In this document: one piece after another, positions 1-64,000 of the stretch
Numbering within the stretch: the first letter of the stretch is position 1
How the letters are laid out: each line of letters starts with the position of its first letter
Assembly: GCF_001428805.1 (NCBI RefSeq)
Contig: NZ_LMIS01000001.1
Coordinates: forward strand, 3,513,908-3,577,907
Reading direction: 5' to 3'
Source of the DNA: Aeromicrobium sp. Root236
GTDB lineage: Bacteria > Actinomycetota > Actinomycetes > Propionibacteriales > Nocardioidaceae
DNA length: 64,000 nucleotides
Program-made: the position numbers and the translations under genes
The notes under the pieces: generated by a model
The model's input: only the letters and a program-made list of their open reading frames with translations
Databases searched by the model: none
What the model was told of the DNA's origin: nothing

Positions 1-1
1 G

Positions 2-562
2 TACGTCGAGGGTCGCGGCGTCCCCGTCGACAAGGAGATCGTCCTCGACAACGTGCTCGCCGAGGCGGTGACGTGGCTGCGCGACTTCCACGACCTCGTC
101 GACGGTTACCGGCCCGAGGGCGTACTCCAGTGGCGTGGCGGCGAGGCGGAGCTCGCCGAAGGGCAGATCATCTGCCACCACGATCCCGGCGCCTACAACT
201 GGATCATCCAGAGCGGCCACTTCGTCGCGATGATCGACTGGGACATGGCCGGGCCCGGTCGCCCGATCGAGGACCTGGCGTTCCTGGCCTGGACCGGCAT
301 CCCGCTCTACCGCGAGATCCCGGTCGACGACGTGGCCCGCCGGCTCGACCTGCTGGTCGACGCCTACGGCGAATGGGGTCCGATGACGGTGCTCGACGCG
401 GTGGTCGAGCGCATGACGGCGGCCGGCGATCGCATCGAGGCCGGTCAGGCCCGTGGCGACCAGGGCTTCGTCAACCTCGGCAAGGTCGGCGAGCCGCAAC
501 GTACGCGTGACCGGGTCGCCGCGTTCCGTGAGCGGATCCCGGCGATCGAGGCGGCGCTGTGA
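2..562 (+). CDS. APH-family phosphotransferase, C-terminal part
   Basis: The frame is already open at the window edge, so the N-lobe and true start are missing; 186 residues remain. The fragment carries the catalytic loop HHDPGAYN (an HxDxxxxN Brenner-type motif) followed by IDWDMAGPG, the metal-binding Asp segment of aminoglycoside/choline-type kinases. These are cytoplasmic enzymes that move the ATP gamma-phosphate to a small hydroxylated substrate. The substrate cannot be told from this fragment and resistance should not be assumed. The stop overlaps the GTG of the cupin gene (GTGA), so the two are translationally coupled. Confidence 0.8.
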   Translation, partial: YVEGRGVPVDKEIVLDNVLAEAVTWLRDFHDLVDGYRPEGVLQWRGGEAELAEGQIICHHDPGAYNWIIQSGHFVAMIDWDMAGPGRPIEDLAFLAWTGIPLYREIPVDDVARRLDLLVDAYGEWGPMTVLDAVVERMTAAGDRIEAGQARGDQGFVNLGKVGEPQRTRDRVAAFRERIPAIEAAL

Positions 563-978
563 CCCGGCCGGAGCTCGCCGAGGCTCTTGACCTCGAGCCG
601 CATCCCGAGGGTGGCTGGTTCCGGCAAACCTGGGCCTCGCCGGTCTCGGTGACGCTCGCCGACGGCCGCGTACGTCCGACCGCGACGCTGATCTACTTCC
701 TGCTCGCCGCGGGCGAGGCGTCCGCGTGGCACCGGGTCGCGTCCGACGAGGTGTGGCTCGCCCACGAGGGTGCTGTCGTGGTCGAGTTCGGCGGCTTCGG
801 CGACGAGCCGGGCCTGTGCGAGGCCCACGTCGTCGGCTGCGACCTCGAGGCGGGTGAGCTGCCGCAGGTGCTGGTCTCGGCGGGGGTGTGGCAGCGGACC
901 CGGCCGTCCGAGGACGACGCGCTGGTCAGCTGCCTCGTGTCACCCGGGTTCGACTACGACGACTTCGAGCTCGCCTGA
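559..978 (+). CDS. DUF985-type cupin protein
   Basis: 139 residues, GTG start overlapping the previous stop. The N-terminus LEPHPEGGWFRQTW and the central AWHRVASDEVW are hallmarks of the DUF985 (cupin_5) family, a single small double-stranded beta-helix domain of about 140-160 residues. The His and Glu in this central block fit a cupin metal site. The biochemical role of the family is not settled; some members are annotated as sugar epimerase-like. It is coupled to the kinase-like gene, so the two products may act together. It converges on the next gene. Confidence 0.8.
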   Translation: MTRPELAEALDLEPHPEGGWFRQTWASPVSVTLADGRVRPTATLIYFLLAAGEASAWHRVASDEVWLAHEGAVVVEFGGFGDEPGLCEAHVVGCDLEAGELPQVLVSAGVWQRTRPSEDDALVSCLVSPGFDYDDFELA

Positions 979-1004
979 GCCTCGGCGCGCCAACTTTTGA
1001 AGCC

Positions 1005-1787
1005 TTAGGCACCCAAGGCGGCGTGGGAACCTGCCGAAGGCTTCATAACCTGCCCGCTGCGGATGACGATCGGTGCGCCGAACTCGGTGCGGACCGTGTC
1101 GGCGTACATCACCGAGTCGGGTGCACGTCCGGAGATGCCCGGCAGCCCGGCCGCCGCGACCAGCTCGTCGTCGAGCGACTCGATCGTGGCGGTCCGCAAC
1201 GGCCACGGCGCGTGGTGGTTGGGGATCCAGAGCGTACGACCCAGGTAGCGGGTGTGCAGCCCGAAGCGCGCCGTCACGAACTGCTGGACCTCGGACGGCT
1301 CGGCGATCGGTTCACCGATGCGGACCGAGATCCGTGCGCCGGCTCCGCGAGGGCGAGGCCAGCGCCGTCGGGTCGCGTAGTCGATGCGGTCGCCCTCCTG
1401 GCGGATCCGCATGCGAGCCCACATGTACGGCGTGCCGAACGCGACCCGTGCGCCGAGGGCGACGAGCAGCCGGCTCGTCTCGAGCGACCGGAACACGATG
1501 CCGTGGTGGCCCTCGTCGTCGACGGAGTAGAGCCGGACGTTGGTCTCGGCGAAGTCGCCGAAGAACGGCACCGCCGGTCCACGGCCGAACCCGGCGCGGC
1601 GCATCTCGAACGGGATCAGCCCGACGTACGTCACGCCGTCGAGCACGTCGGGGCGGGTGCCGGCTGGCAGCAGGGGAGCCACCAACGCGGGATCGACCGC
1701 CCAGTGGATGAACGCCAGACGGGTCCAATCCTGGCGCATCAGCCGAGGGCCGACGAGCTCGTCCGGCAGGGAATTGAACGTGTTCAT
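1005..1787 (-). CDS. DUF2071 (YqjF-like) protein
   Basis: 260 residues if the ATG at 1787 (MNTFNSLPDE) is used; a frame 16 codons longer exists but adds residues unlike the family. The segment FIHWAVDPALVAPLLPAG, then YVGLIPFEMR, is the typical opening of DUF2071/YqjF proteins, which resemble acetoacetate decarboxylase folds. The function is unknown. The gene is convergent with the cupin gene and lies 65 bp upstream, on the same strand, of nothing obvious, so it is probably monocistronic. An 8-bp inverted repeat (999-1006 / 1037-1044) sits at its 3' end. Confidence 0.75.
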   Translation of the reverse strand: MNTFNSLPDELVGPRLMRQDWTRLAFIHWAVDPALVAPLLPAGTRPDVLDGVTYVGLIPFEMRRAGFGRGPAVPFFGDFAETNVRLYSVDDEGHHGIVFRSLETSRLLVALGARVAFGTPYMWARMRIRQEGDRIDYATRRRWPRPRGAGARISVRIGEPIAEPSEVQQFVTARFGLHTRYLGRTLWIPNHHAPWPLRTATIESLDDELVAAAGLPGISGRAPDSVMYADTVRTEFGAPIVIRSGQVMKPSAGSHAALGA

Positions 1788-1852
1788 ATTCTCAGTGTGC
1801 CACCGCCGGCCACCTGCTGGGGCCCGGAACCGCAACGACTACGTCACACGTG

Positions 1853-3094
1853 TCAGCGGCCGAGCCACTCCGACGTCTGGGCGTTTGCGAACGTCCCGGT
1901 GGGATCCATGCGGTCGGCGAGGGAACGGAAGTCGGCGATCCCGGGGTAGGCCGCGGCCAGTCGCTCCCGGTCGCTCTGGAACACCTTGCCCCAGTGCGGT
2001 CGCGCGGCGAACGGCGCCAACGCGTCGTCGAGGGCCGGCAGCAGTGACGTCACCTCGGGCACGTGCATCCGCCAGGTGAAGTGGACCGCGAGGCAGTCGA
2101 CGTCGTGGCTGGGGCTGAGCCAGAGATCGTCGGCGGCGATCGTCCGGAGCTCGCTGACGAACAGGTGCGGCCGGATCGCCGGCGCGAGCGCGCGTACGGC
2201 ATCGATCGCCGCGAGGGCGTGGAACCGCGGCACCAGGTACTCCGTCTGCAGCTCCTCGCCGTTGCTGGGGGTGAACCCGAGGCGGAAGTGCGGCAACCGG
2301 TCCCACCACGCACCGGCCGCGCCGAGCTGACGGGTCGTGAACTCGGCCGACTCGTCGGGCAGCGGGTGCAGCTCGCGCGTCGCCGGCGCGGCGCCGAAGA
2401 ATTCGGCCGGCGGCGTGACGTCCGCGCGTGACTTGAGCCAGGCCTGGCCTGCGCCCGCCGCGCCCCAGTCGGTGAACATGCTGACGCTGTACGCGCTGGA
2501 GGTGATCGCGTCGAGGTTGGCCGCGATGGCCTCCCACGACACGCCCTCGTAGACGTCCTGGCGGACCTGGAACGTGGGCACGATGTCGAGCGTCACGGCG
2601 GTGACGATGCCCAGGCAGCCCAGCGACACGACCATCCCGGCGAAGTCCGCGTCACCGCGCCGCACCGTCAGCACCCGGCCGTCGGCCGTGACGAGCTCGA
2701 GCCCGGCCACCGAGCTGGCCAGGCTGCCGTTGTGGTCGCCCGAACCGTGGGTCCCGGTGGCGATGGCGCCGCCGACCGAGATGTGGGGGAGCGATGCGAG
2801 GTTGTGCAGTGCCCAGCCCGCGCGGTCGAGCTCCTCGACGAGCTCGCCGTAGCGCAGCCCGGCCGAGACCGTCACCGTCCGCGCCTCGGCATCGACCTCG
2901 ACACGCTTCGGCAGGGCCGCAACCGACACCTGCACGCCGTCGGTGTCTGCGATGCGGTTGAACGAGTGACGGGTGCCGAGAGCGCGTACGCGTGGCGGCG
3001 CGGCCACGACCTCGCACAGCTCGTCGACCGTGGCCGGCTCGAGGAGCGCCGAGGCGCCGTACGTCAGGTTGCCTGCCCAGTTGGTCGCGGTCAT
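1853..3094 (-). CDS. aldO: FAD-dependent alditol oxidase (AldO type)
   Basis: 413 residues, close to the 418 of Streptomyces coelicolor AldO, a soluble vanillyl-alcohol-oxidase-family flavoenzyme that oxidises the terminal hydroxyl of xylitol, sorbitol and similar polyols to the aldose with release of H2O2. The FAD domain shows GTRHSFN with the His that carries covalent FAD, and the stretch HISVGGAIATGTHGSG. The substrate side has ELRTIAADD (Glu and Arg), HFTW and HWGKVF, matching the Glu/Arg/Thr/Lys set known for AldO. All key residues appear intact. Other sugar-lactone oxidases share the fold, so the exact polyol is inferred. The ABC-F gene lies just upstream on the same strand (21 bp), so co-transcription is likely. 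Confidence 0.85.
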   Translation of the reverse strand: MTATNWAGNLTYGASALLEPATVDELCEVVAAPPRVRALGTRHSFNRIADTDGVQVSVAALPKRVEVDAEARTVTVSAGLRYGELVEELDRAGWALHNLASLPHISVGGAIATGTHGSGDHNGSLASSVAGLELVTADGRVLTVRRGDADFAGMVVSLGCLGIVTAVTLDIVPTFQVRQDVYEGVSWEAIAANLDAITSSAYSVSMFTDWGAAGAGQAWLKSRADVTPPAEFFGAAPATRELHPLPDESAEFTTRQLGAAGAWWDRLPHFRLGFTPSNGEELQTEYLVPRFHALAAIDAVRALAPAIRPHLFVSELRTIAADDLWLSPSHDVDCLAVHFTWRMHVPEVTSLLPALDDALAPFAARPHWGKVFQSDRERLAAAYPGIADFRSLADRMDPTGTFANAQTSEWLGR

Positions 3095-3115
3095 GTCACC
3101 AGTGTGCTGGGCGGG

Positions 3116-4687
3116 TCACACGTCGATCCTCCGGGTGAGCCCGAGGTCGTCGAGGAACCGCTCGTCGTGGCTCACGACGATGAACGCGCCCCGGTACGAT
3201 TCCAGCGCCTCGACCAGGTGCCGGATGCTCGGCAGGTCGAGGTTGTTGGTCGGCTCGTCCAGCAGCAGGAGCTGAGGCGCGGGCTCGGCGAGCAGGAGAC
3301 AGGCCAGCGTGGCCCGCAGCCGTTCGCCGCCCGAGAGCGTCGAGGCCTGCTGGTCGGCGGCGCGTCCACGGAACAGGAACCGGGCGAGCTGGGCCCGCCG
3401 CTCGTTCTCCGTCGTGCCGGGCGCGATGCGGGCCACGTTCTCGGCGATCGTGAGCGTCCCGTCGAGCAGATCCATCCGCTGGGGCAGGTAGCGCAGCGGC
3501 ACGTACGCGCGCACGGCGCCGGCCGCGGGCTCGAACTCACCGGTGATCGTCCGCAGCAGGGACGTCTTGCCGGTGCCGTTGGCGCCGGTCAGCCCGATGC
3601 GCTCCGGGCCGCGTGCGTCCACGTCGATCGTCAGGTCGCCGTACGCCGGCCGGACGCCCTCGAGCGTGAGCACGTCGCGTCCCGACGGGACCACCGTGTC
3701 CGGCAGGTCGACGCGGATCTCGCGGTCGTCGTGCACCAGCTCCTCTGCCTCGGCGAGACGGGCGCTGGCGTCCTCGATCCGGTCGTCATGGACCCCGCGC
3801 AGCTTGCCGGCGGACACCTGGGCCCGCCGCTTGTAGTTGCCCATCGCGATCTTGGGCATCCGCTTCTCGGCCCAGGCCTTGTCGCCCTGCTTGCGCCGGG
3901 TCGCGAGGACCGACTCGGCCTCGATCCGGTCGCGTCGCTGGGCCCGAAGGTCGGCCTCGGCAGCGCGTACGGCACGCTCGGCCGCTTCCTGCTCGACCGC
4001 CACGGCAGCCTCGTAGTCGTCGTAGCCGCCGCCGTACCAGCGCACGGCTCCGCCCCGCAGCGACCCGATGTCGTCCATCGCGTTGAGCAGCTGGCGGTCG
4101 TGGCTCACCACGAGCAACGTGCCCTTCCACGACACGACGATGTCGATCAGGCGGTCCCGTGCAGCCGCGTCGAGGTTGTTGGTCGGCTCGTCGAGCAGCA
4201 GCACCGACGGGCGGGCGAGCAGTCGGGCGACGAGGGACAGCAGCACGAGCTCGCCGCCGGACACCGAGGCGACCGTGCGGTCGAGGCCGAGGTGACCGAG
4301 GCCGAGCCGGGCGAGCTCGGCCTCCGTGCGCTCGGCGATGTCCCAGCGGTCGCCGATCGCGTCGAAGTCCGCGACGGACGTCGACCCCGCCTCGACGCGT
4401 GCGAGGGCGGCGATGGTCTCGGCGATGCCGAGCACCTCCGCCACGGTCTGGGTCGGCTCGGCGCCGGGGTCCTGCGGGAGGTACGCCACGGCGCCGTCGA
4501 CGCTGATCGTGCCGCCTTGAGGCGTCAGCATTCCGGCGATCAGCCGGAGCAGCGTGGACTTGCCGGAGCCATTGAGGCCGACGAGTCCGTGGCGCCCGGG
4601 ACCGAGGCCCAGGTCGAGACCGGAGAAGACGGGCGAGCCGTCAGGCCAGGTGAAAGAGAGGTCGTTGACAGAAAGTGATGCACGCAT
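3116..4687 (-). CDS. ABC-F family ATPase (ribosome-acting type)
   Basis: 523 residues with two nucleotide-binding domains and no membrane segment. Domain 1 has GLNGSGKST, VSGGE and DEPTNNLD; domain 2 has GANGTGKTS, LSGGE and DEPTNNLD. A charged linker of roughly 80-90 residues rich in Arg/Lys/Glu lies between them, as in ABC-F proteins that enter the ribosomal E site. Such proteins either relieve translation stalls or protect against ribosome-targeting antibiotics; the sequence alone does not decide which. The ATG at 4687 follows GGAG. A nested hairpin leader precedes it, which suggests regulation by attenuation. It is the first gene before aldO. Confidence 0.85.
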   Translation of the reverse strand: MRASLSVNDLSFTWPDGSPVFSGLDLGLGPGRHGLVGLNGSGKSTLLRLIAGMLTPQGGTISVDGAVAYLPQDPGAEPTQTVAEVLGIAETIAALARVEAGSTSVADFDAIGDRWDIAERTEAELARLGLGHLGLDRTVASVSGGELVLLSLVARLLARPSVLLLDEPTNNLDAAARDRLIDIVVSWKGTLLVVSHDRQLLNAMDDIGSLRGGAVRWYGGGYDDYEAAVAVEQEAAERAVRAAEADLRAQRRDRIEAESVLATRRKQGDKAWAEKRMPKIAMGNYKRRAQVSAGKLRGVHDDRIEDASARLAEAEELVHDDREIRVDLPDTVVPSGRDVLTLEGVRPAYGDLTIDVDARGPERIGLTGANGTGKTSLLRTITGEFEPAAGAVRAYVPLRYLPQRMDLLDGTLTIAENVARIAPGTTENERRAQLARFLFRGRAADQQASTLSGGERLRATLACLLLAEPAPQLLLLDEPTNNLDLPSIRHLVEALESYRGAFIVVSHDERFLDDLGLTRRIDV

Positions 4688-4697
4688 GTGCGCTCCA

Positions 4698-4751
4698 TGA
4701 GGTCGATGGGTGCGCAGGCCGCTGTGGGCTGCTGCGCGGGATCTGACCTCA
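4698..4751 (-). promoter_or_regulatory. Nested-hairpin 5' leader of the ABC-F gene
   Basis: On the minus strand the mRNA contains TGAGGTC (4745-4751), GCGCAG (4732-4737), CTGCGC (4712-4717) and GACCTCA (4698-4704). These form two nested perfect stems of 7 and 6 bp. The outer 3' arm ends directly against the GGAG that serves the ATG at 4687, so folding could mask or expose the ribosome-binding site. A TATGAT -10 on the minus strand (4800-4805) would give a leader of about 105 nt. Antibiotic-inducible attenuation is known for several ABC-F genes; its presence here is inferred. Confidence 0.5.
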
Positions 4752-4799
4752 GAGCTTCAACGTTCCGGCTACCTGTCCTCGGGGATGCGTACGCCGACC

Positions 4800-4809
4800 A
4801 TCATACGAT
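4800..4809. promoter_or_regulatory. Overlapping divergent -10 elements
   Basis: TATGAT read on the minus strand (4800-4805) and TACGAT read on the plus strand (4804-4809) share two bases. The first is placed for the ABC-F gene, the second is 6 nt before the GTG of the small gene at 4816. Recognisable -35 boxes were not seen for either. Confidence 0.4.
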
Positions 4810-4815
4810 CTTGCC

Positions 4816-5082
4816 GTGACTGGAATCTATTTCGACTCCGACGAGGATGCGGTCGAGCTCGTCAAGGCCCTCGAGAGCGAGGGCTACTCGACGACGCTGA
4901 CGCGTGAGGCGTTCGCCGGCGAGGAGGACTGGGAGGACCGCGCCTGGGTCCTCGTGGTCGAGCCGTTCGACGACCGCGTGGTGGAGATGGTCGACGTCTA
5001 CGGCGGCTGGCTGCCCGGTGACGACCGCCTGCCGGAAGACCCGCCCGAGCTCCCGGGCGCACCCAAGCGCCTCAAGGACTGA
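4816..5082 (+). CDS. Small acidic protein, possibly RraB-like
   Basis: 88 residues, strongly acidic. The GTG at 4816 lies 6 nt after a TACGAT -10, so the mRNA is probably leaderless. The pattern IYFDSDEDAVELVKALESEGY followed by a beta-rich RAWVLVVEP and YGGWLP resembles the ferredoxin-like half domain of RraB (RNase E regulator) family proteins, but the match is by eye only. There are no membrane segments. It is divergent from the ABC-F gene and convergent with the S9 peptidase. Confidence 0.6.
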   Translation: MTGIYFDSDEDAVELVKALESEGYSTTLTREAFAGEEDWEDRAWVLVVEPFDDRVVEMVDVYGGWLPGDDRLPEDPPELPGAPKRLKD

Positions 5083-5088
5083 CCGCCG

Positions 5089-7170
5089 TCAGGCGTCCAA
5101 GTGGTCCTTGAGGAACTGGACCTGCAGCAGCTTGAGGTTCTCGGCCACGACCTCCTGCGGCGTCATGTGGGTGACGCCCGACAGCGGGAGGACTGTGTGC
5201 GGCCGGCCGGCAGCCAGGAGCGCCGACGAGAGCTGCAGGGTGTGCGCGGCGACGACGTTGTCGTCGGCGAGGCCGTGGATGATCATGAGCGGCCGCTCGA
5301 GCCCCGGCGCCAGCGGCAGCAGCGAGTTGCGGTCGTAGACCTCGGGCTGCGTCGTGGGATCGCCCAGGTAGCGCTCGGTGTAGCACGTGTCGTAGAGGCG
5401 CCACTCGGTCACCGGCGCTCCGGCGACGGCCGCGTGGAACACGTCGGGTCGCTTGAGCACCGCGAGAGCTGCGAGGTATCCGCCGTACGACCAGCCGGTG
5501 ATGCCGACGCGGGTCGTGTCGACGTCGTCGGGGTACGCCTTGGCGACCGCCTCGAGCGCCGCCACCTGGTCGTCGAGCGTGACGGTGGCGAACTCGTGCA
5601 GCACCGAGCGTTCCCACGCATGCCCGCGCCCCGGGGTGCCGCGGCCGTCGGAGACGATGACGCAGAACCCCTGGTCGGCGAGCCATTGTGGCTCGAGGAA
5701 CGCCCGTGCCGACGCGATCACGCGCTGGCCGTGCGGGCCGCCGTACGGGTCCATCAGGACCGGCAGACGCCGCGACCCCGGCTCGTGGCCGGAGGGGAAG
5801 AGGATCGCGGTACGCAGCTGGTGCTCGCCGGCGGCGACGACCGTGACGACCGGTTCGTGCGGGGCGGGTTCGGCGAGGACCGCGATCGGCGCCGGCTCGG
5901 CATTCTCCCGGTGCACCATGACAGTCGTGCCAACGGCTTCGAGGCCGGCGCGGACGATGACCGTCGTGGGCCCGCCGATCACGGCACCGTGGACCGCGGC
6001 GCCCTTGGTGATCTCGGTGACGACGCCGTCGAAGCCGAAGCGCACGACGTGCACCTCGGTGGGCTCCTGCGACGCCGTGGCGATGACGCAGTCCTCGAAC
6101 ACGTCGACGAGGCCGCGTACCTGCCAGCCGTCGGGGGAGACCGTCGCACCGTCCCGCAGCACGCGGCGCCAGCCGTCGGCGTCCTCGACCGTGACGAGCG
6201 AACCGTCCGGCGCGAACCTCGGCGCCGATGCGAGCTCGACCCACGCCGCGTCGGCGAGCTCACGGCGTACGTTCGTGTGTCCGGTGGTGACGTCGACCGT
6301 GAGGATCTGCGACGCCTTCTGGTCGCGGCTCAGCACCTGGATCACCGCATCGCTGTGCGGGTTCCACGACACCCGGCCGAGGTACTCGTACGTCGTGCGG
6401 TCCCACTGGATCTCGGTGCGGTTGCCGTCGAGGTCGACGTGCCAGAGCGTGACCTCGGCGTTGGGCGTGCCGGCAGCGGGGTAGCGCTGGGCGACGGGTT
6501 CACGGTCGGGGTGCTCGGGGTCGGCGATGTGCCAGGTGTGGACCGGCGCCTCGTCGTAGCGCTCGACGAGCAGTGACTGTCCGTCGGGTGCCCACCAGAA
6601 CCCGTGGAACCGGTCCATCTCCTCGGCGGCGATGAACTCGGCCTGGCCCCAGACCTCGGTCGCCGACTCGGGCTCGACGAGCGCGCGCTCGTCCTGGCCG
6701 TTGACGCCGATGACCCGGAGCGCGCCACCGGAGGCGTACGCGATGAGTCGTCCGGTCGGGTCGAGGTGCGGGTCGATGACGGCCCCGACGCTCGGCAGGG
6801 AGTGGACCGCCTTGGCGCCGAGGTGCACGGCCCAGAGCTGGCCCGAGAGGGTGAAGCACGCCCAGCGCCCCGTCTCGTCGACGTCGTAGCCGACGAGTCC
6901 GGCGGCCGACTCGCGGCTGCGCTCGCGGCGTGAGCGCTCCTCGGCGGACAGCTGCTCGCCCTCCTCGCCGAGCAGGGCGACCGGATCCACGAGGACCGAC
7001 TCGGCTCCCGTCTCGACGTCGTGCTCCCAGAGCTGGCCGGTGCGGGTGACACCGTCGGGCGTACGGATGAAGCGCACCGTGCGGCCATCGGGCGACACCG
7101 TGAGATTGCGCGGGATGCCGAGGGTGAAGCGGAGCGTACGGGCGGCCAGACGCGGATAGGAGACGGTCAT
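5089..7170 (-). CDS. S9 family (DPP-IV-like) serine peptidase
   Basis: 693 residues with the two-part architecture of the prolyl oligopeptidase clan: an N-terminal beta-propeller (about 1-450) and a C-terminal alpha/beta hydrolase. The nucleophile is in GWSYGG (about residue 561), the Asp in HGLADDN (about 636) and the His in GVTHM (about 667). The AAEEMDR segment supplies the paired Glu that anchors the substrate N-terminus in DPP-IV enzymes, so cleavage of X-Pro or similar dipeptides is expected. No signal peptide is visible, so it is probably cytoplasmic and acts in peptide turnover. It is divergent from mshB across 70 bp that hold a 9-bp inverted repeat. Confidence 0.9.
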   Translation of the reverse strand: MTVSYPRLAARTLRFTLGIPRNLTVSPDGRTVRFIRTPDGVTRTGQLWEHDVETGAESVLVDPVALLGEEGEQLSAEERSRRERSRESAAGLVGYDVDETGRWACFTLSGQLWAVHLGAKAVHSLPSVGAVIDPHLDPTGRLIAYASGGALRVIGVNGQDERALVEPESATEVWGQAEFIAAEEMDRFHGFWWAPDGQSLLVERYDEAPVHTWHIADPEHPDREPVAQRYPAAGTPNAEVTLWHVDLDGNRTEIQWDRTTYEYLGRVSWNPHSDAVIQVLSRDQKASQILTVDVTTGHTNVRRELADAAWVELASAPRFAPDGSLVTVEDADGWRRVLRDGATVSPDGWQVRGLVDVFEDCVIATASQEPTEVHVVRFGFDGVVTEITKGAAVHGAVIGGPTTVIVRAGLEAVGTTVMVHRENAEPAPIAVLAEPAPHEPVVTVVAAGEHQLRTAILFPSGHEPGSRRLPVLMDPYGGPHGQRVIASARAFLEPQWLADQGFCVIVSDGRGTPGRGHAWERSVLHEFATVTLDDQVAALEAVAKAYPDDVDTTRVGITGWSYGGYLAALAVLKRPDVFHAAVAGAPVTEWRLYDTCYTERYLGDPTTQPEVYDRNSLLPLAPGLERPLMIIHGLADDNVVAAHTLQLSSALLAAGRPHTVLPLSGVTHMTPQEVVAENLKLLQVQFLKDHLDA

Positions 7171-7187
7171 GCCCTCGATCCAATCAC

Positions 7188-7212
7188 GGGCATCGCGAGC
7201 GAGGCGATGCCC
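7188..7212. promoter_or_regulatory. Inverted repeat between S9 peptidase and mshB
   Basis: GGGCATCGC (7188-7196) and GCGATGCCC (7204-7212) form a perfect 9-bp inverted repeat with a 7-base spacer. It sits between divergent start codons and upstream of the mshB -10 at 7229. Its position suits an operator or a divergent control element rather than a terminator. No binding factor is known. Confidence 0.35.
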
Positions 7213-7228
7213 TGTCAGTCCCGGTCAG

Positions 7229-7234
7229 TAGCCT
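7229..7234 (+). promoter_or_regulatory. -10 element of leaderless mshB
   Basis: TAGCCT lies 6 nt before the ATG at 7241, which places the predicted transcript start at the start codon. There is no Shine-Dalgarno sequence. Confidence 0.45.
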
Positions 7235-7240
7235 TGGGGC

Positions 7241-8146
7241 ATGACCTCGAGCGACCGCCGGATTCTCCTCGTCCATGCCCACCCCGACGACGAGTCGATC
7301 GGCAACGGCGCGACGATGGCCAAGTACGCCGCCGAGGGCGTGCAGGTCACGCTCGTCACGTGCACGGCAGGCGAGGAGGGCGAGATCCTCACGCCCGAGA
7401 TCGCGCACCTCGCCGCGGACCGCGAGGACGGTCTCGGCCCGCACCGCATCGAGGAGCTCGCGGCGGCGATGAAGGCGCTCGGCGTCACCGACCACCGGTT
7501 CCTCGGCGGGCCCGGACACTTCCGCGACTCCGGCATGAAGTGGGCCGAGGACGGCAGCGCCACGGCGGCCGACGAGACCCGCCCCGACACGTTCTGGCAC
7601 GCCGACCTCACCGTCGCAGCAGACCTCCTCGTCGAGATCATCCGTGAGGTCCGGCCGCAGGTCCTGGTGACCTACGACCAGTTCGGCGGCTACGGGCATC
7701 CCGACCACGTCCAGGCCCATCGCGTCGCGACCTATGCGACGGCGCTGGCGGCCGTGCGCTCCTACCGGCCCGAGCTCGGCGAGGCGTGGGACATCCCCAA
7801 GCTCTACTGGAGCGCGATGTCCAAGTCGCAGATGGCCGAGGGCATCCGCAAGCTCCGTGAGGCGGGCGACGAGACGAGCTTCGAGGGCTGGGATCCCGAC
7901 AACCTGCCGTGGGGCGCGACCGACGACGAGCTCGACGCCAAGGTCGTGGCCGACAAGTTCGCCGAGGCCAAGATGGACGCCATGAAGGCGCACGCCTCGC
8001 AGATCGCCCTCGACGGCCCGTTCTTCGCGCTGTCCAACAACGCCGGCTCCCAGGTGTGGGGCACCGAGTACTACCGCCTCGCCAAGGGGCAGCGCGGGCC
8101 CGTCGGACCCGACGGTCTCGAGGAAGACCTGTTCGCCGGTCTCTGA
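7241..8146 (+). CDS. mshB: Mycothiol precursor deacetylase MshB
   Basis: 301 residues, the usual length for MshB. It removes acetate from GlcNAc-inositol, the second dedicated step in making mycothiol, the main low-molecular-weight thiol of actinobacteria. The zinc site is visible as HAHPDDE (residues 12-18) and YGHPDH (about 148-153). [13 protein letters not shown] and the LGPHRIEEL segment are typical of MshB rather than the mycothiol-conjugate amidase Mca. The gene is probably leaderless and starts a run of four tightly packed genes. Confidence 0.93.
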
Positions 8147-8148
8147 GG

Positions 8149-8484
8149 GTGAAGCGCGCGGCCCTCGTCGTCCTCGGCGCCTACCTCGGCCTGCTGGGCG
8201 CGTTCGTCCACCGGCACGTGTGGCGTCTCCACGGGGTCGACTGGCCGTGGGGGCTCGTGCTGGCGGTGCTCGTGACGTACGTCGTGGTGCTCGCAGCCGA
8301 CCGGATCGCCCCGGTCGGCGGGGCCTGGCTGGGCCTGGGCTGGGGAATCGTGCTGCTGGCACAGCAGTTCTCGCCCGGCGGCAGCTATCTCGTCGCGTCC
8401 GACTGGCTCGGCTGGTCCTTCACGCTCGGCAGCGTGGGGGCCATCGTCGTCGGGGTCATCCGCACTCCTAGGCTGGGTCAATGA
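8149..8484 (+). CDS. Small membrane protein next to mshB (DUF6113-like)
   Basis: 111 residues from the GTG at 8149, two bases after the mshB stop. It has about three or four hydrophobic segments, separated by short loops with Trp and Arg, and no catalytic motif. Small membrane proteins of this kind are found beside mshB in several actinobacteria, and I think the family name is DUF6113, but I cannot confirm that here. Its stop overlaps the ATG of the flavin reductase (ATGA). The location suggests a role tied to mycothiol or redox metabolism; that is inference. Confidence 0.7.
   Translation: MKRAALVVLGAYLGLLGAFVHRHVWRLHGVDWPWGLVLAVLVTYVVVLAADRIAPVGGAWLGLGWGIVLLAQQFSPGGSYLVASDWLGWSFTLGSVGAIVVGVIRTPRLGQ
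8469..8474 (+). promoter_or_regulatory. Internal -10 before the flavin reductase
   Basis: TAGGCT ends 6 nt before the ATG at 8481 and lies inside the coding end of the preceding gene. It could give a separate leaderless transcript for the last two genes of the run. Confidence 0.35.
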
Positions 8485-9014
8485 CCGCGATGGTGGACCA
8501 GCAGGCCTTTCGCGGCGCCTTGAGCCGGTTCGCCAGCGGGGTCACGGTCGTCTCGACGGTGCAGGACGGCGTCGACCACGCCATGACCGCGAGCGCGTTC
8601 ACGTCGGTCTCGCTCGACCCGCCGCTCGTGCTCGTCTGCTCCCACAAGACCAGCCGCTTCCACGAGGCCGTGCTCGACACGGGGTTCTGGGGCGTGTCGA
8701 TCCTGGCCGAGGAGGGCATCGCGGCGTCCGCCTGGTTCGCCCATCGCGGCCGGCCGCTGGACGACCAGCTGCAGGGCATCTCGTTCCACCGCGGCGCGTC
8801 CGGTGCGGCACTGCTCGACGAGTCGCTGGCCTGGCTGGAGTGCACCACGGTTTCCGTCACGGACGGTGGTGACCATACGATCTTGGTCGGTGCGGTGACT
8901 GCCGCTGCGGTTCGGGACGACATCGACGATCCGCTGCTCTACTACCGCTCGCACTACGGCACGATCGTGCGCCTGCCTGACTCGGAGAAGACCGTCTACG
9001 GGAGCAACACATGA
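8481..9014 (+). CDS. Flavin reductase-like FMN-binding protein
   Basis: 177 residues, one split-barrel flavin reductase domain. The segment FASGVTVVSTV, then MTASAFTSVSLDPPLVLVC, is the conserved FMN-binding core, and YYRSHYG closes the domain. Members reduce FMN or FAD with NAD(P)H, often as the small partner of a two-component monooxygenase; no monooxygenase is encoded nearby. It overlaps both neighbours by ATGA junctions, so it is translationally coupled to the VanW protein. Confidence 0.88.
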   Translation: MTAMVDQQAFRGALSRFASGVTVVSTVQDGVDHAMTASAFTSVSLDPPLVLVCSHKTSRFHEAVLDTGFWGVSILAEEGIAASAWFAHRGRPLDDQLQGISFHRGASGAALLDESLAWLECTTVSVTDGGDHTILVGAVTAAAVRDDIDDPLLYYRSHYGTIVRLPDSEKTVYGSNT

Positions 9015-11113
9015 CCGACAAGCCTGACGACCTCACGCCGGACGAGCCGTCCGTCGACGACGCGACGGTCGACGACGCCCCCGAGCTCGACGAGGCGCCG
9101 GACGCCGGGGAGCCCGAGGCGAGCCTGTCCGACGAGGGCGACGGTGTGGTCGAGCCCGGGATCGTGGTCGAGCACGACGAGGAGATCGAGCTCGAGGACG
9201 TACCCGACGTCGAGCCCGCCTACGAGCTGCAGCCGGGCGAGGACACCGTGCTGGCCGAGGCGGCCACGACGTACGACGACACCGACGAGCCGGACCACGA
9301 CACGGGTGACGCCGACGACATCGTGGCGGCACCGCTCGACGACGAGCCGGCGGCCGACGACGCCGGCGACGACAGCACCGACCTCCAGCCGGCGACTGCG
9401 GACGACGACGGGGGATCGGCCCACTGGGGCCGGCGCATCCTGCTCGGCGCGGTCCTGGTGGTGGGCGTCCTCTACGTCGGTGGCTACTTCCTGACCGGCA
9501 GCCGGATGCCCGCCAACGCCACGATCGGTGGAGTCGACGTCAGCGGCATGTCGCCCGCAGACGCGCGCACCGCCGTCGACAAGGCCCTGACCCCCAACGT
9601 CGACCGCGAGATCGTGCTGACCCACGGCAAGACCGAGTTCCGGATCAAGCCCAAGGCCGCCGGACTCGCCCTCGACCTCGACCGCACGATCAGTGAGGCC
9701 GGCGGCGAGCGCAGCTGGAAGCCGGCCGACATGGTGGGCCTGTTCTTCGGCGACCACAAGACCGACCCGGCCCTCGACGTCGACGACGCCAAGCTCCAGA
9801 GCTCGATCGGCACGATCGGCGAGGCCGTCAACCGCGAGGTCGTCGAGGCCCAGATCACGTTCCCCGACGGCAAGCCCAAGGCCCGCGAGCCCAAGGCCGG
9901 CCGCGTCATCGCCCGCGCGGATGCGGCAAACGCGATCCGCGAGGCCTACCTCGTCAGTGACGAGCCCGTGAAGGTCCCGACGGCGGTCGTCGAGCCGGCG
10001 GTCGACTCCGACGGCCTCGCCGACGCGATGAAGACCATCGCGAAGCCTGCCGTGAGCGCACCGATCACGATCCGGGTCGGCGACAAGAAGGTCTCCCTGC
10101 CGGTCACGGCGTACGCCCCGGCTCTCGTCGTGCGGGTCAAGGACAACAAGCTGCAGCCCTACCTCGACGCCAAGAAGCTCGCCGGCCCGCTGACCGACTC
10201 CACGACCGGCATCGGCAAGAAGGCCGTCGACGCGACCGTCACGATCAAGAACGGCAAGCCCGTCGTGATGCCGGGCAAGGAAGGTGTGGGCCTGCAGCCC
10301 AAGGAGATGGCCGTCAAGCTGCTCCCGGCGCTGACCGAGTCCGGCTCGAAGCGTGCCGTCGAGGTTGAGGCCAAGGTCGTCGAGCCGCTGTTCACGACGG
10401 CCGACGCCAAGGCGCTCAAGATCAAGCAGAAGATCAGCAAGTTCGAGACGCACTTCCCCTACGCCGAGTACCGCAACACCAACCAGAGCCGCGCTGCCGA
10501 GCTGATCGACGGCACGATCCTCAAGCCGGGCGAGACGTTCAGCTTCAACAACATCGTGGGTGAGCGCACGGCCGCCAACGGCTTCGTCACCGGCACCGTC
10601 ATCAACGGCGGGGTGTTCCGCGAGGAGCTGGGCGGTGGCGTCTCCCAGGTCGCGACGACGACTTACAACGCCGGGTTCTTCGGCGGCATGGACGACGTCG
10701 AGCACCACCCGCACGCGTTCTACATCAACCGCTACCCGGTCGGCCGTGAGGCGACGGTCTACTTCGGCAGTCTCGACCTGCGGTTCAAGAACCCGACGAA
10801 GTACGGCGTCCTGGTCCACGCCTACGTCATCAAGAGCACGCCCTCGTCGCCCGGCACGATGCACGTCGAGCTGTGGAGCACCAAGGTGTGGGACATCAAG
10901 GCCGGCGAGTCGGCCCGTCGCAACGGCCGCACGCCGGGCAAGCAGTACGACGACACCGACCGGTGCGTGCCGCAGGACCCGATCCCGGGCTTCGACATCG
11001 ACATCTACCGCTACTTCTACAAGGGCGGCAAGAAGGTCAAGACCGAGACCGACACGGCCACCTACCAGGCCGCCGACCACGTCATCTGCGGCAAGAAGCC
11101 CAAGAGCGACTGA
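9011..11113 (+). CDS. VanW-domain membrane-anchored cell-wall protein
   Basis: 700 residues. The first 135 are extremely acidic (Asp/Glu-rich, low complexity) and presumably cytoplasmic. One membrane helix follows at about 140-160. The exported part has YoaR/PG_binding_4-type repeats at about 165-460, then a VanW domain at about 477-605 with the typical RAAELIDGTILKPGETFSFN and GGGVSQVATT. The last part has two Cys (DRCVPQ, HVICGK) that could form a disulphide. The VanW function is unknown; such proteins are thought to bind peptidoglycan and should not be read as vancomycin resistance. The coupling to a flavin reductase is unexpected. Confidence 0.85.
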   Translation: MTDKPDDLTPDEPSVDDATVDDAPELDEAPDAGEPEASLSDEGDGVVEPGIVVEHDEEIELEDVPDVEPAYELQPGEDTVLAEAATTYDDTDEPDHDTGDADDIVAAPLDDEPAADDAGDDSTDLQPATADDDGGSAHWGRRILLGAVLVVGVLYVGGYFLTGSRMPANATIGGVDVSGMSPADARTAVDKALTPNVDREIVLTHGKTEFRIKPKAAGLALDLDRTISEAGGERSWKPADMVGLFFGDHKTDPALDVDDAKLQSSIGTIGEAVNREVVEAQITFPDGKPKAREPKAGRVIARADAANAIREAYLVSDEPVKVPTAVVEPAVDSDGLADAMKTIAKPAVSAPITIRVGDKKVSLPVTAYAPALVVRVKDNKLQPYLDAKKLAGPLTDSTTGIGKKAVDATVTIKNGKPVVMPGKEGVGLQPKEMAVKLLPALTESGSKRAVEVEAKVVEPLFTTADAKALKIKQKISKFETHFPYAEYRNTNQSRAAELIDGTILKPGETFSFNNIVGERTAANGFVTGTVINGGVFREELGGGVSQVATTTYNAGFFGGMDDVEHHPHAFYINRYPVGREATVYFGSLDLRFKNPTKYGVLVHAYVIKSTPSSPGTMHVELWSTKVWDIKAGESARRNGRTPGKQYDDTDRCVPQDPIPGFDIDIYRYFYKGGKKVKTETDTATYQAADHVICGKKPKSD

Positions 11114-11116
11114 GCG

Positions 11117-11950
11117 CTACACCGCGACGTTGAGCCGGATCGTCATGCCGTCGTCGACGTTGCCGGTCACGGTCGCCATCTGCAGTGAGTAGCCGTCGCT
11201 GAAGACCATGTCGCTGTCGAGCGACGTCTGCGCCAGGTTCGTGATGCTCTGCTCGTAGCCGGACGTCGCGTAGACGAGCTTGCAGGCGTCCTCCGGCAGC
11301 GCGATCTGGGAGGTGCGGAGCCTGCCGGTCGCCTTCTGGGCGTCAGCAGCGGTCTTGTAGACCTCGAAGTGGATGTGCGGCCACCGTCCGCTGTAGGCCC
11401 CGGGGAAGGTCGTCGTGAACGACAGCTTGCCGTCGGCGTCGGCGGCCTGCACGCCGCGCAGGTAGTTCTCGTCGGCGATCTCCGAGTCGTACATCGAGTA
11501 GCGGCCGTCACGGTCGCAGTGCCAGACGTAGACCGCGGCACCCTCGTACGGCGTGACTGCGCTGCCGTTCAGGTCGTAGATCGTCAGGTCGAGCTTCGCC
11601 GTGACGCCCTCGGCCGTCGTGCTGGTGCCGCCGAAGCTCGACCGGATGCCGCTGCGCACGACGCCGCTCTCGGTCAGCACGTTGACGCCGTTGGAGCCGT
11701 CTCCGGGGAACGGCCCGCCGGTCTCCTCGGGAACCTCGCCCTTGACGGCCCCGGTGGTGGACGAGCCCGACGGGCTCGAGGTGGTGGCGACCGGGGAGCC
11801 CGACGAGTCGCTGCCGCTGCACGCCGCGAGGGCGGCCGCGAGTCCCGCACCGGTCAGCAGGCCCAGGGCGCGGCGCCGGTTCAGGAGCGTCGGCAGGTCG
11901 TGGGACAGCCCGAGGTCGTGCTCGTGGGGTCCGTCGTGATCGTGCGTCAT
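11117..11950 (-). CDS. Exported intradiol dioxygenase-like lipoprotein
   Basis: 277 residues. A twin-Arg stretch (RRRALGLL) and hydrophobic run lead to a lipobox ending LAAC at about residue 44, so export by Tat and lipid anchoring are likely. The mature part after a Ser/Thr linker has an intradiol ring-cleavage dioxygenase fold with DGRYS and YSGRWPHIHF, which supply the Tyr, Tyr, His, His iron ligands of the family. Known enzymes split catechol rings; an extracytoplasmic version could attack aromatic compounds outside the cell. A TACGGT -10 (11958-11963, minus) lies 7 nt before the ATG. It converges on the VanW gene with a 3-bp gap. Confidence 0.85.
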   Translation of the reverse strand: MTHDHDGPHEHDLGLSHDLPTLLNRRRALGLLTGAGLAAALAACSGSDSSGSPVATTSSPSGSSTTGAVKGEVPEETGGPFPGDGSNGVNVLTESGVVRSGIRSSFGGTSTTAEGVTAKLDLTIYDLNGSAVTPYEGAAVYVWHCDRDGRYSMYDSEIADENYLRGVQAADADGKLSFTTTFPGAYSGRWPHIHFEVYKTAADAQKATGRLRTSQIALPEDACKLVYATSGYEQSITNLAQTSLDSDMVFSDGYSLQMATVTGNVDDGMTIRLNVAV

Positions 11951-11992
11951 GCCTTTAACCGTACGGACGCTGCCTGGACCACTGTTATGCCT

Positions 11993-12982
11993 TCACTGTG
12001 CGGAGGCTGTGGTCCCGGGCTCGAGGTACAGGTAGTCGTGGTGGTCGACGAACCCGTACGGCTCGTAGAGCGCGAGCGCCGCGTGGTTGGTGCGCATCGT
12101 CTGCAGGTACGCCTTGTCGGCACCGTGCTCGACGGCCCAGGCGAGCGACGTCTCGACGATGCGGCGGGCCAGGCCCTGGCGGCGGTGATCCGGGGCGACC
12201 TCGACGCACGCGATGCCGGCCCACTCGCCGGTGACCACGACCCGGCCGATCGCCACGGCGGGGGAGCCGATCGAGACGAAGCCGACGGTGGCCGGGCCCT
12301 CGAGGACAGCGCGCGCCGCAGCCGGGTCGTTGACGCGGCCGTAGTTGACGAGCCAGTCGTCGTCCGCGGTCGGGGCGATGCGGGCGGTCGGGTCGGCGGC
12401 GTACGCCGGCTCGAGATCGGCGACCTGCACGACAGCGCCGCCGTGATAGCCCACCATCGGCACCCACCCGACGGCCCTGATTCCGCGTTCGGCCGTCGAG
12501 CCGACGACGACCTGGGCGAGCGCCGGGACGTCGCGCGACGCGTAGAACTCGCGCACGCGGCCGAGCGCTTCGTCGAGCGGCAGGCCGGGATCGCCGTGCA
12601 CCGCGACGGAGTTGGCCCGGCCGGTGAACCGGCGCGACGTTCGCAGCTCCCAGTCGCCGAGGTGGACCGACTCGATCGCGGGCCAGCCCAACGACGTGAT
12701 GCGGGTCAGCTCGTCGGCGCTGACATCGACGGCGCGACGCCGTCTCAGGGGGCGGTCCGGTACGGCCTTCCAGGTGACGAAGTCCGAGAACGCGACGACC
12801 TGAGTACGCCCGTCCCGGCGCTCCAGCGTCACGCTCGTCTCGTCGACCGCGCGCACCCGCCCGATGGCGTCGCTCATGGCCGGCCCACCTGACGGCCCCG
12901 TGCCGCCGACGACGTAGCGGACCACGATGCGTTGCCCGATCGAGGCGGCGTCCAATGGCATGTCCCCAGCCTTCCATGTCAT
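11993..12982 (-). CDS. GNAT acetyltransferase, Rv0428c/cg3035 family
   Basis: 329 residues. The N-terminal 85 or so form a small beta-barrel-like domain (IGQRIVVRYVV, then SVTLERRDGRTQVVAFSDF). The C-terminal GNAT domain has the acetyl-CoA loop VAPDHRRQGLARRI and ends with LYEPYGFVDHHDYLYL. The Corynebacterium glutamicum homologue cg3035 was described as an N-acetylglutamate synthase, the first step of arginine synthesis; assigning that role here is by family resemblance. A second start at 12961 is possible. A palindrome covers the start region and faces fdxA. Confidence 0.75.
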   Translation of the reverse strand: MTWKAGDMPLDAASIGQRIVVRYVVGGTGPSGGPAMSDAIGRVRAVDETSVTLERRDGRTQVVAFSDFVTWKAVPDRPLRRRRAVDVSADELTRITSLGWPAIESVHLGDWELRTSRRFTGRANSVAVHGDPGLPLDEALGRVREFYASRDVPALAQVVVGSTAERGIRAVGWVPMVGYHGGAVVQVADLEPAYAADPTARIAPTADDDWLVNYGRVNDPAAARAVLEGPATVGFVSIGSPAVAIGRVVVTGEWAGIACVEVAPDHRRQGLARRIVETSLAWAVEHGADKAYLQTMRTNHAALALYEPYGFVDHHDYLYLEPGTTASAQ

Positions 12983-12996
12983 GAGGTGGACCTCAT
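12981..12996. promoter_or_regulatory. Palindrome at the GNAT/fdxA divergent start
   Basis: ATGAGGT, two bases, ACCTCAT: a perfect 7-bp inverted repeat lying on the GNAT start codon and upstream of the fdxA -10 (GATACT, 13021-13026). It could be an operator or a hairpin at the start of the GNAT message. Confidence 0.35.
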
Positions 12997-13055
12997 GTGC
13001 GGGAGGTGGAGCGGAGGCGTGATACTAGTGCCAGCCCTTTGAAGGAGAAATGCTC

Positions 13056-13379
13056 GTGACGTACGTGATCGCCCAGCCGTGTGTGGACCTCAAGGACCGC
13101 GCTTGTGTGGACGAATGTCCCGTGGACTGCATCTACGAAGGCAAGCGGATGCTCTACATCCACCCCGACGAATGCGTCGACTGCGGTGCGTGCGAGCCGG
13201 TCTGCCCTGTCGAGGCGATCTTCTACGAGGACGACACGCCGCCGGAGTGGAAGGACTACTACACCGCCAACGTCGATTTCTTCGACGACATCGGCTCGCC
13301 CGGTGGCGCGGCCAAGCTCGGCGTCATCGACAAGGATCACCCGCTCATCGCAGCGCTGCCCCCTCAGCCCCAGGAATGA
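13056..13379 (+). CDS. fdxA: Seven-iron ferredoxin FdxA
   Basis: 107 residues from the GTG at 13056. AGGAG at 13043-13047 is 8 nt from this GTG but only 2 nt from the ATG at 13050, so the GTG is preferred; it also gives the family N-terminus MTYVIAQPC. The Cys patterns [17 protein letters not shown] and [12 protein letters not shown] bind one 3Fe-4S and one 4Fe-4S cluster. FdxA is a cytoplasmic electron carrier, often serving P450s or stress metabolism. The stop overlaps the dapC ATG (ATGA), a pairing common in actinobacteria. Confidence 0.93.
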
Positions 13380-14482
13380 CCTCCAGGGGCAACGTCTCGG
13401 CGAAGTTCCCTGACTTCCCCTGGGACACGCTCGCCGCTGCCAAGGCCCGTGCCTCCGCACACCCCCGCGGACTGGTCGATCTCTCGATCGGAACGCCGGT
13501 CGATCCCACGCCTGACGTCGCCCGTGAGGCGCTCGTCGCCGCGGCCGACGCGCCGGGCTATCCGACCGTGTTCGGGCCCGATTCGTTGCGCCAGGCCGCT
13601 GTCGACTGGATCGAGCGCCGCTTCGGTGTGACCGGCCTGAGCGCCTCGCAGGTGCTGCCCACGATCGGCTCCAAGGAGCTCATCGCCAACCTGCCCACGC
13701 AGCTGGGCCTCGGAGCCGACGACCTCGTCGTCCTGCCCGAGCTGGCCTATCCGACGTACGAGGTCGGCGCCCGCTATGCCGGCTGCGAGGTCGTCGCGAC
13801 CGACTCGACGCTCTCGCTCGGGCCGCGGGTCCCGGCGATCATCTACCTCAACTCACCCGGCAACCCGACAGGCCGCATCCTGCCGCCCGACCACCTCCGC
13901 AAGGTCGTCGACTGGGCGCGCGAGCGCGGCACGCTGGTGGTCTCCGACGAGTGCTACCTCGAGTTCGCGTGGGAGGGCACGCCGACCTCGGTGCTCCACC
14001 CGGACATCTGCGGTGGCTCGTTCGACGGCATCCTGGCGGTCCACTCGCTCTCCAAGCGGTCCAACCTCGCGGGCTACCGCGACGCGTTCGTCACCGGCGA
14101 CCAGGCTGTGGTCTCCGAGCTGCTCGAGGTCCGCAAGCACCTCGGCTTCATGGTCCCGACGCCGGTGCAGGCGGCGATGACCGCCGCTCTCGCCGACGAC
14201 GATCACGTCGACGCGCAGCGCAAGACGTACGCCGCCCGGCGCCTCGACCTGCGGCGCGCGTTCGAGTCCGCAGGCTTCACGGTCGAGCACTCCGAGGGCG
14301 CGCTCTACCTCTGGATGACGCGCGGCGAGCCGTGCCGCGACACGATCGACTGGCTCGCCGAGCGCGGCATCCTCGCCGCGCCGGGCGACTTCTACGGCGC
14401 CGCCGGCGCCCAGCACGTACGGGCCGCCTTCACCGCCACCGACGAGCGCGTCGCCGAAGCCGTCACCCGCCTCACGTCCTGA
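13376..14482 (+). CDS. dapC: Succinyldiaminopimelate aminotransferase DapC
   Basis: 368 residues, a fold-type I PLP aminotransferase. The PLP-binding Lys is in [12 protein letters not shown] (about residue 227); [11 protein letters not shown] and [10 protein letters not shown] are the usual cofactor-binding segments. DapC converts N-succinyl-2-amino-6-oxopimelate to succinyl-diaminopimelate with glutamate, in the lysine and peptidoglycan precursor pathway. The assignment is supported by coupling to fdxA and by dapD 0.9 kb downstream on the other strand. A large palindrome follows the stop. Confidence 0.92.
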
Positions 14483-14490
14483 TGACATCT

Positions 14491-14555
14491 CCGCGATCTG
14501 TGGAGTTGGAGGCGTCATTACGCCTGGGTAGCGCCTCCAACATCACAAATCGCGG
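14491..14555. terminator. Nested palindrome between dapC and a convergent gene
   Basis: Outer arms CCGCGAT / ATCGCGG (14491-14497, 14549-14555) and inner arms GTTGGAGGCG / CGCCTCCAAC (14505-14514, 14532-14541) are perfect. The 7-base segments between them also pair in part (TGTG with CACA). It lies between convergent genes and can act as a bidirectional terminator. Its outer arm resembles that of the element at 31982. Confidence 0.7.
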
Positions 14556-14563
14556 GGTTCGGG

Positions 14564-15388
14564 TCAGTTCGTGGAGACGCGCACGGTGTCGGAGTCGGTG
14601 CCGGACCTGGCGGTCCAGCCCTTGTCGGAGTCCTCGGCGCTCCACTGCCGGTTGCCGAACGAGATGTCGGTGATCCGCAGGTGCGAGGCGTTGCCGACGA
14701 GGTAGTGCGCGAGCGCCCAGCCGCGAGCCCTGACGTCGGAGGCCTTGCCCGTCAGCGGGTACGACGCGTCGTCTCCGTCCGTGGCGAACGGGATGCCGCC
14801 GAACGCCGCCTTGACGTCCTGCGTGACCCGCGCGATCGTCCCGCTGCCCTTGGGATTGATCTGGCAGGTGAACTTCGCCGGGCTGTAGCCGCGCAGCGCG
14901 GAGGCCAGGGCCCGTGAGTAGTCCTCGTGCTGCGCGTACGCACCGGGGAACGCAGAGCGCTGGACCTTCTGCGCGGCCTCGGTGATCTTCATCGACTGAT
15001 AGCCCTTGATCTTGACGAGCGCGTCGTAGAACCGGCCGATCGAGTAGTGCGGGTCGCTGATCTGCTTGACCGTGCCCCAGCCCTGCGAGGTGCGCTGCTG
15101 GAACAGCCCGACCGAGTCGCGGTCGCCGTAGTCGATGTTGTGGATCTTGGACTCCTGGAACGCAGTCGCGATCGCGATCGACGTGGCCCGCGGCGGCAGG
15201 CCCCGGCGCTGCGAGATCGCCGCCATCAGCGATGCCCACCTCGCCTGCTCGAGGTCGATCTCAGCCCGGACCGTGCCGACCTGGGCGACGCAGAACTCGC
15301 TCCGCAGCGGCTTGCGGTCGCGCAGCACCGTCGCCACCAGGACCGTCGCGACGACGAGCCCGAGGACCACGAACCAACGAAACCGCAC
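14564..15388 (-). CDS. Membrane-anchored lysozyme-like protein
   Basis: 274 residues. An N-terminal signal anchor (about 5-22) is followed by an extracytoplasmic domain with IATAFQESKIHNIDYGDRDS and VGLFQQR, which resembles the catalytic Glu-Ser and downstream glutamine motifs of lytic transglycosylases. Homologues are often labelled heavy-metal or cobalt transporters without good reason. A role in peptidoglycan cleavage is inferred from the fold motifs and from the neighbouring dapD and LCP genes. The GTG start is 3 bp after dapD, so the two form an operon. Confidence 0.7.
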   Translation of the reverse strand: MRFRWFVVLGLVVATVLVATVLRDRKPLRSEFCVAQVGTVRAEIDLEQARWASLMAAISQRRGLPPRATSIAIATAFQESKIHNIDYGDRDSVGLFQQRTSQGWGTVKQISDPHYSIGRFYDALVKIKGYQSMKITEAAQKVQRSAFPGAYAQHEDYSRALASALRGYSPAKFTCQINPKGSGTIARVTQDVKAAFGGIPFATDGDDASYPLTGKASDVRARGWALAHYLVGNASHLRITDISFGNRQWSAEDSDKGWTARSGTDSDTVRVSTN

Positions 15389-15391
15389 CAG

Positions 15392-16336
15392 TCAGTTGGC
15401 GTGCAGGTCGGCGTTGAGCTCGATGCCCGTACGTTCACCGCGCGGCCGGGCCTCGATGGCCCCGGTCTGGCTGTTGGTCAGGAACAGGACGCCGTCGTGG
15501 CCGGAGAGCTCCGACGCCTTGACGACGGAACCGTCGGGCATCGTCACCTTCGATCCGGCCGTCACGTAGGTGCCGGCGGCGACGACGCAGTCGTTGCCGA
15601 GCGAGATGCCGATGCCGGCGTTGGCGCCGATCAGGCTGTTCTCGCCAACGGTGATGACCGCCTTGCCGCCACCGGACAGCGTGCCCATGATCGACGCGCC
15701 GCCACCGACGTCCGAGCCGTTGCCGACGGTGACGCCGGCTGAGATGCGGCCCTCGACCATCGCGGTGCCGAGCGTCCCGGCGTTGTAGTTGACGAAGCCC
15801 TCGTGCATCACGGTCGTGCCCTCGGCCAGGTGGGCGCCGAGGCGTACGCGATCAGCGTCGCCGATGCGGACGCCGGACGGGACGACGTAGTCGGTCATGC
15901 GCGGGAACTTGTCGATGCTCGTCACCTGGACGTGCAGGCCGGCGCCGCGGGCCCGGGTGCGGATGGTCTCGAAGCCGTCGACGGGGCAGGGCCCGAGCGA
16001 CGTCCACACCACGTTGGTCAGCAGGCCGAAGATGCCGTCGAGGCTCTGCCCGTGGGGCGCGACGAGCCGGTGCGACAGCAGGTGCAGGCGCAGATAGACG
16101 TCGTACACGTCGGTGGGCGGCGCCTGCAGGTCGTCGATCACGGTGTGCACGACGACCTTGTGCACCTCACGGATCGCGTCCTGGCCGGCCAGCGCGGTCA
16201 GCTCGGCGGGCTCGGGATCGCCGTCAGGTGCTGCGCCGAGCCGGGGCTCGGGATACCAGACGTCGAGGACCGTGCCGTCGAGGGTCAGCGTGGCGACGCC
16301 GTAGGCGTACGCGCCGGGATGATCCGCAGAAGTCAT
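15392..16336 (-). CDS. dapD: Tetrahydrodipicolinate N-succinyltransferase DapD
   Basis: 314 residues, the actinobacterial form. A left-handed beta-helix of hexapeptide repeats spans about 160-270 ([20 protein letters not shown] is a good example), after an N-terminal domain specific to this branch. The enzyme uses succinyl-CoA to succinylate tetrahydrodipicolinate, just upstream of DapC in diaminopimelate synthesis. A TAGGTT -10 (16344-16349, minus) lies 7 nt before the ATG, so the message is probably leaderless. The lysozyme-like gene follows in the same operon. Confidence 0.93.
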
Positions 16337-16360
16337 GCCCTCAAACCTATCTGGGGGCCA

Positions 16361-17479
16361 CTAGGACTTGGGCAGGCCGTCCTTGGTGCACAGGCTGCCG
16401 ATCTGGTCGGTGCGGTCCTTCTTGATGTAGTCGAACATCTTGGGCGCCCTCTCGGGGTCCCAGGTGACCGCGAAGTCCCGCAACGGCACGGTGCAGTTGA
16501 GCCCGCCGCCGCCCATCGAGGCCGACAGGGCGAGGGCGAACTTGAACAGCGCGAGAGGACTGACGTCGTCGCCGATGCGCAGGGAGCCCGACGCGCCTTT
16601 GGCGACGCTGACGTAGCGGAACGGGTTGATGACGGTCCACGGTGACTTGGCCTTGTCGGCGATCGAGCCGAGCACCTCGCGCTGGCTCTGCACCCGCTGG
16701 ATGTCCTGCGTGGCGTACGAGTGCCGGTTGCGCGAGTAGGCGAGCGCGACCCTGCCGTCGACGGTCTGGCAGCCCTTCTGGACGTCGAGACCCGAGTCCT
16801 TGTCCTTGAGGCGCTGCTTGGGGCAGATCTCGACCCCGCCGAGGGAGTCCACGACCTTGACGAGACCGCCGAAGCCGACCTCGATGTAGTCGTCGACGCG
16901 GATCCCGGTGTTCTTCTCGATCGTGCGTACCAGCAGCTTGGGGCCGCCATAGGCGTACGCGGCGTTGATCTTGGTCCGGCCGTAGCCGGGGATGTCGACG
17001 AGCGAGTCGCGGGGGAGCGACATCAGGACGCTGGGCCCGCTGCCGGTGTGGAGCAGCATGATCGTGTCGGTACGGCCGCGGCCGCCCGTGTCGCCACCGG
17101 TCGCGAGCTCCTTCTGCTCGGCCTTGGTCAGCCCGCGGCGGCTGTCGGAGCCGACGAGGAGGTAGGTCGTGCCGGGCTGGTCGGCCGGGCGGCCCGAGGC
17201 GGGGGAGGCGTCGACCTTCTCGATCTGGCCCCAGGCCCACCAGGGGACGGCGATGAGGAAGACGATCCACGCGAGCACGAGGATGCCGAAGATCCGCCGG
17301 CCGTTGCGGCGCTTCTTGGGCTTCCCGGGTCCGCTCGGAGGCTCGTCAGTGACGCGGCGCCCGGGGGGTGGCAGGTTGGGCGGAGGAAGGTCGGAGGCGG
17401 TCTCCCGAGGCACGGGGCGGGTCGGCTTGTCCTCGCCGTACAACCACCCGTACTCGCCGTCCGGGCGCTGATCTGACAT
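16361..17479 (-). CDS. LCP-family cell-wall polymer ligase, single-TM type
   Basis: 372 residues from the ATG at 17479, which is 7 nt after a TACGGT -10 (17487-17492, minus). A Pro-rich cytoplasmic tail of about 60 residues and one membrane helix (about 62-84) precede the LytR-CpsA-Psr domain. Key segments are GSDSRRG, RTDTIMLL, LPRDS and KINAAYAYGG, including the Arg and Asp residues that grip the polyprenyl pyrophosphate. LCP enzymes transfer teichoic acid, arabinogalactan or capsule chains from lipid carriers to peptidoglycan outside the membrane. Two larger paralogues follow on the other strand. Confidence 0.9.
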   Translation of the reverse strand: MSDQRPDGEYGWLYGEDKPTRPVPRETASDLPPPNLPPPGRRVTDEPPSGPGKPKKRRNGRRIFGILVLAWIVFLIAVPWWAWGQIEKVDASPASGRPADQPGTTYLLVGSDSRRGLTKAEQKELATGGDTGGRGRTDTIMLLHTGSGPSVLMSLPRDSLVDIPGYGRTKINAAYAYGGPKLLVRTIEKNTGIRVDDYIEVGFGGLVKVVDSLGGVEICPKQRLKDKDSGLDVQKGCQTVDGRVALAYSRNRHSYATQDIQRVQSQREVLGSIADKAKSPWTVINPFRYVSVAKGASGSLRIGDDVSPLALFKFALALSASMGGGGLNCTVPLRDFAVTWDPERAPKMFDYIKKDRTDQIGSLCTKDGLPKS

Positions 17480-17635
17480 GAGCACGACCGTACCTGACCT
17501 CGGCTCACGCTCCCGGCAGCCGCTCGAGCGCCACCGGCGAAAATCCCGGTGCTCCCCGGCGCGCCCTCAACCTCAACTCGAGAGTTTGTGTGGATACTGA
17601 GAATCGCCTCAGCCTCTTCCCCACGTGAGGACACC

Positions 17636-19069
17636 ATGTCTGACGTTCGCTCGAGTGTGATGGGTGGGTCGTATGCCCGCCCGGCCGACACCTCTGCTCG
17701 CATCCAGTTCCGCCGCGCCCTGACCCTCACGGCGATGACCCTCGTCATGCCCGGGTCCGCCCAGCTCGTCATGGGCAACAAGCGCATCGGCCGCATCGCC
17801 GTGCGCGTGTGGCTCGGCTTCCTGCTCGTCGGGGCGGTGCTGCTGTTCCTGGCGCTCAACTCGCGCAAGCAGCTGTTCTCCCTCGCGATCGAGTCGCCGC
17901 TCCTGCCGGTCGGCCGCTGGATCCTGATCGCCGGCGCGGTCGCCTGGGTTGCCCTGATCGTCGACGCCTGGCGCCTGGGCCGTCCCCTCGAGCTGCGTCG
18001 CAAGCACCGGCTCTGGATGGCCGGCATCAACAGCGTCCTGTGCTTCGCGACGGCCGGGGCGCTGTTCTTCGCGGCGCACCTGGTCGCGGTGCAGACCTCG
18101 TTCGTCGACAGCGTCTTCGTCGCGCACCAGGTCTCCAAGCCGCAGGACGGGCGCTACAACGTGCTGCTCCTCGGCGGCGACTCCGGTCCCGAGCGCAGCG
18201 GCCTGCGGCCCGACTCGCTGACCGTCGCGAGCATCGACAAGGAGACCGGCCGCACCGTGCTGGTCGGCCTTCCGCGCAACCTGCAGAACGTGCCGTTCCC
18301 CAAGGGCTCCGTCATGGCGAAGGCGTTCCCGAACGGCTTCAACGGCGAGGGCCAGTACCTCAACGCGATCAACACCTGGGCCAACGACCACGCGTCGCTG
18401 TTCAAGGAGAAGAACCCCGGCCTCAAGGCGACGATGGGCGCCGTCGAGGAGATCACGGGCCTCAAGCTCAACTACTACGCGATGGTCAACATGCACGGGT
18501 TCTCCAAGCTCGTCAACGCCGTCGGCGGCGTACGCGTGAACGTCCAGCAGCGCACCGCGATCGGCGGCATCGGCTCGCCGATCCGCGGCTGGATCGAGGC
18601 CGGCGAGCAGAAGCTGACCGGCGACCAGGCCCTGTGGTACTCCCGCAGCCGAGTGCAGAACGACGACTTCTCGCGCATGGGCCGGCAGAAGTGCGTCATG
18701 AACGCGATGCTGCACCAGCTCAGCCCGCAGAAGGTGCTGTTCAACGTCGAGAAGATCGCCAGCTCCAGCAAGGCGCTGCTGACGACCAACATCCCCAAGT
18801 CCGACCTCGACGTGTTCGTCGACCTCGCGCTGAAGGCCAAGACCCAGAAGGTCTCGACCGTCTCGCTCGTGCCGCCGGTGATCTACACGGGCAACCCCGA
18901 CTTCAAGAAGGTCCGCCGGCTCATCGACCGGGCGATCGACAAGGCCGAGGGGCGTTCGTCGGTGCCCAGCGGCATCACCAAGGCGAAGCTGTCGGTCCCC
19001 AAGCTGAGCGACGACGCGAAGGACCCGCGCATGGCCAACCAGAGCTCGGACCTCGGCGCAGCCTGCTGA
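17636..19069 (+). CDS. LCP-family ligase with multi-TM N-terminus (paralogue A)
   Basis: 477 residues from the ATG at 17636, which is preceded by TGAGGA; a frame beginning 29 codons earlier covers a GATACT -10 (17593-17598) and is unlikely. Four hydrophobic segments fall between about 26 and 150, then an LCP domain from about 175 with GGDSGPERSGLRPDSLTV, LPRNLQNVPF and YSRSRVQNDD. The protein ends NQSSDLGAAC. The duplicated neighbour at 19179 has the same plan. The target polymer may be the one exported by the Wzm/Wzt genes 1.5 kb away. Confidence 0.87.
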   Translation: MSDVRSSVMGGSYARPADTSARIQFRRALTLTAMTLVMPGSAQLVMGNKRIGRIAVRVWLGFLLVGAVLLFLALNSRKQLFSLAIESPLLPVGRWILIAGAVAWVALIVDAWRLGRPLELRRKHRLWMAGINSVLCFATAGALFFAAHLVAVQTSFVDSVFVAHQVSKPQDGRYNVLLLGGDSGPERSGLRPDSLTVASIDKETGRTVLVGLPRNLQNVPFPKGSVMAKAFPNGFNGEGQYLNAINTWANDHASLFKEKNPGLKATMGAVEEITGLKLNYYAMVNMHGFSKLVNAVGGVRVNVQQRTAIGGIGSPIRGWIEAGEQKLTGDQALWYSRSRVQNDDFSRMGRQKCVMNAMLHQLSPQKVLFNVEKIASSSKALLTTNIPKSDLDVFVDLALKAKTQKVSTVSLVPPVIYTGNPDFKKVRRLIDRAIDKAEGRSSVPSGITKAKLSVPKLSDDAKDPRMANQSSDLGAAC

Positions 19070-19178
19070 CCGAGGCCGGGCCGACCTGAGTTGTCGCTGA
19101 GATCACTGACGCGATGTCACGGATGGGCTGGACGTCAGTGATAATGGATGCTTCGTCGGCCACACCGTAAGGGATCTC

Positions 19179-20582
19179 ATGTCGCATCGCGCGAGTCTCT
19201 TGGGCCGCGGCTACCGGGACAATCACCTGGACTCGCCGCGCGTCCGGTTCCGTCGCGCGCTGCTGCTGTGCTTCATGACCGTGGTCGTGCCCGGATCCGG
19301 GCACATCGCGGTGGGCAAGCGGGTGGTCGGCTGGTTCGCCGTCACGATGTGGCTGGCCGCCCTCGGTGGTGGTGGCTATCTCTACTGGAAGTACCGCACC
19401 GACCGCGCGCAGGTGCTGAGCTGGTTCACCGACACCGATGTCCTGCTGCTGGCGAGGGCCGGCATCGTGGCCGTGGCGGTGCTCTGGGTCATCCTGTTCG
19501 TCGACGCGTGGCGGCTGGCGTCACCGTTCCGGCTCAACTTCATGCGGGCCGCGCTCATCACGGTCCTCAACCTCGCCATCATCGGCGGCGTCGCCGGCTC
19601 GACCGCGTACGCCTCGCAGCTCATCAAGGTCTCGCGCGACACCGTCAAGGTCGTGTTCAAGGCCACCAAGACGTCCGAGCCGCTCAAGGGTCGCTACAAC
19701 ATCCTGCTGCTGGGCTCCGACGCCCGCGCCGACCGCACCGGCATCCGGCCCGACTCCATGACGGTCGCCAGCATCGACGCCGACACCGGCAAGGTCGTGC
19801 TCGTCTCGCTGCCCCGCAACCTGCAGAACGTGCCGTTCTCCAAGGGCTCGCCGATGCTCAAGGTCTATCCCAACGGCTACAACTGCGGGCCGACGTGCCT
19901 GCTCAACGCCGTGCACACCGACGCGCAGAACCGCAGGGACCTCTATCCGCACAGCAAGGATCCAGGGCTCGACGCGACGATCGACGCGATCCAGGGCGTC
20001 ACGAACCTCAAGATCAACTACTACGTGATGATCAACCTCAACGGGTTCAAGGGTCTGGTCAACGCCGTCGGCGGCGTGACGATGGACGTCAAGAGCCGCA
20101 TCGCGATGTTCGGTCACGACGACGCCTGGAAGAACACCTACATCGAGCCGGGCAAGCAGAAGCTCAACGGCCAGCAGGCCCTGTGGTACGCCCGCAGTCG
20201 CGTGCAGTCCGACGACTACGTGCGCATGGGCCGGCAGAAGTGCCTGATGGCCGCGATGGTCAGCCAGCTCAGCCCCCAGACGGTGCTGCTCAACGCCACC
20301 AAGATCGCCAAGTCGGGCAAGGAGCTGCTCAGCACCAACATCCCGGCCAAGGAGCTCGGTCAGTTTGCCGACCTCGCGCTCAAGGCGCGTGGCCAGAAGA
20401 TCCGCACCGTCTCGGTCGTCCCGCCGCGGTTCAACACCGTGACGCCCGACTTCCCGGCGATCCAGGCGGCGATCCAGAAGACGATCGACAAGTCGGAGTC
20501 GACCGTGGCGCCGCCCAAGAAGACCAAGGACACGTCGGGCGCCGCCGCCAACCAGTCCGACGACCTCAAGGCCTCCTGCTAG
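19179..20582 (+). CDS. LCP-family ligase with multi-TM N-terminus (paralogue B)
   Basis: 467 residues, clearly a tandem duplicate of the previous gene: four N-terminal hydrophobic segments, then an LCP domain with GSDARADRTGIRPDSMTV, LPRNLQNVPFSKGS and YARSRVQSDD, and a C-terminus NQSDDLKASC. A GATAAT -10 (19140-19145) suggests its own promoter, about 34 bases before the ATG. It has an extra Cys pair (NCGPTC) not seen in paralogue A, which may form a disulphide outside the membrane. The stop is 36 bp from the convergent ABC exporter genes. Confidence 0.87.
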   Translation: MSHRASLLGRGYRDNHLDSPRVRFRRALLLCFMTVVVPGSGHIAVGKRVVGWFAVTMWLAALGGGGYLYWKYRTDRAQVLSWFTDTDVLLLARAGIVAVAVLWVILFVDAWRLASPFRLNFMRAALITVLNLAIIGGVAGSTAYASQLIKVSRDTVKVVFKATKTSEPLKGRYNILLLGSDARADRTGIRPDSMTVASIDADTGKVVLVSLPRNLQNVPFSKGSPMLKVYPNGYNCGPTCLLNAVHTDAQNRRDLYPHSKDPGLDATIDAIQGVTNLKINYYVMINLNGFKGLVNAVGGVTMDVKSRIAMFGHDDAWKNTYIEPGKQKLNGQQALWYARSRVQSDDYVRMGRQKCLMAAMVSQLSPQTVLLNATKIAKSGKELLSTNIPAKELGQFADLALKARGQKIRTVSVVPPRFNTVTPDFPAIQAAIQKTIDKSESTVAPPKKTKDTSGAAANQSDDLKASC

Positions 20583-20618
20583 GGCGCGCGGCTCGTCCGG
20601 CTTGTGGTCGGGAGACCC

Positions 20619-21413
20619 TCACATGTCGCGGTCTTGGGCCTCGTTGTAGGCCTCGATGACCTCGTCCGGGTCGCCGTCCATCACCAACGTGCCCTGGTCG
20701 AGCCAGATGACTCGGCTGCAGGTGTCGCGGATCGACTGCATCGAGTGGCTGACGAGGAACACCGTGCCGGCGTTGTCACGGATCTCGCGGATGCGCGCCT
20801 CGCTGCGGGCCCGGAACTTGCGGTCGCCGACCGCCAGCGCCTCGTCGACGATGAGGATCTCGTGGGTCTGCACGCTGGCCAGGGCGAACTTGAGGCGCGC
20901 CGTCATGCCGGACGAGTAGGCCCGCATCGGCAGGTCGATGAACTTCTCGAGGCCCGAGAACGACACGATCTCGTCGTAGCTGGCGCGGATCTCTTCCTTC
21001 GTGAAGCCCATGGCCAGACCGCCGAGGACGATGTTGCGCTCGCCCGACAGGTCCTTCATCAGCGCCGCGCCGACACCCAGGAGGCTCGGTCGTGACGAGG
21101 CGTAGATCGCGCCGCGGCTCGCCGGGGTGAGCCCGACGATCGCGCGCATGAGCGTCGACTTGCCGGAGCCGTTGGTGCCGATGACCCCGATGCTGTCCTG
21201 CTCGTACGCCGTGAACGAGACGCCCTTGAGCGCGTGCACCGTGCGCATCTGCTTGGTACGCCCGAGGTTGAGCTTGCGCCGGTCGGCGGCGGTGGGGCGC
21301 TTGCCGGTCGCGAAGACCTTGTACTCCACGTGCACGTCGTCGACGATCACGACGGGCTTGCGGTCGTGGTCGGGTGCGGCGGTGGGGTCGGGGGTCACGG
21401 GTTCAGTCGACAC
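20619..21413 (-). CDS. Polysaccharide/teichoic acid exporter ATPase (Wzt/TagH type)
   Basis: 264 residues, a single ATPase domain: Walker A GTNGSGKST, a signature degenerated to YSSGMTARLKFALAS, and Walker B ILIVDEALAVGD. The shape of the signature (SSGM) and VDEALAVGD are typical of exporters for lipid-linked polysaccharides. There is no C-terminal sugar-binding extension as in Wzt of O9a, so the substrate is probably not end-modified in that way. It overlaps the permease gene by 11 bp and forms the transporter with it. Confidence 0.9.
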   Translation of the reverse strand: MSTEPVTPDPTAAPDHDRKPVVIVDDVHVEYKVFATGKRPTAADRRKLNLGRTKQMRTVHALKGVSFTAYEQDSIGVIGTNGSGKSTLMRAIVGLTPASRGAIYASSRPSLLGVGAALMKDLSGERNIVLGGLAMGFTKEEIRASYDEIVSFSGLEKFIDLPMRAYSSGMTARLKFALASVQTHEILIVDEALAVGDRKFRARSEARIREIRDNAGTVFLVSHSMQSIRDTCSRVIWLDQGTLVMDGDPDEVIEAYNEAQDRDM

Positions 21414-22302
21414 GGCCGTACCTTTCCTCAGCGCGCCAGAAGAACCAGACCCCGAACGCGAAGATGCCGAACGACCACGCGGTGGCGTAGGCCCAGTAGT
21501 GCAGGTTCATGCCGTACCCGGGGCCCTGCAGCAGGGCCGAGCGGGCCAGGCTGAGGAACTCGTGGATCGGCTGGAAGTCCGAGATCCGCATGACGATCGG
21601 GTGGCCGTCGGTGGCCGGGTGTGACGACGTGGCGGGCTTGGGGCCGAACCGCTTCTCGACGCTGAAGAAGATCCCGGTCGTGTAGAAGAAGAAGCGGGTC
21701 AGGAACGGGATGAAGTTGTTGAGGTCGCGCCAGTGGACCGCCAGGCGTGCGGTGATCATGGCCAGCCCGCAGTTGAACATGAAGAACAGCGCGAAGATCG
21801 GGAGGATGAACAGCCAGTGCAGGTCGATCGCGCCGAAGCCGCCGCTGATCACCAGGAACGTCAGCATGATCGCGACGGTCGGCATGAACTGCAGGAAGCG
21901 CTGGGTCACGGCGGCCAGCGGGAGCACCAGTCGCGGGAACGCGAGGCTCTGGACCAGGGCCGCGTTGGTCACGATCGACTTGCCGCCGTTGCTCCACGAC
22001 TGCGCGAAGAACTCGAAGATGAACACGCCGATGATCAGGAACTCGACGAAGTGGTCGGGCCGGGTGCTGCTGGGCAGCAGCAGGCCGAAGATCAGCCCGT
22101 AGACCAAGGCGTTGAGCAACGGCTTGAGCACGACCCACAACATGCCGAGCGAGTTCTGCTGGTTCTCGGACTCGATCTTGTAGCGAGCCATCGAGTAGAT
22201 GAAGAAGCGTCTCTTCCAGACCTCAGCGACGTAGTCGCGGAGCGGCGGTCGGCCACCGACCCTGTCGAGGCCCAGGCGCGCCGCGTCCTCGGCGGTTGTC
22301 AT
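21403..22302 (-). CDS. ABC-2 type polysaccharide exporter permease (Wzm/TagG type)
   Basis: 299 residues from the ATG at 22302 (MTTAEDAARLG); a longer frame exists but lacks support. An N-terminal amphipathic stretch leads to six membrane segments; GMLWVVLKPLLNALVYGLIF is the conserved first one. It forms the membrane pore that moves undecaprenyl-linked glycan outward with the ATPase encoded next. Together with three LCP genes it makes a block for export and wall attachment of a surface polymer. A 7-bp inverted repeat (22323-22344) sits upstream. Confidence 0.88.
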   Translation of the reverse strand: MTTAEDAARLGLDRVGGRPPLRDYVAEVWKRRFFIYSMARYKIESENQQNSLGMLWVVLKPLLNALVYGLIFGLLLPSSTRPDHFVEFLIIGVFIFEFFAQSWSNGGKSIVTNAALVQSLAFPRLVLPLAAVTQRFLQFMPTVAIMLTFLVISGGFGAIDLHWLFILPIFALFFMFNCGLAMITARLAVHWRDLNNFIPFLTRFFFYTTGIFFSVEKRFGPKPATSSHPATDGHPIVMRISDFQPIHEFLSLARSALLQGPGYGMNLHYWAYATAWSFGIFAFGVWFFWRAEERYGRVD

Positions 22303-22322
22303 CCGTGTGATGTCCCTACTGT

Positions 22323-22344
22323 TCAGGCATTCGGGGGTGCCTGA
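22323..22344. promoter_or_regulatory. Inverted repeat upstream of the exporter operon
   Basis: TCAGGCA (22323-22329) and TGCCTGA (22338-22344) are perfect arms around an 8-base G-rich loop. It could be the terminator of the TIGR03089 gene upstream or a control element for the permease; there is no T-run. Confidence 0.35.
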
Positions 22345-22383
22345 CGTCTGCCGTCGAGGCATCGTCGAGTGTAGTGGATCGAC

Positions 22384-23049
22384 CTACCTGCTCTCGGCGC
22401 CCTCCTGCTCGGCCACGCGTGAGATCTGTTCGGGTGTGGCAGACGCCACGATCACGAGGGAGCCGCCGCCGAGGCAGGCGGCGGTGATCAGCTCGGCGTC
22501 GCGCCGGATGCCGCCCGGCTCGACCAGCCGGCGGGCAGCATCGGGGATGACCGACGCGAGGAGCTCGGCGTGCGTGCTCGTCGCTCCCTCGAGGTCGAGC
22601 GCCACCGTCGACGGCTCGGGGGGATCGAGTGCCACGAAGTGGTCGCCGTGGCCCGGCACCTCCGCACCCAGGTCGAGGAAGCCCTCGGGCGGTTGCGGGA
22701 ACCGACCGCCGAGGGGCCGGAGCGAGGCGGCGACCCGGTGGGGCTCGTCGGCGACGAGATCGGGACCGCTCAGACCGATGTCGGCGGCCCGGTCGGCGAT
22801 CATCGCGCCCACGTTCCATGCCGACAGGATCCAGACCGTCGTCAGCCAGTGGCTCGGCAACCCGATGCGGATGCGGGTGCCCGGCCCTGCGTCGAGGTCG
22901 TCGACCAGGAAGTTGCTGCTCTTGGCGACCCAGTTCGCGGTCGTCGTCGTGCTGAGCTCGACCCGTTCACCGGTGGCCATGTCGTAGTAGGTGACGAGCG
23001 GCTGACCAGGATCGGCTGCGACGCGGAGCAGCTGGTCAAGCGTCCTCAT
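22384..23049 (-). CDS. TIGR03089 family protein (AMP-ligase-like fragment)
   Basis: 221 residues. It resembles the N-terminal part of acyl-CoA synthetases but lacks the AMP-binding P-loop and the C-terminal domain. This is the normal state of TIGR03089 proteins, including M. tuberculosis Rv3268. The stretch DLDAGPGTRIRIGLPSHW resembles the start of the adenylation domain. Its function is unknown. The start codon overlaps the end of the CofD-like gene (ATGA), so both are made together. Confidence 0.82.
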   Translation of the reverse strand: MRTLDQLLRVAADPGQPLVTYYDMATGERVELSTTTTANWVAKSSNFLVDDLDAGPGTRIRIGLPSHWLTTVWILSAWNVGAMIADRAADIGLSGPDLVADEPHRVAASLRPLGGRFPQPPEGFLDLGAEVPGHGDHFVALDPPEPSTVALDLEGATSTHAELLASVIPDAARRLVEPGGIRRDAELITAACLGGGSLVIVASATPEQISRVAEQEGAESR

Positions 23050-23816
23050 GCGGCCACGACCTTGTGAGCCAGCTCGAGCACGGCGGCGGCGTCCGCGGGT
23101 GCCGGTTCCGGGCGGCCGGGATCGGCCTCCGGCAGACCGGCAACGCGTACGAGCTGAGGTGGAGCCGTGTCGTCGTGCTCGACGACCAGGACGGGCAGGT
23201 CGCCGGGCACGAGGTCGCGGAACCCGGGCGTACGCAGGACCGGGTCGACGGCCAGCGTGCGGCTCGAGGGCCCGAGCACGAGGACGTCGCAGTCCTGCAG
23301 GGCCGACGAGACGGCGGTGGACACCGAGATCTGGTCGGCGACCAGGAGCAGCTGCGTCGGGTCATGGGCCGCGGGGTCGGCGAGGTACTCGTCGACCGGG
23401 ATCGCCCGCGGCTCCTCCGCACCGACCACGACCCGGAACTCGGCCCGCTCCTCGCACATCGGCAGCAACCGGTAGGGGAGCGCGGCACGGATGCCGGCGG
23501 CGATCGTCGCGTCCGTCAGGGCGGTCCCGGTCAGGACGAGCTCGGTGCGGACCAGCCGCGCCGCCACAGCCTGGTCGCTGGCCCGCTGCCACGGTGGCGT
23601 GTAGCCGACCGCCTCGAGCGCGTCGGCGACGGCGTACGTGGCGACGCCGGACGGCGAGAGCAGGCCGTCCAGGTCGGGGCTCGCCTGCAGGCCCGCCGAG
23701 ACGTGCCCACGTACGGTCGGAGCCACGACGGTGAGCTCGTCATCGGGGCCGAGGAGGCCGCCGAGCTCGCGGGCGAAGGGTGCGCCGTCAGCGCCGACGA
23801 CGAGCAGGATGCGCAT
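23046..23816 (-). CDS. Degenerate CofD/FbiA-like protein
   Basis: 256 residues from the ATG at 23816 (23825 is an alternative). It aligns by eye along the length of the F420 enzyme CofD/FbiA: ASPDLDGLL for SPDLD, ARLVRTELVLTG, the RLLPM segment and a late LVLGPSSRT. However, the N-terminal glycine-rich GGxGG is replaced by VGADGAPFA, the VNVGDD segment is VVAPTVRG, and the C-terminal part is short. Normal CofD is about 310-330 residues and makes the phospholactyl-F0 precursor of F420. Catalysis seems doubtful. It stands where fbiA stands in mycobacteria, next to whiB, but no fbiB is present. Confidence 0.7.
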   Translation of the reverse strand: MRILLVVGADGAPFARELGGLLGPDDELTVVAPTVRGHVSAGLQASPDLDGLLSPSGVATYAVADALEAVGYTPPWQRASDQAVAARLVRTELVLTGTALTDATIAAGIRAALPYRLLPMCEERAEFRVVVGAEEPRAIPVDEYLADPAAHDPTQLLLVADQISVSTAVSSALQDCDVLVLGPSSRTLAVDPVLRTPGFRDLVPGDLPVLVVEHDDTAPPQLVRVAGLPEADPGRPEPAPADAAAVLELAHKVVAA

Positions 23817-23896
23817 GCGGGCCATTCTGTCTTGCCTCATCGGGCGTCCTGCACGGGGGCGACACGCCGGGGATTTCGTGAATCTTGCCATTCGGC

Positions 23897-23933
23897 TTGA
23901 CTTGTGACAGGTGACAGGACTGTAATTCCATGT
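23897..23933 (+). promoter_or_regulatory. Strong promoter of leaderless whiB with tandem repeat
   Basis: TTGACT (23897-23902) and TGTAAT (23921-23926) are separated by 18 bp, close to the housekeeping sigma consensus. The expected start is within a base or two of the ATG at 23934. The spacer holds two tandem copies of GTGACAG (23904-23910, 23911-23917), a likely binding site for a regulator. Confidence 0.6.
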
Positions 23934-24188
23934 ATGTCATTCGATCTGGGTCTGCCGCAAGAGCTCGATGAAGAACTCATGTGGCAAGAGCGCGCCCTTT
24001 GCGCTCAGACGGACCCCGAGGCGTTCTTCCCTGAGAAGGGCGGATCCACACGTGAGGCCAAGCGAGTGTGCCTGACGTGCGACGTCCGTGGAGAGTGCCT
24101 CGAGTACGCCCTGGCACATGATGAGCGGTTCGGCATCTGGGGCGGTCTGTCCGAGCGTGAACGTCGCAAGCTGAAGAAGCGGGCTTAG
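23934..24188 (+). CDS. whiB: WhiB-family iron-sulfur regulator (WhiB/WhiB2 type)
   Basis: 84 residues from the ATG at 23934. Four cysteines (one in ALCAQ, then CLTCDVRGEC) bind a 4Fe-4S cluster; GIWGG follows and a basic tail RERRKLKKRA binds DNA. The length and neighbourhood (glycosyltransferase, DUF5719, manB) fit the WhiB/WhiB2 branch, which works with WhiA and the housekeeping sigma factor in cell division and sporulation septation in Streptomyces and mycobacteria. It is divergent from the CofD-like gene and probably leaderless. Confidence 0.92.
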   Translation: MSFDLGLPQELDEELMWQERALCAQTDPEAFFPEKGGSTREAKRVCLTCDVRGECLEYALAHDERFGIWGGLSERERRKLKKRA

Positions 24189-24285
24189 ACACCTCGCTTT
24201 CGGCTCGTCCACTAGGGCGTGCCGCTCAGTCACGCCTCGATGAGCGACCATGGCATCCGCGCCCGGTCGGCAAGGCCTGGGGGCA

Positions 24286-24313
24286 CCCCCAACGCGCTTC
24301 GCGCGTGAGGGGG
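24286..24313 (+). terminator. Hairpin downstream of whiB
   Basis: CCCCC then ACGCGC, loop TTC, GCGCGT, then GGGGG form a long GC-rich stem with small internal mismatches, about 100 bp after the whiB stop. There is no T-run, as usual in GC-rich genomes. The rest of the 237-bp gap holds only the glycosyltransferase promoter. Confidence 0.55.
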
Positions 24314-24411
24314 CGGACTGAGGCGCACCGGGGTTGTGCTGCGAAGGACGAGAACGCCGCCGGGCGGGATGCGGGGACATGGGAGCCGGGGCGTGGCTGG
24401 GTGGCATGCCC

Positions 24412-24417
24412 TAAAGT
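24412..24417 (+). promoter_or_regulatory. -10 element of the glycosyltransferase gene
   Basis: TAAAGT lies 8 nt before the GTG at 24426; no ribosome-binding site precedes the GTG, which suits leaderless initiation. Confidence 0.4.
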
Positions 24418-24425
24418 CGCTCTAC

Positions 24426-27224
24426 GTGGACGAGACCAGCACGACGCGCCATTGGCTCGATGATCCGCCCACTGTCGGCGCGATTCTCGTGGCCCACAAC
24501 GGCGCCACCTGGCTCCCCAAGGTCCTCGCCTCGTTCGCGCACATGTTCTACGCGCCCACGACGTGGCGGGTCGTCGACGTCAGCTCGACCGACGGCAGCG
24601 CCGACCTGCTGCGCGACTCGTTCGGCGCCGAGCGCATCACCTACGCCCCGTCGGGCACCGGCTTCGGTGAGGCCGTACGCCTCGGGCTGGAGTCCATGCC
24701 TCGTACGGACTGGATCTGGCTGCTGCACGACGACTCCTCCGTGCTCCCGGGCACGCTGTCGGGCCTGCTCGACACCGCGACCTCGGCACCCGACATCGCC
24801 GCCGTCGGACCCAAGATCCGGGAGTGGCCGTCGCTGCGCCGCCTGCTCGAGGTCGGCCTGACGATCACCGCGACCGGGTCCCGCGAGACCGGCTTGGAGA
24901 CCGGCGAGCCCGACGCGGGCCAGCACGACCGTCCGCGCGACGTGCTGGCGGTCAACACCGCCGGCATGCTGATCCGCCGTGACGTGTGGGACGAGCTGAA
25001 CGGCCTGGACCCCAACCTCCCTCTCTACTACGACGACGTCGACCTCGGCTGGCGGATCGCCCGCGCCGGCTACCGCACGCGGACCGCGCCGACCGCGGTG
25101 CTGTTCCACGCCGAGTCGAGCCGCCGCGGCACGCGTACCCGCACAGCAGGGGACGTGCCGCACTGGGAGGAGCGCCGGGCGGCGATCTACACCTTGCTGG
25201 CCAACACCCCGATGCCGCGCTTCCTGTGGCAGTACCTCCGGCTGTTCTTCGGATCGCTGCTGCGGGTCATCGGGCTGCTGATCGGCAAGGACCCCGAGGC
25301 TGCCAGCGACGAGCTGCTCGCTCTGCGTTCGGCGTACACGCATCCGTTCAAGCTCATCAAGGCGCGCCGCCGCCGGCGCGCCACCGCCAGGCGGCCGCAC
25401 CGCGCGATCCGGCACCTGCTCGCGCCGTTCTGGCTGCCGTACCAGCACGGCTTCGACATGGTGCGCGACACCGCCACCGCCCTCATCAAGCCGGAGGCGG
25501 TCGAGTCGGTCGGTCGCCGGTCCACGACGCTCGACCAGGCGCCCGACGAGGCCGAGAACCTCGACGACGGACCCTCGATGCTCCAGCGCCGGCCGTGGCT
25601 CGCCACGGTCCTCGTGCTGATCGTGCTCTCGGTCATCGCGGGCCGCGGCCTGTTCGGTGGCGGCCTGCACGGCGGCGCCCTGCTGCCCGCCCCCGGCTCG
25701 TCGGCGGGCTGGTGGGACCTGGTCTTCGGCTCCCGCCATGACGTCGGGCTGCCGAGCGACACGCTGCCCCCGATCTTCGCGCTGCTGCTGGCCGCGCTCT
25801 CGACCCCCTTCTGGTTCCACCCGGGTCTCGTCGTCACGATCGCCATGGTGTTCGCGGTCCCGCTGGCCGCTCTGACGGCGCACCGGTTCGGTCGCCAGAT
25901 CAGCTCGCACCGCGTGCCCCGCATGGTGTGGGCGATCTCGTACGCCTTGTGCGTCGCGGCGACCGGCGCGGTGAGCCAGGGCCGGCTCGGCACCGTCGTC
26001 GCCCTCGTCGTCCTGCCGATCATCGCCAACACCGCATGGCAGCTCGCGGAGAAGCCCGGCTGGCAGCTCGCGCTGCGGCTCGGCATCTGGGTGGCGTTCG
26101 CATCTGCGTTCGCCCCGATCGTCCTGCCGATGAGCCTCGGCGGCCTCCTGATCCTCTGGTACGCCGAAGGGCGCTGGGTCCGCGGCCAGCTCGTCGTGGC
26201 GGCCGTGGTGCCGCTCCTGCTGCTCGGACCCTGGCTCGCCCAGAGGGCGCTTCGTCCCTGGCGGATGTGGTGGGAAGCCGGCTACCCGCTGCCCGGTTCG
26301 GCGACCGTCCGCGAGGTCGTCCTCGGTCGTGCCGGCGGTCCCGGTGCGGCCCCCGAGTGGCTCACGGTCGGCGTGCTCGTGCTGGCACTCGTGGCGCTGG
26401 TGCCCCGTCGTACGCGCACGGGAGTCCTGCTCTCGTGGCTCGTCGCGCTGCTCGGCCTGGGTGCCGCGCTCGCCGGGACGCTGCTGACGTACTCGACCCA
26501 TGCCGGACCCGCCGACATCACGCCCTGGGTCGGCATCCCGGCCGTGGTCTGGATCGGTGGCCTGCTCACCGCGGTGCTGCTGGCCGTGCCTGCCGCGCTG
26601 TCGTGGCCCCGACCTGCCCTGACGGCCGCGATCGTGGTCGCGCTGGTGCTCCCCGTGGGCACGCTCGGCTGGTGGGTCGCCCGCGGTGACGCCGACCCCA
26701 TCGACGACGGCCGCGCCGACGTCGTGCCGGTCTTCCTGGCCGAGCGTCCGGGCGACACGTTGATCCTGACCGGCAGCATCGACGGCGGAGTCGACTACCG
26801 CGTCGTCGCCGGCGACGGGCCGTTCCTCGGCCAGGAGGCCGTCACCGCGTCGTCGTCCGACGCGAGCCGGCTCACCGCCGTCGTCAGGCGGATCCTCGCG
26901 CAGGGCACGACGGCCGACGTCGACGCACTCGGCGAGCTCGGCATCGACTCGATCTACGCGCCCAGCGCCGACCCGGAGGTGAGTCGCAGGATCGATGCCG
27001 CCCCCCGGCTGTCACCCGCCGGCAGCGACCAGCCCGGATCGCGGGTGTGGACCCTCGCCCCGCAGCCCAAGAATGATGCCGCACACGTGGCGTGGTGGCA
27101 CCGTGGGCTCGGCCTCCTGCAGGCGCTCGCCTGGTTGGTGGCGATCGTGCTGACCGCCCCCGTACGCCGGCGCGCCGCCCCCGAGCCGCTCGACGACCAG
27201 GAAGACGCGGAGGTGTCCGCATGA
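24426..27224 (+). CDS. Giant GT2 glycosyltransferase with C-terminal membrane domain
   Basis: 932 residues from the GTG at 24426. Residues about 15-260 are a GT-A fold family 2 glycosyltransferase: VAHNGATWL at the nucleotide site, LLHDDSS as the metal-binding acidic motif, and YYDDVDLGWRIARAGY downstream. A basic linker (about 310-345) leads to a large domain from about 390 with about ten membrane helices, an exported segment (about 770-890) and a last helix near the end. It is conserved beside whiB and DUF5719 across actinobacteria, including Streptomyces, and its acceptor is unknown. It presumably uses a nucleotide sugar inside and works on a membrane-linked glycan. Confidence 0.87.
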   Translation: MDETSTTRHWLDDPPTVGAILVAHNGATWLPKVLASFAHMFYAPTTWRVVDVSSTDGSADLLRDSFGAERITYAPSGTGFGEAVRLGLESMPRTDWIWLLHDDSSVLPGTLSGLLDTATSAPDIAAVGPKIREWPSLRRLLEVGLTITATGSRETGLETGEPDAGQHDRPRDVLAVNTAGMLIRRDVWDELNGLDPNLPLYYDDVDLGWRIARAGYRTRTAPTAVLFHAESSRRGTRTRTAGDVPHWEERRAAIYTLLANTPMPRFLWQYLRLFFGSLLRVIGLLIGKDPEAASDELLALRSAYTHPFKLIKARRRRRATARRPHRAIRHLLAPFWLPYQHGFDMVRDTATALIKPEAVESVGRRSTTLDQAPDEAENLDDGPSMLQRRPWLATVLVLIVLSVIAGRGLFGGGLHGGALLPAPGSSAGWWDLVFGSRHDVGLPSDTLPPIFALLLAALSTPFWFHPGLVVTIAMVFAVPLAALTAHRFGRQISSHRVPRMVWAISYALCVAATGAVSQGRLGTVVALVVLPIIANTAWQLAEKPGWQLALRLGIWVAFASAFAPIVLPMSLGGLLILWYAEGRWVRGQLVVAAVVPLLLLGPWLAQRALRPWRMWWEAGYPLPGSATVREVVLGRAGGPGAAPEWLTVGVLVLALVALVPRRTRTGVLLSWLVALLGLGAALAGTLLTYSTHAGPADITPWVGIPAVVWIGGLLTAVLLAVPAALSWPRPALTAAIVVALVLPVGTLGWWVARGDADPIDDGRADVVPVFLAERPGDTLILTGSIDGGVDYRVVAGDGPFLGQEAVTASSSDASRLTAVVRRILAQGTTADVDALGELGIDSIYAPSADPEVSRRIDAAPRLSPAGSDQPGSRVWTLAPQPKNDAAHVAWWHRGLGLLQALAWLVAIVLTAPVRRRAAPEPLDDQEDAEVSA

Positions 27225-27304
27225 GCGAGCGCCAGCGAGCGAACAAGACAGAACTCATGCCGGCGCCTCCATATCGTGGGTTCTTGTCGGAGGTGACGGC
27301 ATGA
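27221..27304 (+). CDS. Possible 27-residue coupled small ORF
   Basis: ATG at 27221 overlaps the glycosyltransferase stop (ATGA), and its stop TGA overlaps the ATG of the DUF5719 gene (ATGA at 27301). The peptide starts MSERQRANK. Its DNA begins with repeats of AGCGAGCG, a simple sequence often seen dispersed in related genomes. It could be a ribosome-relay ORF or only an inserted repeat that kept coupling intact; no family is recognised. Confidence 0.3.
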   Translation: MSERQRANKTELMPAPPYRGFLSEVTA

Positions 27305-28641
27305 AGGATCTGCGCATCCTCGTGCTGCCGTTCGCGGCAGTGGCCCTCGTCGTGCTCGCGCTCGTCGCGCCGTCGCCGTCGGATTCGGCTCGTGCGCCTT
27401 CCCGCGTGACCGTCGCTGAGGCGTCCTACGCGTGCCCGGCCGGGTCGGTCATCACGGTGGCGTCCGGCCAGATCCGTGCGGGCAGCGGCGCGAAGGCCAA
27501 CGTGTTCCCGAGCCGCGACCGCGACGCCGACCTCGAGGACGCAGCCACCTGGCGTACGTCCGTGGTCGACGGCCCCGGTGTGATGGTGCAGCAGCGCGGC
27601 CGCGCCTCCGGGCCGGTGGGCTTCTTCGCCGGCACCGCTCCCAAGAAGGGCGGCGGCGGACTCGTCGTCGGCTCCTGCCCGGGCGTCGTCGACGATGCCT
27701 GGCTGCTCGGCCTGGGCTCGGGCGGCAAACACTTCTCGACGCTGATCCTGACCAACCTCGCGGACACCCCGGCCGCCGTCGACCTGAGCCTGTGGGGACC
27801 CAAGGGCAAGATCGACGCCGTCGGGTCCGAGGGCATCGTCGTCAAGCCGTCGTCCGTGCGTCGGATCCGCCTGGACGACCTGGCGGCGGGGGAGCCGGAG
27901 CTCGCGATGCACGTGCACCGTCGTCGCGGCTCGCTCTCGGCCGTCGTCAACGACAGCGCGACGACGGTGTTCAGCGGCACCGAGCCGGTCTCCGCGACGC
28001 TGTCGCCGCGCCGCAGCCAGGTCATCGGGGGACTCGTGCAGGGCGCCAACGGCCGGACGTTGATGCTGCTCAATCCCGGTGACGCGACGGCACGCGTGAC
28101 GGTCAAGGTCATCGGGGCCAAGAACACGTTCGCCCCCTCGGGCCTTGAGCAGATCAAGGTGCGGCCCGGCAGCACGCGGTCGATCACGATGCCCAAGTCG
28201 ACCGGCGGCGGCGCCCAGGCGCTGCGGCTGACGTCGGACGAGCCGATCTCGGCGACCGTGCGCATGGCGCCCACCGCCAAGGACTACGCATACGCCGAGG
28301 CGGTCCCCGCACTGTCGGGACCGGCGATCGTGCCCGTCGAGGTCGGTCCCAAGATCGCGGCGCCGCGCCTGCTGCTGACCGCGCCGGGGCGAGCCGCCAC
28401 CGCGAAGGTCCAGGCGTACGACGCGTCGATGCGGCCGCTCGCCTCCAGCGACGTGGCGATCAAGGCCGGCACCACGACCTGGGTCAAGCTCGAGGCGCCC
28501 GACGCGGCCTACTTCGTGGTGACCCCGCACGGCAAGGTCGTCGCCGCCGCGACGTACGTCAAGGGCGACGGCATCAGCTCGCTGGCGCTGACCCCCGCGC
28601 CGGTCACCGTGCTGAGCCCGCAGGTCCGCCCGGTCTCCTAG
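27301..28641 (+). CDS. DUF5719 exported protein
   Basis: 446 residues. An N-terminal signal or anchor (LRILVLPFAAVALVVLALVA) leads to an all-beta extracytoplasmic region. Repeated phrases such as LILTNLADTPAAVDLSLWG and LMLLNPGDATARVTVKVIG show two or three tandem beta-sandwich units of about 110 residues. This matches the DUF5719 family, always found between the giant glycosyltransferase and the metallopeptidase-like gene; a shared role in surface glycan work is plausible. There are two Cys (YACPAG, GSCPGV), probably a disulphide. Its stop overlaps the convergent gene by 4 bp. Confidence 0.8.
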   Translation: MKDLRILVLPFAAVALVVLALVAPSPSDSARAPSRVTVAEASYACPAGSVITVASGQIRAGSGAKANVFPSRDRDADLEDAATWRTSVVDGPGVMVQQRGRASGPVGFFAGTAPKKGGGGLVVGSCPGVVDDAWLLGLGSGGKHFSTLILTNLADTPAAVDLSLWGPKGKIDAVGSEGIVVKPSSVRRIRLDDLAAGEPELAMHVHRRRGSLSAVVNDSATTVFSGTEPVSATLSPRRSQVIGGLVQGANGRTLMLLNPGDATARVTVKVIGAKNTFAPSGLEQIKVRPGSTRSITMPKSTGGGAQALRLTSDEPISATVRMAPTAKDYAYAEAVPALSGPAIVPVEVGPKIAAPRLLLTAPGRAATAKVQAYDASMRPLASSDVAIKAGTTTWVKLEAPDAAYFVVTPHGKVVAAATYVKGDGISSLALTPAPVTVLSPQVRPVS

Positions 28642-29084
28642 CGCGGTCGCGGGTCGAGGTCGTCCGGCGACATGTGCCAGACCTCGGCAAGCCGGTCGAG
28701 GACGACCGTCCAGACGAGGTCCTCGAGGTCCTCGTTGCCGGAGCAGCGCTGGGCGATCGGGATGCGGAACAGCACGACGCGAGAGCCTTCGGGGCCGGGC
28801 GCGACGATGCTGAGCGGCACGTCGTCGGTCCACTCCGGAGGCAGCAAGGGTGCCTCCTCGACGACGACGTCGACGTGGTCCGGCTCGACCGCGAAGTGGG
28901 GCTCGAGGGCGGCGAGGATGTCACCGACGAGCAGGTCGAACGACGCTCTCGCGGGTCGGTGCACCGGCACGCTGCGCGGCGAGAGCGGGCCGGGCAGCGC
29001 CATGGGACCGCGCGGTCCGCGGCCGCGCCGGTCGCGCATCCGGCCGGGTCGGGGGCCGCTGACGGCGCCGCCGAAGTGATCCAT
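28638..29084 (-). CDS. Metallopeptidase-family protein lacking HExxH
   Basis: 148 residues, Rv3259-like. After a basic Pro/Gly/Arg-rich N-terminus, the domain (FDLLVGDILAALEPHFA, then VVVEEAP, then VVLFRIPIAQRC) follows the minimal zincin family PF06262. In that family the C-terminal helix normally holds HExxHHFG; here the same helix reads VWTVVLDRLAEVWHM and has no zinc-binding pair. It is therefore probably inactive as a peptidase. It lies within the conserved whiB-manB block, divergent from DUF3499. Confidence 0.75.
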   Translation of the reverse strand: MDHFGGAVSGPRPGRMRDRRGRGPRGPMALPGPLSPRSVPVHRPARASFDLLVGDILAALEPHFAVEPDHVDVVVEEAPLLPPEWTDDVPLSIVAPGPEGSRVVLFRIPIAQRCSGNEDLEDLVWTVVLDRLAEVWHMSPDDLDPRPR

Positions 29085-29120
29085 GCGGTGAGCCTAACGC
29101 GCGCGCTTCGGAGTCAGGGA

Positions 29121-29126
29121 TAACCT
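29121..29126 (+). promoter_or_regulatory. -10 element of the leaderless DUF3499 operon
   Basis: TAACCT ends 6 nt before the GTG at 29133; this would drive DUF3499 and manB. Confidence 0.45.
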
Positions 29127-29132
29127 CACCTC

Positions 29133-29462
29133 GTGGGTGCGGTGAGACGATGCACGCGATCTGCGTGCTCCCAGACGGCAGTGGCGACGCTGACCTATGT
29201 CTATGCGGACCAGACGGCCGTGCTGGGTCCGCTGGCGACCTACGCCGAGCCGCACACGTACGACCTCTGCGCCGAGCACTCGCAGCGCATGTCGGCGCCC
29301 CAGGGCTGGAACGTGCTGCGCCTCGCACCCGACCCGGCCGCGGCCGAGCCGACGCGCGACGACCTGCTCGCCCTGGCCGACGCCGTGCGCGAGGCCGGCC
29401 GGCCGCCGACACCTCAACCTGATGGACCCCCAGCCCTTCGACTCGTGAGGCCCGACTCTTGA
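29133..29462 (+). CDS. DUF3499 protein
   Basis: 109 residues starting at GTG 29133, the predicted transcript start. The N-terminus RRCTRSACSQTAVATLTYVY and a later YDLCAEHSQRM give three Cys and a His arranged like a small zinc ribbon, the mark of DUF3499 (Rv3258c type). The C-terminus is Pro-rich. Its role is unknown, but it always precedes manB. The stop overlaps the TTG start of manB (TTGA), indicating coupling. Confidence 0.85.
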   Translation: MGAVRRCTRSACSQTAVATLTYVYADQTAVLGPLATYAEPHTYDLCAEHSQRMSAPQGWNVLRLAPDPAAAEPTRDDLLALADAVREAGRPPTPQPDGPPALRLVRPDS

Positions 29463-30817
29463 TCGACCCCCGTCTGGCGGAGGTGGTCAAGGCGTACGAC
29501 GTACGCGGCCGCTCGCCCGAACAGCTCGACCCTGCCCTGACCCGCGCCCTCGGCGAGGCGTTCGCGCTCGAGACCGGCGTCGCCGGAGGTGGCACCGCCG
29601 TGATCGGCCACGACATGCGCGACACGTCGCCGCTGCTCGTGGCGGCGTTCTCCGACGGCGTACGCGCCCAGGGTGGCAACGTCATCGGCATCGGCCTGGC
29701 GTCGACCGACCTGCTCTACTTCGCGTCCGGCGACCTCGACCTGCCCGGCGCCATGATCACGGCGAGCCACAACCCGGCGGAGTACAACGGCATCAAGCTG
29801 TGCCGCGCGGGCGCCAAGCCGATCGGCTACGACACCGGGCTCTCCGCGATCGCCGAGCAGGCCACCGAGCTCCTCGCCCGCACCGAGCTGCCGGAGCCGA
29901 TCGGGACGTACGAGGAGCTCGACGCGCTCAGCCGCTACGCCGCTTACCTCCACGAGATCGTCCCGATCCCCGACAGGCGGCGCCTCAAGGTCGTCGCCGA
30001 CGCCGGCAACGGCATGGCCGGGCACACCGTGCCGTCGGTGTTCGCGACGCTCAACGTCGAGCTGACGCCGATGTACTTCGAGCTCGACGGCACGTTCCCC
30101 AACCACGACGCCAACCCGCTCGACCACAGCACCCTGGTCGACCTGCAGGCGACGGTGCGCAAGACCGGCGCCGACATCGGCCTGGCGTTCGACGGTGACG
30201 CCGACCGTTGCTTCGTCATCGACGAGCGCGGCGACGTCGTCTCCCCGTCGGCGATCACCGCGTTGATCGCCTCGCGTGCTCTGCTGACCACGCCCGGAGC
30301 GACGATCCTGCACAACGTCATCACGTCCAAGGCGGTGCCGGAGATCATCGCCGAGAACGGCGGCACGGCCGTACGCACGCCGGTCGGCCACTCCCTGATC
30401 AAGGCCGAGATGGCGCGCACCGGTGCGGTCTTCGGTGGCGAGCACTCCGGGCACTTCTACTTCAAGGACTTCTTCCTCGCCGACTCCGGCATGATCGCGG
30501 CGCTGCACGTGATGGCCGCGCTCGCCGAGACCGACGGCACGGTGTCGGCGCTCATGGCGCAGTACGAGCGCTACGTCGCCTCGGGCGAGATCAACAGCAC
30601 CGTCGACGACGGACCGGCGATCCTCGAGGAGCTCTCCACGACGTATGCGGAGCTCCCGCAGGACACCCTCGACGGGCTGACCATCACGGGGGACCGTTGG
30701 TGGTTCAACGTGCGGGCGTCCAACACCGAGCCCCTGCTGCGGCTCAACGTCGAGGGCGACGACGAGGAGACCATGGCGCGTGTGCGCGATGAGGTCCTCG
30801 CGGTGATACGTCGCTAG
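29459..30817 (+). CDS. manB: Phosphomannomutase/phosphoglucomutase ManB
   Basis: 452 residues from the TTG at 29459, which overlaps the DUF3499 stop. It is a four-domain alpha-D-phosphohexomutase: active Ser in TASHNPAEYNGIK (about 101-113), metal loop DGDADR, sugar-specificity loop GEHSGHFYFKD and phosphate loop RASNTEP. It interconverts mannose-6-P and mannose-1-P (and probably the glucose forms), feeding GDP-mannose for polyprenyl-phosphate mannose, PIMs and cell-envelope glycans. Its location beside glycosyltransferases fits that use. Confidence 0.93.
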   Translation: MIDPRLAEVVKAYDVRGRSPEQLDPALTRALGEAFALETGVAGGGTAVIGHDMRDTSPLLVAAFSDGVRAQGGNVIGIGLASTDLLYFASGDLDLPGAMITASHNPAEYNGIKLCRAGAKPIGYDTGLSAIAEQATELLARTELPEPIGTYEELDALSRYAAYLHEIVPIPDRRRLKVVADAGNGMAGHTVPSVFATLNVELTPMYFELDGTFPNHDANPLDHSTLVDLQATVRKTGADIGLAFDGDADRCFVIDERGDVVSPSAITALIASRALLTTPGATILHNVITSKAVPEIIAENGGTAVRTPVGHSLIKAEMARTGAVFGGEHSGHFYFKDFFLADSGMIAALHVMAALAETDGTVSALMAQYERYVASGEINSTVDDGPAILEELSTTYAELPQDTLDGLTITGDRWWFNVRASNTEPLLRLNVEGDDEETMARVRDEVLAVIRR

Positions 30818-30820
30818 GCT
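30815..30820 (+). promoter_or_regulatory. -10 element of the leaderless Trm112-like gene
   Basis: TAGGCT begins in the manB stop codon and ends 6 nt before the ATG at 30827. Confidence 0.4.
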
Positions 30821-30826
30821 GCTCGC

Positions 30827-30994
30827 ATGAATCTTGAACCCGCCCTGCTCGAGATCCTGGTCTGCCCGCAGTGCCGGGCCACCCTGGCGGTCGACGACGA
30901 GGCCAGCGAGCTCGTCTGCAGCGCCTGCGCCCTGGCCTACCCCGTCCGCCGCGACATCCCCGTGATGCTCGTCGACGAGGCGCGGAGCATCTGA
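30827..30994 (+). CDS. Trm112-like zinc-ribbon protein
   Basis: 55 residues ([11 protein letters not shown] start), only 9 bp after manB. It has two CxxC pairs (LVCPQC and LVCSAC) flanked by a hydrophobic, acidic C-terminus [13 protein letters not shown]. This matches the Trm112 family (YcaR/UPF0434-like). In eukaryotes and archaea Trm112 activates methyltransferases; bacterial single-domain forms have no settled function. Probably leaderless, and only 3 bp before the CDF gene. Confidence 0.85.
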
Positions 30995-30997
30995 GGG

Positions 30998-31978
30998 ATG
31001 TCGACCGAAGGCGGCAACAAGGCGGTCATCGCTGCGCTCCTGGCCAACACCGGGATCGCGATCACCAAGTTCATCGCATTCCTGCTGACGGGGTTCTCCT
31101 CGATGCTGGCCGAGTCGATCCACTCGCTGGCCGACTCGGGCAACCAGGTCCTGCTGCTGGTCGGCGGCAAGCGGTCACAGCGTGAGGCCACCGAGGAGCA
31201 CCCGTTCGGCTTCGGCCGCGAGCGCTACATCTACGCGTTCGTCGTGTCGATCGTGCTGTTCAGCGTCGGCGGCCTGTTCGCGCTCTACGAGGCGTACCAC
31301 AAGTGGCACGAGATCCACGAGGGTCACGACGCCGGCCTCGACAGCAAGTGGCGCCTCGTCCCGCTCGTCGTGCTGGGCATCGCGATCGTGCTCGAGTCGC
31401 TGTCGTTCCGCACCGCGATCGTCGAGGGCAACAAGGTGCGCGGCGACCAGAGCTGGTGGTCGTTCATCCGCCGCGCCAAGTCGCCGGAGCTCCCGGTCAT
31501 CCTCCTCGAGGACTTCGCCGCCCTCGTCGGCCTCGTCGCCGCGTTCCTGGCCGTGAGCCTGTCGCTGATCACTGACAACGCCTGCTTCGACGTCGTCGGC
31601 ACCGGCTTCATCGGCGTGCTGCTGATCGTCGTCGCGGTGATCCTGGCGATCGAGGTCAAGAGCCTGTTGATCGGTGAGTCGGCCGGCAAGGACGCGATCG
31701 GCAGGATGCGCAGCGCGATCGAGTCGACGCCCGGCGTCACGCAGATCATCCACATGAAGACGCTGCACATCGCGCCCGAGGAGCTGCTCGTCGCGGTCAA
31801 GATCGGCATTGAGGCGGATGCGACCGGTGCGGGCATCGCGGAGGTCATCGACGCCGCGGAGCGCAACGTACGCGCCGCGGAGCCGATGGCGCAGCAGGTC
31901 TACGTCGAGCCCGATGTCTACCGAGCCGACCACGTTCCCGACGCCCGCCCCGAAGCACCCGCAGCCCCGAGCCACTAG
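30998..31978 (+). CDS. Cation diffusion facilitator transporter
   Basis: 326 residues with six membrane helices. ESIHSLADSGNQ in helix II (HxxxD) and DNACFDVVG in helix V (DxxxD) form the metal site of CDF proteins. The long linkers and the HPFGFGRERY stretch place it near the SLC30A9-like branch. The cytoplasmic C-terminal domain (about 220-300) has the usual ferredoxin-like fold that dimerises on metal. It should export a divalent cation such as Zn or Mn in exchange for protons; the ion is not determined. Confidence 0.88.
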   Translation: MSTEGGNKAVIAALLANTGIAITKFIAFLLTGFSSMLAESIHSLADSGNQVLLLVGGKRSQREATEEHPFGFGRERYIYAFVVSIVLFSVGGLFALYEAYHKWHEIHEGHDAGLDSKWRLVPLVVLGIAIVLESLSFRTAIVEGNKVRGDQSWWSFIRRAKSPELPVILLEDFAALVGLVAAFLAVSLSLITDNACFDVVGTGFIGVLLIVVAVILAIEVKSLLIGESAGKDAIGRMRSAIESTPGVTQIIHMKTLHIAPEELLVAVKIGIEADATGAGIAEVIDAAERNVRAAEPMAQQVYVEPDVYRADHVPDARPEAPAAPSH

Positions 31979-31981
31979 TCC

Positions 31982-32046
31982 CCGAGATGTGGATCCTGCT
32001 GCACCACGATCACGCGGCGCGTGGTGCAGCCGAATCCACATCTCGG
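31982..32046. terminator. Nested palindromic terminator, CDF/MctP
   Basis: A 13-bp perfect outer stem (CCGAGATGTGGAT, 31982-31994, with ATCCACATCTCGG, 32034-32046) encloses a 10-bp perfect stem (CTGCACCACG, 31999-32008, with CGTGGTGCAG, 32020-32029). It lies between convergent stops and can end transcription from both sides. The outer arm is like that of the element at 14491. Confidence 0.75.
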
Positions 32047-32051
32047 AGACG

Positions 32052-33719
32052 CTAGTCCACCGGCGGGGTGGACAGCGGGTCGAGGCGGTCGACGACCTCG
32101 GGGTCCCCGGCGTCGGCCAGGTAGTCCGTCGGGTGCGTGTCGTCCGTGCCCGCATCCACGTCGAGCGCCCGGCAGACGAACGTGCCGATCACCGCGACGA
32201 GCAGGTTGAGGACGAGCGCCGTCAGCCCGAAGTAGATGAGGTTGTCGCTGATGTCGATGCCGAACACCTCGAGCGGCCCGACAGACCCGCCGAAGTGCGA
32301 GTCGGGCTTGCCGACGGAGGGCTTGTTGTAGGCCGCGATCGTGCCCCACGCCATGCCGATCGCCCAGCCCGCGAGCAGCGCGTAGCGGTGGAACCACCTC
32401 GTGTAGAGGCCGATGACGATCGCCGGCAGCGTCTGCAGGATCCAGATGCCGCCGAGCAGCTGCAGGTTGATCGCGAAGTCCTTGGGCAGCGCCAGGACGA
32501 ACAGCAGCGCGCCGAACTTCACCAGCAGGCTCGCCAGCTTGCTCTGCTTGGCCTCCTGCGCGTCCGTCGCTCCCGGATTGATGAACGCCTTGTAGATGTT
32601 GCGGGTCCACAGGTTGGCCGCGGCGATCGACATGATCGCGGCCGGCACGAACGCACCGATCACGATCGCGGCGAACGCGAGACCGGCGAACCACGGCGAG
32701 AACTCCTGCTCGAACAGCTGCGGGATCGCGAGCTGCGCGTTGTCGACCTTGATGCCGGCGGCCACCGCGGCGATGCCCAGCAGTGCCAGCAGGCCCAGCA
32801 GGAACGAGTACGCCGGGAGGAGCGCGGCGTTGCGCCGGATGATGTTGCGGTTCTTGGTCGACAGCACGGCGGTCACCGAGTGCGGATACATGAACAGCGC
32901 CAGGGCGGAGCCGAGCGACAGCGATGCGTACGCCCACTGGGAGGCGCCGATGCCGGGGATCAGTCCCTTGGGTGCCGCCCCGCCGCTGGCGATCGTGTCG
33001 GCGCTGTCCTTGTTGAACGACCCGAACGCCTTGCTCGCCGAGTCGAAGATCCCGCTCCAGCCGCCGAGCTGCGTCGGCAGGTAGATCACCGCGACGATGA
33101 TGACGAGGTAGATCAGCGTGTCCTTGACGAACGCGATCAGCGCCGGCGCCCGCAGACCTGACGAGTACGTGTAGGCGGCCAGCAGGGCGAACGCGATGAA
33201 CAGCGGCAGGTCCTTCTTGAACCAGTTGTCGCCCTCGCCGCCGAAACCGATGACGTCGAGCACCGCCTGGATGCCCACCAGCTGCAGGGCGATGTAGGGC
33301 AGCGTCGCGAGGATCCCGGTGAACGCGATCGCCAGCGACAGTGCCCGCGAGTCGAACCGGCCCTGCACGAAGTCGGCCGGCGTCACGTACGACCGGCGGT
33401 GCGAGACCGACCACAGACGGGGCAGGAAGATGAAGATGATCGGGTAGAGCACGATCGTGTAGGGCACCGCGAAGAAGCCCGTGGCGTTGCCGGCGTACAG
33501 CAGCGCGGGCACCGCGATGAACGTGTAGGCGGTGTAGATGTCGCCGCCGATCAGGAACCACGCGACGAACGTGCCGAAGCTGCGACCACCGAGGCCCCAC
33601 TCGTCGAGGTTGTCGAGCGTCTCGGCCTTGCGCCAGCGGGCGGCGAGGAAGCCCAGGACCGTGACGAGGAGGAAGAAGAACAGGAAGACGGACAGTGCGA
33701 CCGGGTCGACGTCGTTCAT
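32052..33719 (-). CDS. mctP: Sodium/solute symporter, MctP-like
   Basis: 555 residues with about thirteen membrane helices, a member of the SSS family. The N-terminus has the family's WGLGGRSFGTFVAWFLIGGD followed by IYTAYTFIAVP. The best match by eye is MctP, the monocarboxylate (lactate, pyruvate, acetate, alanine) permease of rhizobia and actinobacteria. The small DUF3311 partner encoded just upstream, with overlapping ATGA, is typical of this subgroup. The C-terminus is cytoplasmic and acidic. Confidence 0.82.
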   Translation of the reverse strand: MNDVDPVALSVFLFFFLLVTVLGFLAARWRKAETLDNLDEWGLGGRSFGTFVAWFLIGGDIYTAYTFIAVPALLYAGNATGFFAVPYTIVLYPIIFIFLPRLWSVSHRRSYVTPADFVQGRFDSRALSLAIAFTGILATLPYIALQLVGIQAVLDVIGFGGEGDNWFKKDLPLFIAFALLAAYTYSSGLRAPALIAFVKDTLIYLVIIVAVIYLPTQLGGWSGIFDSASKAFGSFNKDSADTIASGGAAPKGLIPGIGASQWAYASLSLGSALALFMYPHSVTAVLSTKNRNIIRRNAALLPAYSFLLGLLALLGIAAVAAGIKVDNAQLAIPQLFEQEFSPWFAGLAFAAIVIGAFVPAAIMSIAAANLWTRNIYKAFINPGATDAQEAKQSKLASLLVKFGALLFVLALPKDFAINLQLLGGIWILQTLPAIVIGLYTRWFHRYALLAGWAIGMAWGTIAAYNKPSVGKPDSHFGGSVGPLEVFGIDISDNLIYFGLTALVLNLLVAVIGTFVCRALDVDAGTDDTHPTDYLADAGDPEVVDRLDPLSTPPVD

Positions 33720-33976
33720 CGCGCGTCCCCGTTCGTGCGTCCTTCGGCGAGACGGCGCTGCCGCTCATGCCCGATGACCAGCCGGTAGGCGATCGACGTC
33801 AGCACGACGGACCCGATGACCAGCACGAACTGGTACCAGAAGAAGAACGGGATGCCCCACAGCTCGGGGTCGGCCTTGGCGTACGTCCAGACGAGCAGCG
33901 GGACGACGATGGCGATCGCCAGCGCCACCCCCGCCCCGATCAGTGGACCCTTGCCCGGCGGTGTGTGTTGTGGCAT
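33716..33976 (-). CDS. DUF3311 small membrane partner of the symporter
   Basis: 86 residues from the ATG at 33976. Two membrane helices carry the family phrase IPFFFWYQFVLVI. DUF3311 proteins are found almost only next to SSS-type symporters and are presumed to be needed for their assembly or function. It overlaps the start of mctP by 4 bp, so the two are coupled. Confidence 0.85.
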   Translation of the reverse strand: MPQHTPPGKGPLIGAGVALAIAIVVPLLVWTYAKADPELWGIPFFFWYQFVLVIGSVVLTSIAYRLVIGHERQRRLAEGRTNGDAR

Positions 33977-34129
33977 GTCTTGACCCCCACGATCGGTCGG
34001 ACCAGTGACCCCCGTCACAGTCCCGGAGACACCGTACGCCCGGGTGCGCGCGGGCGGAAGTGGGGGTCGGCCGACGTGTCGGGTCCCTCACATGTACCCG
34101 CCGATTCGGTGCGGACGACTACCCGCCGG

Positions 34130-34135
34130 TACGCT
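34130..34135 (+). promoter_or_regulatory. -10 element of sahH
   Basis: TACGCT ends 7 nt before the ATG at 34143; no ribosome-binding site or riboswitch-like leader fits in the remaining space. Confidence 0.4.
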
Positions 34136-34142
34136 GTCGACC

Positions 34143-35570
<1,428 letters not shown>

Positions 35571-35582
35571 GTCACACAGCTC

Positions 35583-35612
35583 CGGGCGCCAGGTGTTCGC
35601 ATCTGGCGCCCG
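35583..35612 (+). terminator. Terminator of sahH
   Basis: CGGGCGCCAG (35583-35592), a 10-base loop and CTGGCGCCCG (35603-35612) form a perfect stem 12 bp after the stop, without a T-run. Confidence 0.75.
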
Positions 35613-35630
35613 CTGCTGTTCCAGCCTCCG

Positions 35631-35636
35631 TATCAT
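35631..35636 (+). promoter_or_regulatory. -10 element of mtrA
   Basis: TATCAT, a near-consensus -10, ends 8 nt before the ATG at 35645; the predicted transcript starts at or 1-2 nt before the ATG. Confidence 0.5.
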
Positions 35637-35644
35637 GGGTTGTT

Positions 35645-36343
35645 ATGAGCTATCGACGCACGAAGCGTGATCGCGTGCTCGTCGTCGATGACGATGCCTC
35701 GCTCGCCGAGATGCTCACGATCGTTCTCGAGGGTGAGGGCCTGACGGCCGCGGTGTGCCGCTCGGGTGACCGGGTGATGGCCGCGTTCGGGCAGTTCAAG
35801 CCCGACGTCGTGCTGCTCGACCTGATGCTCCCGGGCCTCGACGGCATGAGCGTGTGCCGCCAGATCCGCGAGAAGTCGGCCGTGCCGATCATCATGCTGA
35901 CCGCCAAGTCCGACACGCCCGACGTCGTCGCCGGGCTCGAGGCCGGCGCCGACGACTACATCACCAAGCCGTTCAAGAACACCGAGCTCGTCGCGCGCAT
36001 CCGGGCGCGCCTCCGCCGCTCCGACCAGCTGGCCGAGCCGCTCGTGTTCGGCGACATCGTGCTCGACCCGGCCGGCCACACCGTGACCCGCAAGGGCGAG
36101 CCGCTCGAGCTCACGCCGCTCGAGTTCGACCTGCTGGCCTGCCTGCTGAGCGATCCGGCGCAGGTCTTCACGCGCGAGACCCTGCTGCAGAAGGTCTGGG
36201 GCTATCACCACCCGGGCGACACCAAGCTCGTCAACGTCCACATGACGCGCCTCCGGTCCAAGATCGAGGACGACGCCGAGAACCCGCAGATCATCCGCAC
36301 CGTGCGCGGCGTCGGCTACCAGGCGATCACGCCGCCCGCATGA
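35645..36343 (+). CDS. mtrA: Response regulator MtrA
   Basis: 232 residues. The receiver domain has phospho-acceptor Asp59 in LLDLMLPG and KPF; the OmpR/PhoB winged helix has TRETLLQKVWGYHHPGDTKL and HMTRLRSKIE. MtrA is essential in mycobacteria and controls cell division and wall remodelling genes. The identity is secured by the operon mtrA-mtrB-lpqB and by sahH upstream, as in M. tuberculosis Rv3244c-Rv3248c. Probably leaderless. Confidence 0.95.
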   Translation: MSYRRTKRDRVLVVDDDASLAEMLTIVLEGEGLTAAVCRSGDRVMAAFGQFKPDVVLLDLMLPGLDGMSVCRQIREKSAVPIIMLTAKSDTPDVVAGLEAGADDYITKPFKNTELVARIRARLRRSDQLAEPLVFGDIVLDPAGHTVTRKGEPLELTPLEFDLLACLLSDPAQVFTRETLLQKVWGYHHPGDTKLVNVHMTRLRSKIEDDAENPQIIRTVRGVGYQAITPPA

Positions 36344-36371
36344 CGCGGCAACGCCTGTCCGGCGGCGCCTG

Positions 36372-37901
36372 ATGCGGCGTCTGGCCCGCATCTGGCGCCG
36401 GTCGATCCAGGCCCGGGTCGTGACGAGCACGATCGTGCTCAGCGCGCTGGTGATCTCGCTGACCGGCTGGGCCCTGCTGCGGGACGTCGCCGGCGGGCTT
36501 GCCGACAGCCGACGGGTCGCCGCGATCTCCGAGGCCCGCTCGGGCTTCGACTACGCCCAGACGCAGCTCGACGCCTCGGTCGAGACCGAACCGGCGACCC
36601 AGTCGCAGGCCCTCACCCAGATGGTCGACTCGCTCACGAGCTCGCGGGGCGCCAAGCGTACGTACGAGCTGGTGCTCGAAGGTCCTCTGCTGACCGGCAC
36701 GGGAGAGGTGCCCGTACGTTCGTCGGCCGCCATCGAGGAAGGCTCGCTGCCGGCCGACCTCGACAAGGCCGTGCGGTCCAAGCCGGGGACCTACTGGCGC
36801 TACAGCGACCTGGCGCTCCTGGGCTCGTCCGACACGAGCCCGTCCGTGGTCGTCGGCAGCCAGCTGCGCGCGCCCGGGACCGGCGACACGTACGCGTTGT
36901 TCTACCTGTTCTCGATGGAGGACCAGCAGGAGACCCTCGACCTCGTGCGGCGCGCGCTCCTGCTGGGCGGACTGGCGATGGTCCTGATGGTCGGCGGTGT
37001 CGCCTGGCTGGTGTCGCGGCAGGTGCTCGATCCCGTGCGCCTCGCCCGCCGGATCGCGGAGCGCTACGCCAGCGGCAACCTCGAGCAGCGCATGCACGTC
37101 AGCGGCGAGGACGACATCGCCCGCCTGAGCTCGTCGTTCAACCAGATGGCGGCGAGCCTCCAGAGCCAGATCCGGCGGCTCGAGAACCTGTCGCGCCTGC
37201 AGCAGCGCTTCGTGTCCGACGTGTCGCACGAGCTGCGCACCCCGCTCACGACGGTCCAGATGGCCAGCGAGGTGCTCTACGACGCGCGCGAACGGTTCGA
37301 CCCGCAGACCGCGCGCTCGGCCGAGCTGCTCAAGGGTGAGCTCGACCGGTTCGAGTCCCTGCTGTCCGACCTGCTGGACCTGAGCCGGTTCGACGCCGGC
37401 GCGGCCAAGCTCGAGCTCGACACGATCGACCTCAGCCAGGTCGCTCGGAGCTCCGCGGATGACCCGACGCTCGCCCGCAAGGGCATCGAGGTGACGCTGA
37501 TCGGCGTCGACCAACCGGCCATCGTGGAGGCCGACATCCGGCGCATCGACCGGATCGTCCGCAACCTCTTGACCAACGCCGCGAAGTACAGCGGCTCCCC
37601 GCGCATCGAGATCGAGGTGTCGCAGAATGAGAGCTGCGTGTCGCTCGCGGTGCGCGACTTCGGCGTCGGGCTGTCGGGTGACGAGAACCTCCGGGTGTTC
37701 GACCGCTTCTGGCGCGCCGACCCCGCTCGTACGCAAGGTGGCACCGGGCTGGGGCTCGCGATCTCCCGCGAGGACGCCGCGCTGCACGGCGGGACGCTGC
37801 AGGCCTGGGGCCGGCCGGGCGAGGGCAGCGAGTTCGTCCTGACGATCCCCAAGCCCGAGGGCACCGCCAAGTTCCCCGCCATCCAGTCGGTGTTCGCATG
37901 A
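36372..37901 (+). CDS. mtrB: Sensor histidine kinase MtrB
   Basis: 509 residues. Two membrane helices (about 16-38 and 193-213) bracket an extracytoplasmic sensor; HAMP follows, then HisKA with SDVSHELRTPL (His about 285) and a catalytic domain with IVRNLLTNAAKY, DFGVGL and GTGLGLAIS. It phosphorylates MtrA. The 28-bp gap from mtrA has no terminator. The stop overlaps lpqB by ATGA. Confidence 0.95.
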   Translation: MRRLARIWRRSIQARVVTSTIVLSALVISLTGWALLRDVAGGLADSRRVAAISEARSGFDYAQTQLDASVETEPATQSQALTQMVDSLTSSRGAKRTYELVLEGPLLTGTGEVPVRSSAAIEEGSLPADLDKAVRSKPGTYWRYSDLALLGSSDTSPSVVVGSQLRAPGTGDTYALFYLFSMEDQQETLDLVRRALLLGGLAMVLMVGGVAWLVSRQVLDPVRLARRIAERYASGNLEQRMHVSGEDDIARLSSSFNQMAASLQSQIRRLENLSRLQQRFVSDVSHELRTPLTTVQMASEVLYDARERFDPQTARSAELLKGELDRFESLLSDLLDLSRFDAGAAKLELDTIDLSQVARSSADDPTLARKGIEVTLIGVDQPAIVEADIRRIDRIVRNLLTNAAKYSGSPRIEIEVSQNESCVSLAVRDFGVGLSGDENLRVFDRFWRADPARTQGGTGLGLAISREDAALHGGTLQAWGRPGEGSEFVLTIPKPEGTAKFPAIQSVFA

Positions 37902-39649
37902 TGCCGACCCGCCTGAGGGCTGCCATCGCGGTGGGTGCCCTGCTCGCCGTGTCCGCGTGCGCCGGCATCCCCTCGTCTGGCCCCGTCACCAAGGTCGCCG
38001 ACGACGGGGGCCTCGGCGAGAGCACCGTGCGCTACTCACCGGCCCGGCCGGCCGAAGGCGCCTCGCCCGAGCAGATCGTGCGGGGCTACCTCGACGCGAT
38101 GCTGGCCTACCCCGCGTCCTCCGGCATCGCGACGGCGTTCCTCACTCCCGCGGCGGCCAGGCAGTGGAGCCCGTCAGCAGGCGTGCGGGTCTACTCCTCC
38201 GTCACGGTCTCCGAGCCCAAGCTGGCCGCGGGCGAGGACGGGGAGACGACGGACAAGACCCGCAACCCGGTCGAGGTCGGCACGCGGCTGTTCGAGGACG
38301 CGCGGCTCGACCAGCAGGGTCACTACGCCCGCAGCGCGCGTCCCTCGGTGCTGTCCTTCCGTCTCGAGCGGGTCGACAGCGAGTGGCGGATCGCCAACCC
38401 GCAGGCCGGGTTGCTCCTCAGCAGGAAGTTCTTCGACGACTACTTCCGGCCGTTCAACCTCTACAACTTCGACCGCCCCGGTCGCCGGCTCGTGCCCGAC
38501 CCGGTCCACCTGGTGGTGGGCGACCAGCTCGCCACCGCGCTGGTCACGAGCCTCGCTCGCGGGCCGGCGGCCTCGATCGCAGGCGTCTCGCGCACGTACG
38601 TCCCACCGCTGGACTCGCTGCGGCCGTCCGTGCCGGTGTCCGACGACGGTGTCGCCGACGTGCAGTTCAGCGCCGACTTCTCGGTGCTGAGCGAGTCGGT
38701 ACAGGACCATCTGTCGGCGCAGATCGTGTGGACCCTGCGGCAGGTCCGCGACATCACCGCCGTACGCCTCGCGGGCGCCGCGACGGTGCTCTCGAGCAAC
38801 GGCGGCACGACCCAGGACATCGGCTCGTGGGGTGGCTACGGCCCGAGCATCGCCCGCGGCCGGGCGTACGCGCTCAGCGACGACCACGTGGTGCAGATCG
38901 ACGACGACGCCGTCAAGCGGCTCAGCGGGGCGTGGGGCCGCGACGCCCGCGGTGCCGTCGCGATCGGCGTGTCCGACGACGGCGTCGCCGGGGTGCTGGC
39001 GGGCCGCAACCTCGTGCGCGTCACGGACCGCAAGGGCACCGATGCGCGTACGTTCGCCGGCTCCCGGCTCATCACGCCGCAGTGGGACAGCGACGGCAAC
39101 GTGTGGCTGGTCGACCGACCCGGCGACACCACGCGCGTGCGCATCGTCGACGGGGACGGGATCCGCACGCTCGTCACGGGCCGGCTCGCCGGCCTCGACG
39201 TCACGACGTTCGCGCTGTCGCCCGACGGCTCGCGCTACGCCGTCACGGTGCGTGACGTCGTCGGCAGCTCGGTCAGGGTCGGCTCGGTCCGGCGCGACGC
39301 CAAGGACCGCATCCTGGGCCTCGGCTCCCCGTCGACCGTCTACACACCGGCAGCGTCGCCGCGATCGGCGTCCTGGTCGTCCGCCACCGAGCTCAGCTAT
39401 CTCGCCGAGAGCCAGTCCGGCCGGCAGGTCTACTCCACGGCGATCGACGGATCCGCGACGTCCGGTGGCCTGTCCCGCGGCGGCGTCCTGCTGCCCGACG
39501 TCGGCGCGAATGCCCTGGCCGTCGGCGGCGGCACCACCGCCAACCGCTACGCGACGGACGCCCGCGGCCGCTTGTGGTTCGTCGCACCCGGCGGGTCGTG
39601 GCAGCTGCTGCCCAACCTCAAGGTCACAGGCCTGACGTACGGGCGCTGA
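37898..39649 (+). CDS. lpqB: LpqB lipoprotein, MtrAB accessory
   Basis: 583 residues. A short lipoprotein signal ends in LAVSAC (Cys about 21), so the protein is anchored on the outer face of the membrane. A GerMN-like domain spans about 200-290; the C-terminal half is a beta-propeller-like repeat region (WGRDARGAVAIGVSDDGVAG is one unit). In mycobacteria LpqB binds MtrB and tunes MtrAB signalling. The start overlaps the mtrB stop. Confidence 0.93.
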   Translation: MMPTRLRAAIAVGALLAVSACAGIPSSGPVTKVADDGGLGESTVRYSPARPAEGASPEQIVRGYLDAMLAYPASSGIATAFLTPAAARQWSPSAGVRVYSSVTVSEPKLAAGEDGETTDKTRNPVEVGTRLFEDARLDQQGHYARSARPSVLSFRLERVDSEWRIANPQAGLLLSRKFFDDYFRPFNLYNFDRPGRRLVPDPVHLVVGDQLATALVTSLARGPAASIAGVSRTYVPPLDSLRPSVPVSDDGVADVQFSADFSVLSESVQDHLSAQIVWTLRQVRDITAVRLAGAATVLSSNGGTTQDIGSWGGYGPSIARGRAYALSDDHVVQIDDDAVKRLSGAWGRDARGAVAIGVSDDGVAGVLAGRNLVRVTDRKGTDARTFAGSRLITPQWDSDGNVWLVDRPGDTTRVRIVDGDGIRTLVTGRLAGLDVTTFALSPDGSRYAVTVRDVVGSSVRVGSVRRDAKDRILGLGSPSTVYTPAASPRSASWSSATELSYLAESQSGRQVYSTAIDGSATSGGLSRGGVLLPDVGANALAVGGGTTANRYATDARGRLWFVAPGGSWQLLPNLKVTGLTYGR

Positions 39650-39709
39650 CGTCCACAGCTCGCGCTGAGCCAGGCGCGTACCGCCACCCCGACGCGTGAT
39701 GCTCGAGGG

Positions 39710-40417
39710 ATGCGCGAGCTCCTGGTCCCGGCTGCCGACCTGTTGCTCGGTGCGCAGTGCGCCGGATGCGGCCGCCCGGCCCTGACGCTGTGCCGCGCGT
39801 GCGGTGGGGCGATTCGACCGGTGCCTGAGGTCACGTGGCCGAGACCCTGCCCGCGCGGGCTCCGCCTACCCACCCGGGTGACTCCCGTCGCCGCGGGCGC
39901 CAACGCCGACGTGCTGCGGCGCGTGCTGGTCGCCTGGAAGGAGACGGGCAACACCCGGCTGACCGCGGTGCTCGACCACCTCCTCGCGGCTTCTGTCGTG
40001 GAGCACGCGCGTGGCCGTCCGGTCGTGCTGGTGCCCGTGCCGACGTCGCGGCGCAGCAAGCGGGAGCGCGGATGCGACCTCGTCGACGAGCTCGCCCGGT
40101 CGGCCGCACGCCTGCTGCGGCAGGTCGGGGTCGAGGCCAGGGTGTCCCAGGCGCTGGCACCGGCGCGGGCGACCGCCGACCAGGTCGGACTCGACGCCGC
40201 GGCTCGGGCGCGCAACCTGCGCGGGGCGTTCCGGCTGCGCACCGACCGGGCACTGCCGGGCCGCGACGTGATCGTCGTCGACGACATCCTGACGACCGGG
40301 GCCACGGTCTCCGAGGCCGTACGGGTGCTGACAACAGCCGGACATCGGCCCTTCGGCATCGCGGTCGTCGCCGCGACCCCTCGCATTCCAGTGGGCGTTC
40401 CTGAGCATCGGGGATGA
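39710..40417 (+). CDS. ComF-family phosphoribosyltransferase-like protein
   Basis: 235 residues. The N-terminus has a zinc-ribbon-like Cys pattern (CAGCG, then CRACG), as in ComF. The rest is a type I phosphoribosyltransferase fold ending with the PRPP loop VIVVDDILTTGAT. The corresponding M. tuberculosis gene is Rv3242c, between lpqB and hpf, the same order as here. ComF supports DNA uptake in naturally competent bacteria and its homologues have a poorly known role elsewhere. It is preceded by GAGGG. Confidence 0.88.
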   Translation: MRELLVPAADLLLGAQCAGCGRPALTLCRACGGAIRPVPEVTWPRPCPRGLRLPTRVTPVAAGANADVLRRVLVAWKETGNTRLTAVLDHLLAASVVEHARGRPVVLVPVPTSRRSKRERGCDLVDELARSAARLLRQVGVEARVSQALAPARATADQVGLDAAARARNLRGAFRLRTDRALPGRDVIVVDDILTTGATVSEAVRVLTTAGHRPFGIAVVAATPRIPVGVPEHRG

Positions 40418-40524
40418 ACTTGTCGGCTGCTCTGGTGATTCCTTGGAGGGCGGTCTAACGTCACAGGTATGGCATGAAGACTGCGCTGATGGTTAGGGCG
40501 CGACACCGAGACAAGGGAGTCCCC

Positions 40525-41154
40525 ATGGAAATTGTCGTCAACGGTCGCAACAGCGAGATCTCCGAGCGTTTCCGTGAGCACGTGGAGGAAAAGCTCTCCC
40601 GGCTCGAGAAGTACGACTCCCGCCAGAAGATCAGTCGCGTCGAGGTCGAGGTCACGCACGAGAAGAACCCCCGCCAGCAGGACACCGCCGCCAAGGTCGA
40701 GATGACACTGCGCTCCCGGGGCCCGGCGGTCCGCGCCGAGGCCGCCTCCACCGACCAGCACTCGGCCCTCGACGCCGCGATCGACAAGCTCGAGTCGCGT
40801 CTGCGCCGCTCGGTCGACCGCAGCCGCATCCACCACGGACGGCACGCCCCGACGTCGTTGTCGTCGGCCGCCGCAGAGCTGCCGCTCGACGGTCTGCAGA
40901 GCGCCGAGCCCGACGACGACCTGCCCACCGGACAGTCCGCGCCCATCGCCGCCGAGGGCGACTGCCCGATCGTGGTGCGCGAGAAGACGCACCAGGCGCC
41001 GCCGATGACTCTCGACCAGGCGATGTACGAGATGGAGCTCGTCGGCCATGACTTCTACCTGTTCCTTGAGAAGGACTCGATGCGCCCGAGCGTGGTCTAC
41101 CTGCGCAAGGGATATGACTACGGGGTCATTCATCTAGACGTCACAGAGCAGTGA
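40525..41154 (+). CDS. hpf: Hibernation promoting factor, long form
   Basis: 209 residues from the ATG at 40525, with AAGGGAG 5 nt before; an earlier ATG at 40474 lacks one. The N-terminal domain (about 1-100, MEIVVNGRNSEISERF) binds the 30S decoding region. After a Ser/Asp/Pro-rich linker, the C-terminal domain (about 150-208, with PMTLDQAMYEMELVGHDFYL) dimerises ribosomes into 100S particles. Such proteins act in stationary phase and hypoxia. The 107-bp upstream gap has a TAACGT -10 (40456-40461). Confidence 0.95.
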   Translation: MEIVVNGRNSEISERFREHVEEKLSRLEKYDSRQKISRVEVEVTHEKNPRQQDTAAKVEMTLRSRGPAVRAEAASTDQHSALDAAIDKLESRLRRSVDRSRIHHGRHAPTSLSSAAAELPLDGLQSAEPDDDLPTGQSAPIAAEGDCPIVVREKTHQAPPMTLDQAMYEMELVGHDFYLFLEKDSMRPSVVYLRKGYDYGVIHLDVTEQ

Positions 41155-41182
41155 TAGGTGGGCCGCTTGGCCCAACCCGTGG

Positions 41183-41188
41183 CATGAT
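41183..41188 (+). promoter_or_regulatory. -10 element of the orphan response regulator
   Basis: CATGAT ends 6 nt before the GTG at 41195; the first base departs from TANNNT, so it is weaker than others in the window. Confidence 0.3.
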
Positions 41189-41194
41189 CGACGT

Positions 41195-41857
41195 GTGAGT
41201 TCTCGGGGCGACAGCATTCGAGTGCTCCTGGTCGATGACCAGGAGCTCTTCCGGCGCGGAGTCAAGATGGTGCTCGGCGCTGACGACGCCCTCGAGCTCG
41301 AAGAAGTCGACGACGGTGACAAGGCCCTCGAGATGGTGGCCGAGAACCCCTACGACATCGTGCTGCTCGACGTACGCATGCCCGGGCGCAGCGGCGTCGA
41401 GGTGTGCGCGGCGATCAAGGAGATCTCCCCGACCACGGGCATCATCATGCTCACGGCGAGCGACGACGAGTCCGACCTCTACGAGTCGATCCGCAGCGGA
41501 GCCTCCGGCTACCTGCTCAAGGACGGCTCGACCTACGAGCAGGTTGCCGAGGCCGTACGCCTCGTCGCCTCGGGCCAGTCGCTGATCAGCCCCAGCATGG
41601 CGACCAAGCTGCTCGACGAGTTCGTCCACATGTCCAAGAGCCCCGCGCCGACGACCAACCTCACGCCCCGCGAGCTCGGCGTCCTGCGCCACGTCGCCCG
41701 TGGCCGCAGCAACCGTGAGATCGCCGAAGAGCTGTTCATCAGCGAGAACACGGTCAAGAACCACATCCGCAACATCCTGGAGAAACTGCAGATGAAGTCG
41801 CGCATGGAAGCTGCGATGTACGCCGTGCGCAGCAAGCTCGTCGACGACATCCCTTAA
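41195..41857 (+). CDS. Orphan NarL/LuxR-type response regulator
   Basis: 220 residues from the GTG at 41195. The receiver has Asp59 (LLDVRMPG) with the DD pair at 14-15 and a Lys in LLKDGS. The C-terminal LuxR helix-turn-helix is LTPRELGVLRHVARGRSN followed by EISENTVKNHIRNIL-like residues. No kinase gene is adjacent. Streptomyces has an orphan regulator in the same place between hpf and secA. The product binds DNA as a dimer, targets unknown. Confidence 0.9.
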   Translation: MSSRGDSIRVLLVDDQELFRRGVKMVLGADDALELEEVDDGDKALEMVAENPYDIVLLDVRMPGRSGVEVCAAIKEISPTTGIIMLTASDDESDLYESIRSGASGYLLKDGSTYEQVAEAVRLVASGQSLISPSMATKLLDEFVHMSKSPAPTTNLTPRELGVLRHVARGRSNREIAEELFISENTVKNHIRNILEKLQMKSRMEAAMYAVRSKLVDDIP

Positions 41858-41887
41858 TGTCAGACGTTTAGACCAGCATCGGGCTTC

Positions 41888-43099
41888 ATGAACCTGACGA
41901 CGACGCAGGCTCGGCGGATCGCGCTGGGCGCCCAGGGCTTCACGCGTCCCCGGCCCGGGCTCGACGGCCAGATCGCCTCCCGGCACCTCAACCGGGTCAT
42001 CGAGCGGCTCGGGTTCTTCCAGATCGACTCGGTCAACGTGCTGGTCCGGGCCCACTACATGCCGCTGTTCTCGCGGCTGGGGCCCTACGACCGTGAGCTC
42101 CTGCACCGGGCCGCGTCCCGTCGCCCGCGGCGGCTGTTCGAGTACTGGGCGCACGAGGCCGCGCTCGTCGACGTCAACCTCTGGCAGGCGTTCCAGTTCC
42201 GCATGGAGTCCGGCGCACGCATGTGGGGCAACATGGCGCGGATCAGCCAGGAGAAGCCGGAGTTCGTGGCGTGGGTGCTCGAGGAGGTGCGTGCCAAGGG
42301 CTCGTTGACCGCCCGCGAGATCGAGCACGACGCACCGCGCGACAAGGACAACTGGGGCTGGAACTGGTCCGAGGTCAAGATGGCGCTCGAATACCTCTTC
42401 TACAAGGGGCAGGTCACGGCCGCGCGGCGCAACTCCGCGTTCGAGCGGGTCTACGACCTGCCGGAGCGCGTCATCCCGCAGGCGCAGCTCGACGCCGACC
42501 CCCTCGACAGCCGGCAGGCGCACCGGGTGCTGGTGAGCCACGCCGCGCAGGCCCTGGGTGTCGGCACGGCGCAGTGCCTGCGTGACTACTTCCGCATGGC
42601 GCCCGAGCCGACCAAGGCCGCGATAGACGACCTGGTCGCGACCGGCGAGCTCGTCCCCACCACGATCACCGGTTGGAAGCGCCCGGCCTACCTGCACCGC
42701 GACGCCGCGCGCCCACGCAAGGTCGCGGCGCGGGCGCTGTTGAGCCCGTTCGACCCGCTGGTGTTCGAGCGCACGCGCACCGAGCAGCTGTTCGACTTCC
42801 GCTATCGCATCGAGATCTACGTCCCCGCCGAGAAGCGGGTCCACGGCTACTACGTGCTGCCGTTCCTGCTCGGCGACCGGCTGGTCGCGCGGGTCGACCT
42901 CAAGGCCGATCGCCAGGCCGCCGCCCTGGTGGTGCACGGCGCCTGGGCGGAGTCACACGCGCCCGCGGAGACGGCCGACGAGCTGGCCGCCGAGCTGCGC
43001 CTCATGGCCGGCTGGCTCGGCCTCGAGACCGTGACGCCTCCCGCCAAGGGCGATCTGGCTGGGGAACTCACGAAGTCGCTTGCTCGTCACCTAGACTGA
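41888..43099 (+). CDS. Winged-helix protein, YcaQ/AlkZ family
   Basis: 403 residues, HTH_42 family (three tandem winged helices plus a beta-barrel). The stretch LGFFQIDSVNVL holds the QxD motif of YcaQ-like DNA glycosylases that unhook interstrand crosslinks and remove bulky alkyl-purines; AlkZ enzymes have QxQ. FEYWAHEAALV and FDPLVFERTRTEQLF are other family blocks. A role in repair of crosslinks is likely from the intact motif. It is not part of the mtr/hpf operon by function and may be an added gene. Confidence 0.82.
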   Translation: MNLTTTQARRIALGAQGFTRPRPGLDGQIASRHLNRVIERLGFFQIDSVNVLVRAHYMPLFSRLGPYDRELLHRAASRRPRRLFEYWAHEAALVDVNLWQAFQFRMESGARMWGNMARISQEKPEFVAWVLEEVRAKGSLTAREIEHDAPRDKDNWGWNWSEVKMALEYLFYKGQVTAARRNSAFERVYDLPERVIPQAQLDADPLDSRQAHRVLVSHAAQALGVGTAQCLRDYFRMAPEPTKAAIDDLVATGELVPTTITGWKRPAYLHRDAARPRKVAARALLSPFDPLVFERTRTEQLFDFRYRIEIYVPAEKRVHGYYVLPFLLGDRLVARVDLKADRQAAALVVHGAWAESHAPAETADELAAELRLMAGWLGLETVTPPAKGDLAGELTKSLARHLD

Positions 43100-43166
43100 A
43101 CAGGCTCTCAAACTTTTCTGGAGTTCCAGCCATCGCGGACTCTGGCGTATCAGGAAGTGCATCTAA

Positions 43167-45887
<2,721 letters not shown>

Positions 45888-45897
45888 GACCCGCGGA

Positions 45898-45925
45898 GCT
45901 CGGCCTCGGGTGACCGAGGCCGAGC
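45898..45925. terminator. Bidirectional terminator after secA
   Basis: GCTCGGCCTCGG (45898-45909), loop GTGA, CCGAGGCCGAGC (45914-45925): a perfect 12-bp stem 10 bp after the secA stop and 4 bp before the stop of the convergent Rv3235-family gene. Confidence 0.85.
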
Positions 45926-45929
45926 GAAG

Positions 45930-46412
45930 CTACGCCCAGGTGAGGGCGGTGCACTTCCAGACCTGGTCGCCGCGATGGGTGGTCTGCAGCTCGAGGCGTA
46001 CGGCGAGGGCCCTCGAGCGACCGCGGTGCACCATGCGGCCGGCGATCTCGGCGGCGCCGTCGTGGACCATTGCCACGTGCACCGAGACGATGCGGGCGCC
46101 GTGTCCGGAGCGTGCCCTCAGAGGTACGCGGGCGTGGGCGGTCAGGCGGCTCGTCAGCTGGTCGTAGACGTCGGGCGCCATCCACGCGGCCATCTGCCGC
46201 ACCGCTCGCTCGCCCGACAGGACCTCGACCAGGGCCTGCATGAACCGGGCAGCGCGTTGGCGCATCGGCGCCGCGTCGCCGCGCTCGACCGGCACCGGCA
46301 GCACGGGGCTCAGCCCCGGGAACGGCAGCGGGATCTGGCCGGGTGCCGGTTCGACCGGTCCGTCGAACGACGGGCGCAGTGACGGTACGAGCAGGGCGGT
46401 GGCGGTCTTCAT
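45930..46412 (-). CDS. Rv3235-family protein
   Basis: 160 residues from the ATG at 46412. After a Pro-rich N-terminus it has a compact alpha/beta domain: RFMQALVEVLSGERAVRQMA, then VYDQLTSRL, and a C-terminal beta segment ending WKCTALTWA. This is the signature of the actinobacterial Rv3235 family, which lies near secA in M. tuberculosis too. The fold recalls NTF2-like proteins but the function is unknown. It is coupled to the LysM gene (ATGA overlap). Confidence 0.82.
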   Translation of the reverse strand: MKTATALLVPSLRPSFDGPVEPAPGQIPLPFPGLSPVLPVPVERGDAAPMRQRAARFMQALVEVLSGERAVRQMAAWMAPDVYDQLTSRLTAHARVPLRARSGHGARIVSVHVAMVHDGAAEIAGRMVHRGRSRALAVRLELQTTHRGDQVWKCTALTWA

Positions 46413-47002
46413 GTGGGGTCCTTCCCGAGCGGCGGAACGAGGCGTTGCTTGGGGAAGATCAGGTCGGGGTCGTCGCCGATGACGTCCCGGTTGGCCGCGT
46501 GCCACCGTGCGCAGGCGCGCGCGATCTCGGCATCGGTGGCGCCGGCAGGCAGGGACCGGGCGGCGATCGCCCAGAGCGTGTCGCCCGGCCGTACGACGAC
46601 GGCGGGCGCTGCCCCAGCGGTTGCGGGTACGGACCCGACGGGCCGGTCAGGAAGCTGCAGACCGGTCAGGTCGTGCTGCGGACGGGCCGGCGCGACGGCG
46701 CGGTCGGCCTGCACGGGAGCCACTGCGAGGGCACCCACCGTGCCCGCGAGCAGCGCGCGGCGGAGCAGGCGCGGGGTGATCGCGCGGAGGAGCGGAGCCG
46801 GGACGCGTAGGAGCACAAGACCGGCAGCGAGGAGCACCCAGGACGACAACGCGAGCTGCACGAGGCAGCCGAGGGCGAGCAGGGCATCCGGGAAGCTGTC
46901 GCCTCGCAGGTCGGCCACGGCACGGCCGGCGCCCGGCGCCAGCAACGTGACGCTGACGGCGGCGAGCGCGGTGAGCGCCCACCCGGCACGAGACAGCAGC
47001 AT
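46409..47002 (-). CDS. LysM-domain membrane protein
   Basis: 197 residues. Two or three hydrophobic segments in the first 95 residues are followed by a Pro/Ala linker and a LysM domain (about 137-190) with VVRPGDTLWAIAARSL and PDLIFPKQRLVPP. LysM binds the glycan backbone of peptidoglycan, so the protein should sit in the membrane and touch the wall. It starts a two-gene operon with the Rv3235-family protein. The upstream gap is AT-rich, with TTGACA on the minus strand at 47073-47078. Confidence 0.87.
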   Translation of the reverse strand: MLLSRAGWALTALAAVSVTLLAPGAGRAVADLRGDSFPDALLALGCLVQLALSSWVLLAAGLVLLRVPAPLLRAITPRLLRRALLAGTVGALAVAPVQADRAVAPARPQHDLTGLQLPDRPVGSVPATAGAAPAVVVRPGDTLWAIAARSLPAGATDAEIARACARWHAANRDVIGDDPDLIFPKQRLVPPLGKDPT

Positions 47003-47029
47003 GCGACCCCCCGATCGGCATTCATGTCA

Positions 47030-47046
47030 TTTGATGATGTTTGATT
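47030..47046. promoter_or_regulatory. Direct repeat in AT-rich divergent promoter region
   Basis: TTTGAT at 47030-47035 and 47041-47046 are 11 bp apart, one turn of the helix, within the most AT-rich 60 bases of the area. They lie between the LysM operon and the leaderless gene at 47139. Such phasing suggests a dimeric or cooperative regulator. Confidence 0.4.
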
Positions 47047-47126
47047 ACACACAAGACCGTTTGAGAGCGTCTGTCAACATCTGTGTACAGAGGTGTGCAC
47101 ACTGTCCGGGCTGGGTGTCGCTGGGA

Positions 47127-47132
47127 TAGCGT
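47127..47132 (+). promoter_or_regulatory. -10 element of the gene at 47139
   Basis: TAGCGT ends 6 nt before the ATG; leaderless arrangement. Confidence 0.4.
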
Positions 47133-47138
47133 TTCGGC

Positions 47139-47642
47139 ATGCGGTGGGAGCGGTTGTTCGAGGATCTCGAGGCGCAGGCGGGCGATCTCGAGCTCGACGA
47201 GCGCGACGCCCTCGTCGACGAGCTGCGCGACGGCGACTGGGCGCAGACCTCCTGGCGGGACCTGCTCGGCGGCCGGGTCGTCCTGGCCGTACGCGGGGCC
47301 GATCGCGTCGAGGGCGAGGTGACACTCGTCAACGAGCGGCTGGTGCACCTGCGCGGCGATGCCATGGACCACGTCGTGAGCGTCGCGGCGGTGATGGCCG
47401 TGCACGAGGCCGAGCGTCGGGCTGACGCGACGACAGCAGTGGGGGAGGCCCTGGGCTGGGGCCAGGTCTTCAGGGCCCTCCGGGAGACCGGCGAGGAGAT
47501 CCGCGTGCGCCTGGTCGACGGCTCCGTGCGCGACGGCTCGGTCGTGGTGGCGGGCCGTGACTTCGTACGCCTGAGGGCCGGGTCAGGCCGTGATCAGGTG
47601 CTGCCGCTGGACGCGATCGCGGTGGTCAGCGGTCGGACGTGA
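47139..47642 (+). CDS. Actinobacterial protein of unknown function
   Basis: 167 residues. An N-terminal acidic helix pair (MRWERLFEDLEAQAGDLEL, then ERDALVDELRDGD) precedes two similar beta-rich segments (VVLAVRGADRVEGEVTLVN and IRVRLVDGSVRDGSVVVAG) that look like tandem Sm-like or SH3-like half-barrels. There is no signal or membrane segment. Homologues seem common beside the LysM/Rv3235 genes in related bacteria, but I cannot name the family. Its 3' end overlaps the convergent HTH gene by 17 bp. Confidence 0.75.
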   Translation: MRWERLFEDLEAQAGDLELDERDALVDELRDGDWAQTSWRDLLGGRVVLAVRGADRVEGEVTLVNERLVHLRGDAMDHVVSVAAVMAVHEAERRADATTAVGEALGWGQVFRALRETGEEIRVRLVDGSVRDGSVVVAGRDFVRLRAGSGRDQVLPLDAIAVVSGRT

Positions 47643-47868
47643 CGTCGTCGGCCGGGACGTGGGTGTCGTCGGGCACCTCGGCGCGGGCGTACTGCCGGGC
47701 GATGTAGTCCTCGAGCTGGTCGTTCTCGATGCGCCACTGGCCACGTCCACCGATCTGGATGCCTCGCAGGTCGCCGGAACGGACGAGCGCGTAGACCTGG
47801 CGCACCGTGACGTTGAGGACCTCCGCGACGTCGGCCAGCGTGAGGAACCGCGGGCTGGTGGGTGGCAT
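47626..47868 (-). CDS. Small MerR/excisionase-type HTH protein
   Basis: 80 residues from the ATG at 47868. A winged-helix excisionase-like domain fills most of it: LTLADVAEVLNVTVRQVYAL followed by GRGQWRIENDQLEDYIARQY. The C-terminus is acidic. It resembles BldC-type regulators in fold but not in sequence, so that name is not used. It overlaps the end of the previous convergent gene by 17 bp. Confidence 0.85.
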   Translation of the reverse strand: MPPTSPRFLTLADVAEVLNVTVRQVYALVRSGDLRGIQIGGRGQWRIENDQLEDYIARQYARAEVPDDTHVPADDVTSDR

Positions 47869-47977
47869 GCCCTCAGTTTCCCACGACGCGGTGTCAGAGT
47901 CTCCCCGGGTTCGCGACATCTGTGGACAACCTGACCTCGGTATGGACGAACGGAGGCTGAGTCTGTACAACCGTTGC

Positions 47978-48640
47978 ATGACGAACTGGCGGGGGCCTGG
48001 GGGATCAGGCAGGACAACGGCGCAGCGACTGCGCATCCGACCGTGGCGCGACCCACGGCTCCTTCTCGGGCTGCTGCTCGTGCTGGGGGCGACCATCCTG
48101 GGCGCACGGCTCGCGGCGGCCAGCGACGACACCGTGGAGTACTGGTCGGTCAAGGCCACCGTCGCTCCGGGCGACCCGGTCAGCCGTGACTCGCTCGAGG
48201 TGACCCGCGTGCGGCTGTCGTCGGCGACCAAGGGCAACTACCTGCGTACGGACGAGGAGTTCGCCGCTCCGCTCGACGACCTGGTGTGGGCCCATGGGGT
48301 CTCGGCCGGCTCACTCGTCGACAAGGGCTCGCTCGTACGCCGGTCGGCCACGACCCGCAGCCAGCTGCCGCTCAGCGTGGCGGACGGGGCGGCGCCGGCC
48401 GACCTCGACCGTGGTGACCTCGTCGACGTGTGGGTCGGGCCAGGACCCGGCGACGAGCCGGCGGGCAAGGCCGCGCTGGTGCTCGAGTCCGTGCGCGTCA
48501 TCGAGTCCGGCGACGACGCAGCCGCTCGGAGCGGCTCCCTGGCGCAGACGGTCCTCGTGGACGTCGACAAGTCACAGCTGCGCGGTTCGGTCGTCAGCAC
48601 CGTGGCCGCCGGCCACGTGACCCTCGTCAGGGTCTCGTGA
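47978..48640 (+). CDS. SAF-domain membrane protein (CpaB-like)
   Basis: 220 residues from the ATG at 47978; 47942 is a possible earlier start. A basic N-terminus, one membrane helix (about 23-42) and then an SAF domain (about 55-120, SVKATVAPGDPVSRDSLEV) resemble the first part of CpaB/RcpC of Flp/Tad pili. No other Tad gene (CpaF, TadB/C, Flp) is in the window. The stop overlaps the start of the MinD-like gene, so the two work as a pair. Confidence 0.75.
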   Translation: MTNWRGPGGSGRTTAQRLRIRPWRDPRLLLGLLLVLGATILGARLAAASDDTVEYWSVKATVAPGDPVSRDSLEVTRVRLSSATKGNYLRTDEEFAAPLDDLVWAHGVSAGSLVDKGSLVRRSATTRSQLPLSVADGAAPADLDRGDLVDVWVGPGPGDEPAGKAALVLESVRVIESGDDAAARSGSLAQTVLVDVDKSQLRGSVVSTVAAGHVTLVRVS

Positions 48641-49788
48641 TGGACGTCGTCCTGGCCGCGGGCGAGGCGCCGTGGGAGGCCGCGGCGATCCGCGAGATCG
48701 AGGCGTCGGGCACGCTTCGCCTCGTGCGGCGGTGCGTCGATGTCGCCGACCTGCTGGCGATCGCCGACACCGATCTGGCGGCCGCCGCGCTGGTCACCGC
48801 CGACCTGCCGGGGCTCGACGCCGACACGGTCTATCGCCTGGAGCACGCCGGCGTACGCGTCGCAGCCGTCGACTCGGACGAGGGTCGCTGCCGGTCGTTG
48901 GGCATCGAGCGGATGCTGCGGCTGGGCGCCCTCGACGTCGTGGCTCGCGACGCACCCGCACCGCGCCACGCACCGCAGGAGGAGCGGGCCCCGCTGATCG
49001 CCGTGTGGGGCCCGGCCGGCGCGCCGGGTCGCAGCACCGTGGCGCTGGGGCTGGCCTCGGCGACGGCCGCCCACGGCACCGACACCGCGCTGGTCGACGC
49101 CGACACCTACGGCGGCTCCCTCGGCCAGATGCTGTCGGTGCTCGACGACGTGAGTGGCCTCGTCGCCGCATGTCGCGCGGCCAACGCCGGCCGGGCCGTC
49201 GAGGTGGCCGACCACCTGCTGGGGATCGACGACCACCTCCGCCTGCTCACCGGCCTGCCGCGCGCGGACATGTGGCCCCAGGTACGCACCGGCGCGTTCG
49301 AGCTCGTCCTGTCCCGCTTGCAGTCGATCACCGAGCTGGTGGTCGTCGACTGCGGGTTCTCTCTCGAGACGGGCACAGGTCACTCGGCCAACCGCAACCA
49401 GACAACCCTCCAGGTCCTCGACCAGGCCGACGCGATCGTGGCCGTGGGACGCCCCGATCCCGTGGGGCTGGCCCGACTCGTGCGGGGTCTCCACGACCTC
49501 GCCGAAGCGGTGCCGGGCCGGGTCCCGACGCTGGTGGTCAACATGACGCGTACGTCGCTGGGCTGGCGTGAGCGCGAGATCGACGCGACGCTGCGGCGGC
49601 TCACCGGGGTCGTGCCGGCGGCCCATCTCCCGTTCGACCAGTCGGGCCTCGACCTCGCCGCCGTGAGCGGGCGCGCGCCGCGCGAGGTGGCGCCGTCGTC
49701 GCCCTTCGTGACCCGGATCGAGGTGCTGGCGCGCACGCTCGTGTCACAGGTCGGAACACCGGCCCTACTCTCGTCTGCCACCCCATGA
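48640..49788 (+). CDS. MinD/CpaE-like protein with altered P-loop
   Basis: 382 residues; the ATG at 48640 overlaps the SAF stop. Residues about 1-110 form a receiver-like alpha/beta domain as in CpaE. From about 122 a MinD/ParA fold begins: VWGPAGAPGRSTVALGLAS, LVDADTYGGSL, and VVDCGFSLE. The P-loop has APGRST where MinD has KGGxGKT, so the conserved Lys is replaced by Arg and the deviant Lys is missing. It may bind nucleotide weakly or not at all. This resembles the actinobacterial Ssd/CpaE-like group, linked to septum regulation or pilus placement. Confidence 0.75.
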   Translation: MDVVLAAGEAPWEAAAIREIEASGTLRLVRRCVDVADLLAIADTDLAAAALVTADLPGLDADTVYRLEHAGVRVAAVDSDEGRCRSLGIERMLRLGALDVVARDAPAPRHAPQEERAPLIAVWGPAGAPGRSTVALGLASATAAHGTDTALVDADTYGGSLGQMLSVLDDVSGLVAACRAANAGRAVEVADHLLGIDDHLRLLTGLPRADMWPQVRTGAFELVLSRLQSITELVVVDCGFSLETGTGHSANRNQTTLQVLDQADAIVAVGRPDPVGLARLVRGLHDLAEAVPGRVPTLVVNMTRTSLGWREREIDATLRRLTGVVPAAHLPFDQSGLDLAAVSGRAPREVAPSSPFVTRIEVLARTLVSQVGTPALLSSATP

Positions 49789-49829
49789 CCCGGTGGTAAC
49801 TTCTCTGCAGGACGTCCCTGAGGAGAGTC

Positions 49830-51233
49830 ATGCAACGGTTGAGCCCGCTGGATGCGATGTTCCTGCAGCAGGACAGCCCGACCGTGCCGCGTCAGATCGC
49901 CTCGTTGGCGATCCTCGAGCCCGGTGAGCACCCCCTCGACTACGACCGCCTGATCCACGTCATCAACGAGCGCATCGACATCGTGCCCCGCTACCGCCAG
50001 GTGCCGCGCACGGTCCCGGCCTCGCTGGGCACACCCGTCTGGCTCGACGACGAGAACTTCGACATCTCCCTGCACGTACGCCGTTCGGCGCTTCCGCGGC
50101 CCGGCACCGCCGCGGCGCTGCACGAGCTCGTCGGTCGGCTGATCGCCCGTCGGCTCGACCTCGACCGGCCGCTGTGGGAGCTCTACCTCATCGAGGGGCT
50201 GTCCGAGGGGCGCGTCGCGCTGCTGTTCAAGGCGCACCAGGCGCTCGTCGACGGATCCGAGACCGTCGACCTGGCGCAGGTCCTGCTCGAGGAGACGGCG
50301 CACGACCGCGACATCCCCTACGAGGAGTGGAACCCGCGCCCCGAGCCCAACGCCGCCGAGCTCGTGGTCGGCACGCTCAACCGCAACCTGCGCCACCCCG
50401 GCGAGGCACTGCGTGTCGCCGAGCTCAACCTCGGCCGGATCGCGCGCCGGCTGCCGGTCGTCGGCGTCGACGGCCAGCCGCCGCACAGCGTCCTGTCGAC
50501 CGACCTGTCGCGGCATCGCCGGTTCGCCTCCCTGGCCGCCAAGCTCGACGACTTCCGGCGCGTACGCGAGGAGCACGGCGGCACGGTCAACGACGTCATC
50601 CTCGCGGTGATCGCCGGCGGCATCCGGGGCTGGATGCTGACCCGTGCCGAGCCGGTGACCGCCAAGACCAGCTTCCGCGCCATGGTGCCGATGTCGGTCG
50701 TCGCCGAGGACGGCCTGCCCACGTCGTTGGGGTCCAAGGTGCGCGGCCACCTGCTGTCGTTGCCGGTCGGCGAGTCCAACCCCGTCGTGCGGCTACACCA
50801 GGTGTCGTACGCGCTCAAGGACCACCGCGAGACCGGATCCGCGGTCGCGGCCAACAAGCTGGCCAACCTGCCGGGCTTCGCGACCTCGACGTTCCACGCC
50901 GTCGGCGCGCGGGTCGCTGACGCCGAGGCGGGCCGTGGCCACCAGATCGTCATCACCAACGTGCCGGGTCCCCAGGACCCCGTCTACATGGCGGGGGAGG
51001 CGGTGAGCGAGGTCTACCCGTGCATCCCCCTGAGCGGCCGTCGCGCGGTGTCGATCGGCGTGACGTCCTACAACAGCAAGGTGTTCTTCGGCATCGTCGC
51101 CGATCGCGAGGCAGTGCCGGACGTCGACGTCCTGGCGCAATGCATCGAGGACGCGCTGCTCGAGCTCGTCGAGTCCGTCGAGGGGCGCCGGTCCCGCGCT
51201 CCCCGCGGACGCCAGCGGCCGGCCAAGTCATGA
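49830..51233 (+). CDS. WS/DGAT-like acyltransferase with HQxxxDG motif
   Basis: 467 residues, a full-length wax ester synthase/diacylglycerol acyltransferase. The family motif HHxxxDG reads AHQALVDG, His136-Gln137...Asp141-Gly142, so the second, catalytic His is Gln. Other blocks are present: PLDAMF at the N-terminus, TVNDVILAVIAGGIR, and NVPGPQDPVYMAG. AGGAG precedes the ATG at 49830 and a TAACTT -10 lies at 49797-49802. The enzyme group makes triacylglycerol or wax esters at the membrane; activity of this member is uncertain. Confidence 0.82.
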   Translation: MQRLSPLDAMFLQQDSPTVPRQIASLAILEPGEHPLDYDRLIHVINERIDIVPRYRQVPRTVPASLGTPVWLDDENFDISLHVRRSALPRPGTAAALHELVGRLIARRLDLDRPLWELYLIEGLSEGRVALLFKAHQALVDGSETVDLAQVLLEETAHDRDIPYEEWNPRPEPNAAELVVGTLNRNLRHPGEALRVAELNLGRIARRLPVVGVDGQPPHSVLSTDLSRHRRFASLAAKLDDFRRVREEHGGTVNDVILAVIAGGIRGWMLTRAEPVTAKTSFRAMVPMSVVAEDGLPTSLGSKVRGHLLSLPVGESNPVVRLHQVSYALKDHRETGSAVAANKLANLPGFATSTFHAVGARVADAEAGRGHQIVITNVPGPQDPVYMAGEAVSEVYPCIPLSGRRAVSIGVTSYNSKVFFGIVADREAVPDVDVLAQCIEDALLELVESVEGRRSRAPRGRQRPAKS

Positions 51234-51538
51234 GGGTCTACCTGGCGGTGGGCCCGGACGACCTGACGGCCCTGGCCGGTGGCGCCTCGATCACCGCACC
51301 GGCGTTCGTCGCCGCGTCGGAGGACGAGGAGGACGAGCTCGCCGCGCTCGAGGAGGCGTCCGAGAACGGCGCCGCGGTGGCCGCCGCCGAGCTGGACGAC
51401 CCCGATGGCCCGGTCACCCTCGACGACGTGGTGTCGTTCCACCTCGACGTCGACGGCACGGGCGACCTCGCGTGGTACGCCACACAAGAGATCGACGCCG
51501 TGCTCAGCACCCTTGCGGGGCCGGACACGGCGTCGTAG
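51230..51538 (+). CDS. Small acidic protein, DUF6912-like
   Basis: 102 residues from the ATG at 51230, overlapping the previous stop (ATGA). MRVYLAVGPDDLTAL at the start and the strongly acidic centre resemble a small actinobacterial family that I believe is DUF6912. No motif for catalysis is seen. The coupling to the WS/DGAT-like gene suggests linked function. Confidence 0.65.
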   Translation: MRVYLAVGPDDLTALAGGASITAPAFVAASEDEEDELAALEEASENGAAVAAAELDDPDGPVTLDDVVSFHLDVDGTGDLAWYATQEIDAVLSTLAGPDTAS

Positions 51539-51547
51539 CGACCTCGT

Positions 51548-52033
51548 CTAGAGCTTGGTCTGGCCGTACTCGACCTCTTCGCGCAGCGAGGACCGGATGG
51601 CCTTGGCGACCTCGGGCTCGATCTTCTTGCCGATGAACGGGATCGACACCTTGACGTCGCCGTCGAGGCTGAACGAGGTGGCGGCGCCGTCGGCGACGAG
51701 CTTGGCCTTGCCGGTCATCTCGGCGGGCTGGCCGATGATGCTGACCTTGACGTCGGCCGTACGGTTGCCGCTCGCGTCGGGGCCGCTCCACACCTCGGTC
51801 TGCTTGACCTTGACGGTGCTGCCGGTCAGCTTCTTGACGAAGTCGGGCAGATCGGCGTCCTGCGTACGGATGACCGTGACGGTCGCGCCGTCGCCGGACT
51901 CCTCGACCGTGACCTCGTACTCGTGGGCGCCCTGGTTGGCGCACGACTCGGTGCGGAACGCCTGGTCGGTGATCAGCCCGTAGACCGTCGCGACGTCGGC
52001 GCCCTCGTAGCTGAAGGACTCGGTGAGCTTCAT
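51548..52033 (-). CDS. DUF2505 protein
   Basis: 161 residues, a START/SRPBCC-like cone fold as judged from the alternating strands: FSYEGADVATVYGLITDQAF at the start, VTVIRTQDADLPDFVKKL in the middle and a long C-terminal helix. It matches DUF2505, which is widespread in actinobacteria and may bind a lipid or hydrophobic ligand. It is coupled to pspA through an ATGA overlap. Confidence 0.82.
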   Translation of the reverse strand: MKLTESFSYEGADVATVYGLITDQAFRTESCANQGAHEYEVTVEESGDGATVTVIRTQDADLPDFVKKLTGSTVKVKQTEVWSGPDASGNRTADVKVSIIGQPAEMTGKAKLVADGAATSFSLDGDVKVSIPFIGKKIEPEVAKAIRSSLREEVEYGQTKL

Positions 52034-52770
52034 TCGGTCACCGCCTGGGGTGCGGCGGTGCCGACGCCCTTGAGCTCGGCCAGGCGAGCCTCGACCTCGG
52101 CGTCGGTGGACGACGCCTCGAGCTCGTCCCATGGGTCGGCCGTCGCGGCGTTGAGCTCGGCCTGGCCGGCGACCTGCGCCTCGGAGCGACGGACCTTGTC
52201 CTCGAACCGGCCCAGCTCGCTGGTGGGGTCGAGCACGTCGATCGACTTGACGGCGTCCTGCACCTTGGCCTGTGCCTCGGCGGTCTTGGCGCGGGCGACG
52301 AGCTGGTCGCGCTTGGTCTGCAGCTCGCCGAGCTTGGCCTTCATGCCGATCAGCCCGGTCTTGAGCTTCTCGACGGTCTCGTTCTGCGAGGCGATCATGG
52401 GCTCGGCCTGCGTGGCCTCGGTCTCGAAGCCGATCTGCTTGGAGAGCGCGATCTTGGCGAGCTGGTCGAACTTGTCGGCCTCGGCCGCCTGGCCGGACGC
52501 GCGCAGCGAGTCCGCCTTCTGCGACGCGGCGAGCGCCTTCTGGCCCCACTCCTTGGCCGCGGCGACGTCCTCGGCGTGGTCCGCCTCGGCGAGGCGCAGG
52601 TTGCCGATGGTCTGGGCCACGGCGTCCTCGGCCTCGGCGATCGAGTTGGTGTAGTCCCGCACGAGCTGGTCGAGCATCTTCTCCGGGTCCTCGGCCTTGT
52701 CGAGGAGGGCGTTGATGTTGGCGCGCGTCAGCTGGCCGATGCGCCCCAGGATGGTCTGTTTCTGAGCCAT
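52030..52770 (-). CDS. pspA: PspA/IM30 family protein
   Basis: 246 residues from the ATG at 52770 (MAQKQTILGRIGQLTRANIN), two codons or so after alternative ATGs. Nearly the whole protein is a long alpha-helical coiled-coil (about 25-200), with an acidic C-terminus. PspA/IM30/Vipp1 proteins coat and stabilise the inner membrane under envelope stress. The N-terminal amphipathic helix binds lipid. The gene is followed by DUF2505 in the same operon; no ClgR-type regulator is close by. Confidence 0.9.
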   Translation of the reverse strand: MAQKQTILGRIGQLTRANINALLDKAEDPEKMLDQLVRDYTNSIAEAEDAVAQTIGNLRLAEADHAEDVAAAKEWGQKALAASQKADSLRASGQAAEADKFDQLAKIALSKQIGFETEATQAEPMIASQNETVEKLKTGLIGMKAKLGELQTKRDQLVARAKTAEAQAKVQDAVKSIDVLDPTSELGRFEDKVRRSEAQVAGQAELNAATADPWDELEASSTDAEVEARLAELKGVGTAAPQAVTE

Positions 52771-52891
52771 GGTCATCACTCTCTGTCAGATGCTGCCTGT
52801 GGGGTGCGACGATCGGGCACAGGGTTGCCGCACACGTCGATCTTGCTGCATCGCGGTGACCGAGACAACCGGATCCGGCGCCGGGCACCGC

Positions 52892-54115
52892 TCAGCCTGC
52901 GGTTTCGGGCCCTTGCCTGCCGCCGCGGAAGATCCACTGCCGCATCAGGACGAAGCGCATGGCGGTCACGAACAGGTTGGCCGCGGTGAGCAGCACGACC
53001 TCGACGAGCGGATGGCCCTCGCCTCGTACGGCGCGCAAGGTCCACAGCGCGCCGCTCGTGACCCCGAGGCCGCACGCGAACACGAGCAGGCCCTGGAGCT
53101 GGTGCCGCAGCGCGCCCTCCGGCCCGCGGAAGCCGAACGTGAACCGCCGGTTCGCGGCCGTGTTGGCGATCGCGGTCGCGGCGAGCGCGAGGGCGTTCGC
53201 CTCCTGGGCGCCGAGCCGTCCCCGCAGCCCGACGTACAGGACGCCGTACGCGAGGGTCGACAGGATCCCGACCAGCGCGAACACGACCATCTGGGCGCTG
53301 AGCCGGCCGCCGGCGCTGCGGGCGGTCGTACGCCCGAGGGTGCCGGCGACCTCCGCCAACGGCACGCGTCCACGCAGCAGCGCCCAGCCGAGCCGGCCCA
53401 TGCCGCGCAGGTCGGCCGCCGCGGTGCGGACGATGTCGACGCGGCTGTCGGGGTCGTCGACCCAGTCGACCGGGACCTCGTGGATGCGCAGCCCGGCCCG
53501 CTCGGCGACGATCAGCAGCTCGGTGTCGAAGAACCACTCGTCGTCCTCGATCAGCGGCAGCAGCTGCTCGGCCACGTCGCGCCGGATCGCCTTGAAGCCG
53601 CACTGGGCGTCGGAGAAGCGCGCCCGCAGCGCCCCGCGGAGCATCACGTTGTACGTCCGGGAGATCAGCTCGCGCTTCGGCCCGCGAGTCGTCCGCGCGG
53701 TGCGCGCCAAGCGGGAGCCGATCGCGAGGTCGGAGTGCCCTGACAGCAGGGGAGCGACCAGCGGCAGCAGCGCATTGAGGTCGGTCGACAGGTCGACGTC
53801 CATGTAGACGAGCACCTCGGCGTCCGACCGTGACCAGGCCTCCTTGAGCGCCCGGCCGCGTCCTTTCCGCGCCAGCGACACGACCGACACGTCCTCGTAG
53901 CGGTGCGCCAGCTGGTGGGCCAGCAACCCCGTCGCGTCGGTGCTCGCGTTGTCGGCGATCGTCACCCGCGACTCGTACGGCAGCGTGCGCAGGTGCTCGC
54001 GGACGGTCTCGACCGATCGCACCAGGGTGCGCTCCTCGTTGTAGACCGGGATCACGATGTCCAGGACGACAGTGGCGACTGGCATGGGCTCGGCGTACGT
54101 GGTGGCGGCGGTCAC
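52892..54115 (-). CDS. Bifunctional GT2 glycosyltransferase / GtrA protein
   Basis: 407 residues from the GTG at 54115, which overlaps the stop of the upstream gene (GTGA). Residues about 14-250 are a DPM1-like GT2 domain: VIPVYNEERTL, VYMDVDLSTDLN (DxD) and FSDAQCGFKAIRRDVA. Residues about 270-400 are a GtrA domain with four membrane helices. The first part should make polyprenyl-phosphate-sugar; GtrA helps flip it. The fused form is known in actinobacteria and the product would feed the ArnT-like enzyme encoded just upstream. Confidence 0.92.
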   Translation of the reverse strand: MTAATTYAEPMPVATVVLDIVIPVYNEERTLVRSVETVREHLRTLPYESRVTIADNASTDATGLLAHQLAHRYEDVSVVSLARKGRGRALKEAWSRSDAEVLVYMDVDLSTDLNALLPLVAPLLSGHSDLAIGSRLARTARTTRGPKRELISRTYNVMLRGALRARFSDAQCGFKAIRRDVAEQLLPLIEDDEWFFDTELLIVAERAGLRIHEVPVDWVDDPDSRVDIVRTAAADLRGMGRLGWALLRGRVPLAEVAGTLGRTTARSAGGRLSAQMVVFALVGILSTLAYGVLYVGLRGRLGAQEANALALAATAIANTAANRRFTFGFRGPEGALRHQLQGLLVFACGLGVTSGALWTLRAVRGEGHPLVEVVLLTAANLFVTAMRFVLMRQWIFRGGRQGPETAG

Positions 54116-56133
54116 TGGATGCCTGCCGAGAGGTCGTAGAGCGTGACGCCGTCGACGGTCGTGGCGGTGAAGTTCTCCGACACCCAGCTGGTGATCTCGC
54201 TGCTGGTGCTGCCGCCGGCGTTCATCTCGCCGCCCCCGCCACCGATGAAGTAGTGGATCTCGCCGTCGGCGACGTACTGCTTGAACTCGGCGAGCGTCGG
54301 GCTCGGGTCCGAGCCGTTGAACCCGCCGATGGCCATGACCGGCAGCTCGGTCGCGAGCTGGTAGCCCGACGCCGTGTTGGAGCCGATCGCCGCGGCGACC
54401 CAGGTGTAGGAGCCCGCGTCGGTCCTCAGCAGCGCGTTGATCGCGCTGGTCGACGTCGAGCCGTTGAGCAGGCCGCCGGCGCCGCCTGCCCGGCCGGTGG
54501 TGCCGGTGGTCCCGCCGGGTCCCTGCCGCGTGCCGTTCTGCGTCGGCGGCTGGCCCATCCGACGGCCCCCGCCGCCGGGTCCGCCACCCATGCCGCCACC
54601 CGTGCTGGGTCCGGCGCTGGGGATCGAGCCGGTGTGCGGCGTCGACGCGGTGTCCACGGCGTACGCGGTGGGGCCGGCGAGCATCGTGATGACCGCGGCC
54701 GCGCCGACGGCGAGCATGACGCGGCGCGAGAGCAGCCGGTGCAGCACGATCAGCAGGGCCGAGCCGACGCCGGCGACCACCACGGCGTACTTGAGCCACG
54801 GGACGAAGCCGTCGGCTCGGTCGAGCAGCGCATAGCTCATCGACGCGGTCAGCGCGAGGACGAACGCGGCGCCGAGGGGAGCGATGACGGAGTCGCGGTG
54901 CTCCCAGAGGATGCCGGCGCCGATGCCGATGAGCGCAGCGATCGCCGGCGCCAGCGCGACGGTGTAGTAGGCGTGGAAGATGCCGGCCATGAAGCTGAAG
55001 GTCAGCCCGGTCACGAGCAGCCAGCCGCCCCACACGATGAGTCCGCTGAGCTGTCGATCGGTCCGGCCGGCCTTGCGGCGGAACCACACGCCGAGCGCCA
55101 GGCTCGCGAGGGCCGCCGGGAGCAGCCAGGCGATCTGCCCGCCGATCTCGGAGCTGAACAGCCGGAACAACCCCGTCGCGCCCCAGTTGCCGCCGCCGTT
55201 GCCACCGCCGCCGCCGACCGAGCCGACCTCGTTGCCGTTGAGCCGGCCGAAGCCGTTGTAGCCGAGCGTGAGCTCGAGGATCGAGTTGTTCTGCGAGCCA
55301 CCGATGTAGGGCCGGCTCGACGCGGGCCACAGCTCGACGATCGCGATCCACCAGCCGGCGGCGACGATCATCGAGCCGAACGCAACGAGCAGGTGCCACA
55401 GCCGCTTGCCGATCGAGGGCTTCGCGGCCACGAGGTAGACGAGGGCGAGCGGCGGCAGCACCAGGAACGCCTGCAGCATCTTGGTGAGGAAGGCGAAGCC
55501 GACCAGCGTGCCACCCAGCACGAGCCAACGCACTGCCCGCTCGGGCGACTCGATCGCCCGGAGCGTGGCGTAGACCGCCGCGATGAGGAACAGCGTCAGC
55601 AGTGCGTCGGGGTTGTTGAAGCGGAACATCAGCACGGCGACCGGCGTCAGCGCGAGGGTCGCACCCGCGAGCAGCCCGGCCCACGCGTTGTGAGTCGTAC
55701 GCCGCACCGCCGCGTACAGCAGTCCCACAGACCCGACGCCCATCAGCGCCTGCGGGACGAGCATGCTCCACGAGGACAGCCCGAAGATGCGGACCGACAG
55801 CGACATCGGCCAGAGCGACATCGGTGTCTTGTCGACCGTGATCGAGTTCGACGCATCGGAGGAGCCGAAGAAGAACGCCTTCCACGACGCCGAGCCGGCC
55901 TGCACCGCCGCGGAGTAGAACGAGTTGGCCCACCCGGACGCGCCGAGCCCCCACAGGTAGAGGACTGCGGTCGCGAGCAGCAGGCCCAGCAGCGCCGGGC
56001 GTACGAGGGGCGAGTCGTCGGGCTTGCCGCGCCATAGGCGAGTCGTCCACGTCGGAGGAGAGGGTGTTCGGACAGGGGCGGGCGCCTCGGTGCGGCGCTC
56101 GGCCGCCGGCGCGATGAGTGTCGTCTGGTTCAT
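54112..56133 (-). CDS. ArnT/YkcB-type GT39 membrane glycosyltransferase
   Basis: 673 residues. An N-terminal cytoplasmic tail of about 43 residues, then some eleven membrane helices to about 500. The first outer loop has FYSAAVQAGSASWKAFFFGS and ITVDKTPMSLW, the acidic loop shared with ArnT and YkcB. A Gly/Met/Gln/Pro-rich segment (about 512-560, GGGMGGGPGGGGRRMG) leads to an exported C-terminal domain (about 565-673). It should transfer a sugar from polyprenyl phosphate to a surface acceptor. It is coupled to the GT2-GtrA gene, and has a PhoP-box-like repeat upstream. Confidence 0.88.
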   Translation of the reverse strand: MNQTTLIAPAAERRTEAPAPVRTPSPPTWTTRLWRGKPDDSPLVRPALLGLLLATAVLYLWGLGASGWANSFYSAAVQAGSASWKAFFFGSSDASNSITVDKTPMSLWPMSLSVRIFGLSSWSMLVPQALMGVGSVGLLYAAVRRTTHNAWAGLLAGATLALTPVAVLMFRFNNPDALLTLFLIAAVYATLRAIESPERAVRWLVLGGTLVGFAFLTKMLQAFLVLPPLALVYLVAAKPSIGKRLWHLLVAFGSMIVAAGWWIAIVELWPASSRPYIGGSQNNSILELTLGYNGFGRLNGNEVGSVGGGGGNGGGNWGATGLFRLFSSEIGGQIAWLLPAALASLALGVWFRRKAGRTDRQLSGLIVWGGWLLVTGLTFSFMAGIFHAYYTVALAPAIAALIGIGAGILWEHRDSVIAPLGAAFVLALTASMSYALLDRADGFVPWLKYAVVVAGVGSALLIVLHRLLSRRVMLAVGAAAVITMLAGPTAYAVDTASTPHTGSIPSAGPSTGGGMGGGPGGGGRRMGQPPTQNGTRQGPGGTTGTTGRAGGAGGLLNGSTSTSAINALLRTDAGSYTWVAAAIGSNTASGYQLATELPVMAIGGFNGSDPSPTLAEFKQYVADGEIHYFIGGGGGEMNAGGSTSSEITSWVSENFTATTVDGVTLYDLSAGIQ

Positions 56134-56176
56134 GCCTCCACGGTGCGAGACCGGACTGGCACGACCGTGTGGCTCG

Positions 56177-56195
56177 TCTGTGCCACCTCTGTGAG
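56177..56195. promoter_or_regulatory. PhoP-box-like repeat upstream of the ArnT-like operon
   Basis: TCTGTG occurs at 56177-56182 and 56188-56193, 11 bp apart on the plus strand; the full reverse reads CTCACAGAGGTGGCACAGA. It lies 44-62 bp before the ArnT-like start. The pattern is like the repeat at 58401 and like the direct repeat TCACAGC-N4-TCACAGC reported for mycobacterial PhoP. Confidence 0.5.
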
Positions 56196-56220
56196 GCGTT
56201 CAGCCCTGTCGCCGCAGGGC

Positions 56221-57636
56221 TCAGTTGCGGGGCAGGGTGAGGGTGAACGTCGTGTCGCCCGGGGTGCTCTCGACCGTCGCGGTGCCGTGGTGGGCGTGCA
56301 TGATCGCGCGTACGAGTGACATGCCGAGGCCGGCTCCCCCCGAGGCCCGCGTGCGGGACGAGTCGCCGCGCACGAAGCGTTCGAAGATCGTCGGTACGAG
56401 CGCAGGGTCGATGCCGGGGCCGTCGTCGTGCACCTCAACCCGCACGTTGTCGCCGACCTGCAGGCGTACGTCGACGGTCGTCTTCGGCGGGGTGTGCCGG
56501 CTGGCATTGGTCAACAGGTTCGTGACGGCCTGGTGGAGCCGCTGCTCGTCGCCGGTCACGGTGACGGGTTCGTCGGGCACGTCGAACGTCCACTGCCGCT
56601 CCGGATCGACGACGCGGGCGTCGTTGACGGCCTCGACGACGAGCCGGGTCAGGTCCACCGGCCTGCGGTCGACCTCGCGCCCCGCGTCGAGACGAGCCAG
56701 CAGCAGCATGTCCTCGACGAGCGTTGACATGCGGCCCGCCTCGGACTCGACCTTGGCGAGGATCTGGTCGGGGTCGTCGCGACCGGTACGCCGGCTGAGC
56801 TCGGCGTAGCCCTTGATCGTCGACAGGGGAGTGCGCAGCTCGTGCGACGCGTCGGCGAGGAACTGGCGTACCTGCTGCTCGCTCTCGTGCCGGGCGTCGA
56901 GCGCTTCCTCGACGTGGCCGAGGAGCTGGTTGAGCGCGCCGCCGACCTGGCCGACCTCGGTCGCGGGGTCGGTGAGCTCGACGGGTACGCGTACGGTCTC
57001 GCCGATCTCTCCCGACGACAGCGGCATCGCGATGACCTCATGGGCCGTGGCGGCGACCTCGCGGAGCGGCCGGAGCTGTCGGCGTACGAGCACACGCCCG
57101 GCGACCGCCGCGGCGGCGATGGCTCCCAGCGCGAGCAGGGCTTCCCACCAGATCAGGCTGGCGATGGTTTCCTCGACGTCATCTCGCGGCAGACCCACGA
57201 TGTACGTCGATCCGTCCGGTCCCTCCTGGGCGAGGACGCGGTACGAGCCGTACTTCGGCAGGTCGACGTTGTGGGCCTCGTCGTCGGGAGTGACATCGGC
57301 CAGCAGGTCACGTGCGGCAGTCGAGATCTGGGGCAGCCCGCCGCTGGCAGTGACGATCGACCCAGGCTGGCCCGGGATCACGATGATGAGCCCGACATCC
57401 TGACCACGGCCGGCGTCAGGACGACGGTCGCCGAGATCGCCGTCAGAGCGGGGCAGGTTCGGCGCGTGCTGGGCCCGGCCCATCGAGTCCTTCAGCTTTT
57501 CGTCCAGCCGATCGGTGAGGTAGTGACTCATGACCACGGTCACGGCACCGGCGACGAGCAGGCTCGCGACGGCGACCAGGGCGACCACCGTGACGATGAG
57601 GCGGCCGGTCAGCGAGGAGGGGAGGAGCTTGCGCAC
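56221..57636 (-). CDS. Sensor histidine kinase paired with the PhoP-like regulator
   Basis: 471 residues from the GTG at 57636. Two membrane helices (about 13-37 and 165-186) bracket a sensor domain with an acidic, Pro-containing loop. HAMP follows, then HisKA with ADASHELRTPLSTIKGYAEL (His about 265) and a catalytic domain with VTNLLTNASRHT and GAGLGMSLVRAI. It is 5 bp after the regulator gene, so one transcript makes both. The signal is unknown. Confidence 0.92.
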   Translation of the reverse strand: MRKLLPSSLTGRLIVTVVALVAVASLLVAGAVTVVMSHYLTDRLDEKLKDSMGRAQHAPNLPRSDGDLGDRRPDAGRGQDVGLIIVIPGQPGSIVTASGGLPQISTAARDLLADVTPDDEAHNVDLPKYGSYRVLAQEGPDGSTYIVGLPRDDVEETIASLIWWEALLALGAIAAAAVAGRVLVRRQLRPLREVAATAHEVIAMPLSSGEIGETVRVPVELTDPATEVGQVGGALNQLLGHVEEALDARHESEQQVRQFLADASHELRTPLSTIKGYAELSRRTGRDDPDQILAKVESEAGRMSTLVEDMLLLARLDAGREVDRRPVDLTRLVVEAVNDARVVDPERQWTFDVPDEPVTVTGDEQRLHQAVTNLLTNASRHTPPKTTVDVRLQVGDNVRVEVHDDGPGIDPALVPTIFERFVRGDSSRTRASGGAGLGMSLVRAIMHAHHGTATVESTPGDTTFTLTLPRN

Positions 57637-57641
57637 GAGAC

Positions 57642-58358
57642 CTACTCTGCAGGCTTCAGGACGTAGCCGGCGCCGCGCTTGGTGTGGATCATCGGCTCGT
57701 GCCCGGCGTCGACCTTCTTGCGCAGGTAGGAGATGTAGAGCTCGACGACATTGGCCTGGCCGCCGAAGTCGTAGTCCCAGACCCGGTCGAGGATCTGCGC
57801 CTTCGACAGCACACGGCGCGGGTTGCGCATCAAAAAGCGCAGCAGCTCGAACTCCGTCGCGGTCAGCTCGATCTCGCGGCCGTCGCGCACGACGTCGCGG
57901 CTGTCCTCGTCGAGGCTGAGGTCGCCGACCGTGATGACCGAGTTGGGTCGCGCGTCCATCGCACCGGCGCGCCGCATCAGCCCGCGCAGGCGGGCGACGA
58001 CCTCCTCGAGGCTGAAGGGCTTGGTGACGTAGTCGTCGCCGCCGGCGGTCAGCCCGGCGACGCGGTCCTCGACCGAGTCGCGTGCAGTCAGGAACAGCAC
58101 CGGGATCTCCGGCGACTGGGCGCGTACCTTGCGCAGGACCTCCATGCCGTCGTAGTCGGGCAGCATCATGTCGAGGACGATCGCGTCGGGGATGAACTCC
58201 TTGGCGGCGGCCACGGCCTTGCGCCCTGTGTGCGCCATCTGGATGTCCCAGCCTTCGTAGCGCAGCGCCATCTGCAGCAGCTCGGCGATGTTGATCTCGT
58301 CGTCGACGACGAGGACGCGCAGGGGGGTCCCGTCGGCGCGGGTCAGTGTGGAAGCCAT
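57642..58358 (-). CDS. OmpR-family response regulator, PhoP-like
   Basis: 238 residues from the ATG at 58358 (MASTLTRADG); a longer frame would enter the repeat-bearing promoter. The receiver has Asp63 (LDMMLPDYDG) and KPFSLEEVVARLR; the winged helix has LSKAQILDRVWDYDFGG and VVELYISYLRKKVD, very close to mycobacterial PhoP. It should bind direct repeats, and two sets lie in the promoters of this locus (56177, 58401). The paired kinase is downstream. Confidence 0.92.
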   Translation of the reverse strand: MASTLTRADGTPLRVLVVDDEINIAELLQMALRYEGWDIQMAHTGRKAVAAAKEFIPDAIVLDMMLPDYDGMEVLRKVRAQSPEIPVLFLTARDSVEDRVAGLTAGGDDYVTKPFSLEEVVARLRGLMRRAGAMDARPNSVITVGDLSLDEDSRDVVRDGREIELTATEFELLRFLMRNPRRVLSKAQILDRVWDYDFGGQANVVELYISYLRKKVDAGHEPMIHTKRGAGYVLKPAE

Positions 58359-58400
58359 GAGTTCAGTGTGGATCCCCCAGACCCGGAGCGCGTGAGAACG

Positions 58401-58420
58401 ACCTGTGAGCAACCTGTGAG
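58401..58420. promoter_or_regulatory. PhoP-box-like direct repeat between regulator and small peptide
   Basis: ACCTGTGAG occurs at 58401-58409 and 58412-58420, exactly 11 bp apart; the reverse reads CTCACAGGTTGCTCACAGGT. It lies 43 bp before the response regulator and 82 bp before the divergent small peptide gene, a fitting place for autoregulation and control of both. Confidence 0.6.
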
Positions 58421-58501
58421 TGCCGGAGGTCGTGGCCGGACCCAGCGGGTGATGGGCCGGCGCACAGGGCGATGACAGGTCGGGCCCGCATCGTGGCGGC
58501 C

Positions 58502-58756
58502 ATGAATGACATCGCTGACGACAGTTCTGCCCAGCCGACCTCGTGGTCGACCCGTACGCTCGTGGCCGCCGCGATCACCGCGGTCGTACTCGGCCTGGGA
58601 GCCGGTGCGGCCCTCGGAGCCGCCGGCGGCAGCTCCGACGGGGGCATGGGAGGTGGCCCGGGCGGCGGCCCCGGCATGCAGCGCGGGCAGCAGCCGCCCG
58701 GCGGCGGCCCCGGCATGCAGCAGCCCGCCACGCAGGGCAACGCCACCAACAACTGA
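58502..58756 (+). CDS. Small Gly/Met/Gln-rich membrane-anchored peptide
   Basis: 84 residues from the ATG at 58502 (58472 is an earlier option). A polar, acidic N-terminus of about 23 residues, one membrane helix (about 25-45, LVAAAITAVVLGLGAGAALG) and an exported tail of GGMGGGPGGGPGMQRG-type repeats rich in Met, Gln and Pro. The tail is like the low-complexity segment of the ArnT-like protein. The family is unknown. The Met-rich repeats could bind metal or serve as an acceptor for the glycosyltransferases; both ideas are speculative. Confidence 0.65.
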   Translation: MNDIADDSSAQPTSWSTRTLVAAAITAVVLGLGAGAALGAAGGSSDGGMGGGPGGGPGMQRGQQPPGGGPGMQQPATQGNATNN

Positions 58757-58766
58757 CTCCGGTCAC

Positions 58767-58772
58767 TACGCT
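58767..58772 (+). promoter_or_regulatory. -10 element of the leaderless TetR gene
   Basis: TACGCT ends 6 nt before the ATG at 58779, only 10 bp after the small peptide gene. Confidence 0.45.
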
Positions 58773-58778
58773 GAGCCC

Positions 58779-59369
58779 ATGACGCGGCTCACCCGATCCC
58801 AGGTGCAGGACCGCAATCGCGAGACGGTGCTCGAGGTCGCCCGTGGCGCGTTCCTCCGTGACGGCTACGTCGCGACGTCACTGGCGTCGGTCGCCAAGGA
58901 GGCCGGCTTCACCACCGGCATCGTCTACTCCAGCTTCGGCAGCAAGGCCGACCTTGCACTGAGCGTCCTCGAGCGCCTGCAGGCGGAGCAGATCGGCGCC
59001 TTGGGCGAGCGCGTCGGCGAGGCGTCCGGCGACGTCCTCGACCGCGTACGACAGTGGGCTGCCGAGGCGATGTCGTCTGGATGGGTCCGGCTCGAGCTCG
59101 AGCTGCTGCTCGACACCATGAACGACCCTCGACTGGCCGCTGCGCAGACCAGGCGCCAGACGGCGTCGATCCAGCAGGCCGTCGCGGTCGTACGCTCGCT
59201 CCTGCCGTCCGGCTCGATGGACGACGAGATGGTCGAGGTGCTCGCCGAGGCCGCGGTCGACTATGCGATCGGGCTCGCGATGCGGCAGTCGGTCAACCCC
59301 GACGCGACGCCGGACCGCTTCCTGCGGCTCGTCGAGCCCCTGGTCGCGGCGATCACGCCTCAGGGGTAG
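58779..59369 (+). CDS. TetR/AcrR-family regulator
   Basis: 196 residues from the ATG at 58779. The N-terminal helix-turn-helix (about 10-60) includes SLASVAKEAGFTTGIVYSSF and the C-terminal part is all-helical ligand-binding. It should repress a nearby or distant operon in response to a small molecule. No obvious target or drug pump is adjacent; its palindromic operator was not found. Its end overlaps the convergent lipoprotein gene by 10 bp. Confidence 0.9.
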   Translation: MTRLTRSQVQDRNRETVLEVARGAFLRDGYVATSLASVAKEAGFTTGIVYSSFGSKADLALSVLERLQAEQIGALGERVGEASGDVLDRVRQWAAEAMSSGWVRLELELLLDTMNDPRLAAAQTRRQTASIQQAVAVVRSLLPSGSMDDEMVEVLAEAAVDYAIGLAMRQSVNPDATPDRFLRLVEPLVAAITPQG

Positions 59370-59935
59370 CGGCGGGTCTTGCCGTCGGCGGTGCCGCACT
59401 CGTCGCCCGCCACGCCGGACGGGAACCGGTACTTCTCGAGGACGGCGCAATCGGGCAGCGTCTGGCCACCCCAGACCTCACGCCACCCTCCGGCGACCTT
59501 TGCCCACAGCGCTGCGTTGCCGCCGCACTGCGGGATGAAGATGCCGCCGGCCGCCCACCCGCGGGTGTCGACCTTGCCGACGTGGATCTCGGGCCGCTTG
59601 GTGCAGACCTCGTCCTTGGTGTCCTGCTGACGCTGCAGGTCCGCGACGATGAAGGCCTTGAAGTCCTCGGGCGCGCCGGTCAGCTTCGCGACGTCGCTGG
59701 CGCGCGCGACCGTGATCTGGTCATCGCCGTAGTCGATCAGCGTCGAGGCCTTCGTGGGCTCCGTGGGAGTCGGCGTCGTGGTCGGCGGCGGCGTCGTCGC
59801 AGTGGTCACCGTCGGCGTAGGTGTCGTCGTCGCCGGCGCGGTCGTGGGGTCGTCGGAGCCCTTGGGCTCGTCGGACCCACCGCACCCGGCGGTGAGCAAC
59901 AAGATCGCGAAGGCTGCCGGCAGAGTCCGTCTCAT
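59360..59935 (-). CDS. Thr/Pro-rich lipoprotein
   Basis: 191 residues from the ATG at 59935. A lipoprotein signal ends LLLTAGC (Cys about 18). A Thr/Pro linker of about 45 residues (repeats of TTTPTPT type) leads to a small C-terminal domain (about 65-190) with four Cys, likely two disulphides, and GGWREVWGGQTLPDC. The function is unknown. The linker suits a wall-spanning stalk. It is 11 bp downstream of the acylase gene and is probably expressed with it. Confidence 0.8.
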   Translation of the reverse strand: MRRTLPAAFAILLLTAGCGGSDEPKGSDDPTTAPATTTPTPTVTTATTPPPTTTPTPTEPTKASTLIDYGDDQITVARASDVAKLTGAPEDFKAFIVADLQRQQDTKDEVCTKRPEIHVGKVDTRGWAAGGIFIPQCGGNAALWAKVAGGWREVWGGQTLPDCAVLEKYRFPSGVAGDECGTADGKTRRYP

Positions 59936-59946
59936 GCCGACCAGTA

Positions 59947-62703
59947 TCACCGAGCCCGATGCGTCCGGTAGTCAACGACTTGCTGGAACGTGGGACGGTT
60001 CTGCCAGTCGATCGGCCGGACCTCCACGACGCCGCCGGTGGTGGGCCGGATGTAGTCGAGTGACTTGTCGTACGTCAGCTGGCTCGGGCTGCTGACCTTC
60101 TGCGCCGCCTCGGCCCGCTGGACCGCGCTGAGCAACGACGCCCGCAGGGTCGTGCGGCAGGTCGTGAGCGAGCCGCAGAGCCGATAGGCGTACGGGCTCT
60201 GCACCGTCGAACCGGTCAGTCCGCGCAGCTCCTTGTCGATGTAGCCGTACCAGGGCGAGCCGAGCCACGACGAGCCCTGACCCGTGCGGGGGTGGTCGTC
60301 GAGCGGCTGTGGGAGCGCGCGGGCCAGCACCGAGCCGAGGCCCGGCTTGGCGAAGTCGTACGCGAGGGAGTTGGCGCCGTCTTCCCACCAGGTGTCGAAG
60401 ATCTGGATCGCGGCCTGATGGGCGTACGCACCATCGCGGTCGTAGTCGACGCGGTGCGCGCCAGCGGCCAGCCACGCGGAGAGGAGCTTGCGCGCCTCGA
60501 CGGTCTTGGGGTCGGCGCCGAGCACCTTGAGCAGCCCCGGCAGGAGCGACTTGGCTCGTACGTCCTCGGTCGCGGCATCCTCGACGATCCCGGCGAGCTG
60601 TGCGCGGCCGACCTTGCCTGCGGCGATCGCCGCGGACGCGCGCCGGCTGAGCGCCTCGGAGCGGTGCACCGAGCCGTCGGACCACTTGTCGTCGGCGGCC
60701 GCGAAATCACGCGCCGGCTTGTTGTTCCAGCTCGCGAGATATCCGGTCGGCGGGTTGATCTGCTGCGGGTGCTTGGCGGCGCTCAGCCAACCGGTCGGGT
60801 CGTACGCCTTGCCGGCCCAGCGCGGCATGTCGGTGTCGGTGCCTGCTGCGCGTACGGGCAGGCGGCCCGACGAGAAGTAGGCGATGTCGCGGTTGTCGGC
60901 GTAGAACCAGTTGAACGTGTAGTCGATGCCGTTGGCGGCCTTCTTGAACGTCGTCGCGTCCTTGACGTAGTCGGGATTGTTGAACCGCGAGAAGCCCAGG
61001 ATCGATGCGGCCTCACGGCCGTACGTGCTGCGCTCGATCACGACGGCGACCGGCACGTCCTTGACCGTAGTACGGGTCTGCACGATGCCGTGGTTGGTGC
61101 GCCAGACCTGCATCTTGAGGGTCTTGGGCAGCGTGGGGGCCGAGATGTTGGGGATCACGGTCTCCTTGTGCTCGTTGTAGGTCATCGGCACGCACGCGCC
61201 GCCGTCCTTGCGGTACGACGTCGAGTTGACCGTCGGCGCGCTCCCGTCCGCGTTGCAGAGCTTCTCCATCACGGTGTCGATGTTGTCGCTGCCCGAGCTG
61301 GTCGCCGACCAGGCGTAGTCGAGGCCGTGACCGAGCTCGACGACCAAGTTGGTGCCGGCGAACGACACGCCGCGCGCGAAGACGCCGGGACCCATCAGCA
61401 CCTGTTCGTTGAGCAGCTGCGGGTTGTAGTAGCCGGTCTGCGGGCCGAACACCACGAGCGGGTGACCGGTCTTGGTCTTGTTGGCGCCCACGAGCAGCGC
61501 GTTGCTCATGCCGTTGGCGGCGAACAGGCTGCTGAGGTCGATCGTCCCCGACGGCGTCTCGACCTGGTTGGGCACACCGGTCAGGCCGAGCTTGAGCGCG
61601 TCGAGCAACGTCTCGATGGGGCTGGTGCTGCCGGCGTCGTCGCCCGAGCCGGTGCCGTGCGCCCCGTTGAGGTCGGGGATCGCCACACCGGGCTGGTGCG
61701 GGTTGAACGCCTTGTTGTCGTACGGGAACGACAGCGTCGAGGTGGTGGGTGCTTCCTTGTCGTTCTTCTCGCGCAGGCTGGCGAACATCTTGTCGGCCTT
61801 GGCGGTGCCGAACTTCTTGACGAGCTGGCCGTAGTAGATGCTGTTGGCGTACTCCTGACCGCCGCCCTTGCCGAAGATGCCGCCGACGAGCGAGGCGACG
61901 TACGTCAGGTCGGCCCGGGTCCATGGCGTCGGCTTCTTCTGCAGCGCGAGGTACTCCGCCGGGCAGTTGAGCCCGGTCGGCAGCCCGAGCGGGCACATCT
62001 GGTTCTGCGCCGCGTTGATGCCGGCGAGGTAGGCGTCAGCGCCGTCGAGCAGTCGCTGGCCTTCGGCGCCGTTCTCGTCGGCGATGACCTGGAGCTGGTC
62101 CTGCGCCTCCTTGGGTGTGTAGTAGGCCGAGCGGACCTGCGCCCGGTCCATCGCGATGTTGCCCGGCGTGCCGCCGACGAACTCCGCACCGCGGCCGGCG
62201 CCGAGGTGGCGCAGCGCGTCCATCAGGAACATCCGGTCCTGCGTGCCGGCGAACCCGGCGCCGTACATCGTGTCCTCGTACGTCTTGCCGGTGATGTACG
62301 GCACGCCGTACGCATCGCGCACGATCGTCACGCCAGCCTTGGGGGTCTCGGTGCTGACGACCTTCTCCGGCACGAAGCCGGCCTTCTTGTAGTCCTTGTC
62401 GACCACGGCATCGGTGATCTGCGCCGGCGTGTGCTTCGCCAGGTCGTCGTACATCTCGAGCTGGTCGGCGTAGTTCTTCGGCGCGTTCTTGCCGTCCTTG
62501 GCCACGAGCCCACCGCCGAGCAGCACCTGCGCAAGCTGCACCGCGTTGATCGAGCCGCGCTGCCCGGCGGGCACGATGTTGCGCACCGTGCCGTACGAGT
62601 CGGCGGTCGCGGGGGAGGGCGTGGTGGTCGCAGCGGCGGCGGGAATCGTCGCGGCTGCGCCGACGGCCAGGACGCTGAAGACGGTGACGGCAAGACGACG
62701 CAC
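59947..62703 (-). CDS. Secreted penicillin acylase-family (S45) hydrolase
   Basis: 918 residues from the GTG at 62703, with AGAGGAG 7 nt upstream; an open frame that extends 358 codons further lacks support. A signal peptide of about 26 residues (VFSVLAVGAAATIPAAAA) is present. The N-terminal nucleophile family is shown by NGMSNALLVGANKTKTGHP with the Ser at about 400, where autocleavage should split the alpha and beta chains; NLVVELGHGLDYAWSATS follows. Such enzymes cleave amide bonds of acylated substrates such as beta-lactams, acyl-homoserine lactones or cyclic lipopeptides; the substrate is not known. Confidence 0.9.
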   Translation of the reverse strand: MRRLAVTVFSVLAVGAAATIPAAAATTTPSPATADSYGTVRNIVPAGQRGSINAVQLAQVLLGGGLVAKDGKNAPKNYADQLEMYDDLAKHTPAQITDAVVDKDYKKAGFVPEKVVSTETPKAGVTIVRDAYGVPYITGKTYEDTMYGAGFAGTQDRMFLMDALRHLGAGRGAEFVGGTPGNIAMDRAQVRSAYYTPKEAQDQLQVIADENGAEGQRLLDGADAYLAGINAAQNQMCPLGLPTGLNCPAEYLALQKKPTPWTRADLTYVASLVGGIFGKGGGQEYANSIYYGQLVKKFGTAKADKMFASLREKNDKEAPTTSTLSFPYDNKAFNPHQPGVAIPDLNGAHGTGSGDDAGSTSPIETLLDALKLGLTGVPNQVETPSGTIDLSSLFAANGMSNALLVGANKTKTGHPLVVFGPQTGYYNPQLLNEQVLMGPGVFARGVSFAGTNLVVELGHGLDYAWSATSSGSDNIDTVMEKLCNADGSAPTVNSTSYRKDGGACVPMTYNEHKETVIPNISAPTLPKTLKMQVWRTNHGIVQTRTTVKDVPVAVVIERSTYGREAASILGFSRFNNPDYVKDATTFKKAANGIDYTFNWFYADNRDIAYFSSGRLPVRAAGTDTDMPRWAGKAYDPTGWLSAAKHPQQINPPTGYLASWNNKPARDFAAADDKWSDGSVHRSEALSRRASAAIAAGKVGRAQLAGIVEDAATEDVRAKSLLPGLLKVLGADPKTVEARKLLSAWLAAGAHRVDYDRDGAYAHQAAIQIFDTWWEDGANSLAYDFAKPGLGSVLARALPQPLDDHPRTGQGSSWLGSPWYGYIDKELRGLTGSTVQSPYAYRLCGSLTTCRTTLRASLLSAVQRAEAAQKVSSPSQLTYDKSLDYIRPTTGGVVEVRPIDWQNRPTFQQVVDYRTHRAR

Positions 62704-62887
62704 GAAGGTGCTCCTCTGACTCAGAAAAGTGTTGCAGGTCACAACGATTGAAGGTGACACAGAGTTACACATTCGTCGAGCGGGCCGGTCGTACGTGCTG
62801 GCACGGACGACACGTGGTCTCAGGATTCCTACTCTGGCTCCAGGCGGACGAGGCTGTCGTCCTGCCCTCGGCTGCAAGGGGATCGGC
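62704..62887. other. Divergent intergenic region, acylase / Vgb-like gene
   Basis: 184 bp; bases 62725-62780 are AT-rich for this genome. TACTCT at 62830-62835 is a possible -10 for the Vgb-like gene, with AAGGGG (62876-62881) as ribosome-binding site. No clear operator was seen. Confidence 0.4.
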
Positions 62888-64000
62888 ATGCACTCGCACG
62901 GTGGCATGAAACGGCGCGCCTGGAGGTCCGCGGCGGTCGCCGCGTTGATGGCGGCGAGTGCGCTCACGGTGGTGGGTGCGGCGGCCCGCGCTGCCAGTGC
63001 GGCCGACCCGGAGCCCGACCTGACGACGTCTCGCTGCGTCGAGGGGATCGGCTCCATCAGCTCTCCGGCCAACCTCTCCTCTCCGCCCTCTGAGTCGGCG
63101 TGGGACGGGGCGGGCAACCTGTGGCTTCTGGAGACCAACTCGCTCGACCGGATGTCGCCCAGCGGAGACATCCGGCAGTTCGCCCATGCGTTCGCGTTGC
63201 AGACCACGTTGATCGGTATGGCCGCCGGCGACGACGGCAACGTCTGGGTCAGTGATGCCATGGGCAACCGCGTCGGTCGCGTGACCCCGGCCGGGAAGGT
63301 CACGTGGTTCACCGCCGGCATGAGTGCTGGCGCCTTGCCGACCAGGATGACGACCGGGCCCGATGGCAACGTGTGGTTCATCGAGGTCGGCTCGCACTCG
63401 CTCGGGAGGATCACGCCTGACGGTGTCATCACCGAGTTCCCCCTCGGCGCTACCGGCACCGCGTACGACATCACGACGGGCCCCGACGGGAACCTCTGGT
63501 TCAGCGGTACGTTCGGAGGCGCGCCTGGCATCGGCCGCATGACTCCGACCGGAGCGGTCACGACATTCCCCGCGAGCGCGGCCGCTGCCTTGTCCGCGAT
63601 CACCACGGGCCCCGATGGCAACGTCTGGTTCAGTGCGGCCACTGGCGGCACCGTCGGGCGCGTCACGCCTGCGGGTGTCGTCACCGAGTTCACCGTGCCG
63701 CCATCGGGTCTGGTGGGCGGTGCGGGCGGTCCCTCCCCGTCCATCGCGGCAGGCCCTGACGGCAATGTCTGGTTCACCGATCAAGCCGGTGGCCGGATCG
63801 GGAAGGTGACGCCGGACGGCGACATGACCTTCTACACCGATGGCCTGAGAATCGATCAGCTCGGCACCGAGCTCTCCACGCAACCGGCGGCGATCCAGGC
63901 CGGTTCTGATGGCAACCTCTGGTTCACCGACGGCGGAAGCGCATTCGCCGCGGAGCGCGGGATCAACCGGATCACCCCGAGCGGCGTCATCACGCAGCGC
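62888..64000 (+). CDS. Exported Vgb-like beta-propeller protein, 3' end missing
   Basis: Open to the window edge, 371 residues so far, ATG at 62888 with AAGGGG 6 nt before (62906 is a second start). A signal peptide (about 7-38, RRAWRSAAVAALMAASALTV) is followed by blade repeats with the phrase GPDGNVWF, repeated at least six times at about 40-45-residue spacing. This is the streptogramin lyase (Vgb/SMP-30-like) fold. Secretion and number of blades argue for a surface-binding protein rather than the cytoplasmic antibiotic lyase. It is divergent from the acylase gene. Confidence 0.85.
   Translation, partial: MHSHGGMKRRAWRSAAVAALMAASALTVVGAAARAASAADPEPDLTTSRCVEGIGSISSPANLSSPPSESAWDGAGNLWLLETNSLDRMSPSGDIRQFAHAFALQTTLIGMAAGDDGNVWVSDAMGNRVGRVTPAGKVTWFTAGMSAGALPTRMTTGPDGNVWFIEVGSHSLGRITPDGVITEFPLGATGTAYDITTGPDGNLWFSGTFGGAPGIGRMTPTGAVTTFPASAAAALSAITTGPDGNVWFSAATGGTVGRVTPAGVVTEFTVPPSGLVGGAGGPSPSIAAGPDGNVWFTDQAGGRIGKVTPDGDMTFYTDGLRIDQLGTELSTQPAAIQAGSDGNLWFTDGGSAFAAERGINRITPSGVITQR

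Follow-up and report, generated by a model that had tools for sequence, protein, structure and literature searches.

A candidate PhoP-type two-component regulon linked to a transmembrane glycosylation pair in Aeromicrobium sp. Root236

A 64,000-nucleotide stretch of the genome of Aeromicrobium sp. Root236 (the whole of which is called the window here) contains a PhoP-like two-component system, two putative glycosyltransferases and a small membrane protein side by side. Does the two-component system control the glycosyltransferases, and is the small protein their substrate? The original prediction answered yes to the first and maybe to the second. Our analysis makes the first likely and the second improbable.

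The gene set and its neighbourhood

All five genes are real and lie as first described (Table 1). The regulator, kinase, ArnT-like and GT2-GtrA genes occupy open frames in one orientation, the last two overlap by GTGA at 54115–54112, and the small membrane protein is divergent to the regulator. A start at position 58472 was dropped for the small protein because its close relatives begin (M-N/S-D...) at the place that corresponds to ATG 58502.

Table 1. Genes and predicted regulatory repeats at the locus (window coordinates)
Feature	Position	Strand	Length	Domains, basis or placement
OmpR/PhoP-type response regulator	57642–58358	-	238 aa	Pfam Response_reg and Trans_reg_C
Sensor histidine kinase	56221–57636	-	471 aa	Pfam HisKA and HATPase_c
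ArnT/YkcB-like GT-C glycosyltransferase	54112–56133	-	673 aa	PMT_2, low-complexity linker (about 511–559), YkcB_C
GT2-GtrA fusion	52892–54115	-	407 aa	Glycos_transf_2 and GtrA_DPMS_TM; predicted polyprenyl-phosphate sugar synthase with GtrA membrane domain
Small single-pass membrane protein	58502–58756	+	84 aa	Start codons of relatives, predicted TM helix
Predicted PhoP-type direct repeat CTGTGAGCAACCTGTGA	58403–58419			45–61 bp before regulator start, 83–99 bp before small protein
Predicted PhoP-type direct repeat CTGTGCCACCTCTGTGA	56178–56194			45–61 bp before ArnT-like start

The GT2 domain matched PF00535 (87.3 bits, cut-off 23.3) with dolichol monophosphate mannose synthase as its best PDB match, and a GtrA domain is fused to it C-terminally (PF04138, 41.5 bits, cut-off 26.1). 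The ArnT-like GT-C enzyme matched PF13231 (104.6 bits, cut-off 26.1) and has the only YkcB_C domain found in the genome (PF24878, 111.5 bits, cut-off 27). The best PDB match to its structural model was ArnT (5f15; Z 27.6, 494 residues, rmsd 4.4; Foldseek E 5.9e-9), in an alignment that spans model residues 42–670 and includes the conserved YkcB_C domain. Judged from the model, the likeness to ArnT is one of fold only; the Lipid A Ara4N transferase ArnT model NF009784 gave 23.6 bits against a cut-off of 567. A membrane-linked GT2, a GtrA-type component and a GT-C with many TM helices are thus all present, as in a multi-component transmembrane glycosylation system.

Within the Nocardioidaceae, 34 genomes contain both the regulator and the GT-C enzyme, 29 the regulator only and 7 the enzyme only, presence of the enzyme being called at E 1e-100. 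The two lie within 12 kb on the same strand, with the enzyme downstream, in 32 of the 34 genomes with both, and 27 of the 34 also have the small protein beside the regulator. The small protein does therefore occur together with the enzyme, and the outcome that would have refuted the original prediction was not seen. The enzyme is no obligate target of the regulator, being absent at this threshold from 29 of the 63 genomes that have the regulator. This partial co-distribution lends some weight to another reading, in which the neighbourhood is kept by descent only, the pair lies outside two-component control and the repeats are used for autoregulation or by a different factor. We hold that reading improbable on the promoter evidence given below. 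Our literature search, which covered mainly openly accessible papers, found no publication joining a PhoP-type regulator to a GT2-GtrA/ArnT-like pair in Actinobacteria.

A conserved direct repeat before the regulator and the glycosyltransferase pair

Two direct repeats of the CTGTGA-N5-CTGTGA type are present in the window, one between the regulator and the small protein and one before the ArnT-like gene. Read on the complementary strand they are TCACAG repeats that resemble the PhoP box of M. tuberculosis, where the target is given as TCACAGC-N4-TCACAGC (PMC4832192). The repeat at the regulator is the sole exact CTGTGA-N5-CTGTGA match genome-wide, and CTGTG-N6-CTGTGA occurs at exactly 2 sites in the window versus 0.03 expected. 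Judged by sequence only, the predicted target promoters thus carry a TCACAG-like direct repeat with an 11-bp period, giving a new pair of candidate PhoP-type boxes.

The same box was searched for in 81 actinobacterial loci, where a call required at least 10 of 12 matching positions, fixed orientation and a location at −25 to −110 from the start. It preceded the first glycosyltransferase gene in 50 of the 80 cases that could be scored, and an adjacent close regulator in 24 of 30, compared with 6 of 661 other intergenic starts and 2 of 73 second glycosyltransferase genes (Fisher 1e-49), counts that represent non-independent events because the loci are related and the 81- and 66-locus sets overlap in genomes. 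With a period of 11 a box was found in 51 of the 81 loci, and with periods of 7–10 and 12–15 in 0 to 6; 38 of the 51 sites are at −61/−62. Scores below 10 were obtained for 30 of the 80 first glycosyltransferase genes, and before the pair in six of the 32 loci that themselves contain a close regulator (8 in L043, L050 and L073; 9 in L066, L068 and L079). No box was found before GT2 in G094. Rhodococcus L040 has a perfect box before the regulator and none before the pair. In Prescottella L059 a box precedes the pair beside a PhoP orthologue, a hint that the connection of PhoP-type systems with surface glycosylation is old.

Against conservation by descent only, the box is retained at the pair despite several kb of intervening DNA (L120, L130, L131, L135, L167), and it is found at pairs that lack a close regulator in their vicinity (L007, L015, L042, L046, L058). 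A first control used the ArnT genes of seven genomes without a close regulator, which scored 7–9 upstream; ArnT is the second gene there. This is no true negative, since the box lies upstream of GT2 in six of these genomes and a PhoP-type regulator (51–58%) is encoded in the fetched stretch in all seven. Elsewhere the second copy G005b scored 11 upstream of ArnT, though G005 has no close regulator, and the second copies G023b and G086b scored 8. The upstream score was 10 in G091, whose regulator is 1.18 Mb distant, and 11 in G099 and G056.

Regulators acting in trans were sought in 20 genomes, which were drawn from the 49 loci that contain no close regulator and were picked after the box had been seen. 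One of them (L021) has a 53% regulator inside the locus. Every one of the 20 had PhoP-type regulators, box-less genomes included, so their presence alone is uninformative, a point on the side of descent. Another such point is that MtrA, GlnR and AfsQ1, according to PMC11019849, have core recognition sequences in common with Streptomyces PhoP. Against it, the box tracks regulator likeness in these 20 genomes chosen after the fact: a box in the right orientation occurs in 13 of 15 genomes with a regulator at least 72% identical to that of the window or at least 78% to Prescottella PhoP, and in 0 of 5 with weaker matches (the best match of L010 has the wrong orientation and lies at the wrong position, and is not taken as a box here). 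Together with the synteny, the wide occurrence of the box before the pair makes the predicted wiring of the PhoP-like system to the GT2-GtrA/ArnT-like pair well supported at the sequence level.

A second predicted target is a ferric-reductase/FMN_bind/ApbE operon (PF01794). Among the 30 of 31 matches that were fetched, the box was present in 19 of 25 loci with at least 60% identity and in 0 of the 5 that are more distant. In 8 of the 30, the operon is preceded by the gene of a small membrane protein.

Five of 6 listed base-contacting residues of M. tuberculosis PhoP are identical in the window regulator in an alignment read by eye, and Ser216 is Leu. Orthology was rejected on bit scores to M. 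tuberculosis PhoP (268, versus 409 for the Prescottella regulator) and on the presence of one regulator of each class in two mycobacterial genomes (G107 and G109). By these scores and this co-occurrence, the window regulator looks like a member of a class paralogous to M. tuberculosis PhoP. Streptomyces CutRS and SCO5282/83 were provisionally set aside as known equivalents. SCO5282/83 was dropped on its partial description because D125 is assigned there to the HAMP domain, while the window kinase has a weak HAMP match elsewhere (182–243). CutRS was judged by its sequence only, and PhoRP is presented in the relevant part of PMC11019849 as a phosphate system with a different box. No kinase match was found near the regulator in L120, L130 and L135, and the L017 regulator, skipped by the gene caller, was shown by tblastn.

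The small membrane protein and the question of the acceptor

The small protein has a short N-terminal segment with a W-S-T-R motif, one predicted TM helix and a Gly/Pro/Gln/Met-rich tail of 43 aa (17 G, 6 P, 6 Q, 3 M, 2 Ser and 2 Thr). It had no Pfam match and scored 17.3 bits with the CU044_5270 family model NF038083 (cut-off 100). DUF5666 (PF18914) had no match in the window protein and gave 27.1 bits (cut-off 27) and 21.8 bits in the relatives from L075 and L073. The protein and its relatives define a small membrane protein family, with no Pfam match in the window member. A methionine-scavenging role is speculative at best, given the lack of Met conservation (there is no Met in the L002 tail).

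The family profile was trained on 32 loci and later run on the same loci, so matches there are by construction. Five of 5,383 control ORFs scored at least 18 bits: the immediate small protein, cut off by the limits set (L124), three divergent frames 1.3–2.3 kb upstream of the regulator (L138, L156, L160) and a + strand frame (L125). The last four were not scored as present in the co-occurrence count, and L123 was scored present on 18.8 bits only. The 63-locus count leaves out three second regulators (68–69% identity), none of them with a small protein.

The original prediction suggested that the small protein, or the C-terminal domain of the ArnT-like protein, may be the glycosylated acceptor, and pointed to a shared Gly/Met/Gln/Pro run, which on this reading marks their partnership. 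The protein is indeed commoner beside the regulator where the enzyme is present, as the 27 of 34 genomes above compare with 10 of 29 without it (Fisher P 0.0004, kinship uncontrolled), or 13 of 29 (P 0.008) with the inclusion of three copies that lie a gene further away. Some relatives also have Ser/Thr/Pro-rich C-termini (L017, L122, L153), and such stretches are often O-glycosylated. The window tail, however, has few Ser and Thr residues, and the protein persists in those 10 genomes without the enzyme (E 1e-100). No copy of it was detected beside 26 of the 63 primary regulators, including 7 of the 34 in enzyme genomes, and it stays at the regulator when the pair lies elsewhere (L008, L017, L020, L024). 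The eight Streptomyces-type loci inspected (L035, L037, L038, L056, L062, L064, L077, L080) showed no small Gly-rich protein divergent to the regulator. As for the shared run, both the tail and the ArnT linker are Gly/Pro/Gln/Met-rich, but the linker is of low complexity throughout 84 ArnT homologues (20–138 aa, median G+M+P+Q fraction 0.58) and is predicted to be disordered in the window protein (residues 511–559, pLDDT <50), so the likeness is weak evidence of a partnership. We therefore find the small protein unsupported as the acceptor. For the C-terminal domain, a conserved YkcB_C domain, the analysis spoke neither for nor against such a role, and the reading as a whole is improbable.

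Proposed mechanism and relation to known systems

We think it likely that a PhoP-type envelope two-component regulon drives the transmembrane glycosylation pair. Domains, fold, synteny and the conserved box were computed; binding, direction of control, signal, sugar, acceptor and small-protein role are inferred. The phosphorylated regulator would bind the 11-bp-period repeats and control, most likely activate, its own operon with the divergent small membrane protein, and likewise the ArnT-like/GT2-GtrA operon. In the cytoplasm, the GT2 domain would load a sugar onto polyprenyl phosphate; the GtrA domain may help to flip the product, and the ArnT-like enzyme would pass the sugar to an acceptor outside the membrane. 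For this acceptor, a cell-wall polymer or lipid is a better candidate than the small protein, which may be a kinase accessory or a co-regulated envelope protein. A widespread actinobacterial glycosylation pair would thereby gain a candidate regulator and an exact predicted binding site. A bolder and rather doubtful extension is that the surface-glycosylation pair and an extracytoplasmic flavin-based redox module are core ancient PhoP-type targets across Actinobacteria, and that divergent Gly-rich small proteins form a new kinase-coupled accessory or feedback family whose tail reports wall or redox state.

The closest solved regulator is that of M. tuberculosis PhoPR, described in the consulted part of PMC4832192 with direct repeats, a 4-bp spacer and an 11-bp period; unlike it, the window regulator apparently belongs to a separate paralogue class by bit scores. 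The ferric-reductase operon resembles the actinobacterial MsrQ-like (PF01794) flavinylation clusters outlined in PMC8238504 in combining PF01794, FMN_bind and ApbE, but has a PhoP-type box attached and, in some loci, a small membrane protein ahead. PpgS/Rv3779, as summarised in PMC9671496, likewise pairs a polyprenyl-phosphate sugar synthase with an outer-face transferase and decorates a wall polymer, through galactosamine modification of arabinogalactan; the PpgS model gave only 38.3 bits here (cut-off 370). The Firmicutes systems CsbB/GtcA/YfhO and YkcC/YkcB consist, in the account consulted (PMC8035078), of a GT-A polyprenyl-phosphate sugar synthase, a GtrA-type partner and a GT-C transferase, and that account assigns no acceptor to YkcB/C. 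B. subtilis YkcB shares the YkcB_C domain, and B. subtilis was the only match among 14 control genomes. Unlike the Firmicutes systems, the pair described here has GtrA fused to GT2, and a small membrane protein is linked to it along with a two-component system of the PhoP type.

Gene content, fold and synteny

All five genes of the original prediction (a PhoP-type response regulator, a histidine kinase, an ArnT-like GT-C enzyme, a GT2-GtrA fusion and a divergent small protein of 84 aa) were found in the window with open reading frames, in a genome of 3.92 Mb on one contig. The nearest solved relative of the regulator is M. tuberculosis PhoP, and the nearest relative of the ArnT-like protein, among the matches listed in the contig search, comes from an Aeromicrobium (87% identity). 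The small protein gave no match in the Pfam search. A PspA/IM30 family gene lies 3' of the GT2-GtrA gene, as it also does in the related loci L002 and L003.

Table. Domain content and positions of the features discussed (L-numbers, loci of relatives or of the same genome; G000, genome carrying the window)
Feature	Position	Content
Regulator		Response_reg + Trans_reg_C (Pfam)
Kinase		HisKA + HATPase_c (Pfam)
ArnT-like protein		PMT_2 + YkcB_C (Pfam)
GT2-GtrA fusion		Glycos_transf_2 + GtrA (Pfam)
PspA/IM30 family gene	52030-52776 of the window	120.8 bits
Second candidate regulon	L204:4664-7674 (G000:C1 about 2950660-2953680)	small membrane protein, PF01794 ferric reductase, FMN_bind protein, ApbE
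Further two-component system	L195 (G000:C1:3325800-3329800)	divergent from 541-aa frame (no Pfam match) and GtrA gene
Second ArnT-like copies near the first	L033:6001-9788; L073 about 11059-12936; L075 about 11080-12489	
Small-protein relatives	L073:5153-5623; L075:4929-5621	DUF5666-like C-terminal domain
Aquihabitans Gly-rich protein	L021:7433-7762	single-pass
Regulator of L020/L135	L020:2885-3616	VVYDE in place of VVDDE

The ArnT-like protein was modeled with AlphaFold2 from an alignment of 42 sequences out of 84 available homologs; the model has a mean pLDDT of 81.7 and a disordered linker (residues 511–559). In the PDB it most resembles Cupriavidus metallidurans ArnT (Foldseek E 5.9e-9; Z 27.6 over 494 residues, rmsd 4.4), with further GT-C enzymes (OST, PMT and arabinosyltransferases) at lower rank. 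Residues D93, D101, K102 and D176 are invariant across the homologs (84/84).

Synteny was analyzed in two surveys, which are not independent because they have genomes in common (e.g., L002/L115 and L008/L167). The broad set comprised the best 80 of at least 593 stretches encoding an ArnT-like relative (at least 597 stretches matched) plus the window; the 80 fetched loci are nearly all actinobacterial. A GT2-GtrA gene is present in 67 of these 81 loci and in 66 of the 67 has an ArnT-like neighbor in the same orientation, while the 14 loci lacking it include short or contig-edge stretches (L004, L016 and L050). A regulator with at least 66% identity occurs in 32/81 loci, including those of Nocardioidaceae, Actinoplanes, Micromonospora, Nonomuraea, Streptosporangium, Streptomyces, Saccharothrix, Intrasporangium and one Mycobacterium. 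Of 100 Nocardioidaceae genomes surveyed, 63 have the regulator (E 1e-95), 41 the enzyme (E 1e-100) and 34 both. The predicted linkage of regulator and ArnT-like enzyme holds in 32 of these 34, where the enzyme gene follows within 12 kb in the same direction; the exceptions are G091 (1.18 Mb apart) and G099 (separate contigs).

A PhoP-type box upstream of regulator and GT pair

The sequence CTGTGAGCAACCTGTGA is found between the regulator and the small protein, and CTGTGCCACCTCTGTGA 5' of the ArnT-like gene; both were read by eye in the intergenic DNA and then tested elsewhere. CTGTG-N6-CTGTGA occurs twice in the window vs 0.03 expected. The box CTGTGA-N5-CTGTGA, a direct repeat scored out of 12 positions, has a single exact match in the whole genome, the regulator/small-protein site, and six one-mismatch sites including the ArnT site, against three matches in all for the reversed control pattern. 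The further two-component system at L195 has a one-mismatch box near its regulator start.

Scores of at least 10/12 in either orientation were reached by 28/30 ArnT and 64/66 regulator upstream stretches in Nocardioidaceae, where shuffles (40 per stretch) gave a mean of about 8 and a maximum of 10. With fixed orientation, the box in the broad loci precedes 50 of the 80 first GT genes, 24/30 close regulators and 8/58 other two-component genes; the controls were 6/661 other intergenic starts, 2/73 second GT genes and 0/240 starts without a gap. Seven of the eight boxes at other two-component genes lie 5' of PhoP-type regulators (51–57% identity), and one of these, in L059, is a PhoP ortholog by its 409 bits to M. 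tuberculosis PhoP. The period in the broad loci is 11 bp only, and 38 of 51 sites are at position -61 or -62. According to a crystal-structure paper (PMC4832192), M. tuberculosis PhoP requires TCACAGC repeats separated by exactly 4 bp. No kinase was matched near the regulator in L020/L135 (one place), L120 and L130, yet these retain boxes and small protein.

Regulators elsewhere in the genome were sought in 20 genomes drawn from the 49 loci that lack a close one. Each of the 20 encodes a PhoP-type regulator (E ≤ 1e-60), so its mere presence is uninformative. The regulator is 78–85% identical to Prescottella PhoP in 11 genomes and 72–79% identical to the window regulator in four others. A correctly oriented box lies 5' of the GT pair in 13 of these 15 (exceptions L010 and L012) and in 0/5 genomes with only weaker regulators (53–70%), a contrast of P 0.001 in genomes picked after the box had been seen.

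The small membrane protein and a second predicted target

The small protein represents a recurring family, encoded divergently from the regulator. Its members have an N-terminal segment, a single TM helix and a tail rich in Gly and Pro, and often carry a W-S/T-x-R motif; the DUF5666-like domain in the tails of two relatives scores at or below the Pfam cut-off. It adjoins 37 of 63 primary regulators in Nocardioidaceae. The predicted association with glycosyltransferases is borne out in 27/34 genomes with the enzyme, but its proposed role as acceptor is not supported, given its presence at the regulator in 10/29 genomes without it. Moreover, where genes intervene between the two-component system and the GT pair (L008, L017, L020 and L024), the small protein remains at the regulator. 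It thus belongs primarily to that system, even if genomes with the enzyme carry it more often. A wall polymer or lipid is a more likely acceptor than the small protein. The sole case seen of a Gly-rich membrane protein directly adjoining the enzyme gene is in Aquihabitans, where it is encoded directly 5' on the same strand, away from the regulator.

A one-mismatch box also lies 5' of a 127-aa small membrane protein, the first gene of a ferric reductase/FMN_bind/ApbE operon. The reductase (E 1e-80) occurs in 27/100 genomes, and all 27 belong to the 63 that encode the regulator (P 2.6e-7 by the hypergeometric test, not corrected for kinship). The box was found in 19/30 reductase loci (19/25 at ≥60% identity, 0/5 below), and a small protein stands in front of the reductase in 8/30. 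Two genomes that lack the ArnT-like gene have the operon (loci L119 and L129) no more than 1 kb downstream from the kinase, and there it is accompanied by a 10/12 box.

Proposed regulation and precedent

Sequence features, fold, synteny and box were all computed here. They suggest a model in which the kinase would sense an envelope signal and the regulator would bind the repeats, probably as an activator, changing expression of the GT pair and small protein and, in some species, of the redox module; the GT pair would then transfer a sugar to its acceptor. Each component is of a known kind; literature searches gave no match for the combination with its exact regulatory signature. YclJ and YrkP are response regulators. 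The B. subtilis ykcBC operon has been assigned to the regulons of both, and two-component control of such a pair therefore has precedent.
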